The position numbers and the translations under genes are program-made. 64,000 bases of DNA from an uncultured Mediterraneibacter sp. (GTDB lineage Bacteria > Bacillota > Clostridia > Lachnospirales > Lachnospiraceae), in NCBI RefSeq assembly GCF_944377805.1, contig NZ_CALWFZ010000003.1, positions 114,714-178,713 of the forward strand. The letters run 5' to 3'. Every line of letters starts with the position of its first letter. The first letter of the stretch is position 1. Below, in pieces: positions 1-64,000 of the stretch. The notes beneath the pieces are model-generated. The model made no database searches and was not told the DNA's origin. It worked only from the letters and a program-made list of their open reading frames with translations.

Positions 1-1017
1 GTGCTGATGATCACCTCTCTGGATGATGAGAACTCCATGCCTCTTATGCGCGCGGAGATGCCGGGGCCTGAGGCGGACAAACTTGTGCCAAAAGCAAGAA
101 ACACAGCGGCGCTTCTGTACGGAATGTATTTTGTTCTGACGGCTGCGGAGGTTGTTTTGCTCATGTTGGGCGGAATGAACTTTTACGACGCTCTGGTACA
201 TTCCTTTAGCACCGCCGGCACGGGAGGATTCTCCAACAGAAACACCAGTGTCGCTTTCTATGACAGCGCTTATATTGACGGAGTAATTACAGTGTTCATG
301 ATCCTCTTTGGGGTGAACTTTAATGTGTATTTTCTTCTGCTTTTAAAAGACTGGAAGAATGCGCTTAAAAATGAAGAACTCCGGGCGTATATCGGCATTA
401 TTGCCGGATCGATAGCAGTGATAACGCTTAATATTTTAAACATATACGGAAACGTCCTTCATGCGTTCCGCTATGCGTCTTTCCAGGTTGCGTCCGTTAT
501 TACGACAACAGGATTCTACACTGCGGATTATGAACTATGGCCGGAATTGTCGAAGGCCGTATTGCTGACGATCATGTTTATCGGAGCCTGTGCCGGTTCT
601 ACCGGAGGCGGAATCAAGGTCTGTCGTTTTGTGATTCTGTGTAAATCGATCGGGCAGGAAATCCGTAAGATCCTCCATCCCAATGCCGTGACAGTTGTCA
701 AGCTCAACGGCAAGAGAGTAGGGGCGGATACGATGCGGGGAATCAATGTGTATTTTGCGGCGTATGTCTTTATAGTAGTCGCATCGGTACTGCTGGTATC
801 CATTGACAATTTTGATTTTGCCACATCGTTCAGCGGAGTGTTGACAACTATCAGCAATGTGGGTCCGGGTATTTCAAAAGTCGGACCTGTGGAGAACTTC
901 CATATGTTCTCTCCATTGTCAAAGCTTGTGTTCAGTTTCGATATGCTGGTCGGACGACTGGAAATCATTCCGTTTCTGATCATACTCTCGCCGGCTCTCT
1001 GGCGAAAGAAATTTTAA
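1..1017 (+). CDS. trkH: TrkH-family potassium uptake channel, C-terminal part
   Basis: The frame is open at the left edge, so this is the 3' part of a longer gene. The visible 338 residues are several hydrophobic helices separated by the pore loops of the Trk/Ktr family: STAGTGGF near residue 70, ITTTGF near 165, STGGGIK near 200 and SNVGPG near 285. Family members are about 450-480 residues long, so roughly 130 N-terminal residues lie outside the window. TrkH forms the K+-translocating membrane pore and works with a cytoplasmic NAD-binding TrkA/KtrA subunit, which is not in view but is often encoded next door. The GTG at base 1 should not be taken as the start. A strong terminator follows. 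The family call is secure; the Trk versus Ktr subtype is not. Confidence 0.93.
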   Translation: MLMITSLDDENSMPLMRAEMPGPEADKLVPKARNTAALLYGMYFVLTAAEVVLLMLGGMNFYDALVHSFSTAGTGGFSNRNTSVAFYDSAYIDGVITVFMILFGVNFNVYFLLLLKDWKNALKNEELRAYIGIIAGSIAVITLNILNIYGNVLHAFRYASFQVASVITTTGFYTADYELWPELSKAVLLTIMFIGACAGSTGGGIKVCRFVILCKSIGQEIRKILHPNAVTVVKLNGKRVGADTMRGINVYFAAYVFIVVASVLLVSIDNFDFATSFSGVLTTISNVGPGISKVGPVENFHMFSPLSKLVFSFDMLVGRLEIIPFLIILSPALWRKKF

Positions 1018-1030
1018 AAATGTGCAAAAG

Positions 1031-1077
1031 CAGGGGCGCCGCACCGGAAAAATTTCCGATGCGGCGCCCCTGTTTCT
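1031..1077. terminator. Bidirectional terminator between trkH and the P-loop gene
   Basis: A 13-bp perfect stem (caggggcgccgca at 1031-1043 paired with 1060-1072) is followed by a T-rich stretch. It lies between two convergent genes and can serve both. Confidence 0.88.
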
Positions 1078-1087
1078 ATTGGCTCAT

Positions 1088-1510
1088 CTATGAGATAACG
1101 TTATAATCCCCGGAATCTATGCCGGAAATCTCCTTTTTATCCGCGCCGATGCTGAGATAAAAGTCAATATTATTTTCAGAGCTTATTTTATTCAATTTCT
1201 GCAGGAAAACAGGGAGACTTTCAAGAGTGATGTTTGCCTGTTTAAGCACACTGTCGATGAAGACGGTTTCGATGTCGTGATTGCCGGCTACCATGCCGTA
1301 CAGAAATCCTATAAATTCTTCGAGAGTAAGAATATCGGGATAATCAGCCATACGGATCGCACGGATATTGAAGTCTACCGTATATGTGTCCTTGTGGCTT
1401 TTTCTGATCAATACTACGTTTCCGCTGGAAGTTTTCACCTTCTCATTTGCAAGGTCGATCATTTGCTGTGTTTTTCCGCTGCCCCGCGGGCCTGTAATTA
1501 AATTTACCAT
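1088..1510 (-). CDS. Small P-loop NTPase of unknown role
   Basis: This 140-residue protein starts with a Walker A loop (GPRGSGKT, residues 6-13). A hydrophobic beta strand ending in FID at mid-protein is a likely Walker B. I chose the ATG at 1510 because a good AAGGAGAG site sits just upstream; an in-frame ATG 14 codons earlier has no such site. The protein resembles small twitching-motility-like or AAA-type ATP-binding proteins that are common and uncharacterised in Lachnospiraceae. It is monocistronic and convergent with trkH. No partner domain or membrane segment is visible, so the substrate cannot be named. Confidence 0.7.
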   Translation of the reverse strand: MVNLITGPRGSGKTQQMIDLANEKVKTSSGNVVLIRKSHKDTYTVDFNIRAIRMADYPDILTLEEFIGFLYGMVAGNHDIETVFIDSVLKQANITLESLPVFLQKLNKISSENNIDFYLSIGADKKEISGIDSGDYNVIS

Positions 1511-1649
1511 GGCGAATCTCTCCTTTATGTATGTATTGTTTGAGACTTTCACCTCTCAAATTTCTTATATTTATTATACACGAAAGCCATGTGGGGAACA
1601 ACTAAAAAAAGGATAAAAATAATATTGATAAATGTTCTCAAAAATTATA

Positions 1650-1714
1650 TTGAAAAGAAAGAGTGATTGTGATAGTATTTACTTAATTGAAAATCATTCT
1701 CATAATTAAGGAGG
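1650..1714 (+). promoter_or_regulatory. Promoter with Fur-like operator for the DUF3793 gene
   Basis: A -35 TTGAAA (1650-1655) and -10 TAGTAT (1673-1678) are separated by exactly 17 bp. Just downstream, 1686-1706 reads attgaaaatcattctcataa, a good match to a Fur box, and an AAGGAGG ribosome site follows at 1708-1714. Binding there would block transcription when iron is plentiful. The regulator is inferred from the motif and from the genes that follow. Confidence 0.62.
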
Positions 1715-1718
1715 AACC

Positions 1719-2306
1719 ATGCCATCTGAAGTCTTGACATATTTTCTGAAAAACAGTGACTGGAAAGTGCGGCTGGAATTCCAGATCGCGCTTCAGTGCG
1801 CTCCCTTTCTGAAAGGCCTGAAAGTATCCTGTGTGATTTCGCTGAACGCTTCCCTGTGCCGGGGGCTTGGGGAGATGTTCCGCGGGTCGGATATTGCCTA
1901 TCGGAGACTTTCCTGTTCGGAAGGAAAATGCCTTGTCCTTTTTTACCGTCCGGAAGAACTGGAACGTCATCTTAACGGCCGGAGAACCCGTCGCCTGATC
2001 AGGGAATACGGATATGAGAATATGAGCTTTCGGAAGATGCTGGAGCGTCTTTCAGACAGGGTCAGTGATTTTGCGGAAAGAGGAATAGGTTTTCCCCATG
2101 AGATCGGAGCTTTCCTTGGATATCCGCCGGAGGATGTGAAGGGCTTTATTGAAAATGAAGGCCGGAAATATCTGATGATAGGATACTGGAAAGTGTATAG
2201 TGATCTTACACATGCCAGAATGGTCTTCAAGGAATATGACCGCGCAAAGGCGTGCGCGGTAAATGAGTTTCTCACCGGAAAAAGCATCCGGGAGATCGCC
2301 GTGTGA
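1719..2306 (+). CDS. DUF3793 family protein, iron-regulated
   Basis: The 195-residue soluble protein matches the DUF3793 family: an N-terminal block with LEFQIALQCAPFLKGLK, a central YRRLSCSEGKCLVLFYR strand region, and a C-terminal segment with GFPHEIGAFLGYP and WKVY. No catalytic motif is obvious. The gene lies directly behind a Fur-like operator and 29 bp ahead of a flavodoxin gene. DUF3793 genes are commonly found beside flavodoxins and iron transporters in Clostridia, so a role in iron limitation is likely. The molecular activity is unknown. The ATG at 1719 is supported by AAGGAGG four bases upstream. Confidence 0.8.
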   Translation: MPSEVLTYFLKNSDWKVRLEFQIALQCAPFLKGLKVSCVISLNASLCRGLGEMFRGSDIAYRRLSCSEGKCLVLFYRPEELERHLNGRRTRRLIREYGYENMSFRKMLERLSDRVSDFAERGIGFPHEIGAFLGYPPEDVKGFIENEGRKYLMIGYWKVYSDLTHARMVFKEYDRAKACAVNEFLTGKSIREIAV

Positions 2307-2335
2307 CGGCAGAATAACGAAACGGAGGAGAAAAA

Positions 2336-2767
2336 ATGAGCGTATCAGTTGTATATTGGAGCGGAACAGGTAATACACAGGCTATGGCGGAGGCTGTGGC
2401 GGAAGGAATCAGTTCAGCCGGGGCGCAGGCAGAAGTGTTGGAAGTAGGCAGCGCGGATGCTTCAGCGCTCTCCTCGGAGACGGCGTTTGCCTTAGGCTGC
2501 CCGTCTATGGGAGCGGAACAGTTGGAAGAGACGGAGATGGAGCCTTTTGTGGAGGCTTTGGAACCAATCGTCTCGGGGAAAAAGATTCTGCTTTTCGGCT
2601 CTTACGGATGGGGAGACGGAGAGTGGATGAGAGACTGGGCAGAGCGCATGAAAAACGCGGGAGCCGTGCTTATTCGGGAAGAGGGGCTTATTGCAAATGA
2701 AACTCCCGACGACGAGGCTCTTGAGGACTGCCGGCTGGCGGGAAAAGAACTGGCCGAAAGTGTATAA
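2336..2767 (+). CDS. Flavodoxin
   Basis: At 143 residues this has typical short-chain flavodoxin length. The FMN phosphate loop SGTGNTQAMA lies at residues 9-18, an acidic flavin-flanking loop follows the FALGCPSMGAEQLEE segment, and FGSYGWGDGEWM supplies the second flavin loop. Flavodoxins carry electrons at low potential and replace ferredoxin when iron is scarce. That fits its position behind the Fur-controlled DUF3793 gene, with which it is probably co-transcribed. GGAGGAG lies eight bases before the ATG. Confidence 0.93.
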   Translation: MSVSVVYWSGTGNTQAMAEAVAEGISSAGAQAEVLEVGSADASALSSETAFALGCPSMGAEQLEETEMEPFVEALEPIVSGKKILLFGSYGWGDGEWMRDWAERMKNAGAVLIREEGLIANETPDDEALEDCRLAGKELAESV

Positions 2768-2888
2768 AGCGTTGACAAAAACTCTCCCGTATGCATATGA
2801 TAGGATAACGAGATAAAATAACCGGATGACGTTGGCCATGCGCTGTAAAAACTATAAAAGGAGTATGGCTGACAGAGGGAGAGAAGAT

Positions 2889-3671
2889 ATGAACCAGAAT
2901 ACATTGTTGGGAATCTTAATACCATTTGCCGGGACCGCTCTGGGCTCGGCGATGGTATTTTTTATGAAAAAGGAAATGAACGAGCGGCTTCAGAAGCTGC
3001 TTTTAGGGTTTGCGTCTGGAGTTATGATGGCGGCGTCTGTGTGGTCGCTCCTGATTCCGGCGATCGATATGGCGGAGCAGAAGGGCGGAATCTCATGGCT
3101 TCCGCCGGCGGCAGGATTTTTGCTTGGAATGGGATTTCTTCTTTTACTGGATACCCTGACTCCTCACCTGCATTTTACAGATGAGAAGCCGGAAGGCGTT
3201 CCGGCACATTTAAAAAAAACTACCATGCTTGTCCTTGCGGTGACGCTTCACAATATTCCGGAAGGCATGGCGGTGGGAGTTACATTTGCCGGCGTGCTCT
3301 CTGAGAATACGATGATGACGATGGCAGGAGCCTTTGCCCTGTCTATTGGAATCGCCATCCAGAATTTTCCTGAGGGAGCGATCATCTCCATGCCGTTAAA
3401 GAGCCAGGGGTTGACGAAGAAACGGGCGTTTGCCTATGGAGCTTTGTCGGGAATTGTGGAACCGGTGGCCGCCCTTGTGACAATCTTTCTGACGGGGCTT
3501 GTAGTCCCCCTGCTTCTTTACCTTCTGGCGTTTGCGGCCGGGGCGATGATCTACGTTGTCGTGGAGGAACTGATCCCGGAGGCGCAGAGCGGCGCCCACT
3601 CCAACATCAGTACAGTAGGAGTGGCGGCAGGTTTTGTGATTATGATGGTACTGGATGTGGCCCTGGGCTGA
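2889..3671 (+). CDS. ZIP family metal transporter
   Basis: This 260-residue membrane protein has about eight hydrophobic helices. The ZIP signatures are present: HNIPEGMAVGV in the fourth helix region and NFPEGAIISMPL in the fifth, which supply the metal-binding His, Asn and Glu residues. A histidine-poor loop separates the two halves. I placed the start at 2889, where a GAGGGAGAG site precedes the ATG; an in-frame ATG at 2826 lacks one. ZIP proteins import zinc, iron or manganese. The upstream iron-linked genes suggest iron or manganese, but the ion cannot be read from the sequence. Confidence 0.9.
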   Translation: MNQNTLLGILIPFAGTALGSAMVFFMKKEMNERLQKLLLGFASGVMMAASVWSLLIPAIDMAEQKGGISWLPPAAGFLLGMGFLLLLDTLTPHLHFTDEKPEGVPAHLKKTTMLVLAVTLHNIPEGMAVGVTFAGVLSENTMMTMAGAFALSIGIAIQNFPEGAIISMPLKSQGLTKKRAFAYGALSGIVEPVAALVTIFLTGLVVPLLLYLLAFAAGAMIYVVVEELIPEAQSGAHSNISTVGVAAGFVIMMVLDVALG

Positions 3672-3708
3672 AAAATCCAGAATGAGAATCGCCGAAAGTG
3701 ACGAAAGG

Positions 3709-3756
3709 CACATTAAAAGAGCGCGGAGGGGGATCCTCTAGCGCTCTTTTAATGTG
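3709..3756. terminator. Bidirectional terminator between ZIP gene and amidase gene
   Basis: A perfect 16-bp stem (3709-3724 with 3741-3756) contains A-rich and T-rich arms, so it can act in either direction. It overlaps the last codons of the reverse-strand amidase gene. Confidence 0.85.
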
Positions 3757-4565
3757 TAGACGTCTTCTCTGCGGTGTTGAAAGACGGGAATCTGCTCCCT
3801 TGCCCTGTCGCACTCAGCCAGATTAATATCGACGATGCGAAGCTCTTTCTCTTCATTCATCTCAGAGATGATATTTCCCCAGGGGTCTGTGATGATACTG
3901 TGGCTCCATGAGACGTAAGAGGCATTCTCATCTCTTGCCGGGGCGGTACCGGCGATAAAGACCTGGTTATACACAGCCTGGGAGCAAAAAAGAAGTTCCC
4001 AGTGCAATGGTCCGGTTGTCATATTGAAGGATGCGGGAACAAGGATCAGCCGGGCTCCTTTCAGAGCCATGAGGCGGAAAAGTTCCGGAAAGCGGATGTC
4101 ATAGCATACAGCCAGTCCGATTGTGCCGAATTCCGTCTCAAACGTGGTGATGCTTTCGCCGGGGGTTAAAACGGCGGATTCCCGGAAATGCTGTCCGCCC
4201 TTTATATCGACATCAAAGAGATGCATCTTCCGGTATTTTGCGATCCGGGATCCTTTGCGGTCAAATACATAGGCAGTATTATAGATTCTGTTGCCGCTGT
4301 CTCTTTCAGGGATCGTTCCGGCGGAAAGAAAGAGCCCGTATCTGCGGGCGGCATCTGCGCAGAGCTGCCAGATGGGGCCGCCTTCCTCCTCGGCATAGCG
4401 CGGGAAGCAGGATGCGTCGTACGGGCAGCAGAACATCTCGGGAAGGATAAGAAAGTCCGCGCCTTTATCCGACGCTTCTCGGGCAGCTTCCATGACGCAG
4501 CTGGATACTGCCTGCCTGTCGGTATATACGGGGATCTGTGCCTGCGCAGCGCGTAAAACTGTCAT
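3738..4565 (-). CDS. Nitrilase-superfamily carbon-nitrogen hydrolase, omega-amidase-like
   Basis: The 275 residues carry the full catalytic set of the nitrilase superfamily: Glu43 in LPEMF, Lys113 in YRKMHLFD and Cys154 in CYDIRFPEL. A second glutamate typical of the family lies in GPLHWELL. The KMHLFDVDI segment and the overall length are closest to omega-amidase/Nit2-type enzymes, which hydrolyse alpha-ketoglutaramate and similar amides in the cytoplasm. The ATG overlaps the stop of the LacI-type gene (ATGA), so the two are translationally coupled. The exact substrate is uncertain, and the link with the sugar regulator may only be a shared transcript. Confidence 0.88.
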   Translation of the reverse strand: MTVLRAAQAQIPVYTDRQAVSSCVMEAAREASDKGADFLILPEMFCCPYDASCFPRYAEEEGGPIWQLCADAARRYGLFLSAGTIPERDSGNRIYNTAYVFDRKGSRIAKYRKMHLFDVDIKGGQHFRESAVLTPGESITTFETEFGTIGLAVCYDIRFPELFRLMALKGARLILVPASFNMTTGPLHWELLFCSQAVYNQVFIAGTAPARDENASYVSWSHSIITDPWGNIISEMNEEKELRIVDINLAECDRAREQIPVFQHRREDVYTLKER

Positions 4566-5572
4566 AGTACCACTCCTTTCGGGGGCTTTGTAGATTCCCG
4601 GACAATGAGATGGGCATGGAGCAGGACGGTTCCTATAGACACGCCGTTCATCAGGCTGCTCAGCGCGTAGTAGCCGCTTTTTCCCAGTTCGGTCCTATCC
4701 TGGCGGACTGTGGTCAGAGGCGGTGAGGTGTATGAACTAAGCGGGATGTCGTCAAATCCAACGATACTGATGTCTCTGGGGACCCGGACACCCATCTGCT
4801 GGCACTGTGTAATAGCTGCGCTGGCAAAGGTGTCCTGGCAGCAGATCAGCGCCGTCATTCCCATTTCCAGAAACCTGGGAAGATGTTTTTCCATACATTC
4901 GGAGAGATAATAAGAACATCCGGCGCAGGAAGGATCTGCTTTGAGCCCGTGGCTGTGCATAGCCTGAAAGAACGCCCTGTGTCTGACCTGCATGATGTGC
5001 GAGCCCAGAGCGCTGCTTAAGTATCCGATTTTCTGATGTCCCAGTTCCTTTAAATGTTCTACTGCCAGTTCCATTCCCTCGTTATTATCGATCCCCACAT
5101 ATGCGGTGGACGGATTCCCGATGATATGATTGTCATAAAGAACAGCGGGAGTGCGGCTTGTCCGAAACTCTTTCATCCAGGGTTCTCCCAGAGAAAAGCC
5201 AAGAAGAAAAGAGCCGGCATAATCGTGCCGGAGCATGAAGATGTCGTAGGAAGTTTCTCTCTGAAGAGAGACGTCTACGGGAACGACTTCCACTTCGTAC
5301 CCTGCCGGTTCTGCCATCTGCCGAAACCCTATGATAATGTCATAGGCAAAGTGATGCGGTTTTTCGTATTGTATATTGTCTTTCTGAACCAGGATACAGA
5401 GCCGTTTGGCTGGCTTTTTATAGCGCCGCAGTTTCGTGTATCCCATCTCTACAGCGGTCTCGAGAATTTGTTTTTGTAATGTTTCGCTGATGTCCGGCGC
5501 GTCATTGAGAGCTTTTGAGACAGTGCTCTTGGAAATTCCCAGTTTATCAGCAATATCCTGAATTGTCGTCAT
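4562..5572 (-). CDS. LacI-family transcriptional repressor of the maltodextrin operon
   Basis: The 336-residue protein has an N-terminal LacI helix-turn-helix (TIQDIADKLGISKSTVSKAL, residues 3-22), a hinge helix, and a periplasmic-binding-protein-like sensor domain ending in the usual DRTELG segment and a conserved VREST near the C terminus. It is divergent from the maltodextrin uptake operon, with paired cgaaac-type half-sites near both promoters. The most economical role is repression of that operon and of itself, relieved by a maltodextrin. Effector and operator are inferred from context, not shown. Confidence 0.9.
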   Translation of the reverse strand: MTTIQDIADKLGISKSTVSKALNDAPDISETLQKQILETAVEMGYTKLRRYKKPAKRLCILVQKDNIQYEKPHHFAYDIIIGFRQMAEPAGYEVEVVPVDVSLQRETSYDIFMLRHDYAGSFLLGFSLGEPWMKEFRTSRTPAVLYDNHIIGNPSTAYVGIDNNEGMELAVEHLKELGHQKIGYLSSALGSHIMQVRHRAFFQAMHSHGLKADPSCAGCSYYLSECMEKHLPRFLEMGMTALICCQDTFASAAITQCQQMGVRVPRDISIVGFDDIPLSSYTSPPLTTVRQDRTELGKSGYYALSSLMNGVSIGTVLLHAHLIVRESTKPPKGVVL

Positions 5573-5619
5573 GAATTTTCCCCCTGAATTATGGAGCGCA
5601 TGTAAAAACTACTAAAATT

Positions 5620-5822
5620 ATTATATATAAAAAGAACATTGAAAACAATAGTTTAGATAAGTTTCGATACCGAGATGTGTCAAAAACGGGGGAGATAAAA
5701 TGCACAAAACAAAGAAGTTAAATTTGTGCAAAACAGATAAAATAGTTTTGGTAAATGAAATTTAGTTGACGAATAATACCAACAAGATTAAGATATGAAT
5801 TAACGAAACAATACGAAACTTA
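5620..5822. promoter_or_regulatory. Divergent promoter region of the LacI gene and the maltodextrin operon
   Basis: Forward promoter: TTGACG (5766-5771), 17 bp, TAAGAT (5789-5794). Reverse promoter candidate: TATAAT on the minus strand at 5620-5625 with TTGTTT at 5643-5648. The sequence taagtttcg occurs at 5658-5666 near the reverse promoter, and its exact inverse cgaaactta at 5814-5822 lies just past the forward start. A further cgaaac half-site is at 5804. These are good LacI-type operator candidates that could bind one tetramer across the gap. Confidence 0.55.
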
Positions 5823-5841
5823 TGCAAGGGAGGATGGAACT

Positions 5842-7074
5842 ATGAGAAAAAGAGCAGTGTCGGCGGTGACAGCGGCAGTACTGACTGTGGCGCTGGCTGT
5901 AACAGGACTTGCCGGATGCGCGGGTGACGGTGAAAAAGAGTCTGTACGCCTGATGGTCTGGTCGCCCCAGGGGGATCAGTCGGTTGACCAGGGGCAGTGG
6001 CTGCAGACCTGCTGCAATGCGTTCGCCAAGGAGCATCCGGAGTGGGACATCACATTTGTCTACGGGGTGGCGGACGAGGCGTCATCAGCAGGCCAGGTGG
6101 CGCAGGACGCGGATGCCAGCGCTGATGTGTTTCTGTATGCAAATGACAATCTGACAGCCATGACAGACGCCGACGCTCTGGTGAAATTCGGCGGCGCGTA
6201 CAGAGAAGAGATCGAGGCTGTTAATTCGCAGACCTCCCTCGATTCTGTCACAAAGGACGGAGAAATTTACGGTGTGCCTTTCGCTATTAATACATGGTTT
6301 ATGTTTTACGACAAGAGCGTATTCTCAGAGGAAGATGTGAAAAATCTTGATACAATGCTGGAAAAGGGAGTCGTATCATTTCCGTTTACAAACTCCTGGT
6401 ATCTGGCGTCATTCTATATCGGAAACGGCTGTACACTGTTCGGGGACGGAACAGACGCGTCGGCAGGAGTTGATTTTGGCGGAGAGAAAGCCCGGGAAGT
6501 GACTGATTATCTTATCGATCTGGAATCCAATCCGAATTTCAGGATCGATGCGGACGGTTCGGGTATTGCCGGTATGCGTGACGGCAGCATTAAGGCGATG
6601 TTTTCCGGTTCCTGGGACGCAGCCGCGGTGAAAGAGGCGCTGGGCGATAACATGGGAGTGGCCGCGCTTCCGACTTACACCCTGAACGGGGAAGAGAAAC
6701 AGATGTACTCTTATGCAGGAACAAAAGCAGTGGGTGTGAATACTCAGAGCGATTATATGGTACAGGCAGTGGAACTTGCTATTTTTCTCGGGAACGAATA
6801 CTCACAGCGGCTCCATTATGAACTGGAGAACGTAGTCCCGTGCCATACGGATCTTCTCGCCGATGAGGAGATCATGTCGGATGAAGTAGTCGCGGCGATC
6901 AATGACACATTCAGCCGAACATCGATTCTGCAGCCGAATCTGGCTGAGATGAGCAACTGCTGGACTCCGGTTGAAAACATGGGGAAAGGAATCCGGAACG
7001 GGTCGATCACTCATGAGAATTCAGCGGAACAGACAGAACAGATGAATGAAGCGATGAACAGTGATGGAATCTGA
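5842..7074 (+). CDS. Maltodextrin-type ABC transporter substrate-binding lipoprotein
   Basis: A lipoprotein signal (basic start, hydrophobic core, LAGC lipobox with Cys26) is followed by a family 1 extracellular solute-binding domain. Family features include the early LMVWSPQGDQ strand, the YGVPFAINTWFMFYDKSVF hinge segment and the MFSGSWDAAAVKEAL region. The 410 residues fit MalE/GanA-like proteins. It would be anchored outside the membrane and deliver sugar to the two permeases encoded next. The pullulanase, debranching enzyme and glucosidase downstream argue strongly for maltodextrins. No ATPase gene is present here, so a shared MsmK/MalK-type ATPase encoded elsewhere is expected. Confidence 0.92.
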   Translation: MRKRAVSAVTAAVLTVALAVTGLAGCAGDGEKESVRLMVWSPQGDQSVDQGQWLQTCCNAFAKEHPEWDITFVYGVADEASSAGQVAQDADASADVFLYANDNLTAMTDADALVKFGGAYREEIEAVNSQTSLDSVTKDGEIYGVPFAINTWFMFYDKSVFSEEDVKNLDTMLEKGVVSFPFTNSWYLASFYIGNGCTLFGDGTDASAGVDFGGEKAREVTDYLIDLESNPNFRIDADGSGIAGMRDGSIKAMFSGSWDAAAVKEALGDNMGVAALPTYTLNGEEKQMYSYAGTKAVGVNTQSDYMVQAVELAIFLGNEYSQRLHYELENVVPCHTDLLADEEIMSDEVVAAINDTFSRTSILQPNLAEMSNCWTPVENMGKGIRNGSITHENSAEQTEQMNEAMNSDGI

Positions 7075-7090
7075 GGGTGAGGTGACAAGG

Positions 7091-8470
7091 ATGGGAATAT
7101 TAAAAAAGAGAGTAAACGAATTTCCAACGCCATATACTTGCGCGAGAGCGATTCAAGAGGGGGGACCTGAGACAAAACTCTCTATGGTTTTGATGGGACT
7201 TGGAAATATTGTTCATGGCCAGGTAATAAAAGGCCTTTTATATCTGACGGTGGAAGTGGCATATATCGTATTCATGATTATGGCGGGAGCGAACTGTATC
7301 GCCATGCTTCCATCGCTTGGGAGCGTTGCCCAGGAAGAAGTGTGGGATGAAGCGCAGCAGATCTACACTTATACAAAAGGAGATCAGTCCATTTTGATCC
7401 TTCTCTTTGGCGTGGCGACCTTGATCATTACATTTCTCGTTGTATGCGCCTGGCGCGGAGCGCTCAGAAGCGCATATAAAGCAGAGCGCCTTACAAAGGA
7501 AGGAAAGCATGTAAATAATTTCGCGGAGGACCTAAAGAGCCTGCTTCATGAAAATTTACACAGGATTCTCATGACGCCTCCGATGTTCTTTATCGGAGCT
7601 TTTACAATTCTTCCGCTGATCTTTATGATCTGCATGGCATTTACAAATTACAGTAAGATCGACAGTCATCTGATGCTCTTTGACTGGGTGGGGCTTGACA
7701 ATTTTAAAGCGCTGTTTGACTCTTCGAGCATCCTTGGGAGTACCTTCTGGTCGGTGCTCGGCTGGACTCTTGTCTGGGCGTTTTTCGCAACGTTTTCCAA
7801 CTACATATTCGGCATGATCGTATCGCTTCTGATTAACCGCAAAGGAACGAGAGCAAAAGGATTCTGGAGATTCTGCTTCGTGCTCTCCTGCGCGGTGCCG
7901 ATGTTTGTATCACTGCTTATCATGCGGACTATGCTCCAGCCGGAAGGCGCTATCAATGTGCTGCTGAGAAATCTGGGGCTGATCGCGCAGGACGCCAGTC
8001 TTCCGTTTTTTACTGATCCGACTTGGGCCAGAGTGACCGTCATTATCGTTAACATCTGGGTCGGCGTTCCATACACACTGCTGCAGCTTACCGGTGTGCT
8101 TCAGAATATCCCTGCGGAACTTTATGAGGCGGCAAAGGTGGACGGCGCCAACGCATTCCAGATCTTTACAAAGATCACGCTGCCGTACATGCTGTATGTA
8201 ACGACTCCGTATCTGATCGTTACGTTTACAGGAAACGTCAATAATTTTAACGTCATCTATCTGCTTTCCGGCGGAGATCCCGTTACGGATCTGTCGTCAA
8301 CGGCAGGCAAGACTGACCTGCTGGTAACATGGCTGTATAAGCTGACCATTGATAAACAGTATTACAATATCGGAGCGGTTATCGGTATTCTCACCTTTGT
8401 AATTCTCGCGATCGCGGCTCTGCTTACTTATCGCAATACAAAGTCATACAAAGAAGAAGGAGGGTTCTAG
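7091..8470 (+). CDS. MalF-like ABC sugar permease
   Basis: The 459-residue protein has an N-terminal pair of extra helices (roughly residues 30-130) typical of Firmicute MalF homologues, then a six-helix permease domain. The ATPase-contact EAA loop reads YEAAKVDGANAFQIFTKITLP. I use the ATG at 7091 instead of an in-frame ATG at 7061, because the latter lies inside the binding-protein gene and a GAGGTGA site precedes 7091. It forms the membrane channel with the next gene product. Confidence 0.93.
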   Translation: MGILKKRVNEFPTPYTCARAIQEGGPETKLSMVLMGLGNIVHGQVIKGLLYLTVEVAYIVFMIMAGANCIAMLPSLGSVAQEEVWDEAQQIYTYTKGDQSILILLFGVATLIITFLVVCAWRGALRSAYKAERLTKEGKHVNNFAEDLKSLLHENLHRILMTPPMFFIGAFTILPLIFMICMAFTNYSKIDSHLMLFDWVGLDNFKALFDSSSILGSTFWSVLGWTLVWAFFATFSNYIFGMIVSLLINRKGTRAKGFWRFCFVLSCAVPMFVSLLIMRTMLQPEGAINVLLRNLGLIAQDASLPFFTDPTWARVTVIIVNIWVGVPYTLLQLTGVLQNIPAELYEAAKVDGANAFQIFTKITLPYMLYVTTPYLIVTFTGNVNNFNVIYLLSGGDPVTDLSSTAGKTDLLVTWLYKLTIDKQYYNIGAVIGILTFVILAIAALLTYRNTKSYKEEGGF

Positions 8471-8472
8471 TC

Positions 8473-9345
8473 ATGTCAGGAAAGAAAATACAGTCGGCAA
8501 AGAGAAAGCGTTTTATCAACAATTCGATCGTTCATGTGATTCTGGCCGTGCTGGCGGCTATATGGGTATTTCCGATCGTGTGGGTCATTCTGACCAGTTT
8601 CCGGGCGGAACAGGGCTCCTATGTGTCGACTTTTCTTCCCCAGTCTTATACTGTGGATAACTATGTGAAGCTGTTTACCGACACGACGATCCTCAATTTC
8701 CCGCAGATGTTCATGAACACGCTGTTCATCGCGATCTGTTCATGTATCCTCTCGACGTTCTATGTACTGGCGGTTTCTTACTGTCTGTCCAGGCTGCGTT
8801 TCAAGTTGAGAAAGCCGTACATGAACATGGCAATGATCCTCGGACTTTTTCCCGGATTTATGTCGATGATCGCGGTATATTTTATACTCAAGGCGATCGG
8901 ACTTACGGAGGGAAACCTCATCAAGCTGGCGCTGATTCTCGTCTATTCGGGAGGAGCGGCATTAAGTTTTCAGATTGCAAAAGGATTTTTCGATACAATT
9001 CCGGAAGCAGTGGATGAAGCGGCTCTTCTGGACGGATGTACGAGATGGCAGATCTTTACGAAGATCACGCTGCCGCTTAGCAAACCGATCGTTATTTATA
9101 CAGTGCTTACGGCGTTTATGGCTCCGTGGCTCGACTTTATCTTTGCGAAAGTGATCTGCCGCGCCAATTCGGATCAGTATACGATCGCCATCGGCTTGTG
9201 GAGAATGCTCGAGAAAGAGTACATAGACAGCTGGTATACCTGCTTTGCCGCGGGAGCCGTGCTGATCTCGATTCCGATTGCGGCGCTGTTCCTGTATATG
9301 CAGAGATATTATGTAGACGGTCTGTCTGGAGCGGTCAAAGGTTAG
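8473..9345 (+). CDS. MalG-like ABC sugar permease
   Basis: This 290-residue integral membrane protein has six helices and the EAA loop DEAALLDGCTRWQIFTKITLPLSKP at about residues 179-203, which contacts the ATPase subunit. The start follows the MalF-like stop by two bases and is preceded by GAAGGAGG. It is the second half of the sugar channel. The C-terminal YMQRYYVDGLSGAVKG tail is typical of MalG. Confidence 0.94.
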   Translation: MSGKKIQSAKRKRFINNSIVHVILAVLAAIWVFPIVWVILTSFRAEQGSYVSTFLPQSYTVDNYVKLFTDTTILNFPQMFMNTLFIAICSCILSTFYVLAVSYCLSRLRFKLRKPYMNMAMILGLFPGFMSMIAVYFILKAIGLTEGNLIKLALILVYSGGAALSFQIAKGFFDTIPEAVDEAALLDGCTRWQIFTKITLPLSKPIVIYTVLTAFMAPWLDFIFAKVICRANSDQYTIAIGLWRMLEKEYIDSWYTCFAAGAVLISIPIAALFLYMQRYYVDGLSGAVKG

Positions 9346-9360
9346 GAAAGGGCATAATAT

Positions 9361-11319
9361 ATGAAGACGGCATTAGAGTGGAAACAGTACTATTCAAGCC
9401 CGGAATTCCGGGAAAACTATATTTATGACAACAATGACCTCGGGGGTATCTGTACGGATAAAGGAACTTCATTTAAACTGTGGAGTCCTTCGGCAGACAG
9501 CGTCACGCTGAATCTGTACCGGGAGGGGAGCGGAGGAAGCGCTTATGCAAGCGCGCCCATGACCCGGGAGAACCGGGGCGTGTGGCGCTGGAGCACAGAG
9601 GAGAAGCTGCATGGAGTTTACTATGACTTCCAAATCGATATGGAAGGGCAAAGCGTGCGCTGTGCCGATCCCTGGGCAAAGGCCTGCGGGGTGAACGGCA
9701 GGCGCAGTATGGCGGTGGATCTGAGAAGAACGGATCCTGAGGGCTGGGATAGAGACTGTCCACCCGAAAAGAGACAGGAGCAGATTATCTATGAGCTGCA
9801 TGTCAAAGAATTCTCCTGGGACGCCTCCGGCGGTTTTCCGAAAGAATACCGGGGAAAATACAAGGCGTTTACCTGTGCGGACACTACGCTTTACAATGAC
9901 GGGCTACATCCGACAGGGCTGAAATATCTGAAAGATCTTGGGATTACCCATGTACAGATTATGCCGGCCTACGATTACGGATCTGTGAATGAGGAGGGAA
10001 GTCCCGAGGAATTTAACTGGGGATATGACCCGGTGAATTATAATGTCCCCGAGGGATCTTATTCTACAGATCCGGCTCACGGCGAAGTCCGTATCCGCGA
10101 GATGAAGGAAATGATTCAGTCGCTTCATCAGCAGGGGTTCCGTGTGATTATGGATGTGGTTTACAACCATACATATTCATTGGATTCCTGGTTTCAGAGA
10201 TCGGCGCCCTGGTATTTTTACAGGGTGTTTGACGACGGGAGGATCTCCAATGGCTCGGCCTGCGGCAACGATGTGGCAAGCGAACGGGAGATGTGCGCCT
10301 CCTATATTCTGGAGTCGGTTCTGTACTGGACAGAGGAGTATCATATCGACGGATTTCGTTTTGACCTGATGGGGCTTCTGGACGTAGAGCTGATGAACCG
10401 GATCAGAAGGGCGCTGGACGAGCGGTATGGAAAAGGAGAGAAGCTGATGTTCGGCGAGCCCTGGGCGGCAGACGAGACTGCAATGGAGAAAGGCGCCGTT
10501 CCCGCCCTTAAGAAGAACATCGGGCTTCTGGATGAGAATATCGGGATGTTCTGCGATGATACAAGAGACGCAGTGAAGGGCTCGGCTCTGAAAATATGGA
10601 AACCGGGATTCATCAACGGGGCCAGGGGAAAGGAAGAGGCCATCGCCCGAAGCGTGGAGGCCTGGTGTGAAAAGGAGCCCGGGGAGTGTTTCGGAGTGAA
10701 GGCGCCATCCCAGGTGATTACCTATGTATCGGCTCATGACAACCAGACTCTCTGGGATAAACTCTCCGAGACGCTGCCGGATACAGATACGGCAGAGCGG
10801 ATGCGGCTTAACCGCATGGCAGCTGCTCTGTACATGACATGTCAGGGCACGTTATTCTTTCTGTCCGGGGAGGAGTTTGCCAGGACAAAGGGCGGACTGG
10901 AAGATTCTTACAACGCACCGATCGGAATCAACCGCATTGACTGGGAGAAGGCATGGGAAAACCGCTCTCTTGTCGAGTATTATCAGGGCCTGATCGGACT
11001 GCGCTCACGTCTTCCGGGGCTGTGCGACAAGTCCAGACAGGCTCCGGGGCGGATTCGTGATATAAGAAAGAAGGACGGAGCGGTCAGTTTTACAGTGGAT
11101 AATTACAGTCCATCGGGAGAAAGCACTTGGAAAACATTAAAAATTGTTTATAATAGTACGAAAGAAGAGCAGACTGTTTCGGTAGAAGGTGAGGGATGGG
11201 TCGTTCTCTGCAATGGAGAGAACAGCAGACTGTGGAGAGAACGGCATTTTATTAAAAATCAGGCAAAGGTCAGTCCCCAGAGTGTGTTGATATTAGGCCA
11301 GATACCCTGCGCATCCTGA
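9361..11319 (+). CDS. pulA: Type I pullulanase (GH13), cytoplasmic
   Basis: At 652 residues this has an N-terminal CBM48-like beta domain (about 25-120), a GH13 barrel with the pullulanase signature FNWGYDPVNYNVPEG, and a C-terminal beta domain. Catalytic regions are DVVYNHT, GFRFDLMG (nucleophile Asp), FGEPW (acid/base Glu) and SAHDNQTLWD. It hydrolyses alpha-1,6 branch links in imported branched maltodextrins. There is no signal peptide, so it works inside the cell. It sits 15 bp after the permease gene in the same operon. Confidence 0.94.
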   Translation: MKTALEWKQYYSSPEFRENYIYDNNDLGGICTDKGTSFKLWSPSADSVTLNLYREGSGGSAYASAPMTRENRGVWRWSTEEKLHGVYYDFQIDMEGQSVRCADPWAKACGVNGRRSMAVDLRRTDPEGWDRDCPPEKRQEQIIYELHVKEFSWDASGGFPKEYRGKYKAFTCADTTLYNDGLHPTGLKYLKDLGITHVQIMPAYDYGSVNEEGSPEEFNWGYDPVNYNVPEGSYSTDPAHGEVRIREMKEMIQSLHQQGFRVIMDVVYNHTYSLDSWFQRSAPWYFYRVFDDGRISNGSACGNDVASEREMCASYILESVLYWTEEYHIDGFRFDLMGLLDVELMNRIRRALDERYGKGEKLMFGEPWAADETAMEKGAVPALKKNIGLLDENIGMFCDDTRDAVKGSALKIWKPGFINGARGKEEAIARSVEAWCEKEPGECFGVKAPSQVITYVSAHDNQTLWDKLSETLPDTDTAERMRLNRMAAALYMTCQGTLFFLSGEEFARTKGGLEDSYNAPIGINRIDWEKAWENRSLVEYYQGLIGLRSRLPGLCDKSRQAPGRIRDIRKKDGAVSFTVDNYSPSGESTWKTLKIVYNSTKEEQTVSVEGEGWVVLCNGENSRLWRERHFIKNQAKVSPQSVLILGQIPCAS

Positions 11320-11374
11320 CACCGGATAAAACAGGAAAGAGAGCAGCGGATATGGAGAAAGGGATAATGGCACA

Positions 11375-13339
11375 ATGAAATGGATCTACGGAAAACAGGA
11401 CTGGAAGACTTATGAAAGAGGGCAGGAAAACTGTTATCTGATGACAAACGGGCTGGGAGGATTCTCCTCCATGACTATGACAGGCTCGGTCTCCCGCAAT
11501 GACCACGCATTTCTTATGGCATGTGTGAAGGCGCCCAACCACCGGTTCAATATTATTCACCGCATAGCAGAACAGCTGGAGACAGGAGAGGAGAGCTTTG
11601 TGCTCTCCTCTCAGGAATTCCAGGATGGAAACCGGGAGGAAGGGTACCGTCATCTGTCGGAATTCGCGTATGAGGATACGCCGCGCTGGAGTTTTCATGT
11701 AAGCGGTGTGGAGATTATAAAAGAGGCGGCGCTCAGGCACGGCGAGAACACGGCTGTACTTCGATACCGGATTGAGAACCGTTCAGGGAGAACGGTCCGT
11801 CTGAAAGTAACTCCGTTTTACCAGTTCGCGCCAAAAGGGCATGACCTGAATGCGGATCAGAAGCTTGCCGATTTGGGAGACGCTCTGAAAAGCGGCAAAA
11901 TGACGCTGCATTACATGACTGACGGCATAGTGGAGAGCATACCGGAGCGCAGCGAGACTTATTATTATTCTTACGACGCCTGCGATGGGAGAAGAAAGAC
12001 CGGGAGTGCCCGGGCTCTTCACCGGATCACGGCAGAGGTGAAAAGCAAAGAGAGTAAAATTCTGTCGATTGTATATAGTATGGAGAAATCGTATCCTGAG
12101 AAATACCAGTCTGAAAACGCCGGTTCTCTGACCGCCCGGGTTATCAATGAAATGAAGCAGTACCGTGAGAACCTTAAACAGGTCTCTGGTTTTAGCGACG
12201 AAACAGCGCAGTATCTCGCGAAAAGCGCGGAGCAGTTTATCGCTCTGAGAGAGTCCACAGGTGGAAAGACAATACTGGCCGGGTTCCCCTTCTTTGAGGA
12301 CTGGGGGAGAGATACGATGATCGCGCTGCCCGGACTGTGTATTTCCACAGGGAGATATAAAGAAGCAGAGTCTATACTGAGAACATTTGCCGGTTATGAG
12401 AGAAACGGCCTGATGCCGAATCTGTTCCCCGAAGGCGGGGTAGAACCGATGTACAATACAGCGGACGCGGCCCTTCTTTTTATCAACTGCGTCTGGATGT
12501 ATTACAATGCGTCGAAAGACCGTAATTTTCTCGCGGAGATGTACCCGGTCATGGAGCGGATCATACGGTGTTACCGGGAGGGAACTGATTATGACATACA
12601 CATGGAGGACGACGGCCTGATTGCCGCGGGAAGAGGACTTGATCAGGTGACATGGATGGATATCCGTGTGGGGGATATTCTTCCAACTCCGAGACACGGA
12701 AAACCGGTGGAGATCAATGCCTACTGGTACAATGCACAAAGAATCATGGCAGAGTGCGCCCGTCTGCTTCAGACGGGGGGAGAATGCTACGGGCAGATGG
12801 CGGATCAGACAAAACGTTCTTTTCTGGAGCAGTTCTGGATGGAGGATAAAGGCTGCCTCAAGGATGTGGTCTCAGGAACAGAGGCAGACTTCCAGGTGCG
12901 CTGCAATCAGATATGGGCGGTGTCGATGCCTTTTACCATGCTGGATGAGGCAAGAGAGAGACAGGTAGTGGACACTGTGTTTGAAAAACTCTATACTCCC
13001 TACGGGCTGAGAACGCTGGAGATGGGAGACAAAGAATTTAAGCCGTTCTATGGAGGAGAATTATTAGACAGAGATCTGGCCTATCATCAGGGAACAGTGT
13101 GGGCCTATCCTCTGGGAGCTTACTACCTGGCATATCTCAAAGTGAACGGTTACAGCGCCAAGGCCAAAGAACATGTACGGGGCCAGCTTGAAGTGCTGGG
13201 AAGCGCCCTTCGGGAAGGATGCGTCGGGCAGCTTCCGGAGATTTATGACGGAGAGAATCCGGTGTCGTCCAAGGGCTGTTTCGCCCAGGCCTGGAGCGTG
13301 GGAGAACTGCTCAGGGTATATGAGGCGTTGGAGACATAA
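11375..13339 (+). CDS. Amylo-alpha-1,6-glucosidase / glycogen debranching enzyme family (GH133-like)
   Basis: The 654 residues comprise an N-terminal beta-sandwich domain (YLMTNGLGGFSSMTMTG near residues 20-36 is the family signature) and a C-terminal (alpha/alpha)6 catalytic domain with TILAGFPFFEDWGRDTMIALPGL and GRGLDQVTWMDIR, both containing conserved acidic residues. Enzymes of this family remove single glucose branch stubs from limit dextrins. It complements the neighbouring pullulanase. The short gap and shared strand place it in the maltodextrin operon. It lacks a secretion signal. Confidence 0.93.
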   Translation: MKWIYGKQDWKTYERGQENCYLMTNGLGGFSSMTMTGSVSRNDHAFLMACVKAPNHRFNIIHRIAEQLETGEESFVLSSQEFQDGNREEGYRHLSEFAYEDTPRWSFHVSGVEIIKEAALRHGENTAVLRYRIENRSGRTVRLKVTPFYQFAPKGHDLNADQKLADLGDALKSGKMTLHYMTDGIVESIPERSETYYYSYDACDGRRKTGSARALHRITAEVKSKESKILSIVYSMEKSYPEKYQSENAGSLTARVINEMKQYRENLKQVSGFSDETAQYLAKSAEQFIALRESTGGKTILAGFPFFEDWGRDTMIALPGLCISTGRYKEAESILRTFAGYERNGLMPNLFPEGGVEPMYNTADAALLFINCVWMYYNASKDRNFLAEMYPVMERIIRCYREGTDYDIHMEDDGLIAAGRGLDQVTWMDIRVGDILPTPRHGKPVEINAYWYNAQRIMAECARLLQTGGECYGQMADQTKRSFLEQFWMEDKGCLKDVVSGTEADFQVRCNQIWAVSMPFTMLDEARERQVVDTVFEKLYTPYGLRTLEMGDKEFKPFYGGELLDRDLAYHQGTVWAYPLGAYYLAYLKVNGYSAKAKEHVRGQLEVLGSALREGCVGQLPEIYDGENPVSSKGCFAQAWSVGELLRVYEALET

Positions 13340-13359
13340 AAGAGTTTGAGGAGGATTTC

Positions 13360-15015
13360 TTGAGTATGGAAGGAAAGAATAAAAGACCCTGGTGGAAAGA
13401 CGCAGTAGTATATCAGATCTACCCGAAGAGCTTTCAGGACTCAGACGGAGACGGGATCGGCGATATTAAAGGTATGATACAGAGACTGGACTACCTGAGT
13501 GACCTGGGGATCGACGCGGTGTGGCTCTCGCCTGTGTACCGATCGCCTCAGGCGGACAACGGATATGACATCTCGGATTACCGCGACATAGATCCGATGT
13601 TCGGAACTCTCGCAGACATGGATGAACTGATCCGGGAGGCGAAGAAGCGAAACATACGGATTATCATGGACCTTGTCCTGAATCACACATCGGATGAACA
13701 CCCGTGGTTCATTGAGGCGAAAAAGAGCAGGGATAATCCCTATCATGATTATTATGTATGGCGCGATGGCGAGGAGGGGATATATCCTAACGATATGAAG
13801 GCTTCTTTCGGCGGCCCGGCATGGGAGTGGGTACCTGAACTCGGACAATACTATTTCCATCAGTTCGCGGTAAAACAGCCGGATCTCAACTGGGAGAATC
13901 CAAAGGTGCGCCGGGAGATTTACGACATGATTCTCTGGTGGATGGACCGTGGTGTGGGCGGGTTCCGCCTGGACGTGATCGACCAGATTGCAAAAGAACC
14001 GGATCGGAAGATTACAAACAACGGGCCAAGACTCCACGAATTCCTCCGGGAGATGAGCAGGGAGACTTTCCAAAGGGGAGATCTGATCACAGTGGGAGAA
14101 GCATGGGGAGCAACCACTGAAACCGCAAAGTTATACAGCAATCCAGACGGCAGTGAATTTTCTATGGTATTCCAGTTTGAGCACAGCATGCTGGATCAGC
14201 AGCCGGGAAAAGAAAAGTGGGATCTCAGAGCCCTGCCTTTTGTGGAACTGAAAAAATGTCTCGCCAGATGGCAGACCAGCCTGTATCAGACGGGGTGGAA
14301 CAGCCTGTTCTGGGACAATCATGATCTGCCGCGCATCGTATCCCGCTGGGGAGATGACAGAATATACCGGAACGAGTCCGCCAAGATGCTCGCGGCAGTG
14401 CTTCACGGCATGCAGGGAACCCCTTACATTTATCAGGGAGAAGAACTGGGAATGACGAATGTAAGATTTGAAAGTATCGGGGATTACCGGGACATTGAGA
14501 CGATCAATCTGTATCAGGAGCGTCTGGAAAAAGGGTATCCGGAATCAGATATTATGGCGTCGGTCCATGCAAAGAGCAGAGATAACGCGCGCACTCCCAT
14601 GCAGTGGAATTCCAGTTCGCAGGCCGGGTTCACCACCGGTACTTCGTGGATCGCGGTGAATGAAAACTATAAAGAGATCAATGCGCAGGAGGAGCAAAAA
14701 GATCCTGACTCAGTGTATCACTTTTATAAAAAGCTGATCTGGTTAAGGAAGGAATATCCGGTATTCGCGGACGGAAAGTTTGACCTGCTTATGCCGGAAG
14801 ACGGGCAGATATTCGCGTATACAAGAACAGACGGGAACATACAGATGCTTGTGTGCGCCAATTTCACAGGAGAGCCGGCCTCATGTTCCATCCTGGATCA
14901 GTGGAAGGACGCTGAACTGCTTATACACAATTACGGCACATCCGTACAGGGCGATACGCTGCGTCCATACGAGGCGATGATCCTCTTAAAAAAGGATGCG
15001 TTAAATCCTGCTTGA
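13360..15015 (+). CDS. GH13 alpha-glucosidase (oligo-1,6-glucosidase type)
   Basis: The 551-residue GH13_31-type enzyme begins with WWKDAVVYQIYPKSFQDSDGDGIGDI. It has DLVLNHTSDEHPWF, the nucleophile region GGFRLDVID, the acid/base region VGEAWG and the transition-state DNHD motif. It cleaves glucose from the non-reducing ends of short alpha-glucans and isomalto-oligosaccharides; trehalose-6-phosphate hydrolase is a close relative that cannot be excluded. GAGGAGG at 13348 best fits a TTG start at 13360, with an ATG two codons later as the alternative. It closes the operon. Confidence 0.92.
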   Translation: MSMEGKNKRPWWKDAVVYQIYPKSFQDSDGDGIGDIKGMIQRLDYLSDLGIDAVWLSPVYRSPQADNGYDISDYRDIDPMFGTLADMDELIREAKKRNIRIIMDLVLNHTSDEHPWFIEAKKSRDNPYHDYYVWRDGEEGIYPNDMKASFGGPAWEWVPELGQYYFHQFAVKQPDLNWENPKVRREIYDMILWWMDRGVGGFRLDVIDQIAKEPDRKITNNGPRLHEFLREMSRETFQRGDLITVGEAWGATTETAKLYSNPDGSEFSMVFQFEHSMLDQQPGKEKWDLRALPFVELKKCLARWQTSLYQTGWNSLFWDNHDLPRIVSRWGDDRIYRNESAKMLAAVLHGMQGTPYIYQGEELGMTNVRFESIGDYRDIETINLYQERLEKGYPESDIMASVHAKSRDNARTPMQWNSSSQAGFTTGTSWIAVNENYKEINAQEEQKDPDSVYHFYKKLIWLRKEYPVFADGKFDLLMPEDGQIFAYTRTDGNIQMLVCANFTGEPASCSILDQWKDAELLIHNYGTSVQGDTLRPYEAMILLKKDALNPA

Positions 15016-15332
15016 CAGGGAATATCCGGCTGCGGTAGAATAACCGGTGTAAGAGAAAGCGTTGACGAGGACAGTAAGCTGCCGGCGCATCCCAGAGAGG
15101 GGACCTATAGCTGGAAGGACCCTGTTGTGCGGCATGACTGAACACCACCTCTGAGCGGCCCTAATACGGCACGGTGATTCCGTTATCATCACATGAATTA
15201 AGTCGGTTTTCTATGGAAGACAAGCAGGGTGGAACCGCGGGAATACTCCCGTCCCTGTGCGGAGTGTTTCCGTGCGGCCGCGTAATATTTACAAACAGTC
15301 AGGAGACATTTCTTTGGGAATGTCTCTTTTTT
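15012..15332 (+). ncRNA. Threonine T-box leader with promoter and terminator, upstream of thrS
   Basis: The promoter TTGACA (15012-15017), 18 bp, TAGAAT (15036-15041) overlaps the glucosidase stop codon. The leader then shows long paired regions, an ACC threonine triplet near 15144 in a plausible specifier loop, and the invariant T-box sequence agggtggaaccgcgg at 15226-15240. The terminator stem gagacatt/aatgtctc (15303-15310, 15319-15326) is followed by six T residues. Uncharged tRNA-Thr would stabilise the antiterminator and allow thrS transcription. Confidence 0.9.
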
Positions 15333-15427
15333 GTGACAGCGACGAGCCAAAGGCCGGACTTGCCCGAGACCCTGGCGATTGTTTAGAGTTCCGGTATGTG
15401 TCCTTTGGCGCTTCGGGCGATTTGCGG
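15331..15427 (+). repeat. Dispersed terminator-associated repeat, copy 1
   Basis: It starts within the T tract of the T-box terminator with ttgtgacagcgacgagcc and contains aaaggccggacttgccc and a 3' hairpin (ttccggtatgtgtc with ggcgcttcggg). It is closely related to copies at 17461, 21917 and 45151. This copy lies in the untranslated leader of thrS, so it is transcribed whenever the T-box reads through. Confidence 0.7.
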
Positions 15428-15472
15428 ACGGCATGTGAAAGATCATAATCAGAAAAGAAAGGAAGAAGTAAG

Positions 15473-17374
15473 ATGAAGATTACATTAAAAGATGGTTCAT
15501 TTAAAGAGTACCAGGAACCAAAGAGTGTGTATGAGATCGCGCTTGACATCAGCGAAGGGCTGGCCAGAGTTGCGACGGCGGGAGAGGCTGACGGAGAGGT
15601 TGTGGATCTGCGGACAGTGATTGATCACGACTGTGAGCTCAATATCCTGACATTTAACGATGAAAAAGGCAAAGGGGCGTTCCGCCATACAGCGTCACAT
15701 ATTCTGGCTCAGGCTGTCAAGAGACTGTATCCGGAGACAAAGCTTGCCATCGGGCCGTCTATTGCGGACGGATTCTACTATGATGTGGACAGAGAGACTC
15801 CGTTTACGACTGAAGATCTGGAGAAAATCGAGGCGGAGATGAAGAAGATCGTCAAGGAGAATCTTGAGATCAAACAGCACACTATGCCGAGAAATGAGGC
15901 GCTTGCATACTTTAAGGAGAAAAATGAGACATACAAGGTGGAACTTATTGAAGATCTGCCGGAAGACGAGACGATCAGTTTCTATTCCCAGGGAGAGTTC
16001 ACTGATCTGTGCGCCGGCCCGCATCTTATGACGACCAAGCCGGTGAAGGCGGTTAAGCTGACAAGTCTGGCGGGCGCGTACTGGAGAGGCGATGAGCACA
16101 ACAAGATGCTCCAGAGAATCTACGGAACCGCATTTCCGAAAAAGGCCGAACTTGATGAGTATCTGACTATGATCGAGGAGGCAAAGAAACGCGATCACAG
16201 AAAGCTGGGTAAAGAACTGGGGCTCTTTATGATGCGCGAGGAGGGGCCGGGATTCCCGTTCTTCCTGCCAAACGGAATGGTATTAAAGAACACTCTGCTT
16301 GAGTACTGGAGAGAGATCCACAACAAAGCGGGTTATGTGGAGATCAGTACGCCGGTTATGTTAAGCCGTCATCTCTGGGAGACGTCCGGACACTGGGATC
16401 ATTATAAAGAAAATATGTACACAACTGTAATTGATGATGTGGATTTTGCGATCAAGCCGATGAACTGTCCGGGCGGCATTCTCGTCTATGAGTCTGAGCC
16501 GCGCTCCTACCGTGACCTTCCGGTTCGCATGGGAGAGCTGGGATTGGTACACAGACACGAGAAATCCGGACAGCTCCACGGACTGATGCGCGTGCGCTGC
16601 TTCACTCAGGACGACGCGCATATTTTCATGACTCCGGAGCAGATCAAGGGTGAGATCAAAGGCGTGGTAAAACTGATTGACGAGGTGTACAGCCTCTTCG
16701 GGTTTAAATATCATGTGGAACTCTCCACCCGTCCCGAGGACAGCATGGGAAGCGATGAGGACTGGGATATGGCGACAGACGCTCTCAGGGCAGCTCTTGA
16801 CGACATCGGACTTTCCTACGTCGTAAATGAAGGCGACGGGGCTTTCTACGGGCCGAAGATCGACTTCCATCTGGAGGACTCTATCGGAAGAACATGGCAG
16901 TGCGGTACGATCCAGCTTGACTTCCAGCTTCCACTCAGATTTGACCTGGAGTACACAGGGGCAGACGGAGAAAAGCACAGACCGATCATGATTCATCGGG
17001 TTGTATTCGGTTCTATTGAGCGTTTCATCGGAATTCTGATCGAGCACTTCGCGGGCGCTTTCCCGACATGGCTTGCGCCGGTACAGGTAAAAGTGCTTCC
17101 AATCTCCGATAAGCATATGGAGTACGGCGTGAAAGTATTGGAGACGCTTAAAGCGGCGGGAATCCGGGCAGAGATCGATACAAGAGCAGAGAAGATCGGA
17201 TATAAGATCCGCGAGGCTCAGATGAAGAAGACTCCGTATATGCTTGTGGTCGGAGCAAAAGAAGAGGAAGAAGAGAAAGTCTCCGTAAGAAGCAGAAAAG
17301 AGGGCGATGAAGGCCAGTGCGGACTGGGAGAATTCGTGGAGAAGATCAAAGAAGAGATCGCGGGGAAATGCTAG
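15473..17374 (+). CDS. thrS: Threonyl-tRNA synthetase
   Basis: The 633-residue class II synthetase has an N-terminal TGS domain (about 1-60), a tRNA second additional domain with HTASHILAQA and a conserved C-x-G-P-H editing-type motif (DLCAGPHLM), the catalytic core (motif 2 around RVRCFTQDDAHIF and the zinc-binding FAIKPMNCPGGI region), and a C-terminal anticodon-binding domain. It charges tRNA-Thr with threonine. Regulation is by the T-box leader directly upstream. GGAAGAAG precedes the ATG. Confidence 0.97.
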   Translation: MKITLKDGSFKEYQEPKSVYEIALDISEGLARVATAGEADGEVVDLRTVIDHDCELNILTFNDEKGKGAFRHTASHILAQAVKRLYPETKLAIGPSIADGFYYDVDRETPFTTEDLEKIEAEMKKIVKENLEIKQHTMPRNEALAYFKEKNETYKVELIEDLPEDETISFYSQGEFTDLCAGPHLMTTKPVKAVKLTSLAGAYWRGDEHNKMLQRIYGTAFPKKAELDEYLTMIEEAKKRDHRKLGKELGLFMMREEGPGFPFFLPNGMVLKNTLLEYWREIHNKAGYVEISTPVMLSRHLWETSGHWDHYKENMYTTVIDDVDFAIKPMNCPGGILVYESEPRSYRDLPVRMGELGLVHRHEKSGQLHGLMRVRCFTQDDAHIFMTPEQIKGEIKGVVKLIDEVYSLFGFKYHVELSTRPEDSMGSDEDWDMATDALRAALDDIGLSYVVNEGDGAFYGPKIDFHLEDSIGRTWQCGTIQLDFQLPLRFDLEYTGADGEKHRPIMIHRVVFGSIERFIGILIEHFAGAFPTWLAPVQVKVLPISDKHMEYGVKVLETLKAAGIRAEIDTRAEKIGYKIREAQMKKTPYMLVVGAKEEEEEKVSVRSRKEGDEGQCGLGEFVEKIKEEIAGKC

Positions 17375-17404
17375 TTTTCGGATTCGGTTAAAACAGCATA
17401 TAAA

Positions 17405-17463
17405 AGAACCGGGGATCCGGCGAAGGGATATTGATTCGCGCCGGATTCCCGGTTCTCTTTTTG
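17405..17463 (+). terminator. Terminator of thrS
   Basis: A long stem, agaaccggggatccggcg paired with its near-inverse ending at 17456, is followed by ctttttg. Confidence 0.85.
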
Positions 17464-17555
17464 TGGCGGCGGACGAACCAAAGTCCGGTTTTATCCGGGA
17501 TCCTGGCGGCCGCTTACAATCCCGGAATGCGCCACACGGCGCTTCCGGCGATTTG
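17461..17555 (+). repeat. Dispersed terminator-associated repeat, copy 2
   Basis: It begins immediately at the thrS terminator T tract (ttgtggcggcggacgaacc). The 3' half folds as ccggaa-gcgcc paired with ggcgc-ttccgg. This full-length copy lies between the convergent thrS and S1-domain genes. Confidence 0.7.
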
Positions 17556-17568
17556 TTCTGGTAGGAAT

Positions 17569-18258
17569 TTACAGTTTCAGATTCCTGAAGAGATCTCCAA
17601 GGTTTGTTCCGATCTCTTCGCTCTTTGGAAGAACGACTTTTTCGACAGGTTCTTCCTTTGCCTCCTCAAGCGCTTTCATGCTGAGGCTTACTTTTCCGTC
17701 TTTGATGCCGATGACTTTTACTTTTACCTCATCGCCCACTTTCAGCACATCCGCCGGTGTCTTCACACGTTTCTGTGAGATCTGTGAGACATGCACCAGA
17801 CCGGACAGATCATTTTCCAGTTTTACAAATGCTCCGTAGTTCTGAAGGGTTTCGACAGTACCGTTCAGGACTGTTCCGACTTTCAGGCTGGCGATTTTCT
17901 CCTCGCGGGCCTTTCTTTCTTTTTCTTTCAGAATCTCGCGGGCAGAGAGAACGAGCCGGTTATTTGCCTGGTCGACGTCGATGACCTGAACTTCAATGTC
18001 TTTGAGAAGATAGGTCTCAAGATCTTCAATATAGGTAAGAGAGAGCTTGGAAGCCGGAACGAAGCCTCTGAGGCCTTCTACCATGACAATCACGCCGCCA
18101 TTTACGACCCCCTCGACTTTCAGAGGAAGGACTGTCTTCTTCTCCATATAATCCATAACCCGGTTCCACGGATTGGCGTCGTCAAAATGTTCTTCATAGT
18201 CCGCCATTGTCTCAACCGCTTCATTTTCCTTTAATTCTTCTCTCATTTCTTCACTCAT
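17569..18258 (-). CDS. S1 RNA-binding domain protein with two S1 repeats
   Basis: The 229-residue protein has an acidic N-terminal tail, then two S1 OB-fold domains: about 46-110 (VEGVVNGGVIVMVEGLRGFVPASKLS) and about 126-197 (GTVLNGTVETLQNYGAFVKLENDLSGLVHVSQIS). The second is the better match to canonical S1. It is shorter than ribosomal protein S1 of Proteobacteria and resembles the small S1-like proteins of Firmicutes that bind mRNA or ribosomes. A minus-strand promoter candidate is TATACT at 18300-18305 with TTGTTT at 18324-18329. The molecular role is not fixed by the sequence. Confidence 0.9.
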   Translation of the reverse strand: MSEEMREELKENEAVETMADYEEHFDDANPWNRVMDYMEKKTVLPLKVEGVVNGGVIVMVEGLRGFVPASKLSLTYIEDLETYLLKDIEVQVIDVDQANNRLVLSAREILKEKERKAREEKIASLKVGTVLNGTVETLQNYGAFVKLENDLSGLVHVSQISQKRVKTPADVLKVGDEVKVKVIGIKDGKVSLSMKALEEAKEEPVEKVVLPKSEEIGTNLGDLFRNLKL

Positions 18259-18493
18259 TGTACAGCACCTCGACTTATTATTAGTTTTTCAATGTTCCCA
18301 GTATATCATAAAACCACGGAAAAAAACAACCGCCTGCATTATATCACAATTCCGAGAGTGTGGAAACAGGCAGATTTCCGGGCGGTTTTCTGACCTTACA
18401 GATATACGGGGCGGCCGGTCGTTCAGGTGCAGATAATACTCCGATAAGCGGAAGAACAGGGGAGACGGGGCACAAGGGAGTCCGAAGCTGCCG

Positions 18494-18552
18494 TTGATTT
18501 GCAGGGCTGCCGGTGATATAATATGGGCGTCAGCGGCTCTGCCGCTTTTTAT
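18494..18552 (+). promoter_or_regulatory. Promoter of the DHH/CBS pyrophosphatase gene, with leader hairpin
   Basis: TTGATT (18494-18499), 17 bp, TATAAT (18517-18522) is a strong sigma-A promoter. Starting only about ten bases further on, agcggc-tct-gccgct followed by five T residues (18532-18550) looks like a small terminator placed at the very start of the transcript. The rest of the intergenic stretch 18330-18490 shows no gene or clear structure. Confidence 0.6.
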
Positions 18553-18585
18553 CGCATATAAGCAAAATGTCAGGAGTTGAAATAG

Positions 18586-20235
18586 ATGAGCGGAGAAAAA
18601 GAGAGAAAAGTATATGTGGTGGGGCACAAGAATCCGGATACGGATTCGATCTGCTCTGCTATTGCCTATGCGGCTTTAAAAACAAAAGTTACAGGGCATA
18701 CATATGAACCCCGCAGGGCGGGTCAGCTTAATGAGGAGACTCAGTATGTACTGGAACGGTTCGGAGTGAAAGCGCCCAGGCTGCTCTCTGATCTCAGAGA
18801 GCAGATACAGGATGTGGAGCTAAAAGAAGTAGACGGATTAAAGAGCAGCGTCTCCATCCGCACAGCGTGGGAGAAGATGCAGGAGTCCAACATTCATACT
18901 CTTCCGGTCGTCAGAGGAGGGAAACTCGAGGGCCTTATTACTATCGGAGATATTGCGAAAACATATATGGAAGTGTACGACAGTACGATTATCTCTAAGG
19001 CCAGAACCCAGTATCGCAACATTGCCCGTGCAGTGGACGGAGAAGTGCTTACAGGAAATGAGCACAGCTATCTTCTGAAAGGAAAGGTAGTGATTGCGGC
19101 GTCCAGCAGAATTCTGATGTCAGATTTTATCAGCAAGGATGATCTTGTAATTATGGGGGACCGCAAGGACGCTCAGCAGTGCGCTATCGATATGGAGGCA
19201 AGCTGTATGGTCGTCTGTCAGAACGCGCCTGTTTCCGAGAAGATTATCCGACAGGCGAACGAGAAGCAGATCGTGATCATACGGACGCCTCACGATACGT
19301 TTACGGCGGCTCAGCACATCAATCAGAGTATTCCGGTGAAATATTTTATGACGAAGGATAACCTGATTACGTTCAAGATGAAAGATTATGTGGACGACGC
19401 AAGAGATGTGATGGCGCGCAAGAGATTCCGCGATTTCCCGATTGTGGACAACAAGGGGAAATTTTTAGGGCTGATTTCGAGAAGACGCCTTCTTAATGTA
19501 AAGAAAAAGCAGGTGATTCTTGTAGATCACAACGAGAAGAGTCAGGCGGTGGACGGAGTCGAAGAAGCGGAAGTTCTTGAGATTATCGACCACCACAGAC
19601 TGAGCAGTATCCAGACAATGGGACCGGTGTTTTTCAGAAATCAGCCGGTGGGATGTACGGCGACGATTGTCTACCAGATGTATCAGGAATCAGGCGTTGT
19701 GCCAGACGCGGTGAACGCCGCGCTTCTGTGTTCGGCGATTATCTCGGATACGCTGATGTTCCGCTCGCCTACCTGTACGAAGGCGGATGAAGAGTCCGCG
19801 AGAAAACTGGCAGAGATTGCGGATATAGATGTGGAAACACTGGCTCAGGAAATGTTCAATGCGGGAAGTAACTTAAAAGGAAAGAGCGCGGAAGAGATAT
19901 GTTTCCTTGATTTCAAGCAGTTTACAGTAAATGATACGGTTTTTGGAGTGGGACAGGTAAACTCCATGAGCTCAGACGAGTTAAAAGAGATCAAAGAGAT
20001 TGTCTCTCCGTATCTGGAAAAAGCGTGCCGCAGCCACGGACTCAATATGATTTTCTTTATGCTTACGAATATCATTACGGAATCCTCTGAGCTTCTGTGC
20101 TGCGGGCCGGAGGCAAGAGAGAAAATTCTGGCGGCATACGACCTCCCGGAAGACACAGATTCCATTATGCTAAAAGGCGTAGTATCAAGGAAGAAGCAGC
20201 TTGTTCCTACTTTAGTGGGATCTCTTCAGCAGTAG
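18586..20235 (+). CDS. Putative manganese-dependent inorganic pyrophosphatase with CBS and DRTGG domains
   Basis: The 549-residue protein has the family II pyrophosphatase DHH core: VVGHKNPDTDSICSAIAYA (residues 10-28), VDHNE and the DHH motif IIDHHRLSSIQ, with the DHHA2 domain at the C terminus. Between the DHH halves is a regulatory insert of two CBS domains flanking a DRTGG domain. In characterised homologues of this type, adenine nucleotides and diadenosine polyphosphates bind the CBS pair and control hydrolysis of pyrophosphate in the cytoplasm. All catalytic Asp/His motifs appear intact. Confidence 0.92.
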   Translation: MSGEKERKVYVVGHKNPDTDSICSAIAYAALKTKVTGHTYEPRRAGQLNEETQYVLERFGVKAPRLLSDLREQIQDVELKEVDGLKSSVSIRTAWEKMQESNIHTLPVVRGGKLEGLITIGDIAKTYMEVYDSTIISKARTQYRNIARAVDGEVLTGNEHSYLLKGKVVIAASSRILMSDFISKDDLVIMGDRKDAQQCAIDMEASCMVVCQNAPVSEKIIRQANEKQIVIIRTPHDTFTAAQHINQSIPVKYFMTKDNLITFKMKDYVDDARDVMARKRFRDFPIVDNKGKFLGLISRRRLLNVKKKQVILVDHNEKSQAVDGVEEAEVLEIIDHHRLSSIQTMGPVFFRNQPVGCTATIVYQMYQESGVVPDAVNAALLCSAIISDTLMFRSPTCTKADEESARKLAEIADIDVETLAQEMFNAGSNLKGKSAEEICFLDFKQFTVNDTVFGVGQVNSMSSDELKEIKEIVSPYLEKACRSHGLNMIFFMLTNIITESSELLCCGPEAREKILAAYDLPEDTDSIMLKGVVSRKKQLVPTLVGSLQQ

Positions 20236-20276
20236 AGTACAGGCTGTAAATTTCAGAAAAGGAGAGGCAGAGTGAT

Positions 20277-20873
20277 ATGGCGAAACAGATATGGAAGCCC
20301 GGCAATATGCTCTATCCCCTGCCGGCTGTTATGGTCAGCACGGCGGACAGAGAGGGAAACAGCAATATTCTGACGGTTGCATGGACAGGGACAGTGTGTA
20401 CAAACCCTCCTATGGTGTATATCTCTGTGCGTCCTGAGAGGTACTCCTATCACATGATAAAGGAGAGCAAAGAGTTTGTTATAAATCTGACAACGAAGAA
20501 GCTGGCTAAGGCCACCGATTACTGTGGCGTACGTTCCGGCAGAGATGTGGACAAGTGGAAAGAATGCCGTCTTACGAAAGGAAAACCGGCTTCTCTTATG
20601 TATGCGCCTGTGATTGAAGAATCGCCGGTTCACATTGAATGTAAGGTGAAGAGTGTTCAGGAACTGGGGAGCCATCACATGTTTCTGGCGGAGGTGGCTT
20701 CGGTACAGGTAGATGAAACATATATGGACGAAAAAGGGAAGTTTGACCTGAATCAGACAGGGCTGATCGCGTACTCCCACGGCGAGTATCTGGACCTGGG
20801 AAAGAAACTGGGAACTTTTGGATACAGCGTAAGAAAGAAGACGAAGGAAAGAAAAAGGAGGACTCGCAGATAA
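20277..20873 (+). CDS. Flavin reductase-like FMN-binding protein
   Basis: At 198 residues this matches the flavin reductase-like split-barrel family: an N-terminal PLPAVMVSTADREGNSNILTVAWTGTVCTNPPMVYISVR segment that binds FMN, and HMIKESKEFVINLTT. No NAD(P)-binding Rossmann motif is expected in this fold. It may act as an NAD(P)H:FMN oxidoreductase or as an FMN carrier. Its stop overlaps the start of the aldolase gene (TAATG), so the pair is translationally coupled. The C terminus is strongly basic (KKTKERKRRTRR), which is unusual for the family. Confidence 0.85.
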   Translation: MAKQIWKPGNMLYPLPAVMVSTADREGNSNILTVAWTGTVCTNPPMVYISVRPERYSYHMIKESKEFVINLTTKKLAKATDYCGVRSGRDVDKWKECRLTKGKPASLMYAPVIEESPVHIECKVKSVQELGSHHMFLAEVASVQVDETYMDEKGKFDLNQTGLIAYSHGEYLDLGKKLGTFGYSVRKKTKERKRRTRR

Positions 20874-21898
20874 TGCTTTGTTTTGAAAATGACTATTCAG
20901 AGGGGGCTCATGAGGCGGTCCTAAAACGTCTGCTTGAGACAAATATGGAACAGCTTCCGGGATATGGAACGGACCGGTACAGTGAGTCGGCTAAAGAAAA
21001 AATCCGCTCTGTATGTGGATGCCCGGACGCGGATATTTATTTTCTCTCGGGAGGAACTCAGACGAATCAGACAGTGATCAGTTCCGTACTGGATACCCAC
21101 GAAGGGGTGATTGCGGCGCAGACCGGACATATTGCTACCCACGAAGCGGGAGCTATCGAGTGGACCGGGCATAAGGTGCTCATGCTTCCTCAGAAGGAAG
21201 GCAAAATATCGCCGGGTGATCTGGCAGAATATCTGGCTTCTTTTTACAGTGATGAAAATTATGGGCACATGGTATTTCCGGGAATGGTTTACATCTCTCA
21301 TCCCACAGAGTACGGAACATTATATACGGTAAAAGAACTTTCGGAACTATCCTCGGTCTGTAGAGAGTACCGGATTCCCCTGTACCTGGACGGCGCGCGT
21401 CTGGGATATGCCCTTGCGGCCCGGGGAACAGATGTGACGTTGAGGGATGTGGCAAAGTACTGTGATGTATTTTACATCGGCGGCACAAAAGTGGGGGCGC
21501 TCTGCGGGGAAGCTGTCGTATTTCCGGGAGCGGATACGCCTGCTCACTTTATGACGAAAATTAAGCAAAGAGGGGCGCTGCTTGCCAAGGGAAGACTGAT
21601 AGGAGTGCAGTTTGACGCGCTTTTTACCGATGATCTCTATCTTACAATCGGGAGAAATGCCATAGAGACCGCGGATGCATTAAAGGAGGTTTTCCGGGAG
21701 AAAGGATATGAGTTTTATATAAATTCTCCTACAAATCAGATCTTTGTGGTGCTGGAGAATGACCGGATGGAAAGGCTGAAAGAAGAAGTCATATTCAGTT
21801 TCTGGGAAAGGAAGGATGAGACGCATACAGTCGTGCGATTTGCTACGAGCTGGGCGACAAATATGGAAGACGTAGAGAAGCTGGCCGCGCTCCTATAG
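20873..21898 (+). CDS. Low-specificity threonine aldolase / beta-eliminating lyase family
   Basis: The 341-residue PLP enzyme of fold type I has FLSGGTQTNQTV for the cofactor phosphate, an aspartate in YLDGARLGYAL that contacts the pyridine nitrogen, and the Schiff-base lysine in YIGGTKVGALCGE. It cleaves L-threonine or L-allo-threonine to glycine and acetaldehyde. It overlaps the flavin reductase-like gene by one base. Stereospecificity cannot be judged from the sequence. Confidence 0.93.
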   Translation: MLCFENDYSEGAHEAVLKRLLETNMEQLPGYGTDRYSESAKEKIRSVCGCPDADIYFLSGGTQTNQTVISSVLDTHEGVIAAQTGHIATHEAGAIEWTGHKVLMLPQKEGKISPGDLAEYLASFYSDENYGHMVFPGMVYISHPTEYGTLYTVKELSELSSVCREYRIPLYLDGARLGYALAARGTDVTLRDVAKYCDVFYIGGTKVGALCGEAVVFPGADTPAHFMTKIKQRGALLAKGRLIGVQFDALFTDDLYLTIGRNAIETADALKEVFREKGYEFYINSPTNQIFVVLENDRMERLKEEVIFSFWERKDETHTVVRFATSWATNMEDVEKLAALL

Positions 21899-21917
21899 AG
21901 GAGGCGGCCGGATTTTT
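21881..21917 (+). terminator. Terminator of the aldolase gene
   Basis: The stem ctggccgc (21881-21888) pairs with gcggccgg (21904-21911), with an inner ctcct/gaggag extension, and is followed by six T residues. It overlaps the end of the coding sequence. Confidence 0.85.
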
Positions 21918-21973
21918 TGTGGCGGCGTCTGACTGCAATTCCGGAATGTGCCTTCTGGCACTTCCGGTAATTG
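21917..21973 (+). repeat. Dispersed terminator-associated repeat, copy 3 (short form)
   Basis: It again begins at the terminator T tract (ttttgtggcggcg) but lacks the middle third. The 3' hairpin ccggaa-gtgcc / ggcac-ttccgg is intact and carries a compensatory base-pair change relative to copy 2 (a C:G pair replaced by T:A). Confidence 0.65.
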
Positions 21974-22041
21974 GGAAATACAGGTATAAGTTCAGGAGAA
22001 AAGGACAGAATAGTACTGATAACTGAGTATTGCGAAATAAA

Positions 22042-23500
<1,459 letters not shown>

Positions 23501-23529
23501 ATAAATTTGGGAAAACAGCAAAATAGTTC

Positions 23530-23611
23530 TTGCCACAAAGGGCGTTCTATCGTATAATTACCCACGACTTGCAGAAATTTAGCGGATCAGGAATGTGTAT
23601 GCATTCCTGAT
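23530..23611 (+). promoter_or_regulatory. Promoter and leader hairpin of the MATE gene
   Basis: TTGCCA (23530-23535), 17 bp, TATAAT (23553-23558). In the leader a perfect 10-bp stem, atcaggaatg (23586-23595) with cattcctgat (23602-23611), is followed by a weakly T-rich run. It could act as an attenuator. Confidence 0.6.
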
Positions 23612-23660
23612 TCATTTATGACAAAATAACTGTGCGAAAGCTAAATGAGGAGAGGGTAAT

Positions 23661-25019
23661 ATGGCGAAGAACGCAATACATGATATGACATCCGGAAACC
23701 CGGTGAAACTGATCATACAGTTTATGATCCCGATGTGTCTGGGTAATATTTTTCAGCAGTTTTATAATATAGCGGATTCTATCGTGGCGGGGCAGTTTAT
23801 CGGTGTGACGGCGCTGGCGGCTATCGGCAGCACAGGATCGCTGATGTTTTTTGTAACCGGGTGGCTCAACGGTCTGAGCAGCGGATTCGCTATTCTTGTG
23901 TCACAGTGGTTCGGGGCAAAGGAATACGACCGGATGAGACATTATGTGGCAATGTCTGTCTATCTGTCTATTGGCTGCGCTGTTCTGATGACGGTGGGAC
24001 TTCTCATTGCCAATGAGCCGATTCTGCGGCTTATGAACTATTCCGACAGTATTATGCCAGATGTAAAGCTGTACATGGGGATTATATATGCCGGACTCAT
24101 CGTAACGGCGGCGTATAACTCGCTGGCCGCGTTTTTAAGGGCGCTCGGAGATTCAAAGTCTCCGCTCTATTTTCTGATCCTGTCGGCGGTAATCAACGTT
24201 GTGCTGGATATTGTCTTTATTGTGACGTTCGGCATGGGCGTGGAAGGGTGCGCGTATGCGACTGTGATCGCGCAGGGAATCTCAGCGCTGTTATGTTTTA
24301 TTTATATTTTAAAACGTTACCCGATCCTCCACCTTAAGCGGGAGGATTTCAGGATCAGCCTGAGAAGTTTCGGCAGGCTTCTGGCGCTGGGAATCCCTAT
24401 GGGTCTGCAGTTTTCCATTACAGCGATCGGAACGATCATTGTTCAGGGCGCGGTAAATATCTACGGGGAGATCTATATGGCAGGCTTTTCAGCGGCTGGA
24501 AAGCTTCAGAATCTGATCGCGACGGTGTTTACGGCGTTTGGAGCTACGATTGCTACTTATGTGGGACAGAACAGGGGAGCCGGCAAGATGGACCGTGTGA
24601 GACAGGGCGTGCGCTGCACTCAGGCTATGATTCTGATATGGAGCGTTGTACTTATGGCCGTCATGTATTTCTGCGGAAAATATATGACATGGATGTTTAT
24701 CAGTCCGTCGGAGACAGAGGTGGTAGATGCGTCTGTGACTTACTTTCGAACGGTATTCTGGTGCTATCCGTTTCTTGGAAGTATCTTCCTTTATCGAAAT
24801 ACGCTGCAGGGGCTGGGGTATGGGTTCGTGCCGATGATGGGAGGTATCTTTGAACTTGTGGCGAGAAGCGCCATTGTAATGATGCTGGCAGGACATGCCA
24901 GCTATGTGGGAGTATGCCTTTCTGATCCGGCGGCATGGATCGCGGCTCTGATCCCCCTCGTGCCGTACTATTTTTATAAAATGCATAAGATGGAAACAAA
25001 CACACGCCTTGCGGTATAG
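23661..25019 (+). CDS. MATE family multidrug/antimicrobial exporter
   Basis: The 452-residue membrane protein has twelve predicted helices in two homologous six-helix halves. The MATE signature regions MCLGNIFQQFYNIADSIVAGQFIG (first helix) and LALGIPMGLQFSITAIGTIIVQ (seventh helix) are clear. Such proteins expel cationic drugs or metabolites using Na+ or H+ gradients. The gene stands alone with its own promoter and ends in a bidirectional terminator. No substrate can be inferred. Confidence 0.94.
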   Translation: MAKNAIHDMTSGNPVKLIIQFMIPMCLGNIFQQFYNIADSIVAGQFIGVTALAAIGSTGSLMFFVTGWLNGLSSGFAILVSQWFGAKEYDRMRHYVAMSVYLSIGCAVLMTVGLLIANEPILRLMNYSDSIMPDVKLYMGIIYAGLIVTAAYNSLAAFLRALGDSKSPLYFLILSAVINVVLDIVFIVTFGMGVEGCAYATVIAQGISALLCFIYILKRYPILHLKREDFRISLRSFGRLLALGIPMGLQFSITAIGTIIVQGAVNIYGEIYMAGFSAAGKLQNLIATVFTAFGATIATYVGQNRGAGKMDRVRQGVRCTQAMILIWSVVLMAVMYFCGKYMTWMFISPSETEVVDASVTYFRTVFWCYPFLGSIFLYRNTLQGLGYGFVPMMGGIFELVARSAIVMMLAGHASYVGVCLSDPAAWIAALIPLVPYYFYKMHKMETNTRLAV

Positions 25020-25036
25020 CCGCAAGGCGTGTGTCT
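25000..25036. terminator. Bidirectional terminator between the MATE and DUF368 genes
   Basis: A near-perfect stem, acacgccttgcgg paired with ccgcaaggcgtgt, spans the MATE stop codon and separates two convergent genes. Confidence 0.85.
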
Positions 25037-25882
25037 TTACTCAACCGTTACTCTGCTGTTAAATTTATCCAGAACCAGTGCAATGGCGATACCTATGATG
25101 ATGCAGATGATATTGATAACTGCGCTTCCGGCGTCCGCAAATCCCGAAAACGGGATGGTCATAATTGTTGCGGCGATGACGATGCCGATAATTCCGTGGA
25201 AAGCGATGGAATAGAAATTGTCAAAAAGTGCGTTGATCGCTTTGGCCAGGCAGATCACCGTAACGACGGCTCCGATTCCGCCGGGGATCAGGATGTTCAT
25301 GTCAAAATGCCCGATTCCGTTCACAAAAGGCGTGTACAGTCCCAGCGGCATGAGCAGCGTGGAAAAGCTCATGCCCGGGGCAATGATGCTGAGCGCCAGA
25401 CAGAATCCGCAGAACAGATACCAGAAAAAGTTCGGAGCCACTCTGATGGAGAACATCTGAAGTCCGATCAGAATTGCGAAAATGACGATCATGCAGACGA
25501 TAAGAGAGATGTAAGACCCTTTGCTTCGTCCCTGCTCGCCTGCCTCGCGGAAAAGGGAGGGCAGCATACCGGTGATCAGACCGATAAATACGCAGACGGA
25601 CGGGTCAGGATATTTTTCCAGGAAGAAGGAGAGGATATTCGCCACCCCCAGAAATCCGACGGCGCCTCCGATGAATACGGGGATCAGAGGGGGGACATGT
25701 GATCTGAAGTTTTTAAACGGATTGGATAAGAGCTCCATAATCGGCTTATAAATACCAAAGATAACACCCAGAACCCCTCCGGATATGCCTGGAAGTACTG
25801 CTCCCAGTCCGATCAGAGCGCCCTGAAAAATCCGGTAGACAAACTGTAGAGGGTTTCTGCATTTATTCTGATTTTGATTCAT
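25037..25882 (-). CDS. DUF368 membrane protein, likely undecaprenyl-phosphate translocase (PopT family)
   Basis: The 281-residue polytopic protein carries the DUF368 hallmark GALIGLGAVLPGISGGVLGVIFGIYK near the N terminus and a second inverted-repeat-like half, SIIAPGMSFSTLLMPLGLY. DUF368 (PopT) proteins have been shown to recycle undecaprenyl phosphate across the membrane for envelope synthesis. I use the ATG at 25882, where GAAAGGATC precedes it; an in-frame ATG at 25954 has no site. Monocistronic. The family is clear; the function follows from recent family knowledge. Confidence 0.88.
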   Translation of the reverse strand: MNQNQNKCRNPLQFVYRIFQGALIGLGAVLPGISGGVLGVIFGIYKPIMELLSNPFKNFRSHVPPLIPVFIGGAVGFLGVANILSFFLEKYPDPSVCVFIGLITGMLPSLFREAGEQGRSKGSYISLIVCMIVIFAILIGLQMFSIRVAPNFFWYLFCGFCLALSIIAPGMSFSTLLMPLGLYTPFVNGIGHFDMNILIPGGIGAVVTVICLAKAINALFDNFYSIAFHGIIGIVIAATIMTIPFSGFADAGSAVINIICIIIGIAIALVLDKFNSRVTVE

Positions 25883-25999
25883 ATATTTACCGATCCTTTC
25901 AATACTGATTTCATAAACATATTTAGTTATACTATCTTTTATTCCCTTTTTCAAGTATGTATGTAATCTTTCGACAAAATAGCTGATTTTCTGTTGCCA

Positions 26000-26027
26000 T
26001 TGCAGGAATCCGAAAATCTGATATAAT
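26000..26027 (+). promoter_or_regulatory. Promoter of the nucleotidyltransferase gene
   Basis: TTGCAG (26000-26005), 16 bp, TATAAT (26022-26027). Confidence 0.5.
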
Positions 26028-26092
26028 GGATAAGGACTTTGAAGACGTTAGTTTTAGATGAAAAATACAGAATTCAGGAGGACTATATCAAT

Positions 26093-27010
26093 ATGAAAAA
26101 ACCGGTTCTTGTCATTATGGCAGCAGGTATGGGCAGCAGATACGGAGGTCTTAAGCAGATTGACCCCGTGGACAAAGAAGGCCAGATCATTATGGACTTT
26201 TCCATTTATGACGCGAAACGCGCCGGATTTGAGAAAGTAGTATTTATCATCAAGCGGGAAAATGAGAAAGATTTTAAAGAGGCAATCGGCGACAGAATTG
26301 GAAAATCTATGGAGGTCGCGTATGCCTATCAGGATGTAAATAATATACCGGGAGGCTTCGCTGTGCCGGAAGGGAGGGTGAAACCCTGGGGAACCGCTCA
26401 CGCTGTCTTAAGCGCGCGGGAGGAAATCGACGGGCCTTTCGCGGTGATCAATGCCGATGATTATTACGGCCCCCATGCGTTTCGGGTGATCTATGAATAC
26501 CTTACCACTCATGAGGATGACGACAAATACCGCTATACAATGGTGGGATACCGGCTGAAAAATACAGTGACAGACAACGGATATGTCTCGCGCGGCGTCT
26601 GCAGTCTCAATGACAGGAAAGAACTGCTCAGCGTGACGGAATATACCCGCATCGAGAAACGGGGCGGAGGCATTGCGTACTCTGAGGATGACGGAAATAC
26701 ATGGAATGATATTGACGGAGATACTCTTGTATCTATGAATATGTGGGGATTTACTCGCAGCATGTTGGATGAGATCAGGAGTGGATTTCCCGTGTTTCTG
26801 GAAAAGGGGCTTAAGGAGAACCCGATGAAATGTGAGTATTATCTGCCTGCTGTGGTAAGTTCTCTTCTGGCCAAGGAGAAGGCTGTTGTGACAGTGCTGG
26901 AGTCAGAGGATAAATGGTACGGTGTAACGTACAAAGAAGATAAGCCTGCCGTAGTGGCGGCGATACAGTCCTTAAAAGACAGCGGACTCTATCCGCAGAA
27001 ATTATGGTGA
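26093..27010 (+). CDS. Sugar-phosphate nucleotidyltransferase family protein
   Basis: The 305-residue protein begins with the NTP-transferase motif VIMAAGMGSRYGGLKQI (residues 7-23), which binds the nucleotide phosphates. An INADDYYG segment provides the metal-binding aspartates. The family is the GT-A-like nucleotidyltransferase fold that activates sugar phosphates, but the protein is not close to GalU or RmlA, so its sugar is unknown. The ATG at 26093 follows an AGGAGGA site. It precedes galE by 119 bp, consistent with a role in envelope sugar metabolism. Confidence 0.85.
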   Translation: MKKPVLVIMAAGMGSRYGGLKQIDPVDKEGQIIMDFSIYDAKRAGFEKVVFIIKRENEKDFKEAIGDRIGKSMEVAYAYQDVNNIPGGFAVPEGRVKPWGTAHAVLSAREEIDGPFAVINADDYYGPHAFRVIYEYLTTHEDDDKYRYTMVGYRLKNTVTDNGYVSRGVCSLNDRKELLSVTEYTRIEKRGGGIAYSEDDGNTWNDIDGDTLVSMNMWGFTRSMLDEIRSGFPVFLEKGLKENPMKCEYYLPAVVSSLLAKEKAVVTVLESEDKWYGVTYKEDKPAVVAAIQSLKDSGLYPQKLW

Positions 27011-27129
27011 TGCAACATTTTTACTAAAAGATGATTTAAAATTATAAAGAAATCCTATGTCGGGTGTGCTATACTGTGCAAAGAAACGAGAAAACAGTCT
27101 GCAGTCTTATCTTTAAGGAGGAAACGATT

Positions 27130-28146
27130 ATGTCTATTTTAGTAACCGGAGGAGCCGGATTCATAGGAAGTCATACTTGCGTGGAACTTTTAAACGCCGG
27201 CTATGAGGTCGTCGTTGCGGATAACCTGTACAATGCTTCTGAGAAAGCGTTGGACAGAGTAAAGAAGATCACGGGAAAAGATCTGAAATTTTATAAAGCG
27301 GATATACGCGACAGAGAGGCCATGAACGAAATCTTTGAGAAAGAAGATATTGAGTCGGTGATCCATTTTGCGGGCCTCAAGGCTGTAGGTGAGTCGGTGA
27401 GAAAGCCTCTGGAATATTATGAGAATAATATCAGTGGAACGATCACGCTCTGCGATGTAATGAGAAATCATGGCGTGAAGAATATTATCTTCAGCTCTTC
27501 TGCGACAGTTTACGGAGATCCGGCGTTTATTCCGATCACAGAGGAGTGCCCGAAAGGAACATGTACAAATCCCTACGGCTGGACGAAGTGGATGCTGGAG
27601 CAGATTCTTACAGATCTTAATACAGCTGATCCCGAGTGGAATGTCGTGCTTCTCAGATATTTCAATCCAATCGGAGCGCATAAGAGCGGTCTGATAGGAG
27701 AAGATCCGAAGGGGATTCCGAACAACCTGATGCCCTATATTACGCAGGTGGCGATCGGAAAGCTGGAGAGCCTCGGCGTGTTCGGAGATGACTATGATAC
27801 TCCGGACGGAACGGGCGTGCGCGATTATATCCATGTAGTCGATCTTGCCGTCGGACATGTGCGCGCGGTAGAGAAGCTTAAGGAGAAGGCGGGAGTCTCC
27901 GTCTACAATCTGGGCACAGGCAACGGATATTCCGTACTGGATATGGTCAAAGCGTTTGAAAAGGCCTGCGGAAAGAAAATCCCTTATGAGATCAAACCCC
28001 GCCGCGCGGGCGATATTGCCACATGTTACTGTGACGCCACGAAAGCGAAGAATGAACTGAACTGGACGGCAGAACGGGGGCTTGAAGAGATGTGCGAGGA
28101 TTCCTGGAGATGGCAGAGTCAGAACCCTGACGGATATAACAGTTAA
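27130..28146 (+). CDS. galE: UDP-glucose 4-epimerase
   Basis: The 338-residue SDR-extended enzyme has the NAD-binding loop [13 protein letters not shown] at the N terminus, the catalytic SSSATVYG serine region, and the Tyr-x-x-x-Lys pair in [11 protein letters not shown]. It interconverts UDP-glucose and UDP-galactose for galactose use and surface polysaccharides. AAGGAGGAAACG supports the ATG at 27130 over an upstream in-frame ATG at 27064. It is followed by its own terminator. Confidence 0.96.
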
Positions 28147-28165
28147 AGCGGGACAGAATAAAGAG

Positions 28166-28210
28166 CCCGGAGATGCCCTGAAAATCACACACGGTATCTC
28201 CGGGATTTTT
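28166..28210 (+). terminator. Terminator of galE
   Basis: The stem cccggagatgcc (28166-28177) pairs with ggtatctccggg (28193-28204), followed by attttta. Confidence 0.87.
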
Positions 28211-28220
28211 ATTCCTCATA

Positions 28221-28301
28221 ATCAATAATAATTATCGTTATTGATAATTGACATAAGCGCCGGCGCGTGGTATATTACAAATAAGTTGGTAAAACTAACT
28301 T
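28221..28301 (+). promoter_or_regulatory. ahpC promoter with Fur/PerR-like box and a downstream inverted repeat
   Basis: TTGACA (28248-28253), 17 bp, TATATT (28271-28276). Upstream, atcaataa (28221-28228) and ttattgat (28238-28245) form an A/T-rich palindrome of the Fur/PerR type. Just after the -10 box, aagttggt (28283-28290) and actaactt (28294-28301) form a second inverted repeat whose half-site resembles the one in the enolase promoter. Confidence 0.55.
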
Positions 28302-28336
28302 AATTCAGTGAAACATATGGTGAAAGGAGATTTAAT

Positions 28337-28900
28337 ATGTCATTTATTGGAAAAGAAGTAGTAGATTTTAAGGTGCAGTCCTATCAGGGAAATGAGTTTA
28401 AAGAGGTTACAAAGGCGGATATTCTCGGACACTGGTCTGTGTTTTTCTTCTATCCGGCGGACTTTACGTTTGTGTGCCCTACAGAGCTTGAGGATCTGGC
28501 AGACAAGTATGAAGAGTTTAAAAAGGCAGGATGTGAAATCTATTCCGTCTCCTGCGATACTCATTATGTTCACAAGGCATGGCATGACGCGTCGAAAACA
28601 ATTCAGAAAATCGGGTATCCGATGCTGGCAGATCCGACCGGAGTGCTGGCGAGAGGCTTTGATGTGATGATTGAAGAGGACGGCGTGGCAGAGCGCGGCA
28701 GCTTTATTGTCAATCCGGAAGGGAAGATTGTGGCATATGAAGTTATTGCCGGAAATGTGGGAAGAAATGCGGATGAATTGTTCCGCAGAGTTCAGGCGAG
28801 CCAGTTCGTTGCGGAGCACGGCGACGAGGTGTGCCCGGCCAAGTGGCAGCCGGGAGCTGATACGCTGAAGCCGAGTCTTGATCTCGTAGGACTTCTGTAG
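28337..28900 (+). CDS. ahpC: Peroxiredoxin AhpC
   Basis: At 187 residues this is a typical 2-Cys peroxiredoxin. The peroxidatic cysteine lies in FYPADFTFVCPTELEDLA, the resolving cysteine in GDEVCPAKWQPG near the C terminus, and the catalytic threonine and arginine are in their usual places. It reduces hydrogen peroxide and organic hydroperoxides in the cytoplasm. Its electron donor is almost certainly the next gene product, 25 bp downstream. The upstream region has Fur/PerR-like operator candidates. Confidence 0.97.
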   Translation: MSFIGKEVVDFKVQSYQGNEFKEVTKADILGHWSVFFFYPADFTFVCPTELEDLADKYEEFKKAGCEIYSVSCDTHYVHKAWHDASKTIQKIGYPMLADPTGVLARGFDVMIEEDGVAERGSFIVNPEGKIVAYEVIAGNVGRNADELFRRVQASQFVAEHGDEVCPAKWQPGADTLKPSLDLVGLL

Positions 28901-28925
28901 GGAATGAGACAATAGGAGGCAAGCG

Positions 28926-30557
28926 ATGTTTTATGACAGTATTATCGTCGGCGGTGGCCCTGCGGGGCTGACCGCCGCGCTTTATCTTGCGCGGGCCAAG
29001 TACCGCGTTCTGGTGATTGAGAAGGAGAAGATCGGAGGACAGATCACAATTACGTCAGAAGTGGTGAATTATCCCGGCGTACTTAAAACAGACGGGAATC
29101 ATCTGACAGAAAATATGCGCAGACAGGCAGAATACTTTGGAGCCGAGTTCCAGATAGCTGAGGTCAGAGAACTGGATTTTGAGGGCGATATGAAGTCTGT
29201 TGTCACGGACAAAGGAACGTATCAGGGACTTGGTATCGTTCTTGCGACTGGAGCCAGTCCCCGGAGAGTCGGATTTAAAGGAGAGATGGAGTTTCGCGGC
29301 AGGGGTGTAGCGTACTGTGCCACCTGTGACGGTGAATTTTTTGCCGGGAAAGATGTGTTTGTAATAGGCGGCGGATTTGCAGCCGCGGAAGAAGCGGTAT
29401 TCCTTACAAGATATGCGAAGAAAGTATTCGTTATGGTTCGGGGGAATCAGTTCCGATGTGCCCGGTCCGCGGCAGAGGAAGTACTCTCGCATCCAAAAAT
29501 TGAAGTGCATTTTCATACTCAGATCAGGGAAGCAGGGGGAACAGATCAGCTGGAATATGCGGTTTTTGAAGAGGATGGCAGAGTATGGCGCTATGAACCG
29601 GAAAGCGGAGAAGGATTCGGAATCTTTGTGTTTGCCGGATACGAGCCGGCCAATACCCTTTTTAAAGACAAGGTGAAACTGACCGAAAGCGGGCATCTGA
29701 TTACGGATATGGATCAGAAGACAAGTGCGGACGGCGTATATGGAGCGGGGGATATATGTGAGAAAAATCTGCGCCAGGTAGTCACGGCAGTATCTGACGG
29801 CGCGACAGCTGCCGCGTCGCTTGAAAAGTATATCTCTTCCCAGTACGGGAAACTCAAGTTAAAGAAGCAGGAACTTCCCGAATTGTCAGGCAGGCACCCC
29901 GATCTGACGCCAGAACCGGAAAGAGAGACGACAGGGGAAGAGCCCGGAGAGTCCGGTGGATTTTTAAGCGCGGAAGTCAGAAGCCAGCTTTCCCGAGTGA
30001 CAGATCTTCTGGAACGCGACATCGTACTGGAATTCGCTCTGGATGACAGCGGAATCTCCCGGGAAGCGGAAATGTTTGGCAGAGAGTTGATGGAGCTGAG
30101 TCCGAAGATTAAATGCGTCTTCCGGAAAGAAGAAGATCCGGAAGCCGAATATCCGGCGATCCGCTTCTGTGATGATAAGGGCAGGTATCTCGGAACAGCG
30201 TTCCACGGAGTTCCGGGCGGGCATGAGTTTAATTCCTTTGTGATCGCCATTTATAATGCCGCCGGTCCGGGACAGTCCATTGACGGAAAAGAGCTGGAAG
30301 AGATACGAAAATATGAGAAGAAACGACACATACAGGTCGTAGTATCCTTATCCTGTACGATGTGCCCGGATCTTGTAATGGCAGTTCAGAGGATTGCGCT
30401 TGAAGCGCCCGGCATCAGCGCCGACATTTATGATATGGCCCATTTCCCGGAACTTAAAGACAGGTACCGGATCATGAGTGTGCCGTGCATGATTGTGGAC
30501 GGAGAAGATGTGTATTTTGGAAAGAAAGGAATCCGGGAAGTGATGGATCTGCTGTAA
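28926..30557 (+). CDS. AhpF-like flavoprotein reductase with domains in swapped order
   Basis: The 543-residue protein opens with a thioredoxin-reductase-like FAD/NAD(P)H module: IIVGGGPAGLTAAL at 6-19, redox pair Cys131-Ala-Thr-Cys134, a second dinucleotide loop FVIGGGFAAAEEAVF, and YGAGDI near the end of the module. After a charged linker (about 310-345, rich in Glu/Pro/Gly) comes a tandem thioredoxin-fold module with a CTMC redox pair at Cys477 and Cys480 and a cis-proline SVPCM. Classical AhpF has the same two modules in the opposite order. It follows ahpC, so it should pass electrons from NAD(P)H to AhpC. The two modules are secure; the partner is inferred from context. Confidence 0.9.
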   Translation: MFYDSIIVGGGPAGLTAALYLARAKYRVLVIEKEKIGGQITITSEVVNYPGVLKTDGNHLTENMRRQAEYFGAEFQIAEVRELDFEGDMKSVVTDKGTYQGLGIVLATGASPRRVGFKGEMEFRGRGVAYCATCDGEFFAGKDVFVIGGGFAAAEEAVFLTRYAKKVFVMVRGNQFRCARSAAEEVLSHPKIEVHFHTQIREAGGTDQLEYAVFEEDGRVWRYEPESGEGFGIFVFAGYEPANTLFKDKVKLTESGHLITDMDQKTSADGVYGAGDICEKNLRQVVTAVSDGATAAASLEKYISSQYGKLKLKKQELPELSGRHPDLTPEPERETTGEEPGESGGFLSAEVRSQLSRVTDLLERDIVLEFALDDSGISREAEMFGRELMELSPKIKCVFRKEEDPEAEYPAIRFCDDKGRYLGTAFHGVPGGHEFNSFVIAIYNAAGPGQSIDGKELEEIRKYEKKRHIQVVVSLSCTMCPDLVMAVQRIALEAPGISADIYDMAHFPELKDRYRIMSVPCMIVDGEDVYFGKKGIREVMDLL

Positions 30558-30658
30558 TTACAGACAATTTTATCTGTCCTCTGTATTTGTGTAACAAAAT
30601 TATAAAATAGTTTCCTTTTCCCGATAATCTTATATGAGAAAAATGTTGTTCAGAAAAT

Positions 30659-30709
30659 ACATCATGATGTGTTTTGGGGATTGCATTGTACTATATTTTG
30701 TATTAGAAT
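30659..30709 (+). promoter_or_regulatory. nrdD promoter with paired NrdR-box candidates
   Basis: TTGCAT (30681-30686), 17 bp, TAGAAT (30704-30709). Two short palindromes, acatcatgatgt (30659-30670) and tactatattttgta (30689-30702), have centres 31 bp apart, about three helical turns, as usual for NrdR boxes. The second overlaps the promoter. The remaining intergenic sequence 30558-30655 is A/T-rich without a gene. Confidence 0.45.
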
Positions 30710-30783
30710 AGTTTTTGGACGGATATACAGCCATATAAAAAGCGGCTGTTCCGATATAGAAAAATTATGAGGAGAAATACAGG

Positions 30784-32943
30784 ATGAAAATCATTAAGAG
30801 AAACGGGGCAGAGGAAGTATTTGACATCAAAAAAATCGTGATCGCAGTGACGAAAGCGGACGCCTCAGGGGAGAACAGAAGCCTTACGGACTCTCAGATT
30901 GAAGATATTGCCGAGTTCGTTGAGTTTAAGTGTGATAAGCTAAAGAGAGCTGTATCTGTAGAAGAGATTCAGGATATGGTGGAGAACCAGATCATGGCTA
31001 CCGGCGCGTTTGACCTGGCGAGACGATATGTGAGATACCGCTATAAGCGTTCGCTTGTGCGTAAGGCCAACACAACGGATAACCGCATCCTTTCGCTGAT
31101 TGAATGCAACAACGAAGATGTAAAGCAGGAGAATTCCAACAAGAATCCTGCCGTCAACAGCGTACAGAGAGACTATATGGCAGGCGAGGTCAGCCGTGAC
31201 CTGACGCAGAGAATGCTGCTTCCGGAGGATATTGTGGAAGCGGATAAGGCCGGGATCATACATTTCCACGATTCCGACTACTACGCGCAGCACATGCATA
31301 ACTGCGATCTGGTAAATCTTGAAGATATGCTTCAGAACGGAACGGTCATCAGCGGTACGATGATTGAGAAGCCGCACAGCTTCTCCACTGCCTGCAATAT
31401 CGCTACGCAGATTATCGCCCAGGTTGCCAGCAATCAGTACGGGGGGCAGAGTATTTCGCTTGCCCATCTGGCGCCGTTTGTTCAGGTGTCCAGAGACAAG
31501 ATCCGCGCAGAGGTTGAGGATGAGATGCGGATAATAGGATTTGACTGCCCAAAAGACCAGCTTGACGAGATTGTGGAAGGACGGCTGAAAAAAGAGATTA
31601 CAAAAGGCGTACAGACGATTGAATATCAGGTCATCACGCTGATGACGACGAACGGACAGGCTCCGTTTCTGACGGTATTTATGTATCTGAACGAGGCAAA
31701 GAGTGAGGCTGAGAAAAAAGACCTTGCCATGATCATCGAAGAAACATTAAAGCAGCGCTATCAGGGTGTGAAAAACGAGGCGGGCGTATGGGTGACGCCG
31801 GCATTCCCGAAGCTGATTTATGTGCTGGAAGAAGACAATGTGGACGAGGGAACTCCTTACTACTATTTGACAGAGCTTGCGGCAAAGTGTACGTCCAAAC
31901 GTCTGGTGCCGGATTATATCTCAGAGAAGAAGATGAAAGAGCTCAAAGAAGGGAACTGCTTCCCTGTTATGGGATGCAGAAGCGCCTTAAGCCCGTGGCA
32001 GGATGAGAACGGTAACTACAAGTTCTACGGCCGCTTTAATCAGGGCGTGGTAACGATCAATCTGGTGGATGTAGCGCTCTCCTCCGGAGGAGACATGGAG
32101 AAATTCTGGAAGATATTTGACGACAGGCTGGATCTGTGCTACCGCGCGCTGATGTGCCGGCACAATCGTCTGAAAGGCACGCTCTCTGACGCGGCGCCGA
32201 TTCTCTGGCAGTACGGTGCTCTGGCGCGCCTGAAGAAAGGAGAGACTATCGACAAACTGCTCTACGGCGGTTATTCCACGATTTCTCTCGGCTATGCCGG
32301 ACTGTATGAATGCGTAAAATACATGACAGGTAAATCCCATACCGATTCATCGGCGACAACATTTGCTCTTGACGTTATGAAATATATGAACGATGCGTGC
32401 GCCAAGTGGAAAAAGGAAACGAATATCGGATTCAGTATCTACGGTTCACCGATCGAGAGTACAACCTATAAGTTCGCGAAGTGCCTGCAGAAGAGATTCG
32501 GCGTTGTGCCGGGAGTGACGGATAAGAGCTATATTACAAACAGCTATCATGTACATGTGTGTGAGGAGATCGACGCGTTCTCCAAATTAAAATTCGAGTC
32601 CCAGTTCCAGGCGCTCTCCACTGGCGGCGCGATCAGCTATGTGGAAGTGCCGAATATGCAGGATAATATACCGGCAGTGCTTCAGGTAATGCGTTTTATC
32701 TACGACAACATCATGTATGCCGAGCTCAACACAAAGAGCGATTACTGCCAGGTGTGCGGATATGACGGCGAGATCCGGATCGTGACGACAGAAGACGGCA
32801 AACTCGAGTGGGAGTGCCCTCACTGCGGCAACAGAGATCAGGATAAACTCAATGTGGCCAGACGTACCTGTGGTTATATCGGAACACAGTTCTGGAATCA
32901 GGGAAGAACACAGGAGATCAAAGAAAGGGTACTGCATCTGTAA
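30784..32943 (+). CDS. nrdD: Anaerobic ribonucleoside-triphosphate reductase
   Basis: The 719-residue class III reductase has an N-terminal ATP-cone (about 1-90) for allosteric control, a ten-stranded glycyl-radical barrel, a zinc site CQVCGYDG...CPHCGN near the C terminus, and the glycyl-radical motif RRTCGYIG close to the end. It makes deoxyribonucleotides without oxygen, using formate or a thiol reductant. nrdG follows after five bases. Length and all landmark motifs match the family. Confidence 0.97.
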   Translation: MKIIKRNGAEEVFDIKKIVIAVTKADASGENRSLTDSQIEDIAEFVEFKCDKLKRAVSVEEIQDMVENQIMATGAFDLARRYVRYRYKRSLVRKANTTDNRILSLIECNNEDVKQENSNKNPAVNSVQRDYMAGEVSRDLTQRMLLPEDIVEADKAGIIHFHDSDYYAQHMHNCDLVNLEDMLQNGTVISGTMIEKPHSFSTACNIATQIIAQVASNQYGGQSISLAHLAPFVQVSRDKIRAEVEDEMRIIGFDCPKDQLDEIVEGRLKKEITKGVQTIEYQVITLMTTNGQAPFLTVFMYLNEAKSEAEKKDLAMIIEETLKQRYQGVKNEAGVWVTPAFPKLIYVLEEDNVDEGTPYYYLTELAAKCTSKRLVPDYISEKKMKELKEGNCFPVMGCRSALSPWQDENGNYKFYGRFNQGVVTINLVDVALSSGGDMEKFWKIFDDRLDLCYRALMCRHNRLKGTLSDAAPILWQYGALARLKKGETIDKLLYGGYSTISLGYAGLYECVKYMTGKSHTDSSATTFALDVMKYMNDACAKWKKETNIGFSIYGSPIESTTYKFAKCLQKRFGVVPGVTDKSYITNSYHVHVCEEIDAFSKLKFESQFQALSTGGAISYVEVPNMQDNIPAVLQVMRFIYDNIMYAELNTKSDYCQVCGYDGEIRIVTTEDGKLEWECPHCGNRDQDKLNVARRTCGYIGTQFWNQGRTQEIKERVLHL

Positions 32944-32948
32944 AAATT

Positions 32949-33488
32949 ATGTATTACGGAGAAATAAAAAAATGTGACATTGCCAACGGAGAGGGAGTCA
33001 GAGTTTCCCTCTTCGTTTCCGGCTGCACTCATCACTGTCCGGGATGTTTTAATCAGGCTACATGGGATTTTGATTATGGAAAAGAATATACAGAAGAGAC
33101 GGAGCGGGAGATTCTGGACGCCCTTGCGCCTGAATATATCAACGGTCTGTCACTTCTGGGTGGAGAGCCGTTTGAACCGCAGAATCAGCAGTTTCTCGTG
33201 CAGCTCTTAAGGAAAGTAAGAGAGCGGTTCCCAAAGAAAACAGTCTGGTGCTATACCGGATATCTGTTTGACAAAGATCTGTTAAGCGAGAGCCGTGCCC
33301 GGTGCGGGCATACAGACGAGATGCTGTCAATGATCGATGTGCTGGTGGACGGCAGGTTCGTGGAAAAATTAAAGGATATCCGGCTTTTATTCCGGGGATC
33401 ATCGAATCAGAGAATCATCGATGTGCCAAAAAGTATTCAATCCGGTGAGATTGTCCTCTGGGAGCCAAAAATCAGGAGAGGCCTGTAA
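32949..33488 (+). CDS. nrdG: Anaerobic ribonucleotide reductase activating protein (radical SAM)
   Basis: The 179-residue radical-SAM enzyme has the iron-sulfur cluster motif C-x3-C-x2-C in SGCTHHCPGCFN (residues 26-37) and the SAM-binding LLGGEPFEP. It uses SAM to place the glycyl radical on NrdD. The gene is directly coupled to nrdD. The radical-SAM domain appears complete for this small subfamily. Confidence 0.96.
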   Translation: MYYGEIKKCDIANGEGVRVSLFVSGCTHHCPGCFNQATWDFDYGKEYTEETEREILDALAPEYINGLSLLGGEPFEPQNQQFLVQLLRKVRERFPKKTVWCYTGYLFDKDLLSESRARCGHTDEMLSMIDVLVDGRFVEKLKDIRLLFRGSSNQRIIDVPKSIQSGEIVLWEPKIRRGL

Positions 33489-33519
33489 CGGATGATGTTT
33501 AAAATAGTTGAAAATCATC

Positions 33520-33800
33520 TTGACTTATTTTAAGGTTCTTCCTATAATAAATGAGAACATTTCAAAGACTGTGATGAGGAATAGTAGGTGTGTATCGTTT
33601 CCAGAGAGCTGCCGGGCGGTGAGAGGCAGCAGCGTAAGCGCTGAACTGGCCTCGGAGTTCTTCTGCCGAACATGAGTAGGCAGGAGCGGGAGTTCCCGTT
33701 ACAGAATCAATAAGTGCATCTGCCCGGGCAGATGAATGAGAGTGGTACCACGGAAAATAAGCCTTTTCGTCTCTTGATATGAGAAGAAAAGGCTTTCTTT
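33520..33800 (+). ncRNA. Leucine T-box leader with promoter and terminator, upstream of leuS
   Basis: The promoter TTGACT (33520-33525), 17 bp, TATAAT (33543-33548) is strong. The leader contains paired stem-I arms (agctgccgggcgg ... agaggcagc), a CTC leucine triplet at 33651-33653 in a plausible specifier loop, and the T-box core agagtggtaccacgg at 33739-33753. The terminator aagccttttc / gaaaaggctt (33759-33768, 33786-33795) precedes a T-rich run. Confidence 0.88.
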
Positions 33801-33862
33801 ATGGGTATGATGCGGACTTAAGCCGGCCGCTTGATAAACGTATGAAAGAGAGGAATCATCAA

Positions 33863-36295
33863 ATGGGCACAAAGATTGTGTACAACCACAGAGCAATCGA
33901 GAAGAAATGGCGTGAAAAATGGGAAGAGAATCCGGTCAATCCGAAAATGGATGACAACGGAAATAAAAAGCAGAAATATTACTGTCTGGATATGTTTCCC
34001 TATCCTTCGGGAAACGGACTCCATGTAGGACACTGGAGAGGGTATGTGATCTCTGATGTATGGAGCCGCTACAAACTTCAGCAGGGGTATTATATCATTC
34101 ACCCGATGGGGTGGGACGCATTCGGCCTTCCGGCGGAGAACTATGCTATCAAGATGGGCGTTCATCCGGCGACATCTACCGCGGAGAACGTCGCCAATAT
34201 CAAGAAGCAGATCAACGATATTGCTGCCCTCTATGACTGGGATATGGAAGTAAATACGACAGATCCTTCGTTCTATAAATGGACCCAGTGGATCTTTGTC
34301 AAGATGTTCAAAGAAGGGCTTGCATACGAAAAAGAATTCCCCATTAACTGGTGTCCGTCCTGTAAGACCGGTCTGGCAAATGAGGAAGTGGTAAACGGAA
34401 AATGTGAACGCTGCGGCGCGGAAGTGACAAAGAAGAATCTCCGCCAGTGGATGCTGCGTATCACAAAATACGCGGACCGTCTCTTAAATGATCTGGACAA
34501 ACTGGACTGGCCGGAGAAAGTCAAAAAGATGCAGACAGACTGGATCGGCAAATCTTACGGAGCAGAGGTTGATTTCCCGGTGGACGGAAGGGAGGAGAAG
34601 ATCACAGTCTACACGACAAGGCCGGATACGCTTTACGGAGCTACCTTTATGGTACTGGCGCCGGAGCATGAGCTCGCGAAGTCGCTGGCGACTCCGGAGA
34701 CGAAAGAAGCCGTTGAAAAGTATATCTATGACGCATCCATGAAGTCAAACGTAGACCGTATGCAGGATAAGGAGAAAACCGGTGTATTTACCGGAAGCTA
34801 TGCCATCAATCCGTTAAACGGAGAGAAGACGCCCATCTGGCTGTCCGACTATGTACTTGCGGATTATGGAACCGGGGCGATTATGTGCGTGCCGGCTCAC
34901 GACGACCGTGACTTTGAGTTTGCGAAGAAATTTGACATCCCGATCATCCAGGTTATCTCAAAAGACGGAAAAGCGATCGACAATATGACCGAGGCCTATA
35001 CTGAGGCAGCAGGAACGATGATCAACTCCGGGGAATGGAACGGTATGGAGTCTTCGGTTCTGAAAAAAGAAGCTCCTCATATTATCGAGAAGAAGGGAAT
35101 CGGACGGGCTACCGTCAATTATAAACTTCGTGACTGGGTATTCTCCCGCCAGCGCTACTGGGGCGAGCCGATTCCGATCGTGCACTGTCCGGATTGCGGA
35201 TGTGTGCCCGTGCCGGAGGAAGAACTGCCGCTTACCCTCCCGGAAGTGGAGTCTTACGAGCCTACGGGAACCGGCGAGTCACCTCTTGCGGCCATCGATG
35301 AGTGGGTGAACTGCAAGTGCCCGGCGTGTGGTAAACCGGCCAAAAGAGAGACCAACACTATGCCTCAGTGGGCGGGATCTTCCTGGTATTTCCTGCGCTA
35401 TGTGGATAATCACAACGATAAAGAACTGGTATCCAGAGAGAAAGCAGACGAGATGCTCCCGGTGGATATGTATATCGGAGGAGTGGAACATGCGGTGCTT
35501 CATCTGCTGTACTCCAGATTTTATACTAAGTTCCTGTGCGATATTGGAGTGATCGACTTTGACGAACCGTTCCATAAGCTGTTCAACCAGGGGATGATCA
35601 CCGGAAAGAACGGAATAAAAATGAGCAAGTCCAAAGGAAATGTAGTCTCACCTGACGACCTTGTGCGCGATTACGGGTGTGATTCTCTCAGAATGTATGA
35701 ACTGTTCGTCGGACCGCCGGAGCTGGACGCTGAGTGGGACGACAGGGGAATCGACGGTGTCAACCGTTTCCTGAAGCGCCTCTGGAATCTGCTCCAGGAC
35801 AGCAGGGAGAAAGAGATTGAGGCAACTAAAGAGATGCTCAAGCTGCGCCACAGGATGGTGTATGACATTACCAGCCGCCTGGAAAGCTTCAGTCTGAATA
35901 CAGTTATCTCCGGTTTTATGGAGTACAATAATAAACTGATCGAAGTTGCCAGAAAAGAAGGTGGAATCGACAAAGAGACATTGGAGACGATTGCGGTTCT
36001 TATCTCTCCGTTTGCGCCTCATTTCGCAGAGGAGATGTGGGAGCAGCTGGGGCACAATGAGACTGTCTTTAAGGCGGGATGGCCCTCATACGATGAGAAT
36101 GAGATGAAAGACGACGAGATCGAGATTCCGGTACAGATCAACGGGAAGACAAAGGCGGTTATCAGCATCTCTGCTGAGGCGACAAAAGATGAGGCGATTG
36201 CCGCCGGAAAAGAGGCGGTTGCCGATAAGCTGACGGGTAACGTGATCAAGGAGATCTATGTGCCGAAGAAGATCGTAAATATCGTAATGAAATAA
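33863..36295 (+). CDS. leuS: Leucyl-tRNA synthetase
   Basis: The 810-residue class I synthetase has MFPYPSGNGLHVGHWRGY (HIGH-type motif), a zinc-binding NWCPSCKTGLANEEV...CERCG region, an editing domain with the conserved TTRPDTLYGATFM and the catalytic-site aspartate in APAHDDRDFEFA, a KMSKSKGN motif, and a C-terminal anticodon/tRNA-binding domain ending VPKKIVNIVMK. I chose the ATG at 33863 over in-frame ATGs at 33779 (inside the T-box terminator) and 33842, because AGAGAGGA precedes it. The last six codons form the attachment site of the downstream mobile element; the reading frame is kept intact. Confidence 0.96.
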   Translation: MGTKIVYNHRAIEKKWREKWEENPVNPKMDDNGNKKQKYYCLDMFPYPSGNGLHVGHWRGYVISDVWSRYKLQQGYYIIHPMGWDAFGLPAENYAIKMGVHPATSTAENVANIKKQINDIAALYDWDMEVNTTDPSFYKWTQWIFVKMFKEGLAYEKEFPINWCPSCKTGLANEEVVNGKCERCGAEVTKKNLRQWMLRITKYADRLLNDLDKLDWPEKVKKMQTDWIGKSYGAEVDFPVDGREEKITVYTTRPDTLYGATFMVLAPEHELAKSLATPETKEAVEKYIYDASMKSNVDRMQDKEKTGVFTGSYAINPLNGEKTPIWLSDYVLADYGTGAIMCVPAHDDRDFEFAKKFDIPIIQVISKDGKAIDNMTEAYTEAAGTMINSGEWNGMESSVLKKEAPHIIEKKGIGRATVNYKLRDWVFSRQRYWGEPIPIVHCPDCGCVPVPEEELPLTLPEVESYEPTGTGESPLAAIDEWVNCKCPACGKPAKRETNTMPQWAGSSWYFLRYVDNHNDKELVSREKADEMLPVDMYIGGVEHAVLHLLYSRFYTKFLCDIGVIDFDEPFHKLFNQGMITGKNGIKMSKSKGNVVSPDDLVRDYGCDSLRMYELFVGPPELDAEWDDRGIDGVNRFLKRLWNLLQDSREKEIEATKEMLKLRHRMVYDITSRLESFSLNTVISGFMEYNNKLIEVARKEGGIDKETLETIAVLISPFAPHFAEEMWEQLGHNETVFKAGWPSYDENEMKDDEIEIPVQINGKTKAVISISAEATKDEAIAAGKEAVADKLTGNVIKEIYVPKKIVNIVMK

Positions 36296-36296
36296 T
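36276..36296 (+). repeat. attL, left copy of the 21-bp direct repeat
   Basis: The repeat begins taaatatcgtaatg and covers the last codons and the stop of leuS. An identical copy lies at 42297-42317, the expected outcome of tyrosine-recombinase integration into leuS. Confidence 0.88.
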
Positions 36297-36431
36297 TGAG
36301 AAGAAATTCTCGGAATTGAATAAGATGCTTGGAAATATTGAAAAGTTCGCTTAAAATCAAGGTTTACAGACATTTTTCTTCAAAGAAAAGGTATCGTAGA
36401 ATACCGTAAAATATCGTAACGGATTTTTAAA

Positions 36432-36474
36432 ATGGAGTAAATTTGGAGTAAAAGCTGAAAGAAAATGGAGTAAA
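36432..36474 (+). repeat. Left-end integrase arm-site candidates
   Basis: Three copies of the decamer wtggagtaaa (36432-36441, 36443-36452, 36465-36474) lie near attL. Two more lie near attR at 42225 and 42236, all in the same orientation. Such repeats near both ends are typical binding sites for the N-terminal domain of a tyrosine integrase. Confidence 0.55.
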
Positions 36475-36491
36475 TATTTCAAAGATAAATA

Positions 36492-36540
36492 TATAGAAAT
36501 AGGAGATTGTAACAAAGAATAGCAATCTCCTATTTCTATA
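36492..36540 (+). terminator. Long stem-loop near the left end of the element
   Basis: A perfect 18-bp stem (36492-36509 with 36523-36540) has a 13-base loop. It is well placed to stop transcription coming from leuS. It lacks a strong T tract, so it could be a different kind of structure. Confidence 0.6.
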
Positions 36541-36593
36541 TTATGTGCCTAAATTTATACAAACATATGAAAAAAATTCTGGTGGAAAGTTGT

Positions 36594-36622
36594 TTGTAAA
36601 AATAGAAAATAGTATGTATAAT
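36594..36622 (+). promoter_or_regulatory. Promoter of the GHKL-peptidase cargo gene
   Basis: TTGTAA (36594-36599), 17 bp, TATAAT (36617-36622), 55 bases before the start codon. The cargo gene therefore has its own promoter, apart from the transfer module. Confidence 0.6.
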
Positions 36623-36676
36623 TATGAAGAACATATTCGGAGTAAAGCATTTGCAAAGGAAAAGGAGATTTAATAA

Positions 36677-38161
36677 ATGGGTATATTCGATGTGTTTAAA
36701 GGAAAAAGCGATATGGAAATCACAGGTGATAATCAGGTAGATGAATTGGATAAGGGGAAAGTTAAAGAATTTGATTTGAATATCGAAAAAATACTTGAAA
36801 ACTGGGAGAATTATCATGCGATACGAGAGATTATTGCCAATGCCTTAGATGAGCAGGCACTTACAAATACAAGGGATATAGAAATCAAACAGGCAAAAGA
36901 TGGGTGGTGGCATATTGTAGACTACGGTCGTGGATTGAATTATCATCATCTAACTCAAAATGAAAATGAAGAGAAATTGAGTAATAATAAGCTTATTGGA
37001 CGATTCGGAGTAGGATTGAAAGATGCTTTAGCGACACTTTATCGTCATGGTGTTGATGTGAAAATAAAATCAAAATATGGGATTATTAAATTGAAAACTG
37101 CTTCTAAGGTTGGCTTTGATGATATAATAACTTTACACGCAGAAATACTGCCATCGGATAATATAAAGATGATTGGAACAGATTTTTGTTTATACGGATG
37201 TACAAAAGAAGATATAGAAAAGGCAAAATCTTTGTTTTTAACTTTTACAGAAGATAAGGTTTTAGAAAAAACAAAATACGGAGAGGTTTTAGCTAATAAC
37301 GGAGTAAACAGCAATATTTACATTAACGGTGTGAGAGTAGCGGAAGAATCCCATTTTTTGTTTTCATACAATATTACTTCGTTAAATGCCCAAATAAAAA
37401 AGGCGCTTAATCGCGAAAGAACAAACGTTGGAAGAACTGCCTATACAAGTAGAATCAAAGATATTTTAAAAGATTGTTGTTCGGATATTGTTATAAAAAA
37501 ATTGGTGGAAGATTTGCAAGAGTTTGGTTCAGGTAATAAACATGATGAATTGTCATGGAATGACATAGCTATGTATGCGTCTAGGAAAATGAGTGAAATA
37601 AATACGGCGACAACATATGTAACTACCGACAATTTGAAAAATAATCCGTCACTTATAGACGATATGCGGAGAAACGGGTATAATCCAGTTGTTGTACCAG
37701 ATAATTTAATAAACAAAATGGAAGATTATAATACTGGTGCAGAAGAAGGAAAGACGTTAGTAACAGCAAATCAATATATTAAGGAAGAACAAAATAGATT
37801 TACTCCTCAAATTGTGGAGATAGATTCATTATCAGTTGCTGAACGTAGAGTATATGATATAACGGATAAGATATTAGAATTAATCGATGGAAAACCGAAA
37901 AATGTAAAATGTATACAGATAGTAGAAAAAATATATGAATCAGAGATTTTTAATGAAACTGTTGGATTGTGGGATCCGAAAGAGAATCGTATTTTGATAA
38001 AACGGAATCAGTTGAATGCATTAAATAGTTATGCAGGTACATTATTGCATGAATGTGCTCATGCTATAAGTGGAGCTTCAGATGTTTCAAGAGATTTTGA
38101 AACAGAGCTTACCCGTGTTATAGGTTGTATAGCGAATAAATTTATAGACAATAAAATGTGA
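36677..38161 (+). CDS. GHKL ATPase with C-terminal HExxH metallopeptidase-like domain (element cargo)
   Basis: The N-terminal part of this 494-residue protein is a GHKL (Hsp90/MutL/histidine-kinase) ATP-binding domain: N-box REIIANALDEQ (Glu51, Asn55, Asp58), G1 box DYGRG at 82-86 and G2 box GRFGVGLKDAL at 108-118. A transducer-like middle region with NRERTNVGRTAY follows. The C-terminal end has GTLLHECAHAISG: His458-Glu459-x-x-His462 is a zinc-peptidase motif, with Glu475 or Glu477 in DFETELTR as possible third ligand. There is no signal peptide or membrane helix. AAGGAG supports the ATG. I do not recognise a named family; MORC/MutL-like or Hsp90-like defence ATPases are the closest idea. 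As the only cargo gene of a mobile element it is a candidate defence or stress system. Confidence 0.75.
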   Translation: MGIFDVFKGKSDMEITGDNQVDELDKGKVKEFDLNIEKILENWENYHAIREIIANALDEQALTNTRDIEIKQAKDGWWHIVDYGRGLNYHHLTQNENEEKLSNNKLIGRFGVGLKDALATLYRHGVDVKIKSKYGIIKLKTASKVGFDDIITLHAEILPSDNIKMIGTDFCLYGCTKEDIEKAKSLFLTFTEDKVLEKTKYGEVLANNGVNSNIYINGVRVAEESHFLFSYNITSLNAQIKKALNRERTNVGRTAYTSRIKDILKDCCSDIVIKKLVEDLQEFGSGNKHDELSWNDIAMYASRKMSEINTATTYVTTDNLKNNPSLIDDMRRNGYNPVVVPDNLINKMEDYNTGAEEGKTLVTANQYIKEEQNRFTPQIVEIDSLSVAERRVYDITDKILELIDGKPKNVKCIQIVEKIYESEIFNETVGLWDPKENRILIKRNQLNALNSYAGTLLHECAHAISGASDVSRDFETELTRVIGCIANKFIDNKM

Positions 38162-38193
38162 TTTTGATTTGTAGGATAATGATACATAGTGAG

Positions 38194-38310
38194 GTCAAGG
38201 AACAAGGCGTAGCCGATACGCCGTAGGGCAGTCCTTGACGGAACGGACACAGCCAACAGTACCATGATACAGCAGAGGACTTGAAAGGTCAGAAACCTTG
38301 CAAGTCCTCT
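38194..38310. other. Structured non-coding segment (replication origin or terminator candidates)
   Basis: Two complex stem-loops lie here. The first pairs gtcaagga (38194-38201) with tccttgac (38232-38239), with an inner ggcgta/tacgcc stem. The second pairs agaggacttg (38274-38283) with caagtcctct (38301-38310), with an inner aaggt/acctt stem. The second can terminate the convergent cargo and regulator genes. The first has no T tract and could be a single-strand replication origin of the element; this is inference. Confidence 0.45.
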
Positions 38311-38316
38311 TGTATG

Positions 38317-39003
38317 TTATAAGGCGTGATGTTTTAGGTACAGTGCTTCTTTTTCGATTTCTTTTTCAAATGCCTTTACATGGAATCCATGTGTGTCATT
38401 GCTGATTTGGAAACAATCATCAGCCTGTGCATAAGAGAGCATGGTAACTTTCGGCTCAAAATTCTTTGTATCTATTCCGTAATAATAAATGACAGCGGTT
38501 TCCAGTACCATCTGAACCGTGTCAAAATCCTTTGTAAAAACCGTGTGCCTGTCTGAATTGAAAAAGTCGGACGGACACTCATAAAATTCGGAACTGTCCT
38601 CTCTCAAAAATATAGGCAGTATGTGCATTTCATTTCCGCTTCGGTTTACCAGAACGTAAAAGCGTGGAATTAGTGCGGAATATTGAGTCATCATGGCGAT
38701 ATACATATCGTTTGAATCATCAAGGAGATATTCGGAACAAGTATTGTTGTAAAAGACATATTGCAGGACAGTATCATTTCCTTGCGGTACGGTCTGCATA
38801 GGTACATTCTCCCCGTAGAGCCACCGCAAGTCCACGTCCAGAGAATTGGCAATCAGTTCCAGTTTATCGGCTTTAGGATTGTACTGTCCTGAGAGGTAGG
38901 AACTGAACGCCCCTTTGCTGATTCCCGTATCTTTTACAATATCAACCTGTTTCTTGTTCTTAGCTTTCATAGCGAATTTAATCCGTTCTGCGATTGTATT
39001 CAT
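38317..39003 (-). CDS. XRE-family transcriptional regulator of the mobile element
   Basis: The 228-residue protein has an N-terminal XRE helix-turn-helix (KNKKQVDIVKDTGISKGAFSSYLSGQYNPKADKLELIANSL, about residues 17-57). The C-terminal 150 residues are a sensor region of unknown type. There is no Ser/Lys LexA-type peptidase pair that I can identify. It is divergent from the transfer genes and probably binds the gttcag/ctgaac repeats between the promoters, acting as a CI/ImmR-like control of excision and transfer. The regulated genes are inferred from layout. Confidence 0.82.
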   Translation of the reverse strand: MNTIAERIKFAMKAKNKKQVDIVKDTGISKGAFSSYLSGQYNPKADKLELIANSLDVDLRWLYGENVPMQTVPQGNDTVLQYVFYNNTCSEYLLDDSNDMYIAMMTQYSALIPRFYVLVNRSGNEMHILPIFLREDSSEFYECPSDFFNSDRHTVFTKDFDTVQMVLETAVIYYYGIDTKNFEPKVTMLSYAQADDCFQISNDTHGFHVKAFEKEIEKEALYLKHHAL

Positions 39004-39123
39004 CTGAAAAATCCCTCACTTTCCACATCTCGTTATAACTTCTCATATCTTATCGTTTAAATCCACTATATCACAAGTTCAGAAAAAAGAAAACAAAAAG
39101 TTCATAAAAAACTAAACTTTCTA

Positions 39124-39178
39124 TTGCAAACTGAAAAGTATTGTGCTATGATACAATTAAGTTCAGAAATAACTGAAC
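39124..39178 (+). promoter_or_regulatory. Transfer-operon promoter and regulator operator
   Basis: TTGCAA (39124-39129), 17 bp, TATGAT (39147-39152). The inverted repeat gttcag (39161-39166) and ctgaac (39173-39178) covers the start region. Further gttcag-like half-sites (agttcag at 39076, agttcat at 39109) sit toward the regulator gene, which fits autoregulation. The region 39004-39123 otherwise shows no gene. Confidence 0.6.
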
Positions 39179-39254
39179 TATATGACGTCATATAAAAAGA
39201 ACTGAAAATAAAAGAAAGCTGTCCTATCGGCAGGACGGGGAGAAAGGAAACGAT

Positions 39255-39578
39255 ATGGAAATTACATTGACAAAAGAACAGGTAAGGGAAGCCTTTGGAG
39301 AACTCCGCTATATGGGAGCTGACGTTTGTTACCGCTATGACAGGGAGAACAAGAAGAAAACCGAGGAAGTGGAAGCCTTAAAACTTCATCTTGGGAGCAT
39401 GAAGTTAGGAAACAGCGTGGACATTCGTTTGGAAGCAACGGAGCTTCCAAAGATTGAGCCGTATTCTGTGGTTGAACTGGACGGGGCAGTCTATTCTCCT
39501 TATGTGCAGAGAGGAAACTTCCCTGTGCTGGTGGAGCGGATTACCTGTAAAGGAATCCGTAGTATTTCAAACAAATAG
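39255..39578 (+). CDS. DUF961 (YdcP/HelP-like) conjugation-associated protein
   Basis: The 107-residue protein has the DUF961 pattern: FGELRYMGADVCYRYDRENKKKTEEVEALKLHL followed by a beta-rich half ending YVQRGNFPVLVERITCKGI. In ICEBs1 the related HelP protein aids helicase unwinding of element DNA during rolling-circle replication. Here it precedes the relaxase by 93 bases, matching the order in Tn916 and ICEBs1. The match is by pattern, without an alignment. Confidence 0.65.
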   Translation: MEITLTKEQVREAFGELRYMGADVCYRYDRENKKKTEEVEALKLHLGSMKLGNSVDIRLEATELPKIEPYSVVELDGAVYSPYVQRGNFPVLVERITCKGIRSISNK

Positions 39579-39671
39579 GCATAGGCGGTCAAAGTTCCTG
39601 TCCCCATTCTGACGTACCAGACGGCAGGTTGGGGGCAGGACAGCGGCAACGCCGTTGTAAGGTAAGGGGGT

Positions 39672-40754
39672 ATGATTCGTTTGGAAGAAAGAAACGGAGA
39701 TTTTCTTCCAGAACTCCCCTATACTAACAGGGGAGTAATACGGCAGAAAGAGGAATTATCGGCATTGATAGACTGGTGTCAGATAACCATAAAAGACGTT
39801 CCTCTTGAGGAAGTCATAGAACAGGTGCTTAGAATCCCGTTAGAACTTATGGAAGTGACTGGCTGTCAGAAAGGGATTGCAGGACATGAGCTGGTAGCGG
39901 TGTTTGATAACATTAAAGTGCTGAAACCTACGGGAAAAGCACAGTATCAGGGATTTCAGATTTTGATGAGCGGTTCAGGGTGCAGAAATTATGAAAATTT
40001 TCTGCAACTGAATGAGGAAACATGGTTTGATTTTTTGAAGCGTGTAAGCCGTTATCATGTGAATTTTCCAAGGATTGATCTGGCGATTGACGACAGAAAA
40101 CCTTATCTGAGCATTCCTGTACTGATACAGCGGACAAAAGAGGGACTGCTGTCAGGCAAGATGAGAGAAGTGGATTTTCATGATTCAGGCGAACTGAAAG
40201 AAGATGTTTATCAAAGCAAGGGCGGGAGTCTTTATATTGGGAGTTCAGCAAGCAATTTGAGATTTGTATTCTATGAAAAGGGATATGAACAGAATAAAAA
40301 ATATGGAAAAGAGTTAGAGGAAAACTGGAACAGGTATGAACTCAGATTCCGGCAGGAAATGGCGGTCAGTGCAGTACATGAATTATTGGAATATCAAGAT
40401 GTGGCAAGGCTGGCAATGGAAGTGCTGAACAGCAAGATACGGTTTTTAGAATATCCGGCAGACTGTGCGACTACCCGGAAAAGGCTTTATCCTACTTACG
40501 GCGCATGGGCGGAACTGATGAAAGATATAGGCAAAGCAAAACTTACCATGCAACCACAGGAAAAAAGCCTGCAAAGAGTGTGGGATTGGCTGGAAAGAAG
40601 CGTTGCTCCGTCATTGAAGCTGTTCTCGGAACTGGGTAAGATTGAGAAAAAAGATTATATAGGAAATTTGATAGAAAATGGGAAAATGAACATTACACAG
40701 AGAAAGCTGTATGACGATTATATAAAGGCACGATATTTTGGAGAAAGGGGGTAA
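39672..40754 (+). CDS. Rep_trans-type relaxase / replication initiator (NicK/Orf20-like, MOBT)
   Basis: The 360-residue protein matches the Rep_trans family: DWCQITIKDVPLEEV early, HVNFPRIDLAIDDRKPYLSI with the paired acidic residues, VYQSKGGSLYIGSSASNLRFVFYEKGYEQ and RYELRFRQEMA, which hold the catalytic region. Such proteins nick oriT, attach to the 5' end and lead element DNA into a recipient; they also drive rolling-circle replication. An oriT-like inverted repeat lies inside its own first codons. It overlaps the excisionase ORF. It probably depends on a helper element for transfer. Confidence 0.88.
   Translation: MIRLEERNGDFLPELPYTNRGVIRQKEELSALIDWCQITIKDVPLEEVIEQVLRIPLELMEVTGCQKGIAGHELVAVFDNIKVLKPTGKAQYQGFQILMSGSGCRNYENFLQLNEETWFDFLKRVSRYHVNFPRIDLAIDDRKPYLSIPVLIQRTKEGLLSGKMREVDFHDSGELKEDVYQSKGGSLYIGSSASNLRFVFYEKGYEQNKKYGKELEENWNRYELRFRQEMAVSAVHELLEYQDVARLAMEVLNSKIRFLEYPADCATTRKRLYPTYGAWAELMKDIGKAKLTMQPQEKSLQRVWDWLERSVAPSLKLFSELGKIEKKDYIGNLIENGKMNITQRKLYDDYIKARYFGERG
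39713..39736 (+). other. oriT/nic-site candidate
   Basis: The inverted repeat actcccct (39713-39720) and aggggagt (39729-39736) encloses atactaac. The ctaacagggg portion closely recalls the nic regions of Tn916 and ICEBs1. As in ICEBs1, it lies inside the 5' end of the relaxase gene. Confidence 0.65.
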
Positions 40755-40938
40755 TTCCATAGATAAGGCATTATTAAATTTGTCAGAATTTTGTGAGTAT
40801 ATGGGGATTGGAAAAACAAAGGCAAGAGAATTGCTGAACAATCCTAAGAATAAATTTACGGTACGCATTGGAAACCGGCTGTATGCCAACAAAAAGTGTC
40901 TTGACGAATGGCTGGAATATCAATGCAAAAGAGCTTGA
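40738..40938 (+). CDS. xis: Excisionase (Xis-like winged-helix protein)
   Basis: This small protein (66 residues from the TTG at 40738) has LNLSEFCEYMGIGKTKARELLNNPKNKFTVRIGNRLYANKKCLDEWLE, a MerR/excisionase-type helix-turn-helix. It would bend attachment-site DNA and steer the integrase toward excision. The start is unclear: the TTG at 40738 has no good ribosome site and overlaps the relaxase, whereas GAAAGGGGG at 40743 sits eight bases before an in-frame ATA at 40759, a rare start. The function call rests on its fold and its position between relaxase and integrase. Confidence 0.78.
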   Translation: MEKGGNSIDKALLNLSEFCEYMGIGKTKARELLNNPKNKFTVRIGNRLYANKKCLDEWLEYQCKRA

Positions 40939-41019
40939 AAAGAAACAGGAGCGCAGATATAATGAGAATTGAAATATTTGCTTTGCCGTTTTCTTTCACG
41001 GAAAGAAAGGAAAATCGGT

Positions 41020-42222
41020 ATGGGTAAAGATTTAAAGGGCAGAGACTTAGGCAAAGGGATTTCTCAGAGAGCAGACGGACGATTTATCGCAAGATTTACA
41101 AGCAGGACAGGAAAAAGGATTACGCTCTACGATTTCAAACTGAATGAATTAAAGAGAAAACTGCGTGAAGCGATTTATGAAGATGAACATGGTTTGAACG
41201 GCAATGGAGAAAGTATTACCTTAAATGCGTGGTATGTGACGTGGACAGAGCTATACAAAAAGAAAACCGTTAAAATGACGACAATCTATAAGAACCACAG
41301 TTACTATAACGCAAGGGTGAGAGATTCTATCGGAAAAATGTATTTGCAGGATATAAAAACCTATCACGTTCAGAAATTTTTGAATGACCTGTTGGACAGC
41401 GGACTTTCTCACGGGACGGTTTCTAATATCCGGTTTATGCTGAGTGATATGTTTGATAAGGCGATATTGAGCGAATACATTCGGAAAAATCCCTGTGTCG
41501 GCGTAGAAATGCCAAAAGAAGTAAAGACAGAACGGCGTGTATTATCCAGAGAAGAACAGGAAAAATTCTTTTCTTTTGCGTCTTCTTACATACATATCAA
41601 TGTTCTGAAGTTTGCTGTTACAACAGGATGCCGGATTGGAGAGATACTTGGGCTGAAATGGGAAGACTGTGATTTTGAAAGACGTGAAATCACAATCAAC
41701 AAAACAATCCATTATTCAAAGGCTTCCAGTCCTGTCGAGGGTTCAAAATTCTTTTATACAACGGCGAAGACGGAATCGAGCAACCGTGTTATTCCTATGA
41801 CGGACGAAGTATATGGAATTTTACAGAATCAGAAGATAAAGCAGACAGAACAGAAGATGTGGAAACGGTCTTTATGGAAACAGCATAAGGAATTTAAGAA
41901 TCTCGTGTTTACCAGCGAAGACGGTTCGCCGATTTATTACAGTAATATCAACGGAGCGATTAAGGACTATATAGCGAAAATCAACGTGGTGGAAATCGCA
42001 CTGGCGAAAGAAGAAAAACGAGAGCCACAGATTTTCAAGCCCTTTACCTGTCATACTCTGCGACATACATACGCTACAAGGTGTTATGAAAATGGAGTAG
42101 ACCAACAGGTAGTGCAGAAGTTGTTAGGTCATTCTTCGCTGGCAATGACAACAGATTTGTACACGCATGTATCAGAAAACAGGAAAAAAGAAGAAGTAGC
42201 TGAATTGAAAATTCTGGCTTAA
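41020..42222 (+). CDS. int: Tyrosine recombinase integrase (Tn916 Int family)
   Basis: The 400-residue protein has an N-terminal arm-binding domain ([27 protein letters not shown], about 13-40), a core-binding SAM-like domain (about 65-165) and a catalytic domain with Arg in [15 protein letters not shown], the [11 protein letters not shown] box and Tyr in LYTHVSEN. All catalytic residues are present, so it should be active. The ATG at 41020 follows GAAAGGA; the upstream TTG at 40969 lacks a site. The gene ends 75 bp from attR. Arm-type repeats lie immediately after its stop codon. Confidence 0.95.
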
Positions 42223-42224
42223 AA

Positions 42225-42245
42225 TTGGAGTAAAAATGGAGTAAA
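42225..42245 (+). repeat. Right-end integrase arm-site candidates
   Basis: Two decamers, ttggagtaaa (42225-42234) and atggagtaaa (42236-42245), match the three near the left end. Confidence 0.55.
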
Positions 42246-42296
42246 TCCTGAAATAAGTACAAAAAACAGCGCAAAATAGGCATTTTCAGGCGGATA

Positions 42297-42317
42297 TAAA
42301 TATCGTAATGAAATAAT
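42297..42317 (+). repeat. attR, right copy of the 21-bp direct repeat
   Basis: Identical to 36276-36296. Beyond it, 42318-42386 still resembles the element left end (agtaaatatttgaagg versus agtaaatatttcaaag), which hints at remains of an earlier insertion. Confidence 0.88.
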
Positions 42318-42386
42318 CTGGGAGAAAATCTCACAACAGACTTTTAAACGGGGTGAATTTGAAGTAAATATTTGAAGGCGTAAAAG

Positions 42387-42422
42387 AATAGCACAAGTAG
42401 TGGAGACATTACTTGTGCTATT
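42387..42422 (-). terminator. Terminator of the esterase gene
   Basis: A perfect 13-bp stem, aatagcacaagta (42387-42399) with its inverse (42410-42422), is followed on the minus strand by ctttta. Confidence 0.8.
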
Positions 42423-42459
42423 AGATTCCAAATATCTTTGCTGGGGATTAAAATTGAAG

Positions 42460-43494
42460 CTATTTCCAGATCCAGCACAATCCGTTATAGAAATATTCCA
42501 TCGCATATTCTCCGCTGTGGGTGCCGCCCTCATGTTCCAGAAAGCAGAGGTTTCCCTCTCTTTCATTATCAGCATACCGGAAGGTTCCGTCATTTACCTC
42601 TGCCATTGCCATTATCTGATTCTTAAATGCCGAATAAGCAAAATCATTTGTGCCCGACGCAGCGAAGATAAAAAAATCAGTCCATTCATATCCTGAATTT
42701 TGTACAATGTCCGCCATATATTCTCCGTCTGAAGTAAGGCTGCCGCTGGACGGCATAAAATAGCGGAAATAATCAAGACAGTACTGAAAAGTCCGCCATG
42801 TGGCTACGGATCCCATAGAGAATCCGCAGAAAGCACGGTGATCCCGTGATAATTTCAGACCTTCCGGATCAGTAGTCTGAGCATAAGTACTGTAGGTTTC
42901 TTCAACAGCGGGAATCAGATCATTAATCAGTTCGTTGTGATAGTTTTCAGTCAGACGGATCGCCAGAGAGTAGTCAGAACTGTCTGTGCTGCTTTCGTTA
43001 TTGTAAGTTGGACACACTACGATCATGGGAAGTATCTTTCCGTCTGACATGGCGTGATCCAGGACATTTTTAAATACGTTCGGACGATCAGGGGTACCGA
43101 GATAGGTGGTCTCGTCGCTCCATCCGCCATGCATCAGATAGAATACATTGTATTCCGTATCCTGAGAGTAGCCATAAGGCAGATATACAATCGCTCTTTT
43201 GTGAAGGGATATGTCGCCTCTGTCATAAGTCATGGATTCATATGTATCATATTCCAGTTCAACGAGAGTTCCCGGTTTATCGGAAGGAGAAGTATAATTC
43301 CCTGGTATTGTCTCAAGAGTTTCCGTCAATGCGGAGCTGGTAATTACATTATCGTTCATCGTTGTCACCTCATCTGCGGTTTCTTCCGGGCCTTCTGCAT
43401 CTCCTACGGTTTGTCTGTCGGAAGAGAGGGATCTGCACCCGGATACAAGTAAGATTATAATAAGAATGCATAAGAACGGTCTGAAATTTTTCAC
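42460..43494 (-). CDS. Secreted lipoprotein esterase (CE1 / putative esterase family)
   Basis: The 344-residue protein has a lipoprotein signal with lipobox LVSGC at about residues 16-20, a Ser/Thr/Glu-rich linker, then an alpha/beta-hydrolase of the esterase D / feruloyl and acetyl xylan esterase group: YNVFYLMHGGWSDETTY (oxyanion region), the nucleophile elbow GFSMGS, and a catalytic His in HEGGTHSGEYAMEYF. It would act outside the cell on ester-linked groups of plant polysaccharides or host glycans. It is monocistronic, divergent from the microcompartment genes and just outside attR, so it belongs to the host chromosome. Confidence 0.88.
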   Translation of the reverse strand: MKNFRPFLCILIIILLVSGCRSLSSDRQTVGDAEGPEETADEVTTMNDNVITSSALTETLETIPGNYTSPSDKPGTLVELEYDTYESMTYDRGDISLHKRAIVYLPYGYSQDTEYNVFYLMHGGWSDETTYLGTPDRPNVFKNVLDHAMSDGKILPMIVVCPTYNNESSTDSSDYSLAIRLTENYHNELINDLIPAVEETYSTYAQTTDPEGLKLSRDHRAFCGFSMGSVATWRTFQYCLDYFRYFMPSSGSLTSDGEYMADIVQNSGYEWTDFFIFAASGTNDFAYSAFKNQIMAMAEVNDGTFRYADNEREGNLCFLEHEGGTHSGEYAMEYFYNGLCWIWK

Positions 43495-43622
43495 TGTATT
43501 ACCTCCTTCGTTTCTGTTATCTATTTTAATTTACTGGAGGCGGATAAAGAAGAGACGTTTTGGTTATGCAGTAGAAACCTGCGGGTTGTGGCAACTATAT
43601 TGTTCCGCAGCGATGTAACAGC

Positions 43623-43651
43623 TTGACAGATAAAAACTGTGAGAGTATGAT
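43623..43651 (+). promoter_or_regulatory. Promoter of the EutS-EutS-EutP cluster
   Basis: TTGACA (43623-43628), 17 bp, TATGAT (43646-43651). A small stem tcagac/gtctga (43663-43678) follows in the leader. GGAGAGAGG precedes the first ATG. Confidence 0.7.
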
Positions 43652-43711
43652 TTTATTAAATCAGACTGCCGTCTGACCCGGCGGATACACAGGAGAGAGA
43701 GGAATATATCA

Positions 43712-44077
43712 ATGTCAAATGATCATGGAGAACAGATAAGAATTGTACAGGAGACTGTAGCGGGAAAAGAAATTACGTTTGCGCATGTCATGGGCGGACC
43801 GGCTCCGATTATCTATCAGAAACTGGGATTAAATCCCCAGCTGGACTACCGCTCATCAGCTATCGGAATTATGAATATGACTCCGCCGGAGTCGGCAGTT
43901 ATTGCGTCAGATATTGCGGTCAAGAGCGGAAATGTTTATCTTGGCTTTGCGGATCGTTTTACAGGAACGCTGATCATTACGGGAGAGATTTCAGACGTCA
44001 CTACAGCCATGACGGAGATCGTGGACTATTTTCGGGATTCACTCGGATATGTCGTCTGCAATATAACAAAGAGATAG
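43712..44077 (+). CDS. eutS: EutS/PduU-family microcompartment shell protein (first)
   Basis: The 121-residue protein is a circularly permuted BMC shell protein: RIVQETVAGKEITFAHVMGGPAPIIYQKLGLN, then SAIGIMNMTPPESAVIASDIAVKSGNVYLGFADRFTGTLIITGEIS. EutS/PduU hexamers form minor facets of microcompartment shells and may close with a small beta-barrel pore. It begins a short operon with a second EutS-like gene 11 bp downstream and an eutP-like GTPase. No metabolic enzyme genes are nearby. Confidence 0.92.
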   Translation: MSNDHGEQIRIVQETVAGKEITFAHVMGGPAPIIYQKLGLNPQLDYRSSAIGIMNMTPPESAVIASDIAVKSGNVYLGFADRFTGTLIITGEISDVTTAMTEIVDYFRDSLGYVVCNITKR

Positions 44078-44088
44078 GAAGTGCGGCT

Positions 44089-44517
44089 ATGGCTCAGATA
44101 ACAAAGGAGGAACTGCTGGAGAAGCTGTTCCGGGATGATTATGAACATCTGAAAGGCAGAAAGCTGCGCCTGACCCGTGTCAGAGTTCCGGGAAAAGAAG
44201 TATGCCTTGCCCATATTATTAATCCGTCAGATGTCCGGATCTATCAGAATCTGGCACTGCATATCGGAGTACATGAGGGAGAGGATCATACAGGAGAATC
44301 AATTGGCCTGATCCGGTTTACTCCCTGGGAAGCTGTTGTGGTGGCAGCGGACGTTGCGATGAAAAGCGCCCACATAGAGATCGGCTTTATGGATCGGTTC
44401 TGCGGTTCTCTGATCATTCTGGGCGGGCTGGCAGAAGTACAGACGGCGGTAGAGGAAGTTGTCAGATTTTTCGGTGAAGTGCTCGGTTTTCAGACTTGTG
44501 AAATTCACAGAAGTTAG
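44089..44517 (+). CDS. eutS: EutS/PduU-family microcompartment shell protein (second)
   Basis: The 142-residue protein is a second permuted BMC domain with an N-terminal extension of about 25 charged residues (ITKEELLEKLFRDDYEHLKGRK). The core has LTRVRVPGKEVCLAHIINP and IGLIRFTPWEAVVVAADVAMKSAHIEIGFMDRFCGSLIILGGL. It is clearly paralogous to the first shell protein, yet different enough to form separate or mixed hexamers. The extension is longer than in typical EutS and might bind a cargo or the inner shell. Confidence 0.9.
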   Translation: MAQITKEELLEKLFRDDYEHLKGRKLRLTRVRVPGKEVCLAHIINPSDVRIYQNLALHIGVHEGEDHTGESIGLIRFTPWEAVVVAADVAMKSAHIEIGFMDRFCGSLIILGGLAEVQTAVEEVVRFFGEVLGFQTCEIHRS

Positions 44518-44567
44518 AATATATCCGGGATTTCAGAACATATCACAAAACCAGGTAAGGTAGAAAC

Positions 44568-45095
44568 ATGAAGAAAATATTTCTGATGGGCAGGAGTGAA
44601 GCGGGCAAGACCTCCCTTACACAGGCGCTCAAAGGTGAAGAACTTCACTATATAAAAACACAGTATACGAATACGGAAGACGATACGATTGATTCTCCGG
44701 GAGAATATGCGGAGTCCAAGAGGTTCAGCGTCGGGCTTGCCTGCTTTTCGTTTGAAGCGGACGTAGTGGCTATCGTTCAGGCGGCAGACGAACCCTTTAA
44801 TCTGTTCGGGGACAGCAGCCGGGCGTTTATCCAGCGCCCGCTTATCGGTATTATCACGAAGATCGATTCCCCTTATGCCAATATTCCGATGGTCAGGCAG
44901 TGGCTGATCAATGCAGGCTGCGAACGTATTTTCATGGTGAATAATGTGACGAGAGAAGGTGTCGATGAGCTGCTTGAGTACCTGCAGGAAGACGAGCCGC
45001 ACCTGACATTGGAACAGGCAATGTTTAAACAGCAGCTGGGGCTGAATGAATGGGATCCGCTTCCGGAGGGGGTGGAATATCCGGAAGGGATATAG
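44568..45095 (+). CDS. eutP: EutP/PduV-family GTPase
   Basis: The 175-residue Ras-like P-loop GTPase has FLMGRSEAGKTSLTQAL (Walker A, about residues 5-21), DSPGEYAE (switch II DxPG) and the guanine-specificity motif TKID. EutP/PduV proteins are associated with ethanolamine and propanediol microcompartments and may position them in the cell or have acetate-kinase-like activity. Here the gene closes a three-gene cluster without enzymes. A terminator follows. Confidence 0.93.
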   Translation: MKKIFLMGRSEAGKTSLTQALKGEELHYIKTQYTNTEDDTIDSPGEYAESKRFSVGLACFSFEADVVAIVQAADEPFNLFGDSSRAFIQRPLIGIITKIDSPYANIPMVRQWLINAGCERIFMVNNVTREGVDELLEYLQEDEPHLTLEQAMFKQQLGLNEWDPLPEGVEYPEGI

Positions 45096-45120
45096 ACACG
45101 TTTGACAAAAAGACACTGAG

Positions 45121-45152
45121 GACAGTTGATATTATATCAGCTGTCTTTTTTT
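45121..45152 (+). terminator. Terminator of the eutS-eutS-eutP cluster
   Basis: The stem gacagttga (45121-45129) pairs with tcagctgtc (45137-45145), followed by seven T residues. Confidence 0.87.
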
Positions 45153-45195
45153 GTGCCGTCGACGAGTCAAAGTCCGGGCTTGTCCGAGATTTTGC
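45151..45195 (+). repeat. Dispersed terminator-associated repeat, copy 4 (5' part only)
   Basis: It again begins in the terminator T tract (ttgtgccgtcgacgag) and matches copy 1 through gtccgggcttgtccgaga, then diverges. The 3' hairpin is missing. Confidence 0.6.
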
Positions 45196-45220
45196 CTAAA
45201 ACAAGTACAATATCAGTAAA

Positions 45221-45340
45221 AATAGACAAAATACAAATAAGAAAACTGTAAAAAAATAACGAAATGCACACAGATAACTCTAAAAGGAACACCAGTCCTA
45301 TTATAAAGAGAGACATTCATTATAATTTATATTACAAGTT
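45221..45340 (+). promoter_or_regulatory. Shared promoter block, copy A, upstream of the yibE/F gene
   Basis: About 120 bp align with 51842-51966. Shared pieces are aatagacaaa, aaactgtaaaaaa, ataac-aaatgca, agtcctatta, agacat and ttataatttat, then acaagttt. The tataat at 45331 is the likely -10 box. No good -35 is seen at the expected spacing, so an activator bound around agtcctatta is likely. Confidence 0.6.
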
Positions 45341-45428
45341 TAATTTTGATTTTACAGAAAGCTTGGAGTGATTTAACAGTACTTTTTTAAAATATTCGTC
45401 AGATTTCATTATGGAAGGACAGCGGAAA

Positions 45429-46589
45429 ATGAGAGATAAGATAATACATATGTTACTGAGGGCTCTGCCCATGCTTGTTGTACTGGTGATTTTGTCAGGG
45501 ATTGCGGTCTGGATAAACCGGCCTCAGGAAGACGATGTTACGCCGGCTTCCGGCCGCATGGTGTATGCTCCCGCGAAAGTAACAGCAGTGCTCCAAGATC
45601 ATGCTCAGGAAGATTTTGAGAATGCGGAAGGGCGCCGTGTCGGTGATCAGGAGCTGGAGATACGGATTCTGTCAGGATTCCATAAGGATGAAGTCATGAC
45701 AGTGACTAACTATATGAGCGCATTATTTAACGTGGACGTAAAACAGGGGGACAGGATCATTGTACGGATTATGACAGATGAAGACGGCTCCTATTATGCT
45801 TCTGTCTTTAACTATGACAGAGGACTTGTTCTGGGGGGATTTCTCCTTGTTTTCTTTCTTCTGCTTGCTGCGCTGGGCGGAAAGAAGGGGCTGGGAGCTC
45901 TGGCAGGACTTCTGCTTACTCTTGGCTGCGTATGGTTTATCCTGATTCCCTGTCTGCTCCAGGGAGTTCCTGCGATACCGGTGACGATCGCGGCAGCGGC
46001 TGTGTCAACAGTAGCAGCGCTGATTCTTTTAAATGGATATTCTAAGAAAACCTTCTGTGCCATCTGCGGGTGCGTAGGCGGTGTTCTGGTGTCAGGCATC
46101 ATTGCGGCAGTGGTGGGGAGACTTACCCCTATGAACGGCTTTAACATGCCGGAAGCGGAGAACCTGATTCTGTACGGCGCGGACCGGGGATTAAAAGTCA
46201 GCGGGCTTCTTGTCTGCGGCGTTCTGATCTCCGCCCTGGGAGCAGTGATGGATGTAGCTCTTGGCATTGCATCCTCCGTCTGGGAGATGAAAGAGCAGAA
46301 TCCCGGGGCTTCTGTGGGCAGTCTGTTTCGCTCCGGAATGCAAATTGGAAAGGACGCTATGGGAACGATGGCGAATACTCTGATCCTTGCGTTTGCCGGT
46401 TCATCTCTTAATATGCTGATCCTGGTGCAGACTTATGAAATCCCGTTTCTGCAGTTGGTCAATACAGACTCCATCGCCCTGGAGATTATTCAGAGTGTTT
46501 CAGGTTCTGTAGGAATCCTTCTGACTGTTCCTCTCGTGGCTTTTATCAGCGCAAAGCTTATGGCGCATGGTAAAAAGCAGAGGGTTTAA
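45429..46589 (+). CDS. YibE/F family membrane protein
   Basis: The 386-residue protein has one N-terminal helix (about 8-28), an extracytoplasmic beta-rich part (about 35-140, with AKVTAVLQDHAQEDFENAEGRRVGDQELEIRILSGFHKDE) and seven or more C-terminal helices containing the YibE/F signature GRLTPMNGFNMPEAENLILYGADRGLKVSGLLVCGVLISALGAVMDVALGIASSVWE. Its biochemical role is unknown in the literature I know. I use the ATG at 45429, which follows GGAAGGA. It sits 66 bp before the giant surface phosphoesterase gene in the same direction, so the two are probably co-transcribed. Confidence 0.88.
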   Translation: MRDKIIHMLLRALPMLVVLVILSGIAVWINRPQEDDVTPASGRMVYAPAKVTAVLQDHAQEDFENAEGRRVGDQELEIRILSGFHKDEVMTVTNYMSALFNVDVKQGDRIIVRIMTDEDGSYYASVFNYDRGLVLGGFLLVFFLLLAALGGKKGLGALAGLLLTLGCVWFILIPCLLQGVPAIPVTIAAAAVSTVAALILLNGYSKKTFCAICGCVGGVLVSGIIAAVVGRLTPMNGFNMPEAENLILYGADRGLKVSGLLVCGVLISALGAVMDVALGIASSVWEMKEQNPGASVGSLFRSGMQIGKDAMGTMANTLILAFAGSSLNMLILVQTYEIPFLQLVNTDSIALEIIQSVSGSVGILLTVPLVAFISAKLMAHGKKQRV

Positions 46590-46655
46590 TATAGATGATG
46601 CCGAAAAATTTCGGCGGCCAATTATCACCATATTTATCAGAATAGGAGGGAAAAG

Positions 46656-49600
46656 ATGAGAAAGAAAGGAAGAGTGGCTCTGAGTGCAAGGCTTACAGCA
46701 TTTTGTATGGCAGCTATAATGACAGTGTCCATGCTCCCCGCCCGTGACCTCTCGGCGGAAGAACCGTCCGTTACCTACACAAAAGTAACGGGGCTGGATC
46801 AGCTGACAGACGGAAAGTATCTCATGGTGACCAATGCGGATACTGATAACGGATATGCACCGGGAGCGCTGGATGGTTCATGGGTTTCGGCTGTCAAAGC
46901 GGGGGATCTCGGTACAATGTCAGAGAATAAGTCCGGCATCAGCAAGACGGATGAAAATGCTGTCTGGGAACTGAAAGTTACGAAAACAAATGAGAATTCC
47001 CAGAATCCTGTGGTAACCGTGACCCTCAAAGACGCCAATGGTACATTTATCGCACCGGCGGGCGGGAATACAAACGGTATCGCCCAGGGAGAGTATCAGT
47101 GGATAACGGCCTATCAAGAGGATAACAGTACCTTTACATTCAGCGGCCAGGGGGAAGATACGGTTATCCTGGCAAGCAATGCCGCTCAGCAATATGGCAA
47201 TAAGTTCCGCGCTTATAAAACGGCCACGGTAAACGGATATCCGGATACATATCCGTCAGCGTTTACACTTTACAAAGCGGAATCCGTCGATACATCTGAG
47301 GGAGCGGTAGCAGCGCCTCAGGCATCCTCTCAGGCGGGGGAAGTGGCTTCCGGAACGGAGATTACGCTGACCACAGCGACTTCCGGAGCGGAGATTTATT
47401 TTACCCTGGATGGAAGTGATCCCACGGATGAATCTAACGCCGGCCGGGAACTTTACAGTGAAGATAATAAGCCTGTCATCACCAAGGACTGTACGCTGAA
47501 AGCCGCAGCGCTGCTGGAGGGGGCATACAGTGCGGTGCAGACGCTTCAGTATACGATTGCTGATACCGGGGAAGATACTTCTGTGCCGCTGGACGGCGAC
47601 CAGGTGGTTATCTACGCGCCAGCATATAATAAAGCGCTTTCCGGTGAGTACAATGGTTTCTTTAACAATGGCACGGACGTCTCAGTTGAGGCTGACGGAA
47701 CACTTTCCGGCTATACGGCAGCAGATGTGTGGACTGTCGCGGTGAATGATGACGATACTTACAGTTTCTCATACAATGGCCGCAACATTGGAATGGGCGA
47801 CAGCTATTCGAGCATGCCTCTTGGTGAGAAGAATGATAAATGGATTTTAGAAGACGCGGGAGAAAGTCTGCATTATATAAAGAATACAGTGCGCGATACC
47901 TATATGGAGTGGTATGACAGTAACAATTACTGGAGCGCTTACTACAATATCGAGGAGGGCACCAAAGGGATGTTTGCCCTGAAATTTTATAAAGTGACAG
48001 ATGAGCCGGGCGGTTCTGATGAGCCGGATGTGCCTTCGGGAGTAGAAGGTCTCGAAGTCGAGGCGTCTCCCAAGAGCGGTGCCAGCGTGACAGAAGGACA
48101 GAAGATTACTTTGGAGGCTGCTGTCGGAGCGGAGATTTATTATACTATGAACACAGACGGAACAGAGCCGGCAGATCCGGAAGCGGGAAAAGCGGAACAG
48201 CTTTATACCGGGCCTCTGGAGATTGCGGCAACACCCCGGAAAGATGAGCCGATCATTGTAAAAGCTCTGGCCTATATTCCTCAGAGCGCGGAAACCGAGG
48301 CTCAGACCGGTGAGGTTTATACTTTTACATATAAGGCGCCTATGTTGATTGAGGATTATGGTCTGTATTTCGGACAGCTTCACGCACACACGAATCTCTC
48401 CGATGGAACAGGCACAGTGGAGCAGGCTTTTGAGCATGCCTCCGATGTAGAGAATCTTGATTTCCTTGCATTGACAGATCACTCCAACTCCTTTGAGGGG
48501 CAGAGCGGGCTTCCTGGCGCCGGGACTACCCACCTTGGAGACGAGAATGCGGAAGATGTAAATGCCTCCTGGAGAGAGGGGCGTGAGGGCGCCAGAACCA
48601 TTACGGCCAGGGAAGGAGATTTTGTCGGGATCTACGGATTTGAGATGACATGGTCCGGCGGAGCTCCGGGACATATTAATACCTTTAATTCTAAAGGGTT
48701 TGAGAACAGAAATGCGGAGCCTTACAGAAAAGGTGACAATTATGAAGTGCTGGAAGCTTATTATAATACTCTGAATGAAAATCCGGAGACAATCTCTCAG
48801 TTTAATCATCCGGGAGATACTTTCGGCGACTTCATGGATTTCGCTCTGTATGATCCGGTTATCGACAATCAGATCACACTGATCGAGGTAGGAAACGGCG
48901 AGGGAGCGATCGGAAGTTCCGGATACTTCCCGTCCTACAGCTACTACACGAGGGCGCTGGACAAAGGCTGGCATGTAGCTCCGACAAATAATCAGGATAA
49001 CCACAAAGGCAACTGGGGAGATTCCAACACGTCCAGAAGTGTTGTTCTTTCCGACGGACTTTCCGAGACGGCGATCTACGACGCGATGAAGAATTACCGC
49101 GTATATGCGACAGAGGACAACGATCTGTCAATTCTGTATTCCCTGAACGGAAACGCAATGGGGTCAATTCTTGACGAACAGGAAGAGATCAATATTACGG
49201 CGGATATTTCAGATCCGACAGATACAGAAGGAGAGACAAAGGTAGAAGTCATTGTAAACGGAGGCCAGACTCTGGCGGAGAAGACATTTACAGGCGGAAG
49301 CGCGACTGTGGAATTTGACGGCCTTTCCACAGGCTATGGATATTACTACCTGAGGATTACGCAGGCTGACAAGAACATCGCAGTAACAGCTCCGGTATGG
49401 ACCGGCGAGAGTGTAAATGCAGGCATTTCCAATACATCCAGTGATGTGGCAATGCCGATTAAAGGCGATGAGATCAATCTCTCCAGCCAGATCTTCAACA
49501 ACCTGAATGATGACATGACCGTGAGATCACTGACTTATACGATGGAAGGGCAGACAGAGCCGTTCCACACGGCCAATCCGGCAAAGATCGGTACTGACGG

Positions 49601-51728
49601 CGTAATCGGCGCGAGAGGCTCTTTTGAGTATACCTTCCCATACACTGCCAACCAGGCAGGCGGCTTTAATATTAACGTTGAGCTGCAGGCTTTGATCGGA
49701 GGAGAAGAATATACTTTTACGGATGTGCTTAAACTGAGCGTGTCAGATCCGTCCATTGCGACAAAGGTTCTGATAGACGGTACACATTACAATGATTATG
49801 TAACCGGATATTATTCCGGAAACATGACAAACTTTATTAATATGGGAACTTCGGACAACATCCAGGTAAAGGTCGTTCAGCCTGGGGAAACTGTGACGGC
49901 AGAGACTTTGCAGGGGGTATCTCTTTTTGTGATCTCCGCTCCCCTGAAATATACAAGCGACTATACCGGAGACGCGCAGCCAAGTGTGTTCTCGGACGAT
50001 TTCGTACAAGTGGTCAGCGATTATGTAAACGGCGGAGGAACAGTAGTCGTATGCGGACTGGCGGATTATCAGGACGCGAGCAGCGGACTGCCGTATACAA
50101 CTTATGAGCAGGCCAATAAACTGCTGGCAGGCATAGGCTCAACTATGCGCATCAATGATGATGAACTCATTGATCAGGATAAGAATGGCGGCCAGCCGTA
50201 CAGACTGTATTTTGACAACTTTAACTATGAAAGCGAAGATCCGGCTGTTCAGAGTATTCTGGCAGGGGTGAAGGAGTCAGGACTTACCTACAGCTCTTAC
50301 TCTGGTTCTTCTGTCAGTGTGGGCAAAGGGGAAGCTATCGTCTACGGGCACGACACGACTTATTCTATCAACAGCAAAGAGCCTACACAGGGGCATGACA
50401 AACCGGTACAGAGTTACAATTCCCCGTATGATGAATCGACGGCGGTTGTGCCGAAAGGAGAAGTCGTATCTATGGCGACTGAAGCAGTCGGAAGCGGCCG
50501 TGTTTACGCGTGCGGTACTGTATTTTGCTCCAATTTTGAAGTATCTTCAGAAGATCAGGTAAGCTATGCAAACGGCATTATGGCTCAGAATCTGCTAAGT
50601 GACGTGAAGATAGAGCCGGTGATCAGCACGATCCAGGAGGCCCGCGCGGGGCAGGACGGAGAAGTGTTCACGGTGGTTGGAACCGTGGCGAATGGAACCG
50701 CTGAGAGCGGAAACGCATTTTTCAATACGATCTATATCCAGGATGACCAGGGCAACGGAATCAACATCTTTCCGATTGACGACAGCAATATTCGACGCGG
50801 CGACCAGGTACAGATAACAGGATCTGTCAGTGAATATATCGGCGACAGGCAGTTATCGGCGATTTCTGTGACATCGCTGGAAGGAAGCAAAGATGTGGTG
50901 ATCACAGATGTGACTACAAAAGAAGCGAACGATTATGCGTCCAATTTTGGAAAACTTGTCCGGGTAAAGGGAAAAGTTGTGGACTTTACAACGGCAGGAG
51001 GCATCGTAGAGAGTATTATCGTTCAGGATGACAGCAAAGAGAGCAGCCGTGTATTTATCGACGGATATATCGGATATTCCGATGAGACGTCACGGGCTCT
51101 GGAGGAATTCGTAAAGGACGGGGCTTACATCAGCGCCGTGGGATTTGTTTCCCATGATGCGGAGGGCAACCGGCTGAGAGTACGCGACCGGTCCGAGATT
51201 CTTCCGGCAGAAGACGGACAGCAGCCGGTACCGGACAGCTTTGAAGTCACGGTATCCATACAGAACGGAAAGTTTGAAGGACCGAAAACCGCTGTATATG
51301 GCCAGGACTATACCGGCAGAATCGTGGCGGCAAACGGATATACGCTTCCGGACCGCATCACAGTGAAAGTGGCAGGAAACAAACTGACAGCAGGCGGCAT
51401 CTTTAGGACGGCAGAGTATACCTACAATCCGGAAACCGGAGAACTGACGCTTCCCGGCGAAGCTGTGACCGGTGCGATTGAGATTGGCGCAGCCTGCCCG
51501 GTGAGCGCGGGACAGACTGAAAACACGGATAAGGAGAATCCGGGGCACAGCGGCGCTTCTCAGAACGGCGTTTCCCAGAGCGGAAGCACAGGCGGCAGTC
51601 AGAAGGCAGGAAAGGCTGTACAGACAGGAGATGAAACATCCGTAACGCTTTGGATTATCCTGCTGGGTGCAGCGGCGGTTTCGGCAGGGGCAGCGGTGAC
51701 TGTAATTGTCAGAAAACGAAAAAATTAG
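46656..51728 (+). CDS. Giant cell-wall-anchored PHP-domain phosphoesterase with chitobiase-like and OB-fold domains
   Basis: The 1690-residue surface protein starts with a signal peptide (hydrophobic core then ARDLSAEE). A beta-rich N-terminal region contains two CHB_HEX_C_1-type repeats (GAEIYFTLDGSDPTD near 244 and GAEIYYTMNTDGTEP near 490). A PHP metal-dependent phosphoesterase domain starts with FGQLHAHTNLSDG near 573 and includes FLALTDHSNS. A Rossmann-like segment (about 1035-1200) and two OB-fold nucleic-acid-binding-like repeats (about 1330-1510) follow. The C-terminal end has a linker, a VQTGDE sortase-like motif, a membrane helix and RKRKN. It resembles CehA/McbA-type secreted hydrolases. 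The OB folds and a shared promoter with nucleoside uptake suggest extracellular nucleic acid or nucleotide cleavage; this is inference. Confidence 0.82.
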   Translation: MRKKGRVALSARLTAFCMAAIMTVSMLPARDLSAEEPSVTYTKVTGLDQLTDGKYLMVTNADTDNGYAPGALDGSWVSAVKAGDLGTMSENKSGISKTDENAVWELKVTKTNENSQNPVVTVTLKDANGTFIAPAGGNTNGIAQGEYQWITAYQEDNSTFTFSGQGEDTVILASNAAQQYGNKFRAYKTATVNGYPDTYPSAFTLYKAESVDTSEGAVAAPQASSQAGEVASGTEITLTTATSGAEIYFTLDGSDPTDESNAGRELYSEDNKPVITKDCTLKAAALLEGAYSAVQTLQYTIADTGEDTSVPLDGDQVVIYAPAYNKALSGEYNGFFNNGTDVSVEADGTLSGYTAADVWTVAVNDDDTYSFSYNGRNIGMGDSYSSMPLGEKNDKWILEDAGESLHYIKNTVRDTYMEWYDSNNYWSAYYNIEEGTKGMFALKFYKVTDEPGGSDEPDVPSGVEGLEVEASPKSGASVTEGQKITLEAAVGAEIYYTMNTDGTEPADPEAGKAEQLYTGPLEIAATPRKDEPIIVKALAYIPQSAETEAQTGEVYTFTYKAPMLIEDYGLYFGQLHAHTNLSDGTGTVEQAFEHASDVENLDFLALTDHSNSFEGQSGLPGAGTTHLGDENAEDVNASWREGREGARTITAREGDFVGIYGFEMTWSGGAPGHINTFNSKGFENRNAEPYRKGDNYEVLEAYYNTLNENPETISQFNHPGDTFGDFMDFALYDPVIDNQITLIEVGNGEGAIGSSGYFPSYSYYTRALDKGWHVAPTNNQDNHKGNWGDSNTSRSVVLSDGLSETAIYDAMKNYRVYATEDNDLSILYSLNGNAMGSILDEQEEINITADISDPTDTEGETKVEVIVNGGQTLAEKTFTGGSATVEFDGLSTGYGYYYLRITQADKNIAVTAPVWTGESVNAGISNTSSDVAMPIKGDEINLSSQIFNNLNDDMTVRSLTYTMEGQTEPFHTANPAKIGTDGVIGARGSFEYTFPYTANQAGGFNINVELQALIGGEEYTFTDVLKLSVSDPSIATKVLIDGTHYNDYVTGYYSGNMTNFINMGTSDNIQVKVVQPGETVTAETLQGVSLFVISAPLKYTSDYTGDAQPSVFSDDFVQVVSDYVNGGGTVVVCGLADYQDASSGLPYTTYEQANKLLAGIGSTMRINDDELIDQDKNGGQPYRLYFDNFNYESEDPAVQSILAGVKESGLTYSSYSGSSVSVGKGEAIVYGHDTTYSINSKEPTQGHDKPVQSYNSPYDESTAVVPKGEVVSMATEAVGSGRVYACGTVFCSNFEVSSEDQVSYANGIMAQNLLSDVKIEPVISTIQEARAGQDGEVFTVVGTVANGTAESGNAFFNTIYIQDDQGNGINIFPIDDSNIRRGDQVQITGSVSEYIGDRQLSAISVTSLEGSKDVVITDVTTKEANDYASNFGKLVRVKGKVVDFTTAGGIVESIIVQDDSKESSRVFIDGYIGYSDETSRALEEFVKDGAYISAVGFVSHDAEGNRLRVRDRSEILPAEDGQQPVPDSFEVTVSIQNGKFEGPKTAVYGQDYTGRIVAANGYTLPDRITVKVAGNKLTAGGIFRTAEYTYNPETGELTLPGEAVTGAIEIGAACPVSAGQTENTDKENPGHSGASQNGVSQSGSTGGSQKAGKAVQTGDETSVTLWIILLGAAAVSAGAAVTVIVRKRKN

Positions 51729-51737
51729 CAGTAAAAT

Positions 51738-51771
51738 CAGGGATGCCATAACGGCATACCCTGATTTTTTT
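51738..51771 (+). terminator. Terminator of the surface phosphoesterase gene
   Basis: tcagggatgcc pairs with ggcataccctga with a single bulge, followed by seven T residues. Confidence 0.85.
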
Positions 51772-51841
51772 GTGACTGTTTGCGGGAAAACAATAGCAGA
51801 AAAAGGACTCTTATCCTTTTTTGGTAAAATAAATGGGGAAT

Positions 51842-51966
51842 AATAGACAAAAAAGTCGAAATAAAACTGTAAAAAATAACAAAATGCATATAAAATTTCA
51901 AAAACAGGACTTTAGTCCTATTATGGAAGGAGACATGTGTTATAATTTATCTAACTAACAAGTTTA
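51842..51966 (+). promoter_or_regulatory. Shared promoter block, copy B, upstream of the nucleoside operon
   Basis: Nearly the same as 45221-45340. The -10 box TATAAT at 51941 is preceded by tgt, giving an extended -10 element. An inverted repeat, aggac-ttta-gtcct (51906-51919), lies at the -35 position and is the best operator or activator-site candidate. AAGGAGGAC precedes the lipoprotein ATG. Confidence 0.62.
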
Positions 51967-51990
51967 GGATAAAGAAGGAGGACAAATTCT

Positions 51991-53178
51991 ATGAAAAAAA
52001 GAGTGGTTTCAATGTTGCTTGCCGGCGTGATGGCGTTATCCCTGGCTGCCTGTGGAGGCGGATCCGGCGGCAGCGGTTCGGGAGACTCGGGAGCAGACGC
52101 GGAGATGAATATCGCCATGATAACAGATTCCGGTGATATTACGGATCAGAGCTTTAACCAGACAACTTATGAAAGCTGTAAAGCATGGGCGGAAGAAAAC
52201 GATGTGGAATTCACATACTACAAACCGGAGAGTGATTCGGACGAGGCGAGAAATGCCAGTGTCGATCAGGCGATTGCTGACGGAGCCAATGTTGTTGTGC
52301 TTCCGGGATATATGTTTGCAGCCACGGTTGTGGAGCAGCCGGAGCTGTATCCGGATGTAAAGTTTGTCGCACTTGACGTCGGTGCAGGCGATATTTTGGA
52401 GAAAGGTGTAGGCGAAGGCTACGACTACAATCCGGATAACTACGATGTGACAGAATACTATAATACGGACAATGTATACTGCTGTACTTATCAGGAAGAA
52501 CTCTCCGGATACATGGCTGGATACGCGGCAGTGAAACTCGGATACAGACATCTGGGATTTCTCGGAGGTATGTCGGTTCCGGCTGTAACACGTTTCGGAT
52601 ACGGATATGTCCAGGGAATCGATGAAGCGGCGAAAGAGCTTGGTGTTGAGAATGAAGTTGAGGTCGAGTATGTATGCGGCGGCCAGTTCTATGGTGACGC
52701 GGACATTACGGCTGCTATGGATACATGGTACGGAACGATGGGCGTTGAGGTTGTGTTTGCATGCGGCGGCGGAATCTACACATCTGCTGCGGAAGCTGCG
52801 GTAAAGACCGGCGGCAAGGTGATCGGTGTTGACTCAGATCAGGCTCCTGTAATTGATGAGTATGACGAAGGACTTACAGTAACTTCTGCGATGAAAGGTC
52901 TGTCAGCTACGGTCAGCACAGTTCTTACGGACATCAAAGACGGAAACTGGAGTGATTATGTGGGCAAGATCGACAACCTGGGAATCGTGTCCGATAATCC
53001 GGAGGAGAACTATGTACAGCTTCCGATCGCGACTACGCAGTGGGGAGACGGCTTTACAGAGGATGATTACCGTGCGCTTGTAAAATCTATGCATGACGGT
53101 ACTCTTGAAGTTTCCAATGATACAACAGCTATGCCTGAGACATCAGTGAAAGTGACTGACTATGGCAGCATCAAATAA
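51991..53178 (+). CDS. BMP-family nucleoside-binding lipoprotein
   Basis: The 395 residues have a lipoprotein signal with LAAC and Cys21, a Gly/Ser-rich linker, and a basic membrane protein (BMP/PnrA) sugar-binding-like fold: AMITDSGDITDQSFNQTTYESCKAW, VVVLPGYMFAATVV and FACGGGIYTSAAEAA. PnrA-type proteins bind purine or pyrimidine nucleosides outside the membrane for ABC import. It heads an operon of ABC subunits and nucleoside-catabolic enzymes. The two partner permeases confirm the nucleoside family of this transporter. Confidence 0.94.
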   Translation: MKKRVVSMLLAGVMALSLAACGGGSGGSGSGDSGADAEMNIAMITDSGDITDQSFNQTTYESCKAWAEENDVEFTYYKPESDSDEARNASVDQAIADGANVVVLPGYMFAATVVEQPELYPDVKFVALDVGAGDILEKGVGEGYDYNPDNYDVTEYYNTDNVYCCTYQEELSGYMAGYAAVKLGYRHLGFLGGMSVPAVTRFGYGYVQGIDEAAKELGVENEVEVEYVCGGQFYGDADITAAMDTWYGTMGVEVVFACGGGIYTSAAEAAVKTGGKVIGVDSDQAPVIDEYDEGLTVTSAMKGLSATVSTVLTDIKDGNWSDYVGKIDNLGIVSDNPEENYVQLPIATTQWGDGFTEDDYRALVKSMHDGTLEVSNDTTAMPETSVKVTDYGSIK

Positions 53179-53231
53179 ATAGAACAGAAGCAACGGCATT
53201 GCAGGATTCGATGCCTGCTGTGACGGATGAG

Positions 53232-53265
53232 GACAGGGGAGCAGGTGGGAGCTTGCTCCCCTGTC
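53232..53265 (+). other. Intercistronic stem-loop between the lipoprotein and ATPase genes
   Basis: A perfect 12-bp stem, gacaggggagca (53232-53243) with tgctcccctgtc (53254-53265), has a 10-base loop and no T tract. Such a structure likely protects the abundant lipoprotein mRNA from 3' decay or reduces downstream expression. Confidence 0.6.
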
Positions 53266-53307
53266 TGCAAATACATATGGGATAAAATGAGAGGAGGTAT
53301 GTAAAGA

Positions 53308-54849
53308 ATGGCTGAGTACGCAATAGAGATGCGGAATATTACAAAGAGATTCCCCGGCATCATTGCAAACGACAATATTACTTTACAGCTGAAAAAGGGC
53401 GAGATACATGCCCTTCTGGGAGAAAACGGAGCCGGAAAATCTACGCTGATGAGCGTTTTGTTCGGCCTGTACCAGCCGGAAGAAGGAGAGATACTTAAAG
53501 ACGGCAGAAAGGTTGAGATCAACGACCCGAATGACGCCAACGAGCTTGGGATCGGCATGGTGCATCAGCATTTCAAACTGGTGGAGTGCTTCAGTGTACT
53601 GGACAACATCATTCTGGGCGTGGAGACGACAAAGGGAGGTTTCCTGCGAAAAGAGGAAGCGAGGAAAAAAGTTGTCGCTCTGTCTGAAAAATACGGACTG
53701 TCAGTGGAACCGGATGCGATTATTGAAAATGTAACCGTGGGTATGCAGCAGAGAACGGAAATTCTGAAAATGCTCTACAGAGATAATGACATTCTGATAT
53801 TTGACGAGCCTACTGCCGTACTGACTCCTCAGGAGATACAGGAACTGATGGCGATTATGAAAAACCTGGCGGCAGAGGGAAAAAGCATTCTTTTCATCAC
53901 TCATAAGCTCGGGGAGATCATGCAGGTGTCTGACCGCTGTACCGTACTCAGGAAAGGAAAGTACATCGGAACAGTGGACACAAAAGATACGACTCCGGAA
54001 AAACTCTCCGCCATGATGGTAGGGAGAGACGTGAATTTCGTGGTGGAGAAAAAACCTGCTCAGCCGGGAGAAGTAGTTCTTGACATTCAGGGAATGACAG
54101 TGGCGTCCAAACATCATAAAAATAATGCGGTAAACAATGTCTCCCTCCAGGTGAGAAGAGGAGAGATTACCTGTATCGCAGGAATTGACGGCAATGGACA
54201 GACAGAGTTCGTGTACGGCCTTGCCGGTCTGGAACCGCTCAAGAGTGGAACAATTACAATGAACGGGAAAAACATTACGAATATGCCTATCCGCAAGCGT
54301 CTTGTTTCAGGTATGAGCCATATTCCTGAGGACAGACATAAGCACGGGCTGATCCTTGACTATTCTCTGGAGGATAACATTGTCCTTGAGCGGTATTTTG
54401 AGCCGCAGTTTACGAATAAACTGGGATTCCTGAAGCGAAAAGAGATCAGGGAATATGCAAACAGTCTGATTGAACAGTATGACGTCCGCTCCGGACAGGG
54501 ACCGGTTACAATAGCCAGATCCATGTCGGGGGGAAACCAGCAGAAAGCGATCGTTGCCCGTGAGATTGACAAATCTCCGGAGCTGCTTGTTGCGGTTCAA
54601 CCCACAAGAGGACTGGATGTGGGAGCGATTGAATATATTCACAAGCAGCTGGTGGCTCAGAGGGATGCCGGAAAGGGTGTTCTTCTGGTCAGTCTGGAAC
54701 TTGACGAGGTTATGAACGTATCGGACCGGATACTGGTGATGTATGAAGGGGAGATCGTAGGAGAATTTGATCCGGCTAAAGTCACAGTAGAGGAACTTGG
54801 ACTCTACATGGCAGGATCCAGAAGAAAGGAGGCGGGTACAGATGAATAG
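53308..54849 (+). CDS. Nucleoside ABC transporter ATPase (double ABC domain)
   Basis: The 513-residue protein has two ABC domains. The first has Walker A GENGAGKST near residue 38, a weak signature region and Walker B ILIFDEPTAVLTP. The second has a degenerate Walker A (GIDGNGQTE) and the signature MSGGNQQK. This matches the rbsA/NupO-type ATPase of BMP-linked importers, where the first site does most hydrolysis. It energises the two following permeases. It overlaps the next gene by eight bases. Confidence 0.94.
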   Translation: MAEYAIEMRNITKRFPGIIANDNITLQLKKGEIHALLGENGAGKSTLMSVLFGLYQPEEGEILKDGRKVEINDPNDANELGIGMVHQHFKLVECFSVLDNIILGVETTKGGFLRKEEARKKVVALSEKYGLSVEPDAIIENVTVGMQQRTEILKMLYRDNDILIFDEPTAVLTPQEIQELMAIMKNLAAEGKSILFITHKLGEIMQVSDRCTVLRKGKYIGTVDTKDTTPEKLSAMMVGRDVNFVVEKKPAQPGEVVLDIQGMTVASKHHKNNAVNNVSLQVRRGEITCIAGIDGNGQTEFVYGLAGLEPLKSGTITMNGKNITNMPIRKRLVSGMSHIPEDRHKHGLILDYSLEDNIVLERYFEPQFTNKLGFLKRKEIREYANSLIEQYDVRSGQGPVTIARSMSGGNQQKAIVAREIDKSPELLVAVQPTRGLDVGAIEYIHKQLVAQRDAGKGVLLVSLELDEVMNVSDRILVMYEGEIVGEFDPAKVTVEELGLYMAGSRRKEAGTDE

Positions 54850-55981
54850 AATTTCCGGAAAAAAAGAAAGCCTGCTGAGAAACAGCGGCGTTCAGACAGT
54901 GCTCGGATCACTGCTCTGTATTCTGCTTGGACTTTTCGTTGGTTTTATCGTACTGCTGATCATTAATCCGGGCGGCGCGGCAGACGCGATCGTAGCGATA
55001 TTGAAGAACTTCCTTTACTATCCGAGCCCAGTAGCGGCCACCAAATATTTCGGTACAACCCTGGTTAAGGCATCTGCTCTTCTGATGTGTTCGCTTTCCG
55101 TACTCTTTGCGTGGAAAGTCGGGCTTTTCAATATCGGTGCGGCAGGACAGTATGTAATCGGGGCGGGAGCGTGCCTGTATTTCGGACTCGCCCTGAAAAT
55201 GCCGTGGTATATCTGTTTGATAGCGGCAGTTGTAGCGGCAGGTCTTGTAGGCGCTGTATCCGGTTTCCTCAAGGCATATTTTAATGTAAACGAAGTAATC
55301 TCCTGTATTATGCTCAACTGGATCGGCCTTTACTGTGTGAACATGCTGCTCGCGCAGGTGAAGGAACAGTCAACGCCTTATACGAAGACGATCAAGAGTG
55401 TGAACAGGAGCGGACTTCTTCCCACACTGGGGCTTGACAAGCTGTTCTCTAATAACGAGTTTGTTACGGTCGGCCTGATCCTGGCTGTTGTGATCGCTGT
55501 TCTTGTGTGGATCCTTCTGGAAAAAACGAAGCTCGGGTATGAACTGAAAGCTACCGGTTTCAACAAACATGCCGCGAAATACTGCGGTATGCACGAGAAG
55601 CGGAACATCATCCTGACTATGGCCATCGCAGGAGGTCTGGCTGGCTTTGGAGCAGGGATCTTCTATCTGACGGGAATCGAGCAGTGGATGGTCCAGCAGA
55701 CAAGTGTTCCCTCTATGGGATTTAACGGGATCGCAGCGGCCTTCCTTGGAGGCTCGCACCCTATCGGAGCGATCTTCTCCTCGTACTTTATCCAACATAT
55801 TACAAGCGGAGGAACGTATGTGGATACAACGATGTATTCCTCACAAATATCAGACCTGATCTCCGCGTTCATCATCTACCTGTGCGGTTTCGTTCTTTTC
55901 TTCAAGGTATGGCTGAATAAGCTGCTTGATAAAAGAGACGAGAAACTTGCCGCAAAAGAGCAGAAAGGAGGCGAAGCGTAA
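54842..55981 (+). CDS. Nucleoside ABC transporter permease (first, NupP-like)
   Basis: The 379-residue membrane protein of the branched-chain-permease family has about nine helices. VGLFNIGAAGQYVIGAGACLYFGLAL and the cytoplasmic coupling loop KATGFNKHAAKYCGMHEKRNIILTMAIAGGLAGFGAG are typical. I use the ATG at 54842, supported by AAGGAGGCGGG, over the in-frame ATG at 54797 inside the ATPase gene. It pairs with the next permease to form the channel. Confidence 0.93.
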   Translation: MNRISGKKESLLRNSGVQTVLGSLLCILLGLFVGFIVLLIINPGGAADAIVAILKNFLYYPSPVAATKYFGTTLVKASALLMCSLSVLFAWKVGLFNIGAAGQYVIGAGACLYFGLALKMPWYICLIAAVVAAGLVGAVSGFLKAYFNVNEVISCIMLNWIGLYCVNMLLAQVKEQSTPYTKTIKSVNRSGLLPTLGLDKLFSNNEFVTVGLILAVVIAVLVWILLEKTKLGYELKATGFNKHAAKYCGMHEKRNIILTMAIAGGLAGFGAGIFYLTGIEQWMVQQTSVPSMGFNGIAAAFLGGSHPIGAIFSSYFIQHITSGGTYVDTTMYSSQISDLISAFIIYLCGFVLFFKVWLNKLLDKRDEKLAAKEQKGGEA

Positions 55982-56922
55982 TGTTATTGCTGATTCAGTA
56001 TACGTTAATATTTGCTTCTGTACTGGTGCTTGTAGCGCTTGGCGGATGTTTTTCTGAACACGGAGGCGTGATCAATATCGGGCTTGAAGGGATTATGGTT
56101 ATAGGCGCGCTCGGAGGAGCTCTGATGATGAAATATCTCCCCGCGGTGACGTCTGCGCCTCTGATGGTACTGTGCGTGATTCTCGGAAGTGTTCTGGCCG
56201 GGATGGTGTTCTCCCTTCTTCTTGGAGTGGCGGCGATCCGGTTCAACGCCGATCAGACTCTCGTAGGAACCGCTCTCAACCTGATGGGGCCGGCTATCGC
56301 GGTTGTCATCGTAAGAGCGATCAACACAGCTGAGAGCGTGGATAATGTATCTTCTACCGTTGCGTACGGCGAGGCGAAAAAAGCTTTTCTGGTAAATATC
56401 GGAGGATTTGAGTTTAACTGGTTTATGCTGATTGCGCTGCTCGTACTTATTGCCTCTTATATCGTACTGTATAAGACAAAATTCGGTCTGCGTCTCTGTG
56501 CATGTGGAGAACATCCTCAGGCAGCCGATTCAGTCGGAATCAATGTTTATAAAATGCGCTATGCGGGCGTACTGATCTCGGGAGCGCTTGGAGGACTTGG
56601 AGGACTTGTGTATATTACGGCCGGAGTCAGCGAGTGGAAATTTGAAAATGGCGTGGCAGGATTCGGTTTCCTTGCGCTTGCGGTTATGATCTTCGGACAG
56701 TGGAAGCCGGTCAACATTGGACTTGCGGCAGTTTTATTCGGGCTTTTCAGGGCGCTGTCCAACGTTTATACAGGATTTGACGCTCTGGTAGCGCTCAAGC
56801 TGCCGAGCACCTTATACAATATGCTTCCATATATTATTTCTCTGCTTGTGCTCATATTTGTTTCCAAGAAATCAAGAGCGCCGAAAGCGGAGGGAATCCC
56901 ATATGATAAAGGCCAGAGATAG
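55981..56922 (+). CDS. Nucleoside ABC transporter permease (second, NupQ-like)
   Basis: The 313-residue membrane protein of the same family has about eight helices, the N-terminal SEHGGVINIGLEGIMVIGALGG signature, and the coupling loop GEHPQAADSVGINVYKMRYAGVLISGALGGLGGL. Its ATG overlaps the previous stop (TAATG). With the preceding permease it forms the heterodimeric channel for nucleosides delivered by the BMP lipoprotein. Confidence 0.94.
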   Translation: MLLLIQYTLIFASVLVLVALGGCFSEHGGVINIGLEGIMVIGALGGALMMKYLPAVTSAPLMVLCVILGSVLAGMVFSLLLGVAAIRFNADQTLVGTALNLMGPAIAVVIVRAINTAESVDNVSSTVAYGEAKKAFLVNIGGFEFNWFMLIALLVLIASYIVLYKTKFGLRLCACGEHPQAADSVGINVYKMRYAGVLISGALGGLGGLVYITAGVSEWKFENGVAGFGFLALAVMIFGQWKPVNIGLAAVLFGLFRALSNVYTGFDALVALKLPSTLYNMLPYIISLLVLIFVSKKSRAPKAEGIPYDKGQR

Positions 56923-56937
56923 GAGAGGAGAGACAGC

Positions 56938-57714
56938 ATGAAGAATTATTCGGAAGATGCCAGCAGACAGTACCACATCCAGGTGGCGCAAGGTGAGGTG
57001 GGCCGCTATGTTATCCTGCCGGGAGACCCGAAACGCTGCGTGAAGATCGCTCAGTATTTTGACGATCCGGTGCTGATTGCTGACAACAGGGAATATATTA
57101 CTTACACGGGAACGCTGGACGGAGTGAAAGTCAGCGTGACCTCAACAGGGATCGGCGGTCCTTCCGCTTCCATCGCAATGGAAGAGCTGTACCGGTGCGG
57201 TGCGGATACTTTTATCCGTATCGGCACCTGCGGCGGTATGCAGACGGAAGTAAAAAGCGGGGATGTTGTAATCGCCACGGGCGCCGTCCGCATGGAAGGA
57301 ACCAGCAAAGAATATGCGCCCATAGAATATCCGGCAGTAGCGGATCTGTCCGTGACCAACGCGCTGGTGGGAGCTGCCCGTGAGAAGGGCTATCCCTTCC
57401 ACACAGGTGTAGTGCAGTGCAAAGATGCTTTCTACGGACAGCATGAGCCTGAGACAAAGCCGGTGAGTTACGAACTGCTGAACAAGTGGGAGGCATGGAA
57501 ACAGCTTGGCTGTCTGGCTTCCGAGATGGAGTCGGCGGCGCTGTTTATCGTGGCGAGCCATCTGAAAGTAAGAGCGGGTTCCTGCTTCCTTGTTGTGGCG
57601 AATCAGGAGCGGGAAAAACTCGGGCTGGAAAATCCGGTCGTCCACGATACGGATATGGCGGTACAGGTTGCGGTAGAGGCTGTCCGCGCTCTGATAAGGG
57701 AAGACCGGAAATAA
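56938..57714 (+). CDS. udp: Uridine phosphorylase
   Basis: The 258-residue hexameric nucleoside phosphorylase has the phosphate-binding [10 protein letters not shown] (residues 26-35), [22 protein letters not shown] and EMESAALF motifs. The last is the ribose-binding Glu-Met-Glu of this family. It cleaves uridine (and often thymidine or deoxyuridine) with phosphate to the base and (deoxy)ribose-1-phosphate, which feeds deoB and deoC next door. It lies 15 bp behind the permease gene. Confidence 0.94.
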
Positions 57715-57739
57715 AAGAAATAAGAGGAGACAGGAAACT

Positions 57740-58405
57740 ATGAATATAAATGAGATTTTAAGCCATGTGGATCATACGCTTCTGACACAGGACGCGTCAT
57801 GGGAGGAGATCCGCCAGATCTGTGACGACGCAGTCCGTTATCAGACGGCTTCGGTGTGTATTCCGCCCAGTTATGTGAAGCAGGCTGCCGAGTATTTAAA
57901 CGGCAGAATGGCAGTGTGTACGGTGATTGGTTTCCCAAACGGCTATATGACTACAAAGACAAAGGAATTCGAGACACGCGACGCCATTACAAACGGAGCT
58001 TCTGAGATCGATATGGTCATCAATATCGGATGGCTCAAAGACAGGAAGTATGACCTCATCCGCGAAGAGATACGCACGCTTAAAGAAGCCTGCGGTGAAA
58101 AGATACTCAAAGTAATTATCGAAACATGCCTTCTGACACGGGAGGAGAAGATAGACATGTGCCGGATCGTGACGGAGGCAGGGGCGGACTACATTAAGAC
58201 GTCCACCGGATTTGCCGGGGCAGGAGCGACGTTTGAGGATGTGGAACTGTTCTCCGAATATGTGGGGCCGAATGTGAAGATAAAAGCGGCCGGAGGAATC
58301 GCATCTCTGGACGACGCGGAAAAATTCCTGGCTCTGGGCGCAGATCGGCTCGGCACGAGCCGCATCATTAAACTGGTGAGAAATGAGGAAGCATCAGGAT
58401 ATTAA
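57740..58405 (+). CDS. deoC: Deoxyribose-phosphate aldolase
   Basis: The 221-residue class I aldolase has [11 protein letters not shown] at the start, [10 protein letters not shown] in the middle with an activating lysine, the Schiff-base lysine in [16 protein letters not shown], and KAAGGI near the C terminus with the second active-site lysine. It splits deoxyribose-5-phosphate into glyceraldehyde-3-phosphate and acetaldehyde, completing deoxynucleoside catabolism. GAGGAGAC precedes the ATG. Confidence 0.97.
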
Positions 58406-58429
58406 TAGAAAAGGGGCGAAAGGAGGAAT

Positions 58430-58855
58430 ATGCGGATGGATGAAAAACAGATCCGTGAGATGATAAGGCTTGCAAAAGAACAGTTGAAATTTTCTTACAC
58501 CCCTTATTCGGGCTTTAAAGTGGGCGCGGCCCTCCTTGCCGGAAACGGAAAACTCTATACCGGATGCAATATCGAGAACGCGGCGTATACTCCGACGAAC
58601 TGCGCGGAGCGAACTGCCTTTTTCAAAGCGGTAAGCGAAGGCGTCAGAGAGTTTGACGCGATCTGTGTTGTAGGCGGAAAAGACGGTGTACTGACAGAGT
58701 ACGCGGCTCCATGCGGCGTATGCCGGCAGGTGATGATGGAGTTCTGTGATCCTGAGAAGTTCCGGATCATTCTGGCCACAGGGGAGGATAAGTATGATAT
58801 ATTCCGGTTAAAGGAGCTTCTTCCCCTTGGATTCGGGCCGGATAATCTTGGATAG
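58430..58855 (+). CDS. cdd: Cytidine deaminase
   Basis: The 141-residue zinc enzyme has GCNIENAAYTPTNCAERTAFFKAVSEG with the Cys-Ala-Glu motif that supplies a zinc ligand and the catalytic Glu, and PCGVCRQ for the remaining two cysteines. This is the tetrameric Firmicute form. It deaminates (deoxy)cytidine to (deoxy)uridine for the phosphorylase upstream. AGGAGGA precedes the ATG at 58430; an in-frame ATG two codons later is possible. Confidence 0.96.
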   Translation: MRMDEKQIREMIRLAKEQLKFSYTPYSGFKVGAALLAGNGKLYTGCNIENAAYTPTNCAERTAFFKAVSEGVREFDAICVVGGKDGVLTEYAAPCGVCRQVMMEFCDPEKFRIILATGEDKYDIFRLKELLPLGFGPDNLG

Positions 58856-58878
58856 AATTGTGACGAGGTGAAACTGAT

Positions 58879-60069
58879 ATGGAGAGATATAAAAGAGTAT
58901 TCCTGATCGTGCTGGACTCACTTGGAATCGGGGCTATGCCGGATTCTGACAAGTTCGGAGACGACGGAGTGGATACTTTCGGACATATTGTAGAAAAAAT
59001 GGGAACGCTGGACATTCCCAACCTTAAAAAGCTGGGCATGCTCAATCTTCATCCGGCCGGTCAGATGAAAGGCGTGGAGAAGCCGGCCGGTAAGTATATG
59101 CGGCTCGCTGAGATGAGTAACAGTAAAGATACCATGACCGGACACTGGGAAATGATGGGAATCAAAACCGAGAAGCCGTTCAAAACATTTACGGATACCG
59201 GTTTTCCCCCGGAACTGATCGCAGAGCTGGAAAAGCGCTGCGGGAAAAAGGTAATCGGAAATAAAAGCGCCAGCGGGACCGAGATCATAGAGGAACTGGG
59301 TGAGGAAGAGATCCGCACAGGATCGATGATCGTCTATACATCGGCAGACTCTGTGCTTCAGATCTGTGGAAACGAAGAAACCTTTGATCTTGACAATCTC
59401 TACCGGTGCTGCGAGATCGCCCGGGAAATTACGATGAAAGACGAGTGGAAGGTAGGCCGGGTAATCGCAAGACCCTATGTGGGGAAAAAGAAAGGCGAGT
59501 TCAAACGGACCAGCAACCGTCATGACTACGCTCTGAAGCCGACAGGGCCGACTGCGCTCAACGCGTTAAAAGACGCAGGGCTCGATGTGATCGGCGTGGG
59601 AAAGATTAACGATATCTTCTGCGGTGAAGGAATTACAAAGACCTATCATTCCGACAGCTCTGTTCACGGAATGGAGCAGACCATTGATCTGAGCAGGAAA
59701 GAGTTTCACGGACTTTGCTTTGTGAATCTGGTGGATTTCGACGCTCTTTGGGGCCACCGAAGAGATGTGGAAGGATATGCCGGAGAGATTGAGAAGTTTG
59801 ATAAAAATCTGGGTGTTCTGCTGGAAGAACTTAGGGACGACGACCTTCTGATTCTGACGGCGGATCACGGAAATGATCCGACCTACACAGGAACCGATCA
59901 TACGAGAGAGTATGTGCCGTTTCTGGCATATTCAAAAAGCATGAAAAACGGAGGAGCGCTGAAAGATAATGATACTTTCGCTGTGATCGGGGCTACTGTT
60001 GCAGAAAACTTTGGTGTAGAAATGCCGGAAGGAACAGTAGGAAGTTCTGTATTGAACGAGTTGGTCTGA
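58879..60069 (+). CDS. deoB: Phosphopentomutase
   Basis: The 396-residue alkaline-phosphatase-superfamily mutase has metal-binding [15 protein letters not shown] at the start, the phosphorylated threonine region [13 protein letters not shown], and [23 protein letters not shown] with the other metal ligands. It interconverts (deoxy)ribose-1-phosphate and (deoxy)ribose-5-phosphate, linking the phosphorylases to deoC and the pentose pathway. GACGAGGTG precedes the ATG. Confidence 0.97.
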
Positions 60070-60124
60070 CGCGGCGCAGCGATATAGCCGGGCGCCGGCA
60101 AGACACCCGGGAAAGGGGGCGCTT

Positions 60125-60853
60125 ATGAAATACGGCTTTTTGTTTGAGACATTTCCCTTTTTGAAAACTATTGAGAAGGAGAGACAGGAACAGTTTGAAG
60201 AATATTTCAGGACTGCGCCTTTGTGGCTGATCGAGGCCTTCCAGGTTGAGGAAATGGACAGACATGTAGTATTTGTCCGGGAGAACGAACCGGCGGATAT
60301 GATCTACTTTATCGGTAAGGGAATCATCGAAGCGATTGATTACCGGTTTTGCGGGATCAGTTATGAATTCATGAGATTTGACCGGGTCTATGCTATGGGA
60401 GGCATGGAGTTTATCATGGATCTGGAACGGTACTGTACGACTCTGAGGACTGTGACAAAATGTACGGTGATGAAACTGCCCCGGATAACATTTGAACGCT
60501 GGATGCGCACGGACAGCAGAGCGCTGAAACAGGAGGCGAAGATGGTTGGCCAGTATCTTCTTGAAGACAGTAGAAAAGGGAGAGCATTTCTCTTTCTTCA
60601 AGGGTCAGATCGTCTGGCAATGCTTGTCATCGAACGCTATGAGCGGTATGCAAGAAACGGAGTGCTTCAGCTAAAAGGCGGGAGGCAGAATCTCTCCAAT
60701 GCCACGGGACTGTGCGTAAAAACGATTAACCGTGCAGTTAAAAAATTCTCGGACAGAGGACTGATTACAAGAGAAGGGAATAAAATACTGGTCGATCAGG
60801 AACAGTATGGAAAATTAAAAGAGCTTGTTGCTTCAGCAATGGAATCAAAATAA
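60125..60853 (+). CDS. Crp/Fnr-family transcriptional regulator
   Basis: The 242-residue protein has an N-terminal cyclic-nucleotide-binding-like beta roll (about 25-140, with VVFVRENEPADMIYFIGKGIIEAI) and a C-terminal winged helix-turn-helix (NLSNATGLCVKTINRAVKKFSDRGLITREGNKILV). No cysteine cluster for an Fnr iron-sulfur centre is evident. It sits inside the nucleoside operon between deoB and punA. It may be the activator that recognises the shared promoter block, but that is only suggested by position. Confidence 0.88.
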   Translation: MKYGFLFETFPFLKTIEKERQEQFEEYFRTAPLWLIEAFQVEEMDRHVVFVRENEPADMIYFIGKGIIEAIDYRFCGISYEFMRFDRVYAMGGMEFIMDLERYCTTLRTVTKCTVMKLPRITFERWMRTDSRALKQEAKMVGQYLLEDSRKGRAFLFLQGSDRLAMLVIERYERYARNGVLQLKGGRQNLSNATGLCVKTINRAVKKFSDRGLITREGNKILVDQEQYGKLKELVASAMESK

Positions 60854-60873
60854 ATGAAAAATGAGGTTTGAAG

Positions 60874-61695
60874 ATGAATAAAATATACGAAAAGTTAGAA
60901 ACCTGCCTTGAGAGCGTAAGGCAGAAAACTGATTTCCAGCCGGAGACGGCACTTATACTCGGATCGGGACTGGGAGATTATGCGGATGGTATCCGGATTG
61001 TTCAGACGATAGACTATTCACAGATTGAAGGATTTCCAACATCTACAGTCGCAGGGCACAAAGGGAGATTTGTCTTTGGCTATGTAAACGAAGTGCCGGT
61101 GGTGATTATGCAGGGCAGAGTTCATTATTACGAGGGGTATCCCATGACGGATGTTGTCCTCCCGACCCGTCTGATGGGGATGCTTGGCGCGAACAAGCTG
61201 ATCCTGACAAACGCTGCCGGAGGAGTAAATTGTGACTACAAAGCAGGGGATTTCATGCTGATTAAAGATCACATCTCCAGTATGGTCCCAAGCCCGCTGA
61301 TCGGGGAAAACCTCGATAAACTCGGAGCCAGATTCCCGGATATGAGCGAGGTGTACAGCGGCCGCATGCGCGATATTATCAAAAAAGCTGCTGAGGAAAT
61401 GGGAATTACGCTCAGGGAAGGAGTATATATGCAGCTTACCGGGCCCGCTTATGAGACACCGGCGGAAGTCCGCATGTGCAGAACTCTGGGCGGTGATGCG
61501 GTTGGCATGAGTACCGCATGTGAGGCTATGGCCGCTCATCACATGGGAATGGAAGTGTGCGGTATTTCTTGTATAACTAATCTGGCAGCAGGCCTGTCCT
61601 CACAACCGCTGGATCATAAGGAAGTACAGGAAACAGCGGATCGTGTCGGCAAACAGTTTAAAGAGCTTATCACCAAAGTGATCAGCGCTGTGTGA
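60874..61695 (+). CDS. punA: Purine nucleoside phosphorylase
   Basis: The 273-residue trimeric-type phosphorylase has LILGSGLGDYAD at the start, the phosphate-binding GHKGRF and VHYYEGYPM, LTNAAGGVN and the purine-binding MSTACEAMAAHHMGM. It splits guanosine and inosine into base and ribose-1-phosphate. It ends the salvage operon and has its own terminator. The ATG at 60874 is preferred over a TTG two codons earlier. Confidence 0.96.
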   Translation: MNKIYEKLETCLESVRQKTDFQPETALILGSGLGDYADGIRIVQTIDYSQIEGFPTSTVAGHKGRFVFGYVNEVPVVIMQGRVHYYEGYPMTDVVLPTRLMGMLGANKLILTNAAGGVNCDYKAGDFMLIKDHISSMVPSPLIGENLDKLGARFPDMSEVYSGRMRDIIKKAAEEMGITLREGVYMQLTGPAYETPAEVRMCRTLGGDAVGMSTACEAMAAHHMGMEVCGISCITNLAAGLSSQPLDHKEVQETADRVGKQFKELITKVISAV

Positions 61696-61707
61696 AATAG
61701 ATAGAAA

Positions 61708-61747
61708 AAGAGTACAGATGTGCAATCGAACATTTGTACTCTTTTTT
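61708..61747 (+). terminator. Terminator of the nucleoside operon
   Basis: The stem aagagtacagatgt pairs with acatttgtactctt, followed by a T run. A diverged duplicate of this terminator and the next 35 bases lies at 63169-63241. Confidence 0.87.
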
Positions 61748-61805
61748 GTTGTTGTTCTATATACTTTTATCTTTATATTTGCTGATGGAGAATTAGACGA
61801 GAATT

Positions 61806-61832
61806 CAGTTATTCGAAAATTTCGAATAACTG
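61806..61832. repeat. Perfect 27-bp palindrome
   Basis: cagttattcgaaa and its exact inverse are separated by one base. It lies in a 300-bp stretch (61760-62060) without any recognisable gene. It could be a dimeric regulator site or a recombination remnant. Confidence 0.55.
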
Positions 61833-62063
61833 CTTCAGATGGAAAAAGGGTTGATTCTCCGAGAGTGGTTCAGTTCTGAAAATGGGGGAATGGAATTATA
61901 GAAGAGTTCACGATAAAAGGTTGGGAGGAGCTGTTATATTATATGTTGAAGAAGCTCTAAAGTAGAATATTCATGTCAATACTTTGTATTGCGCTACGAT
62001 TAATATTTTGCGACTTTTCTTATCCAAATTGTGAAGAGTCCAATCTGAGGCAGCGCTTTTATG

Positions 62064-62278
62064 ATTTTGACATTTTCGTTACGAATGATTTTTTTCCGAA
62101 CAATGCCGTAGAGTACTTTGTCTCCTAGTGTGCCGGAGGCGGAAAATGAGGTATGTCTGGTGCTTTTTCGTGCTGTTCAGTCCAGATTTTGTGGACAGAA
62201 TAGGATGAAACGGACTGGATGATACCAGGTGGACAAAATGATTTTGTGACTTTTGGCAGGAAAAATTCGTAATAAAAT
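62064..62278 (+). repeat. Duplicated junction region, copy A, with a decayed uvrB remnant
   Basis: 62064-62098 matches the upstream region of uvrB (63356-63387). 62092-62128 matches codons 79-90 of uvrB (ccgaacaatgccgtagag...). 62127-62278 matches the foreign sequence that follows the uvrB break at 63708. The first ~78 codons of uvrB are missing from this copy; the two parts meet at a short run of T residues. It therefore looks like an internally deleted version of copy B. Confidence 0.75.
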
Positions 62279-62293
62279 GGAGTGAGTATTTTA

Positions 62294-62431
62294 GTGAGTA
62301 AAAATAGATTTGAAACAGTAAATGGCAATGTAAACATTTTGCGTGATGACTGGAAACAGTGTGCTCAAGTAACATATTACTTTATGATTGCTGATGATGC
62401 AGGTATTATAGTGATAAATAGATGTTGTTAA
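62294..62431 (+). CDS. Short ORF of unknown function (45 aa)
   Basis: A GTG-initiated frame encodes 45 residues (VSKNRFETVNG ... ADDAGIIVINRCC) just upstream of the DUF2185 gene. GGAG lies 11 bases before the GTG. The codon use is A/T-rich like its neighbour. It may be the tail of a truncated gene or not translated at all. Confidence 0.3.
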   Translation: MSKNRFETVNGNVNILRDDWKQCAQVTYYFMIADDAGIIVINRCC

Positions 62432-62465
62432 ATTCCAATTTGTTTAACAGATTAGAGATGGAAAT

Positions 62466-62864
62466 ATGGGTTTAATTAATAAGAAAAAGAGCGAGTTTAT
62501 TAAAATTAAGGTTGAAGATTTAATTGAATGGAATGAGCCGAATGGTGCAGGCTGTATGGTATCTGATAGAATAACTAAAGAGGGATTTAAGGTTGGATAT
62601 ATGTATAGAGAACAACCAAGTGAACAGAACCCTGATAGTGGTTGGAGATTTATGGCAGGCAATGAAGATGATGAATATATGAATAATCCGAATAATCCGA
62701 ATAATCATCATATATTTGCAATCAATACAATATGCAATTATGATAAAGATATAATTCCTTATATTCATTCTAAAATTGGAAGTTGCTATATACGAGTTGA
62801 TAGTAATAAATTTGAAGTAGATGATGGCACAAAACCAATTTGTGTTGAAAAACAAAAGAGATAG
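62466..62864 (+). CDS. DUF2185 (Imm33-like) immunity-type protein
   Basis: The 132-residue acidic, cysteine-poor protein has the DUF2185 pattern: GAGCMVSDRITKEGFKVGYMYREQP, then DSGWRFMAGNEDDEYMNNP, then HHIFAINTICNYDKDIIPYIHSKIGSCYIRV. DUF2185 proteins are often found as immunity partners (Imm33) of polymorphic toxins. No toxin gene is seen here, so this would be an orphan immunity gene. It is strikingly A/T-rich and located inside the uvrB-associated insertion, which fits acquisition by transfer. GATGGAAAT precedes the ATG. Confidence 0.65.
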   Translation: MGLINKKKSEFIKIKVEDLIEWNEPNGAGCMVSDRITKEGFKVGYMYREQPSEQNPDSGWRFMAGNEDDEYMNNPNNPNNHHIFAINTICNYDKDIIPYIHSKIGSCYIRVDSNKFEVDDGTKPICVEKQKR

Positions 62865-63009
62865 TCAAATTTATGATTTACCAGTACAACAGAATATTTG
62901 AATGACTGCAAACATCGTAGCAATACGGTGTTTTTTTGTTATCCAAAACCCTACAATACATTACATAACCACAGGTTAGTACAAATACCTTGTGTGGAGT
63001 ATTTATTAC

Positions 63010-63153
63010 ATGGTCAAAAAGTGCAAGAGAATATCTCTAATATTTATAATGATGGCACTGTCGATAGTTATTGTCTTTGCACAGGCAAGTGTGGCTAAAG
63101 GAAATAGACGAGGCAGCCGAGGAATATTTAATGGCAGCATGACAACAATATAA
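63010..63153 (+). CDS. Short secreted-peptide ORF (47 aa)
   Basis: The ATG at 63010 opens a frame for 47 residues with a good secretion signal: basic MVKKCKR, the hydrophobic stretch ISLIFIMMALSIVIVF, and AQASVA followed by a basic mature part KGNRRGSRGIFNG. A cleavage site after ASVA would leave about 18 residues, strongly basic. TGGAG lies about ten bases upstream. It may be a secreted peptide or the start of a truncated secreted protein. Confidence 0.4.
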   Translation: MVKKCKRISLIFIMMALSIVIVFAQASVAKGNRRGSRGIFNGSMTTI

Positions 63154-63264
63154 GGAAGAAATCATAAAAAAGTACAGATGCACACTCGAACATTTGTACT
63201 TTTTTTGCTTTTCGACCTATATACTTTTATCGTTATCTTTGTTATAATGTCCGAAAAGGGCAGA

Positions 63265-63327
63265 GTCAGATATATGCAAGGCAGACTGCCATGCTTGCAT
63301 GAGCAGTCGGTATTGTATGTATCTGAC
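63265..63327 (+). other. Long imperfect stem-loop upstream of uvrB
   Basis: The 25-base arms gtcagatatatgcaaggc... (63265-63289) and ...gtatgtatctgac (63303-63327) pair with about five mismatches around a 13-base loop. It lies between the TATAAT box and the uvrB start, so it would be in the mRNA leader. It is absent from copy A. Confidence 0.5.
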
Positions 63328-63438
63328 GAGCGAAGCGGAGTCCTATAAGGCTATTATTTTGACATTTCCGTTACGAATGATTTTTTTGAGAGTGGCTGAT
63401 ATTGAACATATCAAAAGCCACAAAGGAGAGAGTTTATT

Positions 63439-63711
63439 ATGGATCATTTTGAACTAATATCAGAATACAAACCAACCGGCGACCAGCCCCAGGCGATCGA
63501 GGCGCTTGTAAAAGGGTTCAAAGAAGGCAACCAATGTCAGACACTTCTGGGTGTTACCGGCTCCGGTAAAACTTTCACGATGGCAAACGTCATCCAACAG
63601 TTACATAAACCTACATTGATCATCGCACACAATAAGACTCTGGCTGCACAGCTCTACGGCGAGTTCAAGGAATTTTTTCCGAACAATGCCGTAGAGTACT
63701 TTGTCTCCTAG
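63439..63711 (+). pseudogene. uvrB: uvrB, 5' fragment interrupted after codon 90
   Basis: The 90 residues are an excellent UvrB N terminus: [27 protein letters not shown], Walker [18 protein letters not shown], and [33 protein letters not shown]. Normal UvrB (about 660 residues) continues YYDYYQPEAY at this point; here TCC is followed by TAG and unrelated sequence. AAAGGAGAG precedes the ATG, so the fragment can be translated. UvrB is the damage-verifying helicase-like subunit of nucleotide excision repair. The rest of the gene, if present, must lie beyond the window, probably behind an inserted element. Confidence 0.9.
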
Positions 63712-64000
63712 TGTGCCGGGGACGGAAAATGAGGAATATCTGATGTTTTTTCGTGCTGTTTAGTCCAGATTTTGTGGACAGTATAGGACGAAACGGACTG
63801 GATGATACCAGGCGGACAAAATGATTTTGTGACTCTTTGCAGAAAAAATTCGTAATGAGATTAGATATAGAAAGTGCAGTAGCATAGAATGAGTAGTTGC
63901 GTAATATAATATAGGTACATAGTATGGTGGTTGAAACACGGAAAAATTCTGACTTGCTTTTTTTAGAGTTTTTGCTATACTATGTATAGAAGTAAATGTT
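63708..64000 (+). mobile_element. Left end of an element inserted in uvrB (continues past the window)
   Basis: From the uvrB break the sequence (tagtgtgccgg, ggaaaatgagg, gatgataccagg) matches 62127-62278 for about 150 bases, then differs. The same foreign end next to two uvrB remnants indicates a site-specific insertion point. No ORF is complete before the window edge. Confidence 0.6.
63954..63989 (+). promoter_or_regulatory. Promoter with palindromic operator at the right edge
   Basis: TTGCTT (63954-63959), 16 bp, TATACT (63976-63981). The palindrome ctatac-tat-gtatag (63975-63989) covers the -10 box, a likely repressor site for the first gene of the inserted element. Confidence 0.5.

Follow-up and report, generated by a model that had tools for sequence, protein, structure and literature searches.

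Organization of the uvrB region

The window, a stretch of 64,000 nucleotides covering positions 114714–178713 of contig C3, ends together with its contig, in a genome of 2.28 Mb assembled into 45 contigs. The features described here from punA to the end of the window lie on its plus strand. Directly 3' of punA there is a terminator block (61704–61781) in which the terminator scan placed a first terminator at 61704–61747, and which has 81–86% identity with the right ends of elements in related genomes. An earlier note on this DNA had reported that the punA terminator region is repeated, and this was found to be so, with 61706–61781 recurring at 63166–63241 (83% identity) and 62060–62095 recurring at 63352–63387 (94%). 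A decayed RhuM gene at 61718–61924 (51% identity to the RhuM protein of locus L052 by tblastn, E-value 1.65e-18), presumably once carried by an older cassette, is followed by the remnant of a uvrB upstream region (62060–62095), 97% identical to a right end found in Drancourtella massiliensis An770 (G350), and by a remnant of uvrB itself comprising codons 79–90 (62090–62125, at an offset of 1583 to the intact copy). The two remnants meet in a run of T, consistent with loss of the DNA between the T-runs that an intact copy has at 63381–63387 and 63673–63678.

The uvrB remnant runs into a left end, LE1 (62126–62275), which opens with the stop codon TAG and is matched by left ends in relatives. 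The cargo behind it, and the only cargo within the window itself, is one Imm33 immunity-type gene (62466–62864; PF09951, E-value 1.5e-33). No toxin partner is visible for this gene, and its relatives on Priestia megaterium plasmids are annotated as DUF2185. Further along the cassette are the last 15 codons and stop of a tyrosine recombinase gene, int2 (63095–63142), whose product LKEIDEAAEEYLMAA is identical to residues 415–429 of Int2 of G350; the DNA of 63095–63250 is 96% identical to the right end of that genome. Terminator block 2 (63166–63241) also matches the G350 right end, as does the uvrB upstream region that the element supplies, with its ribosome-binding site (63337–63438; 92% identity over 63337–63444).

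Codons 1–90 of uvrB, the front supplied by the Imm33 cassette, occupy 63439–63708 and match PF04851. The ORF (63439–63711) encodes 90 amino acids ending in VEYFVS and then stops at TAG, which bears out the claim of the earlier note that uvrB is cut after codon 90. The likely recombination core lies around TTTGTCTCCTA at 63698–63710, on the basis of the junction comparison described below. Beyond it is a second left end, LE2 (63709–64000), belonging to the next element and cut by the contig end. The same foreign end thus follows both the remnant and the longer copy, as had also been claimed: 62084–62278 and 63667–63861 are 91% identical over 195 nt and, outside uvrB, 62126–62275 and 63709–63858 are identical at 136 of 150 bases. 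The last part of LE2 (63875–63998) has 83% identity with the DNA adjoining the first left end of a congener, Clostridium sp. Marseille-P3244 (G425, NZ_LT635549).

The rest of the source genome

Contig C2 of the same genome opens with a third copy of the block, consisting of part of the terminator block, the upstream region and the whole of uvrB, which is intact (661 aa) and followed by uvrA. Over 260 bases its right end shares 98.8% identity with that of G350, a member of another genus. In the source genome the left end was detected at the two window sites only and right-end sequence on C3 and C2 only. At least three right ends are present, namely the remnant behind the decayed RhuM gene, that of the Imm33 cassette, and the one on C2 which serves uvrB. 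Contigs C3 and C2 are likely to be neighbors. No intact recombinase of the int1/int2 family was found in this genome at an E-value of 1e-30, only the int2 tail. The arrangement of punA beside uvrB was not seen at the other uvrB loci examined.

Junction and probable integration site

The junction was surveyed in 29 distinct orphan contexts and 87 whole ones, a match being required to reach at least codon 86, which confines the survey to breaks in this part of the gene. TA directly follows codon 90 in 28 of the 29 orphan contexts; the continuation TAGTGTGC occurs in 18 of them, and the remaining ones have different left ends. A few share up to two further codons with uvrB. The use of one site by several left ends argues for site-specific recombination over a single old event. 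Arm-type repeats common to left and right ends were rejected as a feature, six right ends scoring no higher than the best of 200 shuffles.

Elements and arrays in related genomes

When 397 genomes of the family were searched for the left end, 36 had a match, many through the 30 uvrB bases of the query alone; matches longer than 50 nt were found in 13 genomes, the source of the window among them. Within the genus, a match to the uvrB 5' end was obtained in 47 of 58 genomes. Orphan copies that end at codon 90, one or more per genome, occur in 13 of the 58, each confirmed at the junction. G028, G035, G191, and G152 present a truncated uvrB copy, then 3–5 kb of cargo, then a whole uvrB. The distance from the orphan copy to the whole gene is 216 kb in G104 and 128 kb in G025. 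For several cassettes no recombinase remnant was found.

The congener G425 holds a whole array inside one 2.6 Mb contig, with three copies of uvrB codons 1–90, a left end after each, one partial copy running into N and a cassette with a recombinase tail at its end. A stretch of about 78 kb then follows, at whose end lie two intact recombinase genes, a terminator block and a whole uvrB. This stretch encodes a relaxase (PF03432), a coupling protein (PF02534) and a VirB4-like ATPase (PF19044), together with ParA and a MobC/NikA-like protein, so that the gene set of an ICE is present alongside int1 and int2. None of relaxase, coupling protein and VirB4-type ATPase occurs in the Imm33 cassette of the window. 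A serine recombinase is also encoded by the G425 element, about 44 kb away from uvrB. The check proposed in the earlier note was to look to the right for an integrase, and then for a further terminator and uvrB 5' copy joined to codon 91 onward. This order was found in one contig of G425; in the genome of the window the further copy is seen only across the contig gap, on C2, and the recombinase not beyond its 15-codon tail.

A partial uvrB 5' copy is also present elsewhere in G425, 226 kb from the array (L176, 1346000–1360000 of its contig C3, at about 7286–7512), and ends at a run of N. This copy and the distant orphans of G104 and G025 hint that uvrB 5' repeats may take part in chromosome rearrangement.

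Searches of the viral_contigs set with int2 and with one exact junction pattern detected no excised, circular or viral form, and the plasmid collection gave no excised form, only two distant integrases with 27–29% identity to int2. Of eighteen phage records with uvrB similarity, four were examined and rejected, as all of them run past codon 90 as ordinary uvrB. These four (MT835502, MT839146, MT837487, and Moraxella phage Mcat6 KR093630) contain an ordinary bacterial uvrB with its neighbors and probably include or consist of host DNA.

The twin recombinases

In G350 the adjacent genes int1 (408 aa) and int2 (429 aa) form a pair, both products matching PF00589 (tyrosine recombinase). In full elements the pair sits about 300 bp ahead of the replacement uvrB 5' end; an integrase gene is thus present in relatives at the end bearing the replacement front, where the window retains the 15-codon tail only. 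When named genomes were scanned with int2, 25 loci with 47–100% identity emerged, two of them from NZ_LT635549, and a uvrB 5' end lies 148–452 bp downstream of int2 in all 25. In a second set, which overlaps the named loci in part, 21 of the 24 matches that have sufficient flanking sequence and reach 45% identity or more stand before uvrB, compared with 0 of 2 at 36–45% and 1 of 20 below 36%. The exceptions among the 24 close matches (L112, L116, and L118) have no uvrB within 1.5 kb. Since adjacency to uvrB is usual at close int2 matches and rare at low identity, the choice of target goes with the int2 recombinase family.

At L124 (G367), uvrB is directly preceded (offset 393) by an integrase only 27% identical to Int2, which may represent a second route to this target. 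The window itself has another tyrosine-recombinase-like gene at 41128–42189, far from uvrB, with 23–24% identity to int1/int2.

Mosaic structure of uvrB

The uvrB gene of C2 was found to be a mosaic. Its DNA identity to G350 is 96.7% over codons 1–90 and 75.8% after, and to G028 94.8 and 73.3%, respectively. The corresponding values against congeners are 69.6 and 84.7% (G441), 72.6 and 83.1% (G401), 97.4 and 83.4% (G308), and 84.8 and 84.2% (G397), and the outcome of such a comparison depends on the congener's own front. A breakpoint scan of G000 against G350, G028, and G308 placed the change of identity at codons 83–94 with log-likelihood gains of 28–43, compared with gains of 2.5–16 at other or wide positions in seven control pairs. 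The breakpoints in pairs with G425 are less clean (ranges of codons 40–119 and 109–118). Over 13 named loci, two of them with broken recombinase frames, a partial Mantel test controlling for the remainder of uvrB links the distance in uvrB codons 1–90 to that of int2 (0.60; a value this high in 4 of 2000 permutations). No such link is seen for the remainder of the gene (0.00; 905 of 2000).

The element-supplied front is in frame with the host 3' part, giving a whole mosaic uvrB both on C2 and in relatives. The exchanged part includes the Walker A motif GVTGSGKT (residues 38–45) and stops just short of YYDYYQPEAY, a stretch conserved in the solved UvrB aligned, which we take to be the beta-hairpin of the protein.

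The supplied upstream region and cargo genes

The earlier note had proposed that elements enter uvrB at TTTGTCTCCTA bringing a terminator, a promoter and codons 1–90. Entry is backed by the whole elements of relatives, by the 25 of 25 recombinase loci beside uvrB and by the identity change at codons 83–94, and it is an upstream region that is brought, with the promoter a putative one; the sigma-70 scan found no match for uvrB upstream of the gene, and 6 sites in the region vs. 9.4 expected. Transcription of uvrB would presumably start from this supplied region. A GAACNNNNGTTC-like site with at most one mismatch occurs between int2 and uvrB in 21 of 23 right ends (shuffle mean 2.2), counted on loci L191–L214 (e.g., L204, L205, and L207), whose rows are related, and against simple shuffles. 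The site is perfect in three distant right ends and is also seen in four of nine uvrB upstream regions of a comparison set. Its two occurrences in the window (61728–61739 and 63188–63199) overlap the terminator hairpin. We take these sites to resemble the Gram-positive SOS box, and their presence in right ends may be regarded as a lead only.

Ten chosen cargo proteins, rather than the whole cargo, were scanned with PADLOC models. Matches were obtained to, among others, Avs5 in G398, LmuB in G425, AriAB in L052, and PDC-S05 (RhuM) and PDC-M28C in L048, with candidates PDC-M62A/B and PDC-S02 in L058 and a weak PDC-M69C in L047; these are names of models, and the functions are predicted ones. Among the cargo of G441 are NADAR and DUF3990 proteins. 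Elements of this kind often bear anti-virus defense genes and can accumulate one after another next to uvrB.

Proposed mechanism and alternative explanations

The best explanation of the locus, and one we hold with considerable confidence, is that the window displays the left-hand portion of a row of elements, all from one uvrB-specific family, that have integrated here. Observed directly are the junctions and right ends, the tail of the recombinase gene, the mosaic nature of uvrB and, in related genomes, complete elements. Recombination would take place at a short core around TTTGTCTCCTA (codons 87–91), so that host codons 1–90 become joined to the left end of the element, usually meeting a stop at once, and the element's codons 1–90 become joined to host codon 91 onward. 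In this manner uvrB would remain whole with its first seventh foreign. The twin recombinases are the inferred catalysts of this exchange. As each insertion would rebuild an intact site beside the 3' part, the site could be used again, and age should rise away from the 3' part, with newer insertions nearer to it and older ones decaying outward. The leftmost copy in the window is the most decayed one, which fits this order, but the sequence of events in the row is deduced, as is the link between C3 and C2. The view of the earlier note that the original uvrB 5' end decayed beside punA is probably wrong. The remnant is probably the right end of an older cassette and not the host's original 5' end, because the decayed RhuM gene separates it from the punA-side terminator, and because that terminator resembles right-end terminators.

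In one rival account, considered unlikely, the elements are the same, but the growth of rows and the spread of cassettes are due chiefly to homologous exchange among copies of the uvrB 5' part (Campbell-type integration by way of 270 bp plus flanks), and a site-specific step occurred only in the ancestor. The uvrB 5' copies do form long direct repeats, and both the cassettes lacking a recombinase remnant and the less clean breakpoints of G425 would be accommodated. However, several unrelated left ends start at the same base after codon 90, and the fronts of neighboring copies differ by up to 30%, making them a poor substrate for such exchange. An assembly artifact at a repeat where both contigs break is less probable still. 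It is suggested by the fragmented genome, by C3 ending and C2 beginning at this repeat and by the two partial copies in G425 that end at runs of N, but the same arrangement lies inside contigs of 2.6–3.2 Mb in G425, G035, G191, and G414. The alternative raised in the earlier note, a simple tandem duplication of the punA–uvrB interval followed by deletions and without mobile elements, would explain why the blocks are repeated in the same orientation, but it leaves unaccounted for the recombinase tail and cargo between the copies, and fronts that are nearer to other genera than to some congeners. Given also that the same junction is found in many genomes and that the recombinase–uvrB association contradicts it, we regard this reading as having almost no likelihood.

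Within the preferred explanation of a row of uvrB-specific elements, a further step may tentatively be proposed, though we think it somewhat improbable as a whole: uvrB codon 90 would serve as a shared docking site at which the twin recombinases encoded by resident conjugative elements act in trans on cassettes that have no recombinase, the upstream region being possibly SOS-responsive. The small cassettes would then consist of a left end, anti-phage or toxin–antitoxin-like genes and a uvrB front only. If so, gut Lachnospiraceae would trade defense systems by way of this gene, and in doing so would exchange time and again the first 90 residues of UvrB, Walker A motif included.

More generally, the first 90 residues of a universal DNA-repair enzyme, including its ATP-binding motif, appear to be swapped across genera by mobile elements, and uvrB marks a site where gut bacteria stack defense genes. 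Caution is needed with uvrB trees and, for this group, with uvrB genes regarded as "truncated" or "duplicate", which blend host and element history. The site would also be suited to studying how a tyrosine-recombinase pair acts within a protein-coding sequence.

Comparison with known systems

It is known that SCC cassettes form rows at one site inside a conserved gene, rlmH, some of them without a recombinase, and that they use large serine recombinases (Ccr) and the 3' end of their target. The uvrB elements differ in having tyrosine recombinases (PF00589), and not a serine recombinase, at the site and in entering the 5' part of the gene. No element integrating in uvrB was found described in the open-licence PMC literature searched, nor was the combination of uvrB target, 90-codon replacement, twin recombinases and rows of defense cassettes found in the open-access literature searched; in the relevant parts of PMC7466150, PMC10732058, and PMC3408451, uvrB appears as cargo or as an expressed gene.

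Replacement of a 5' end by an integrating element is already known from SXT in prfC and from dusA islands. The ICE SXT is cited as replacing the 5' end of prfC (PMC8409611), its hosts being Vibrio and E. coli; the passage in that source mentions neither a recombinase pair nor rows of cassettes. The streptococcal ICEs likewise belong to Firmicutes, have tyrosine integrases and target the 5' ends of housekeeping genes, namely ftsK, rbgA, and ebfC (PMC4701971). That text does not name uvrB, and the direct repeats given there are 12–54 bp, compared with the 270 bp of target plus upstream region carried by the uvrB element.

The dusA islands, as described in the pertinent sections of two reports, are similar to the uvrB elements in that they, too, enter a conserved gene near its 5' end and provide a replacement 5' coding sequence (PMC4482086). 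IMEVchUSA3, integrated at dusA, also supplies a working promoter (PMC8409611), and a tandem case with two integrases in one partner has been reported at this gene (PMC4482086, PMC8409611). They differ in their target and in their hosts, which are Proteobacteria. The exchanged part of DusA is described as free of residues with a known role in cofactor or tRNA binding (PMC4482086), whereas the exchange at uvrB covers 90 codons with the Walker A motif among them.
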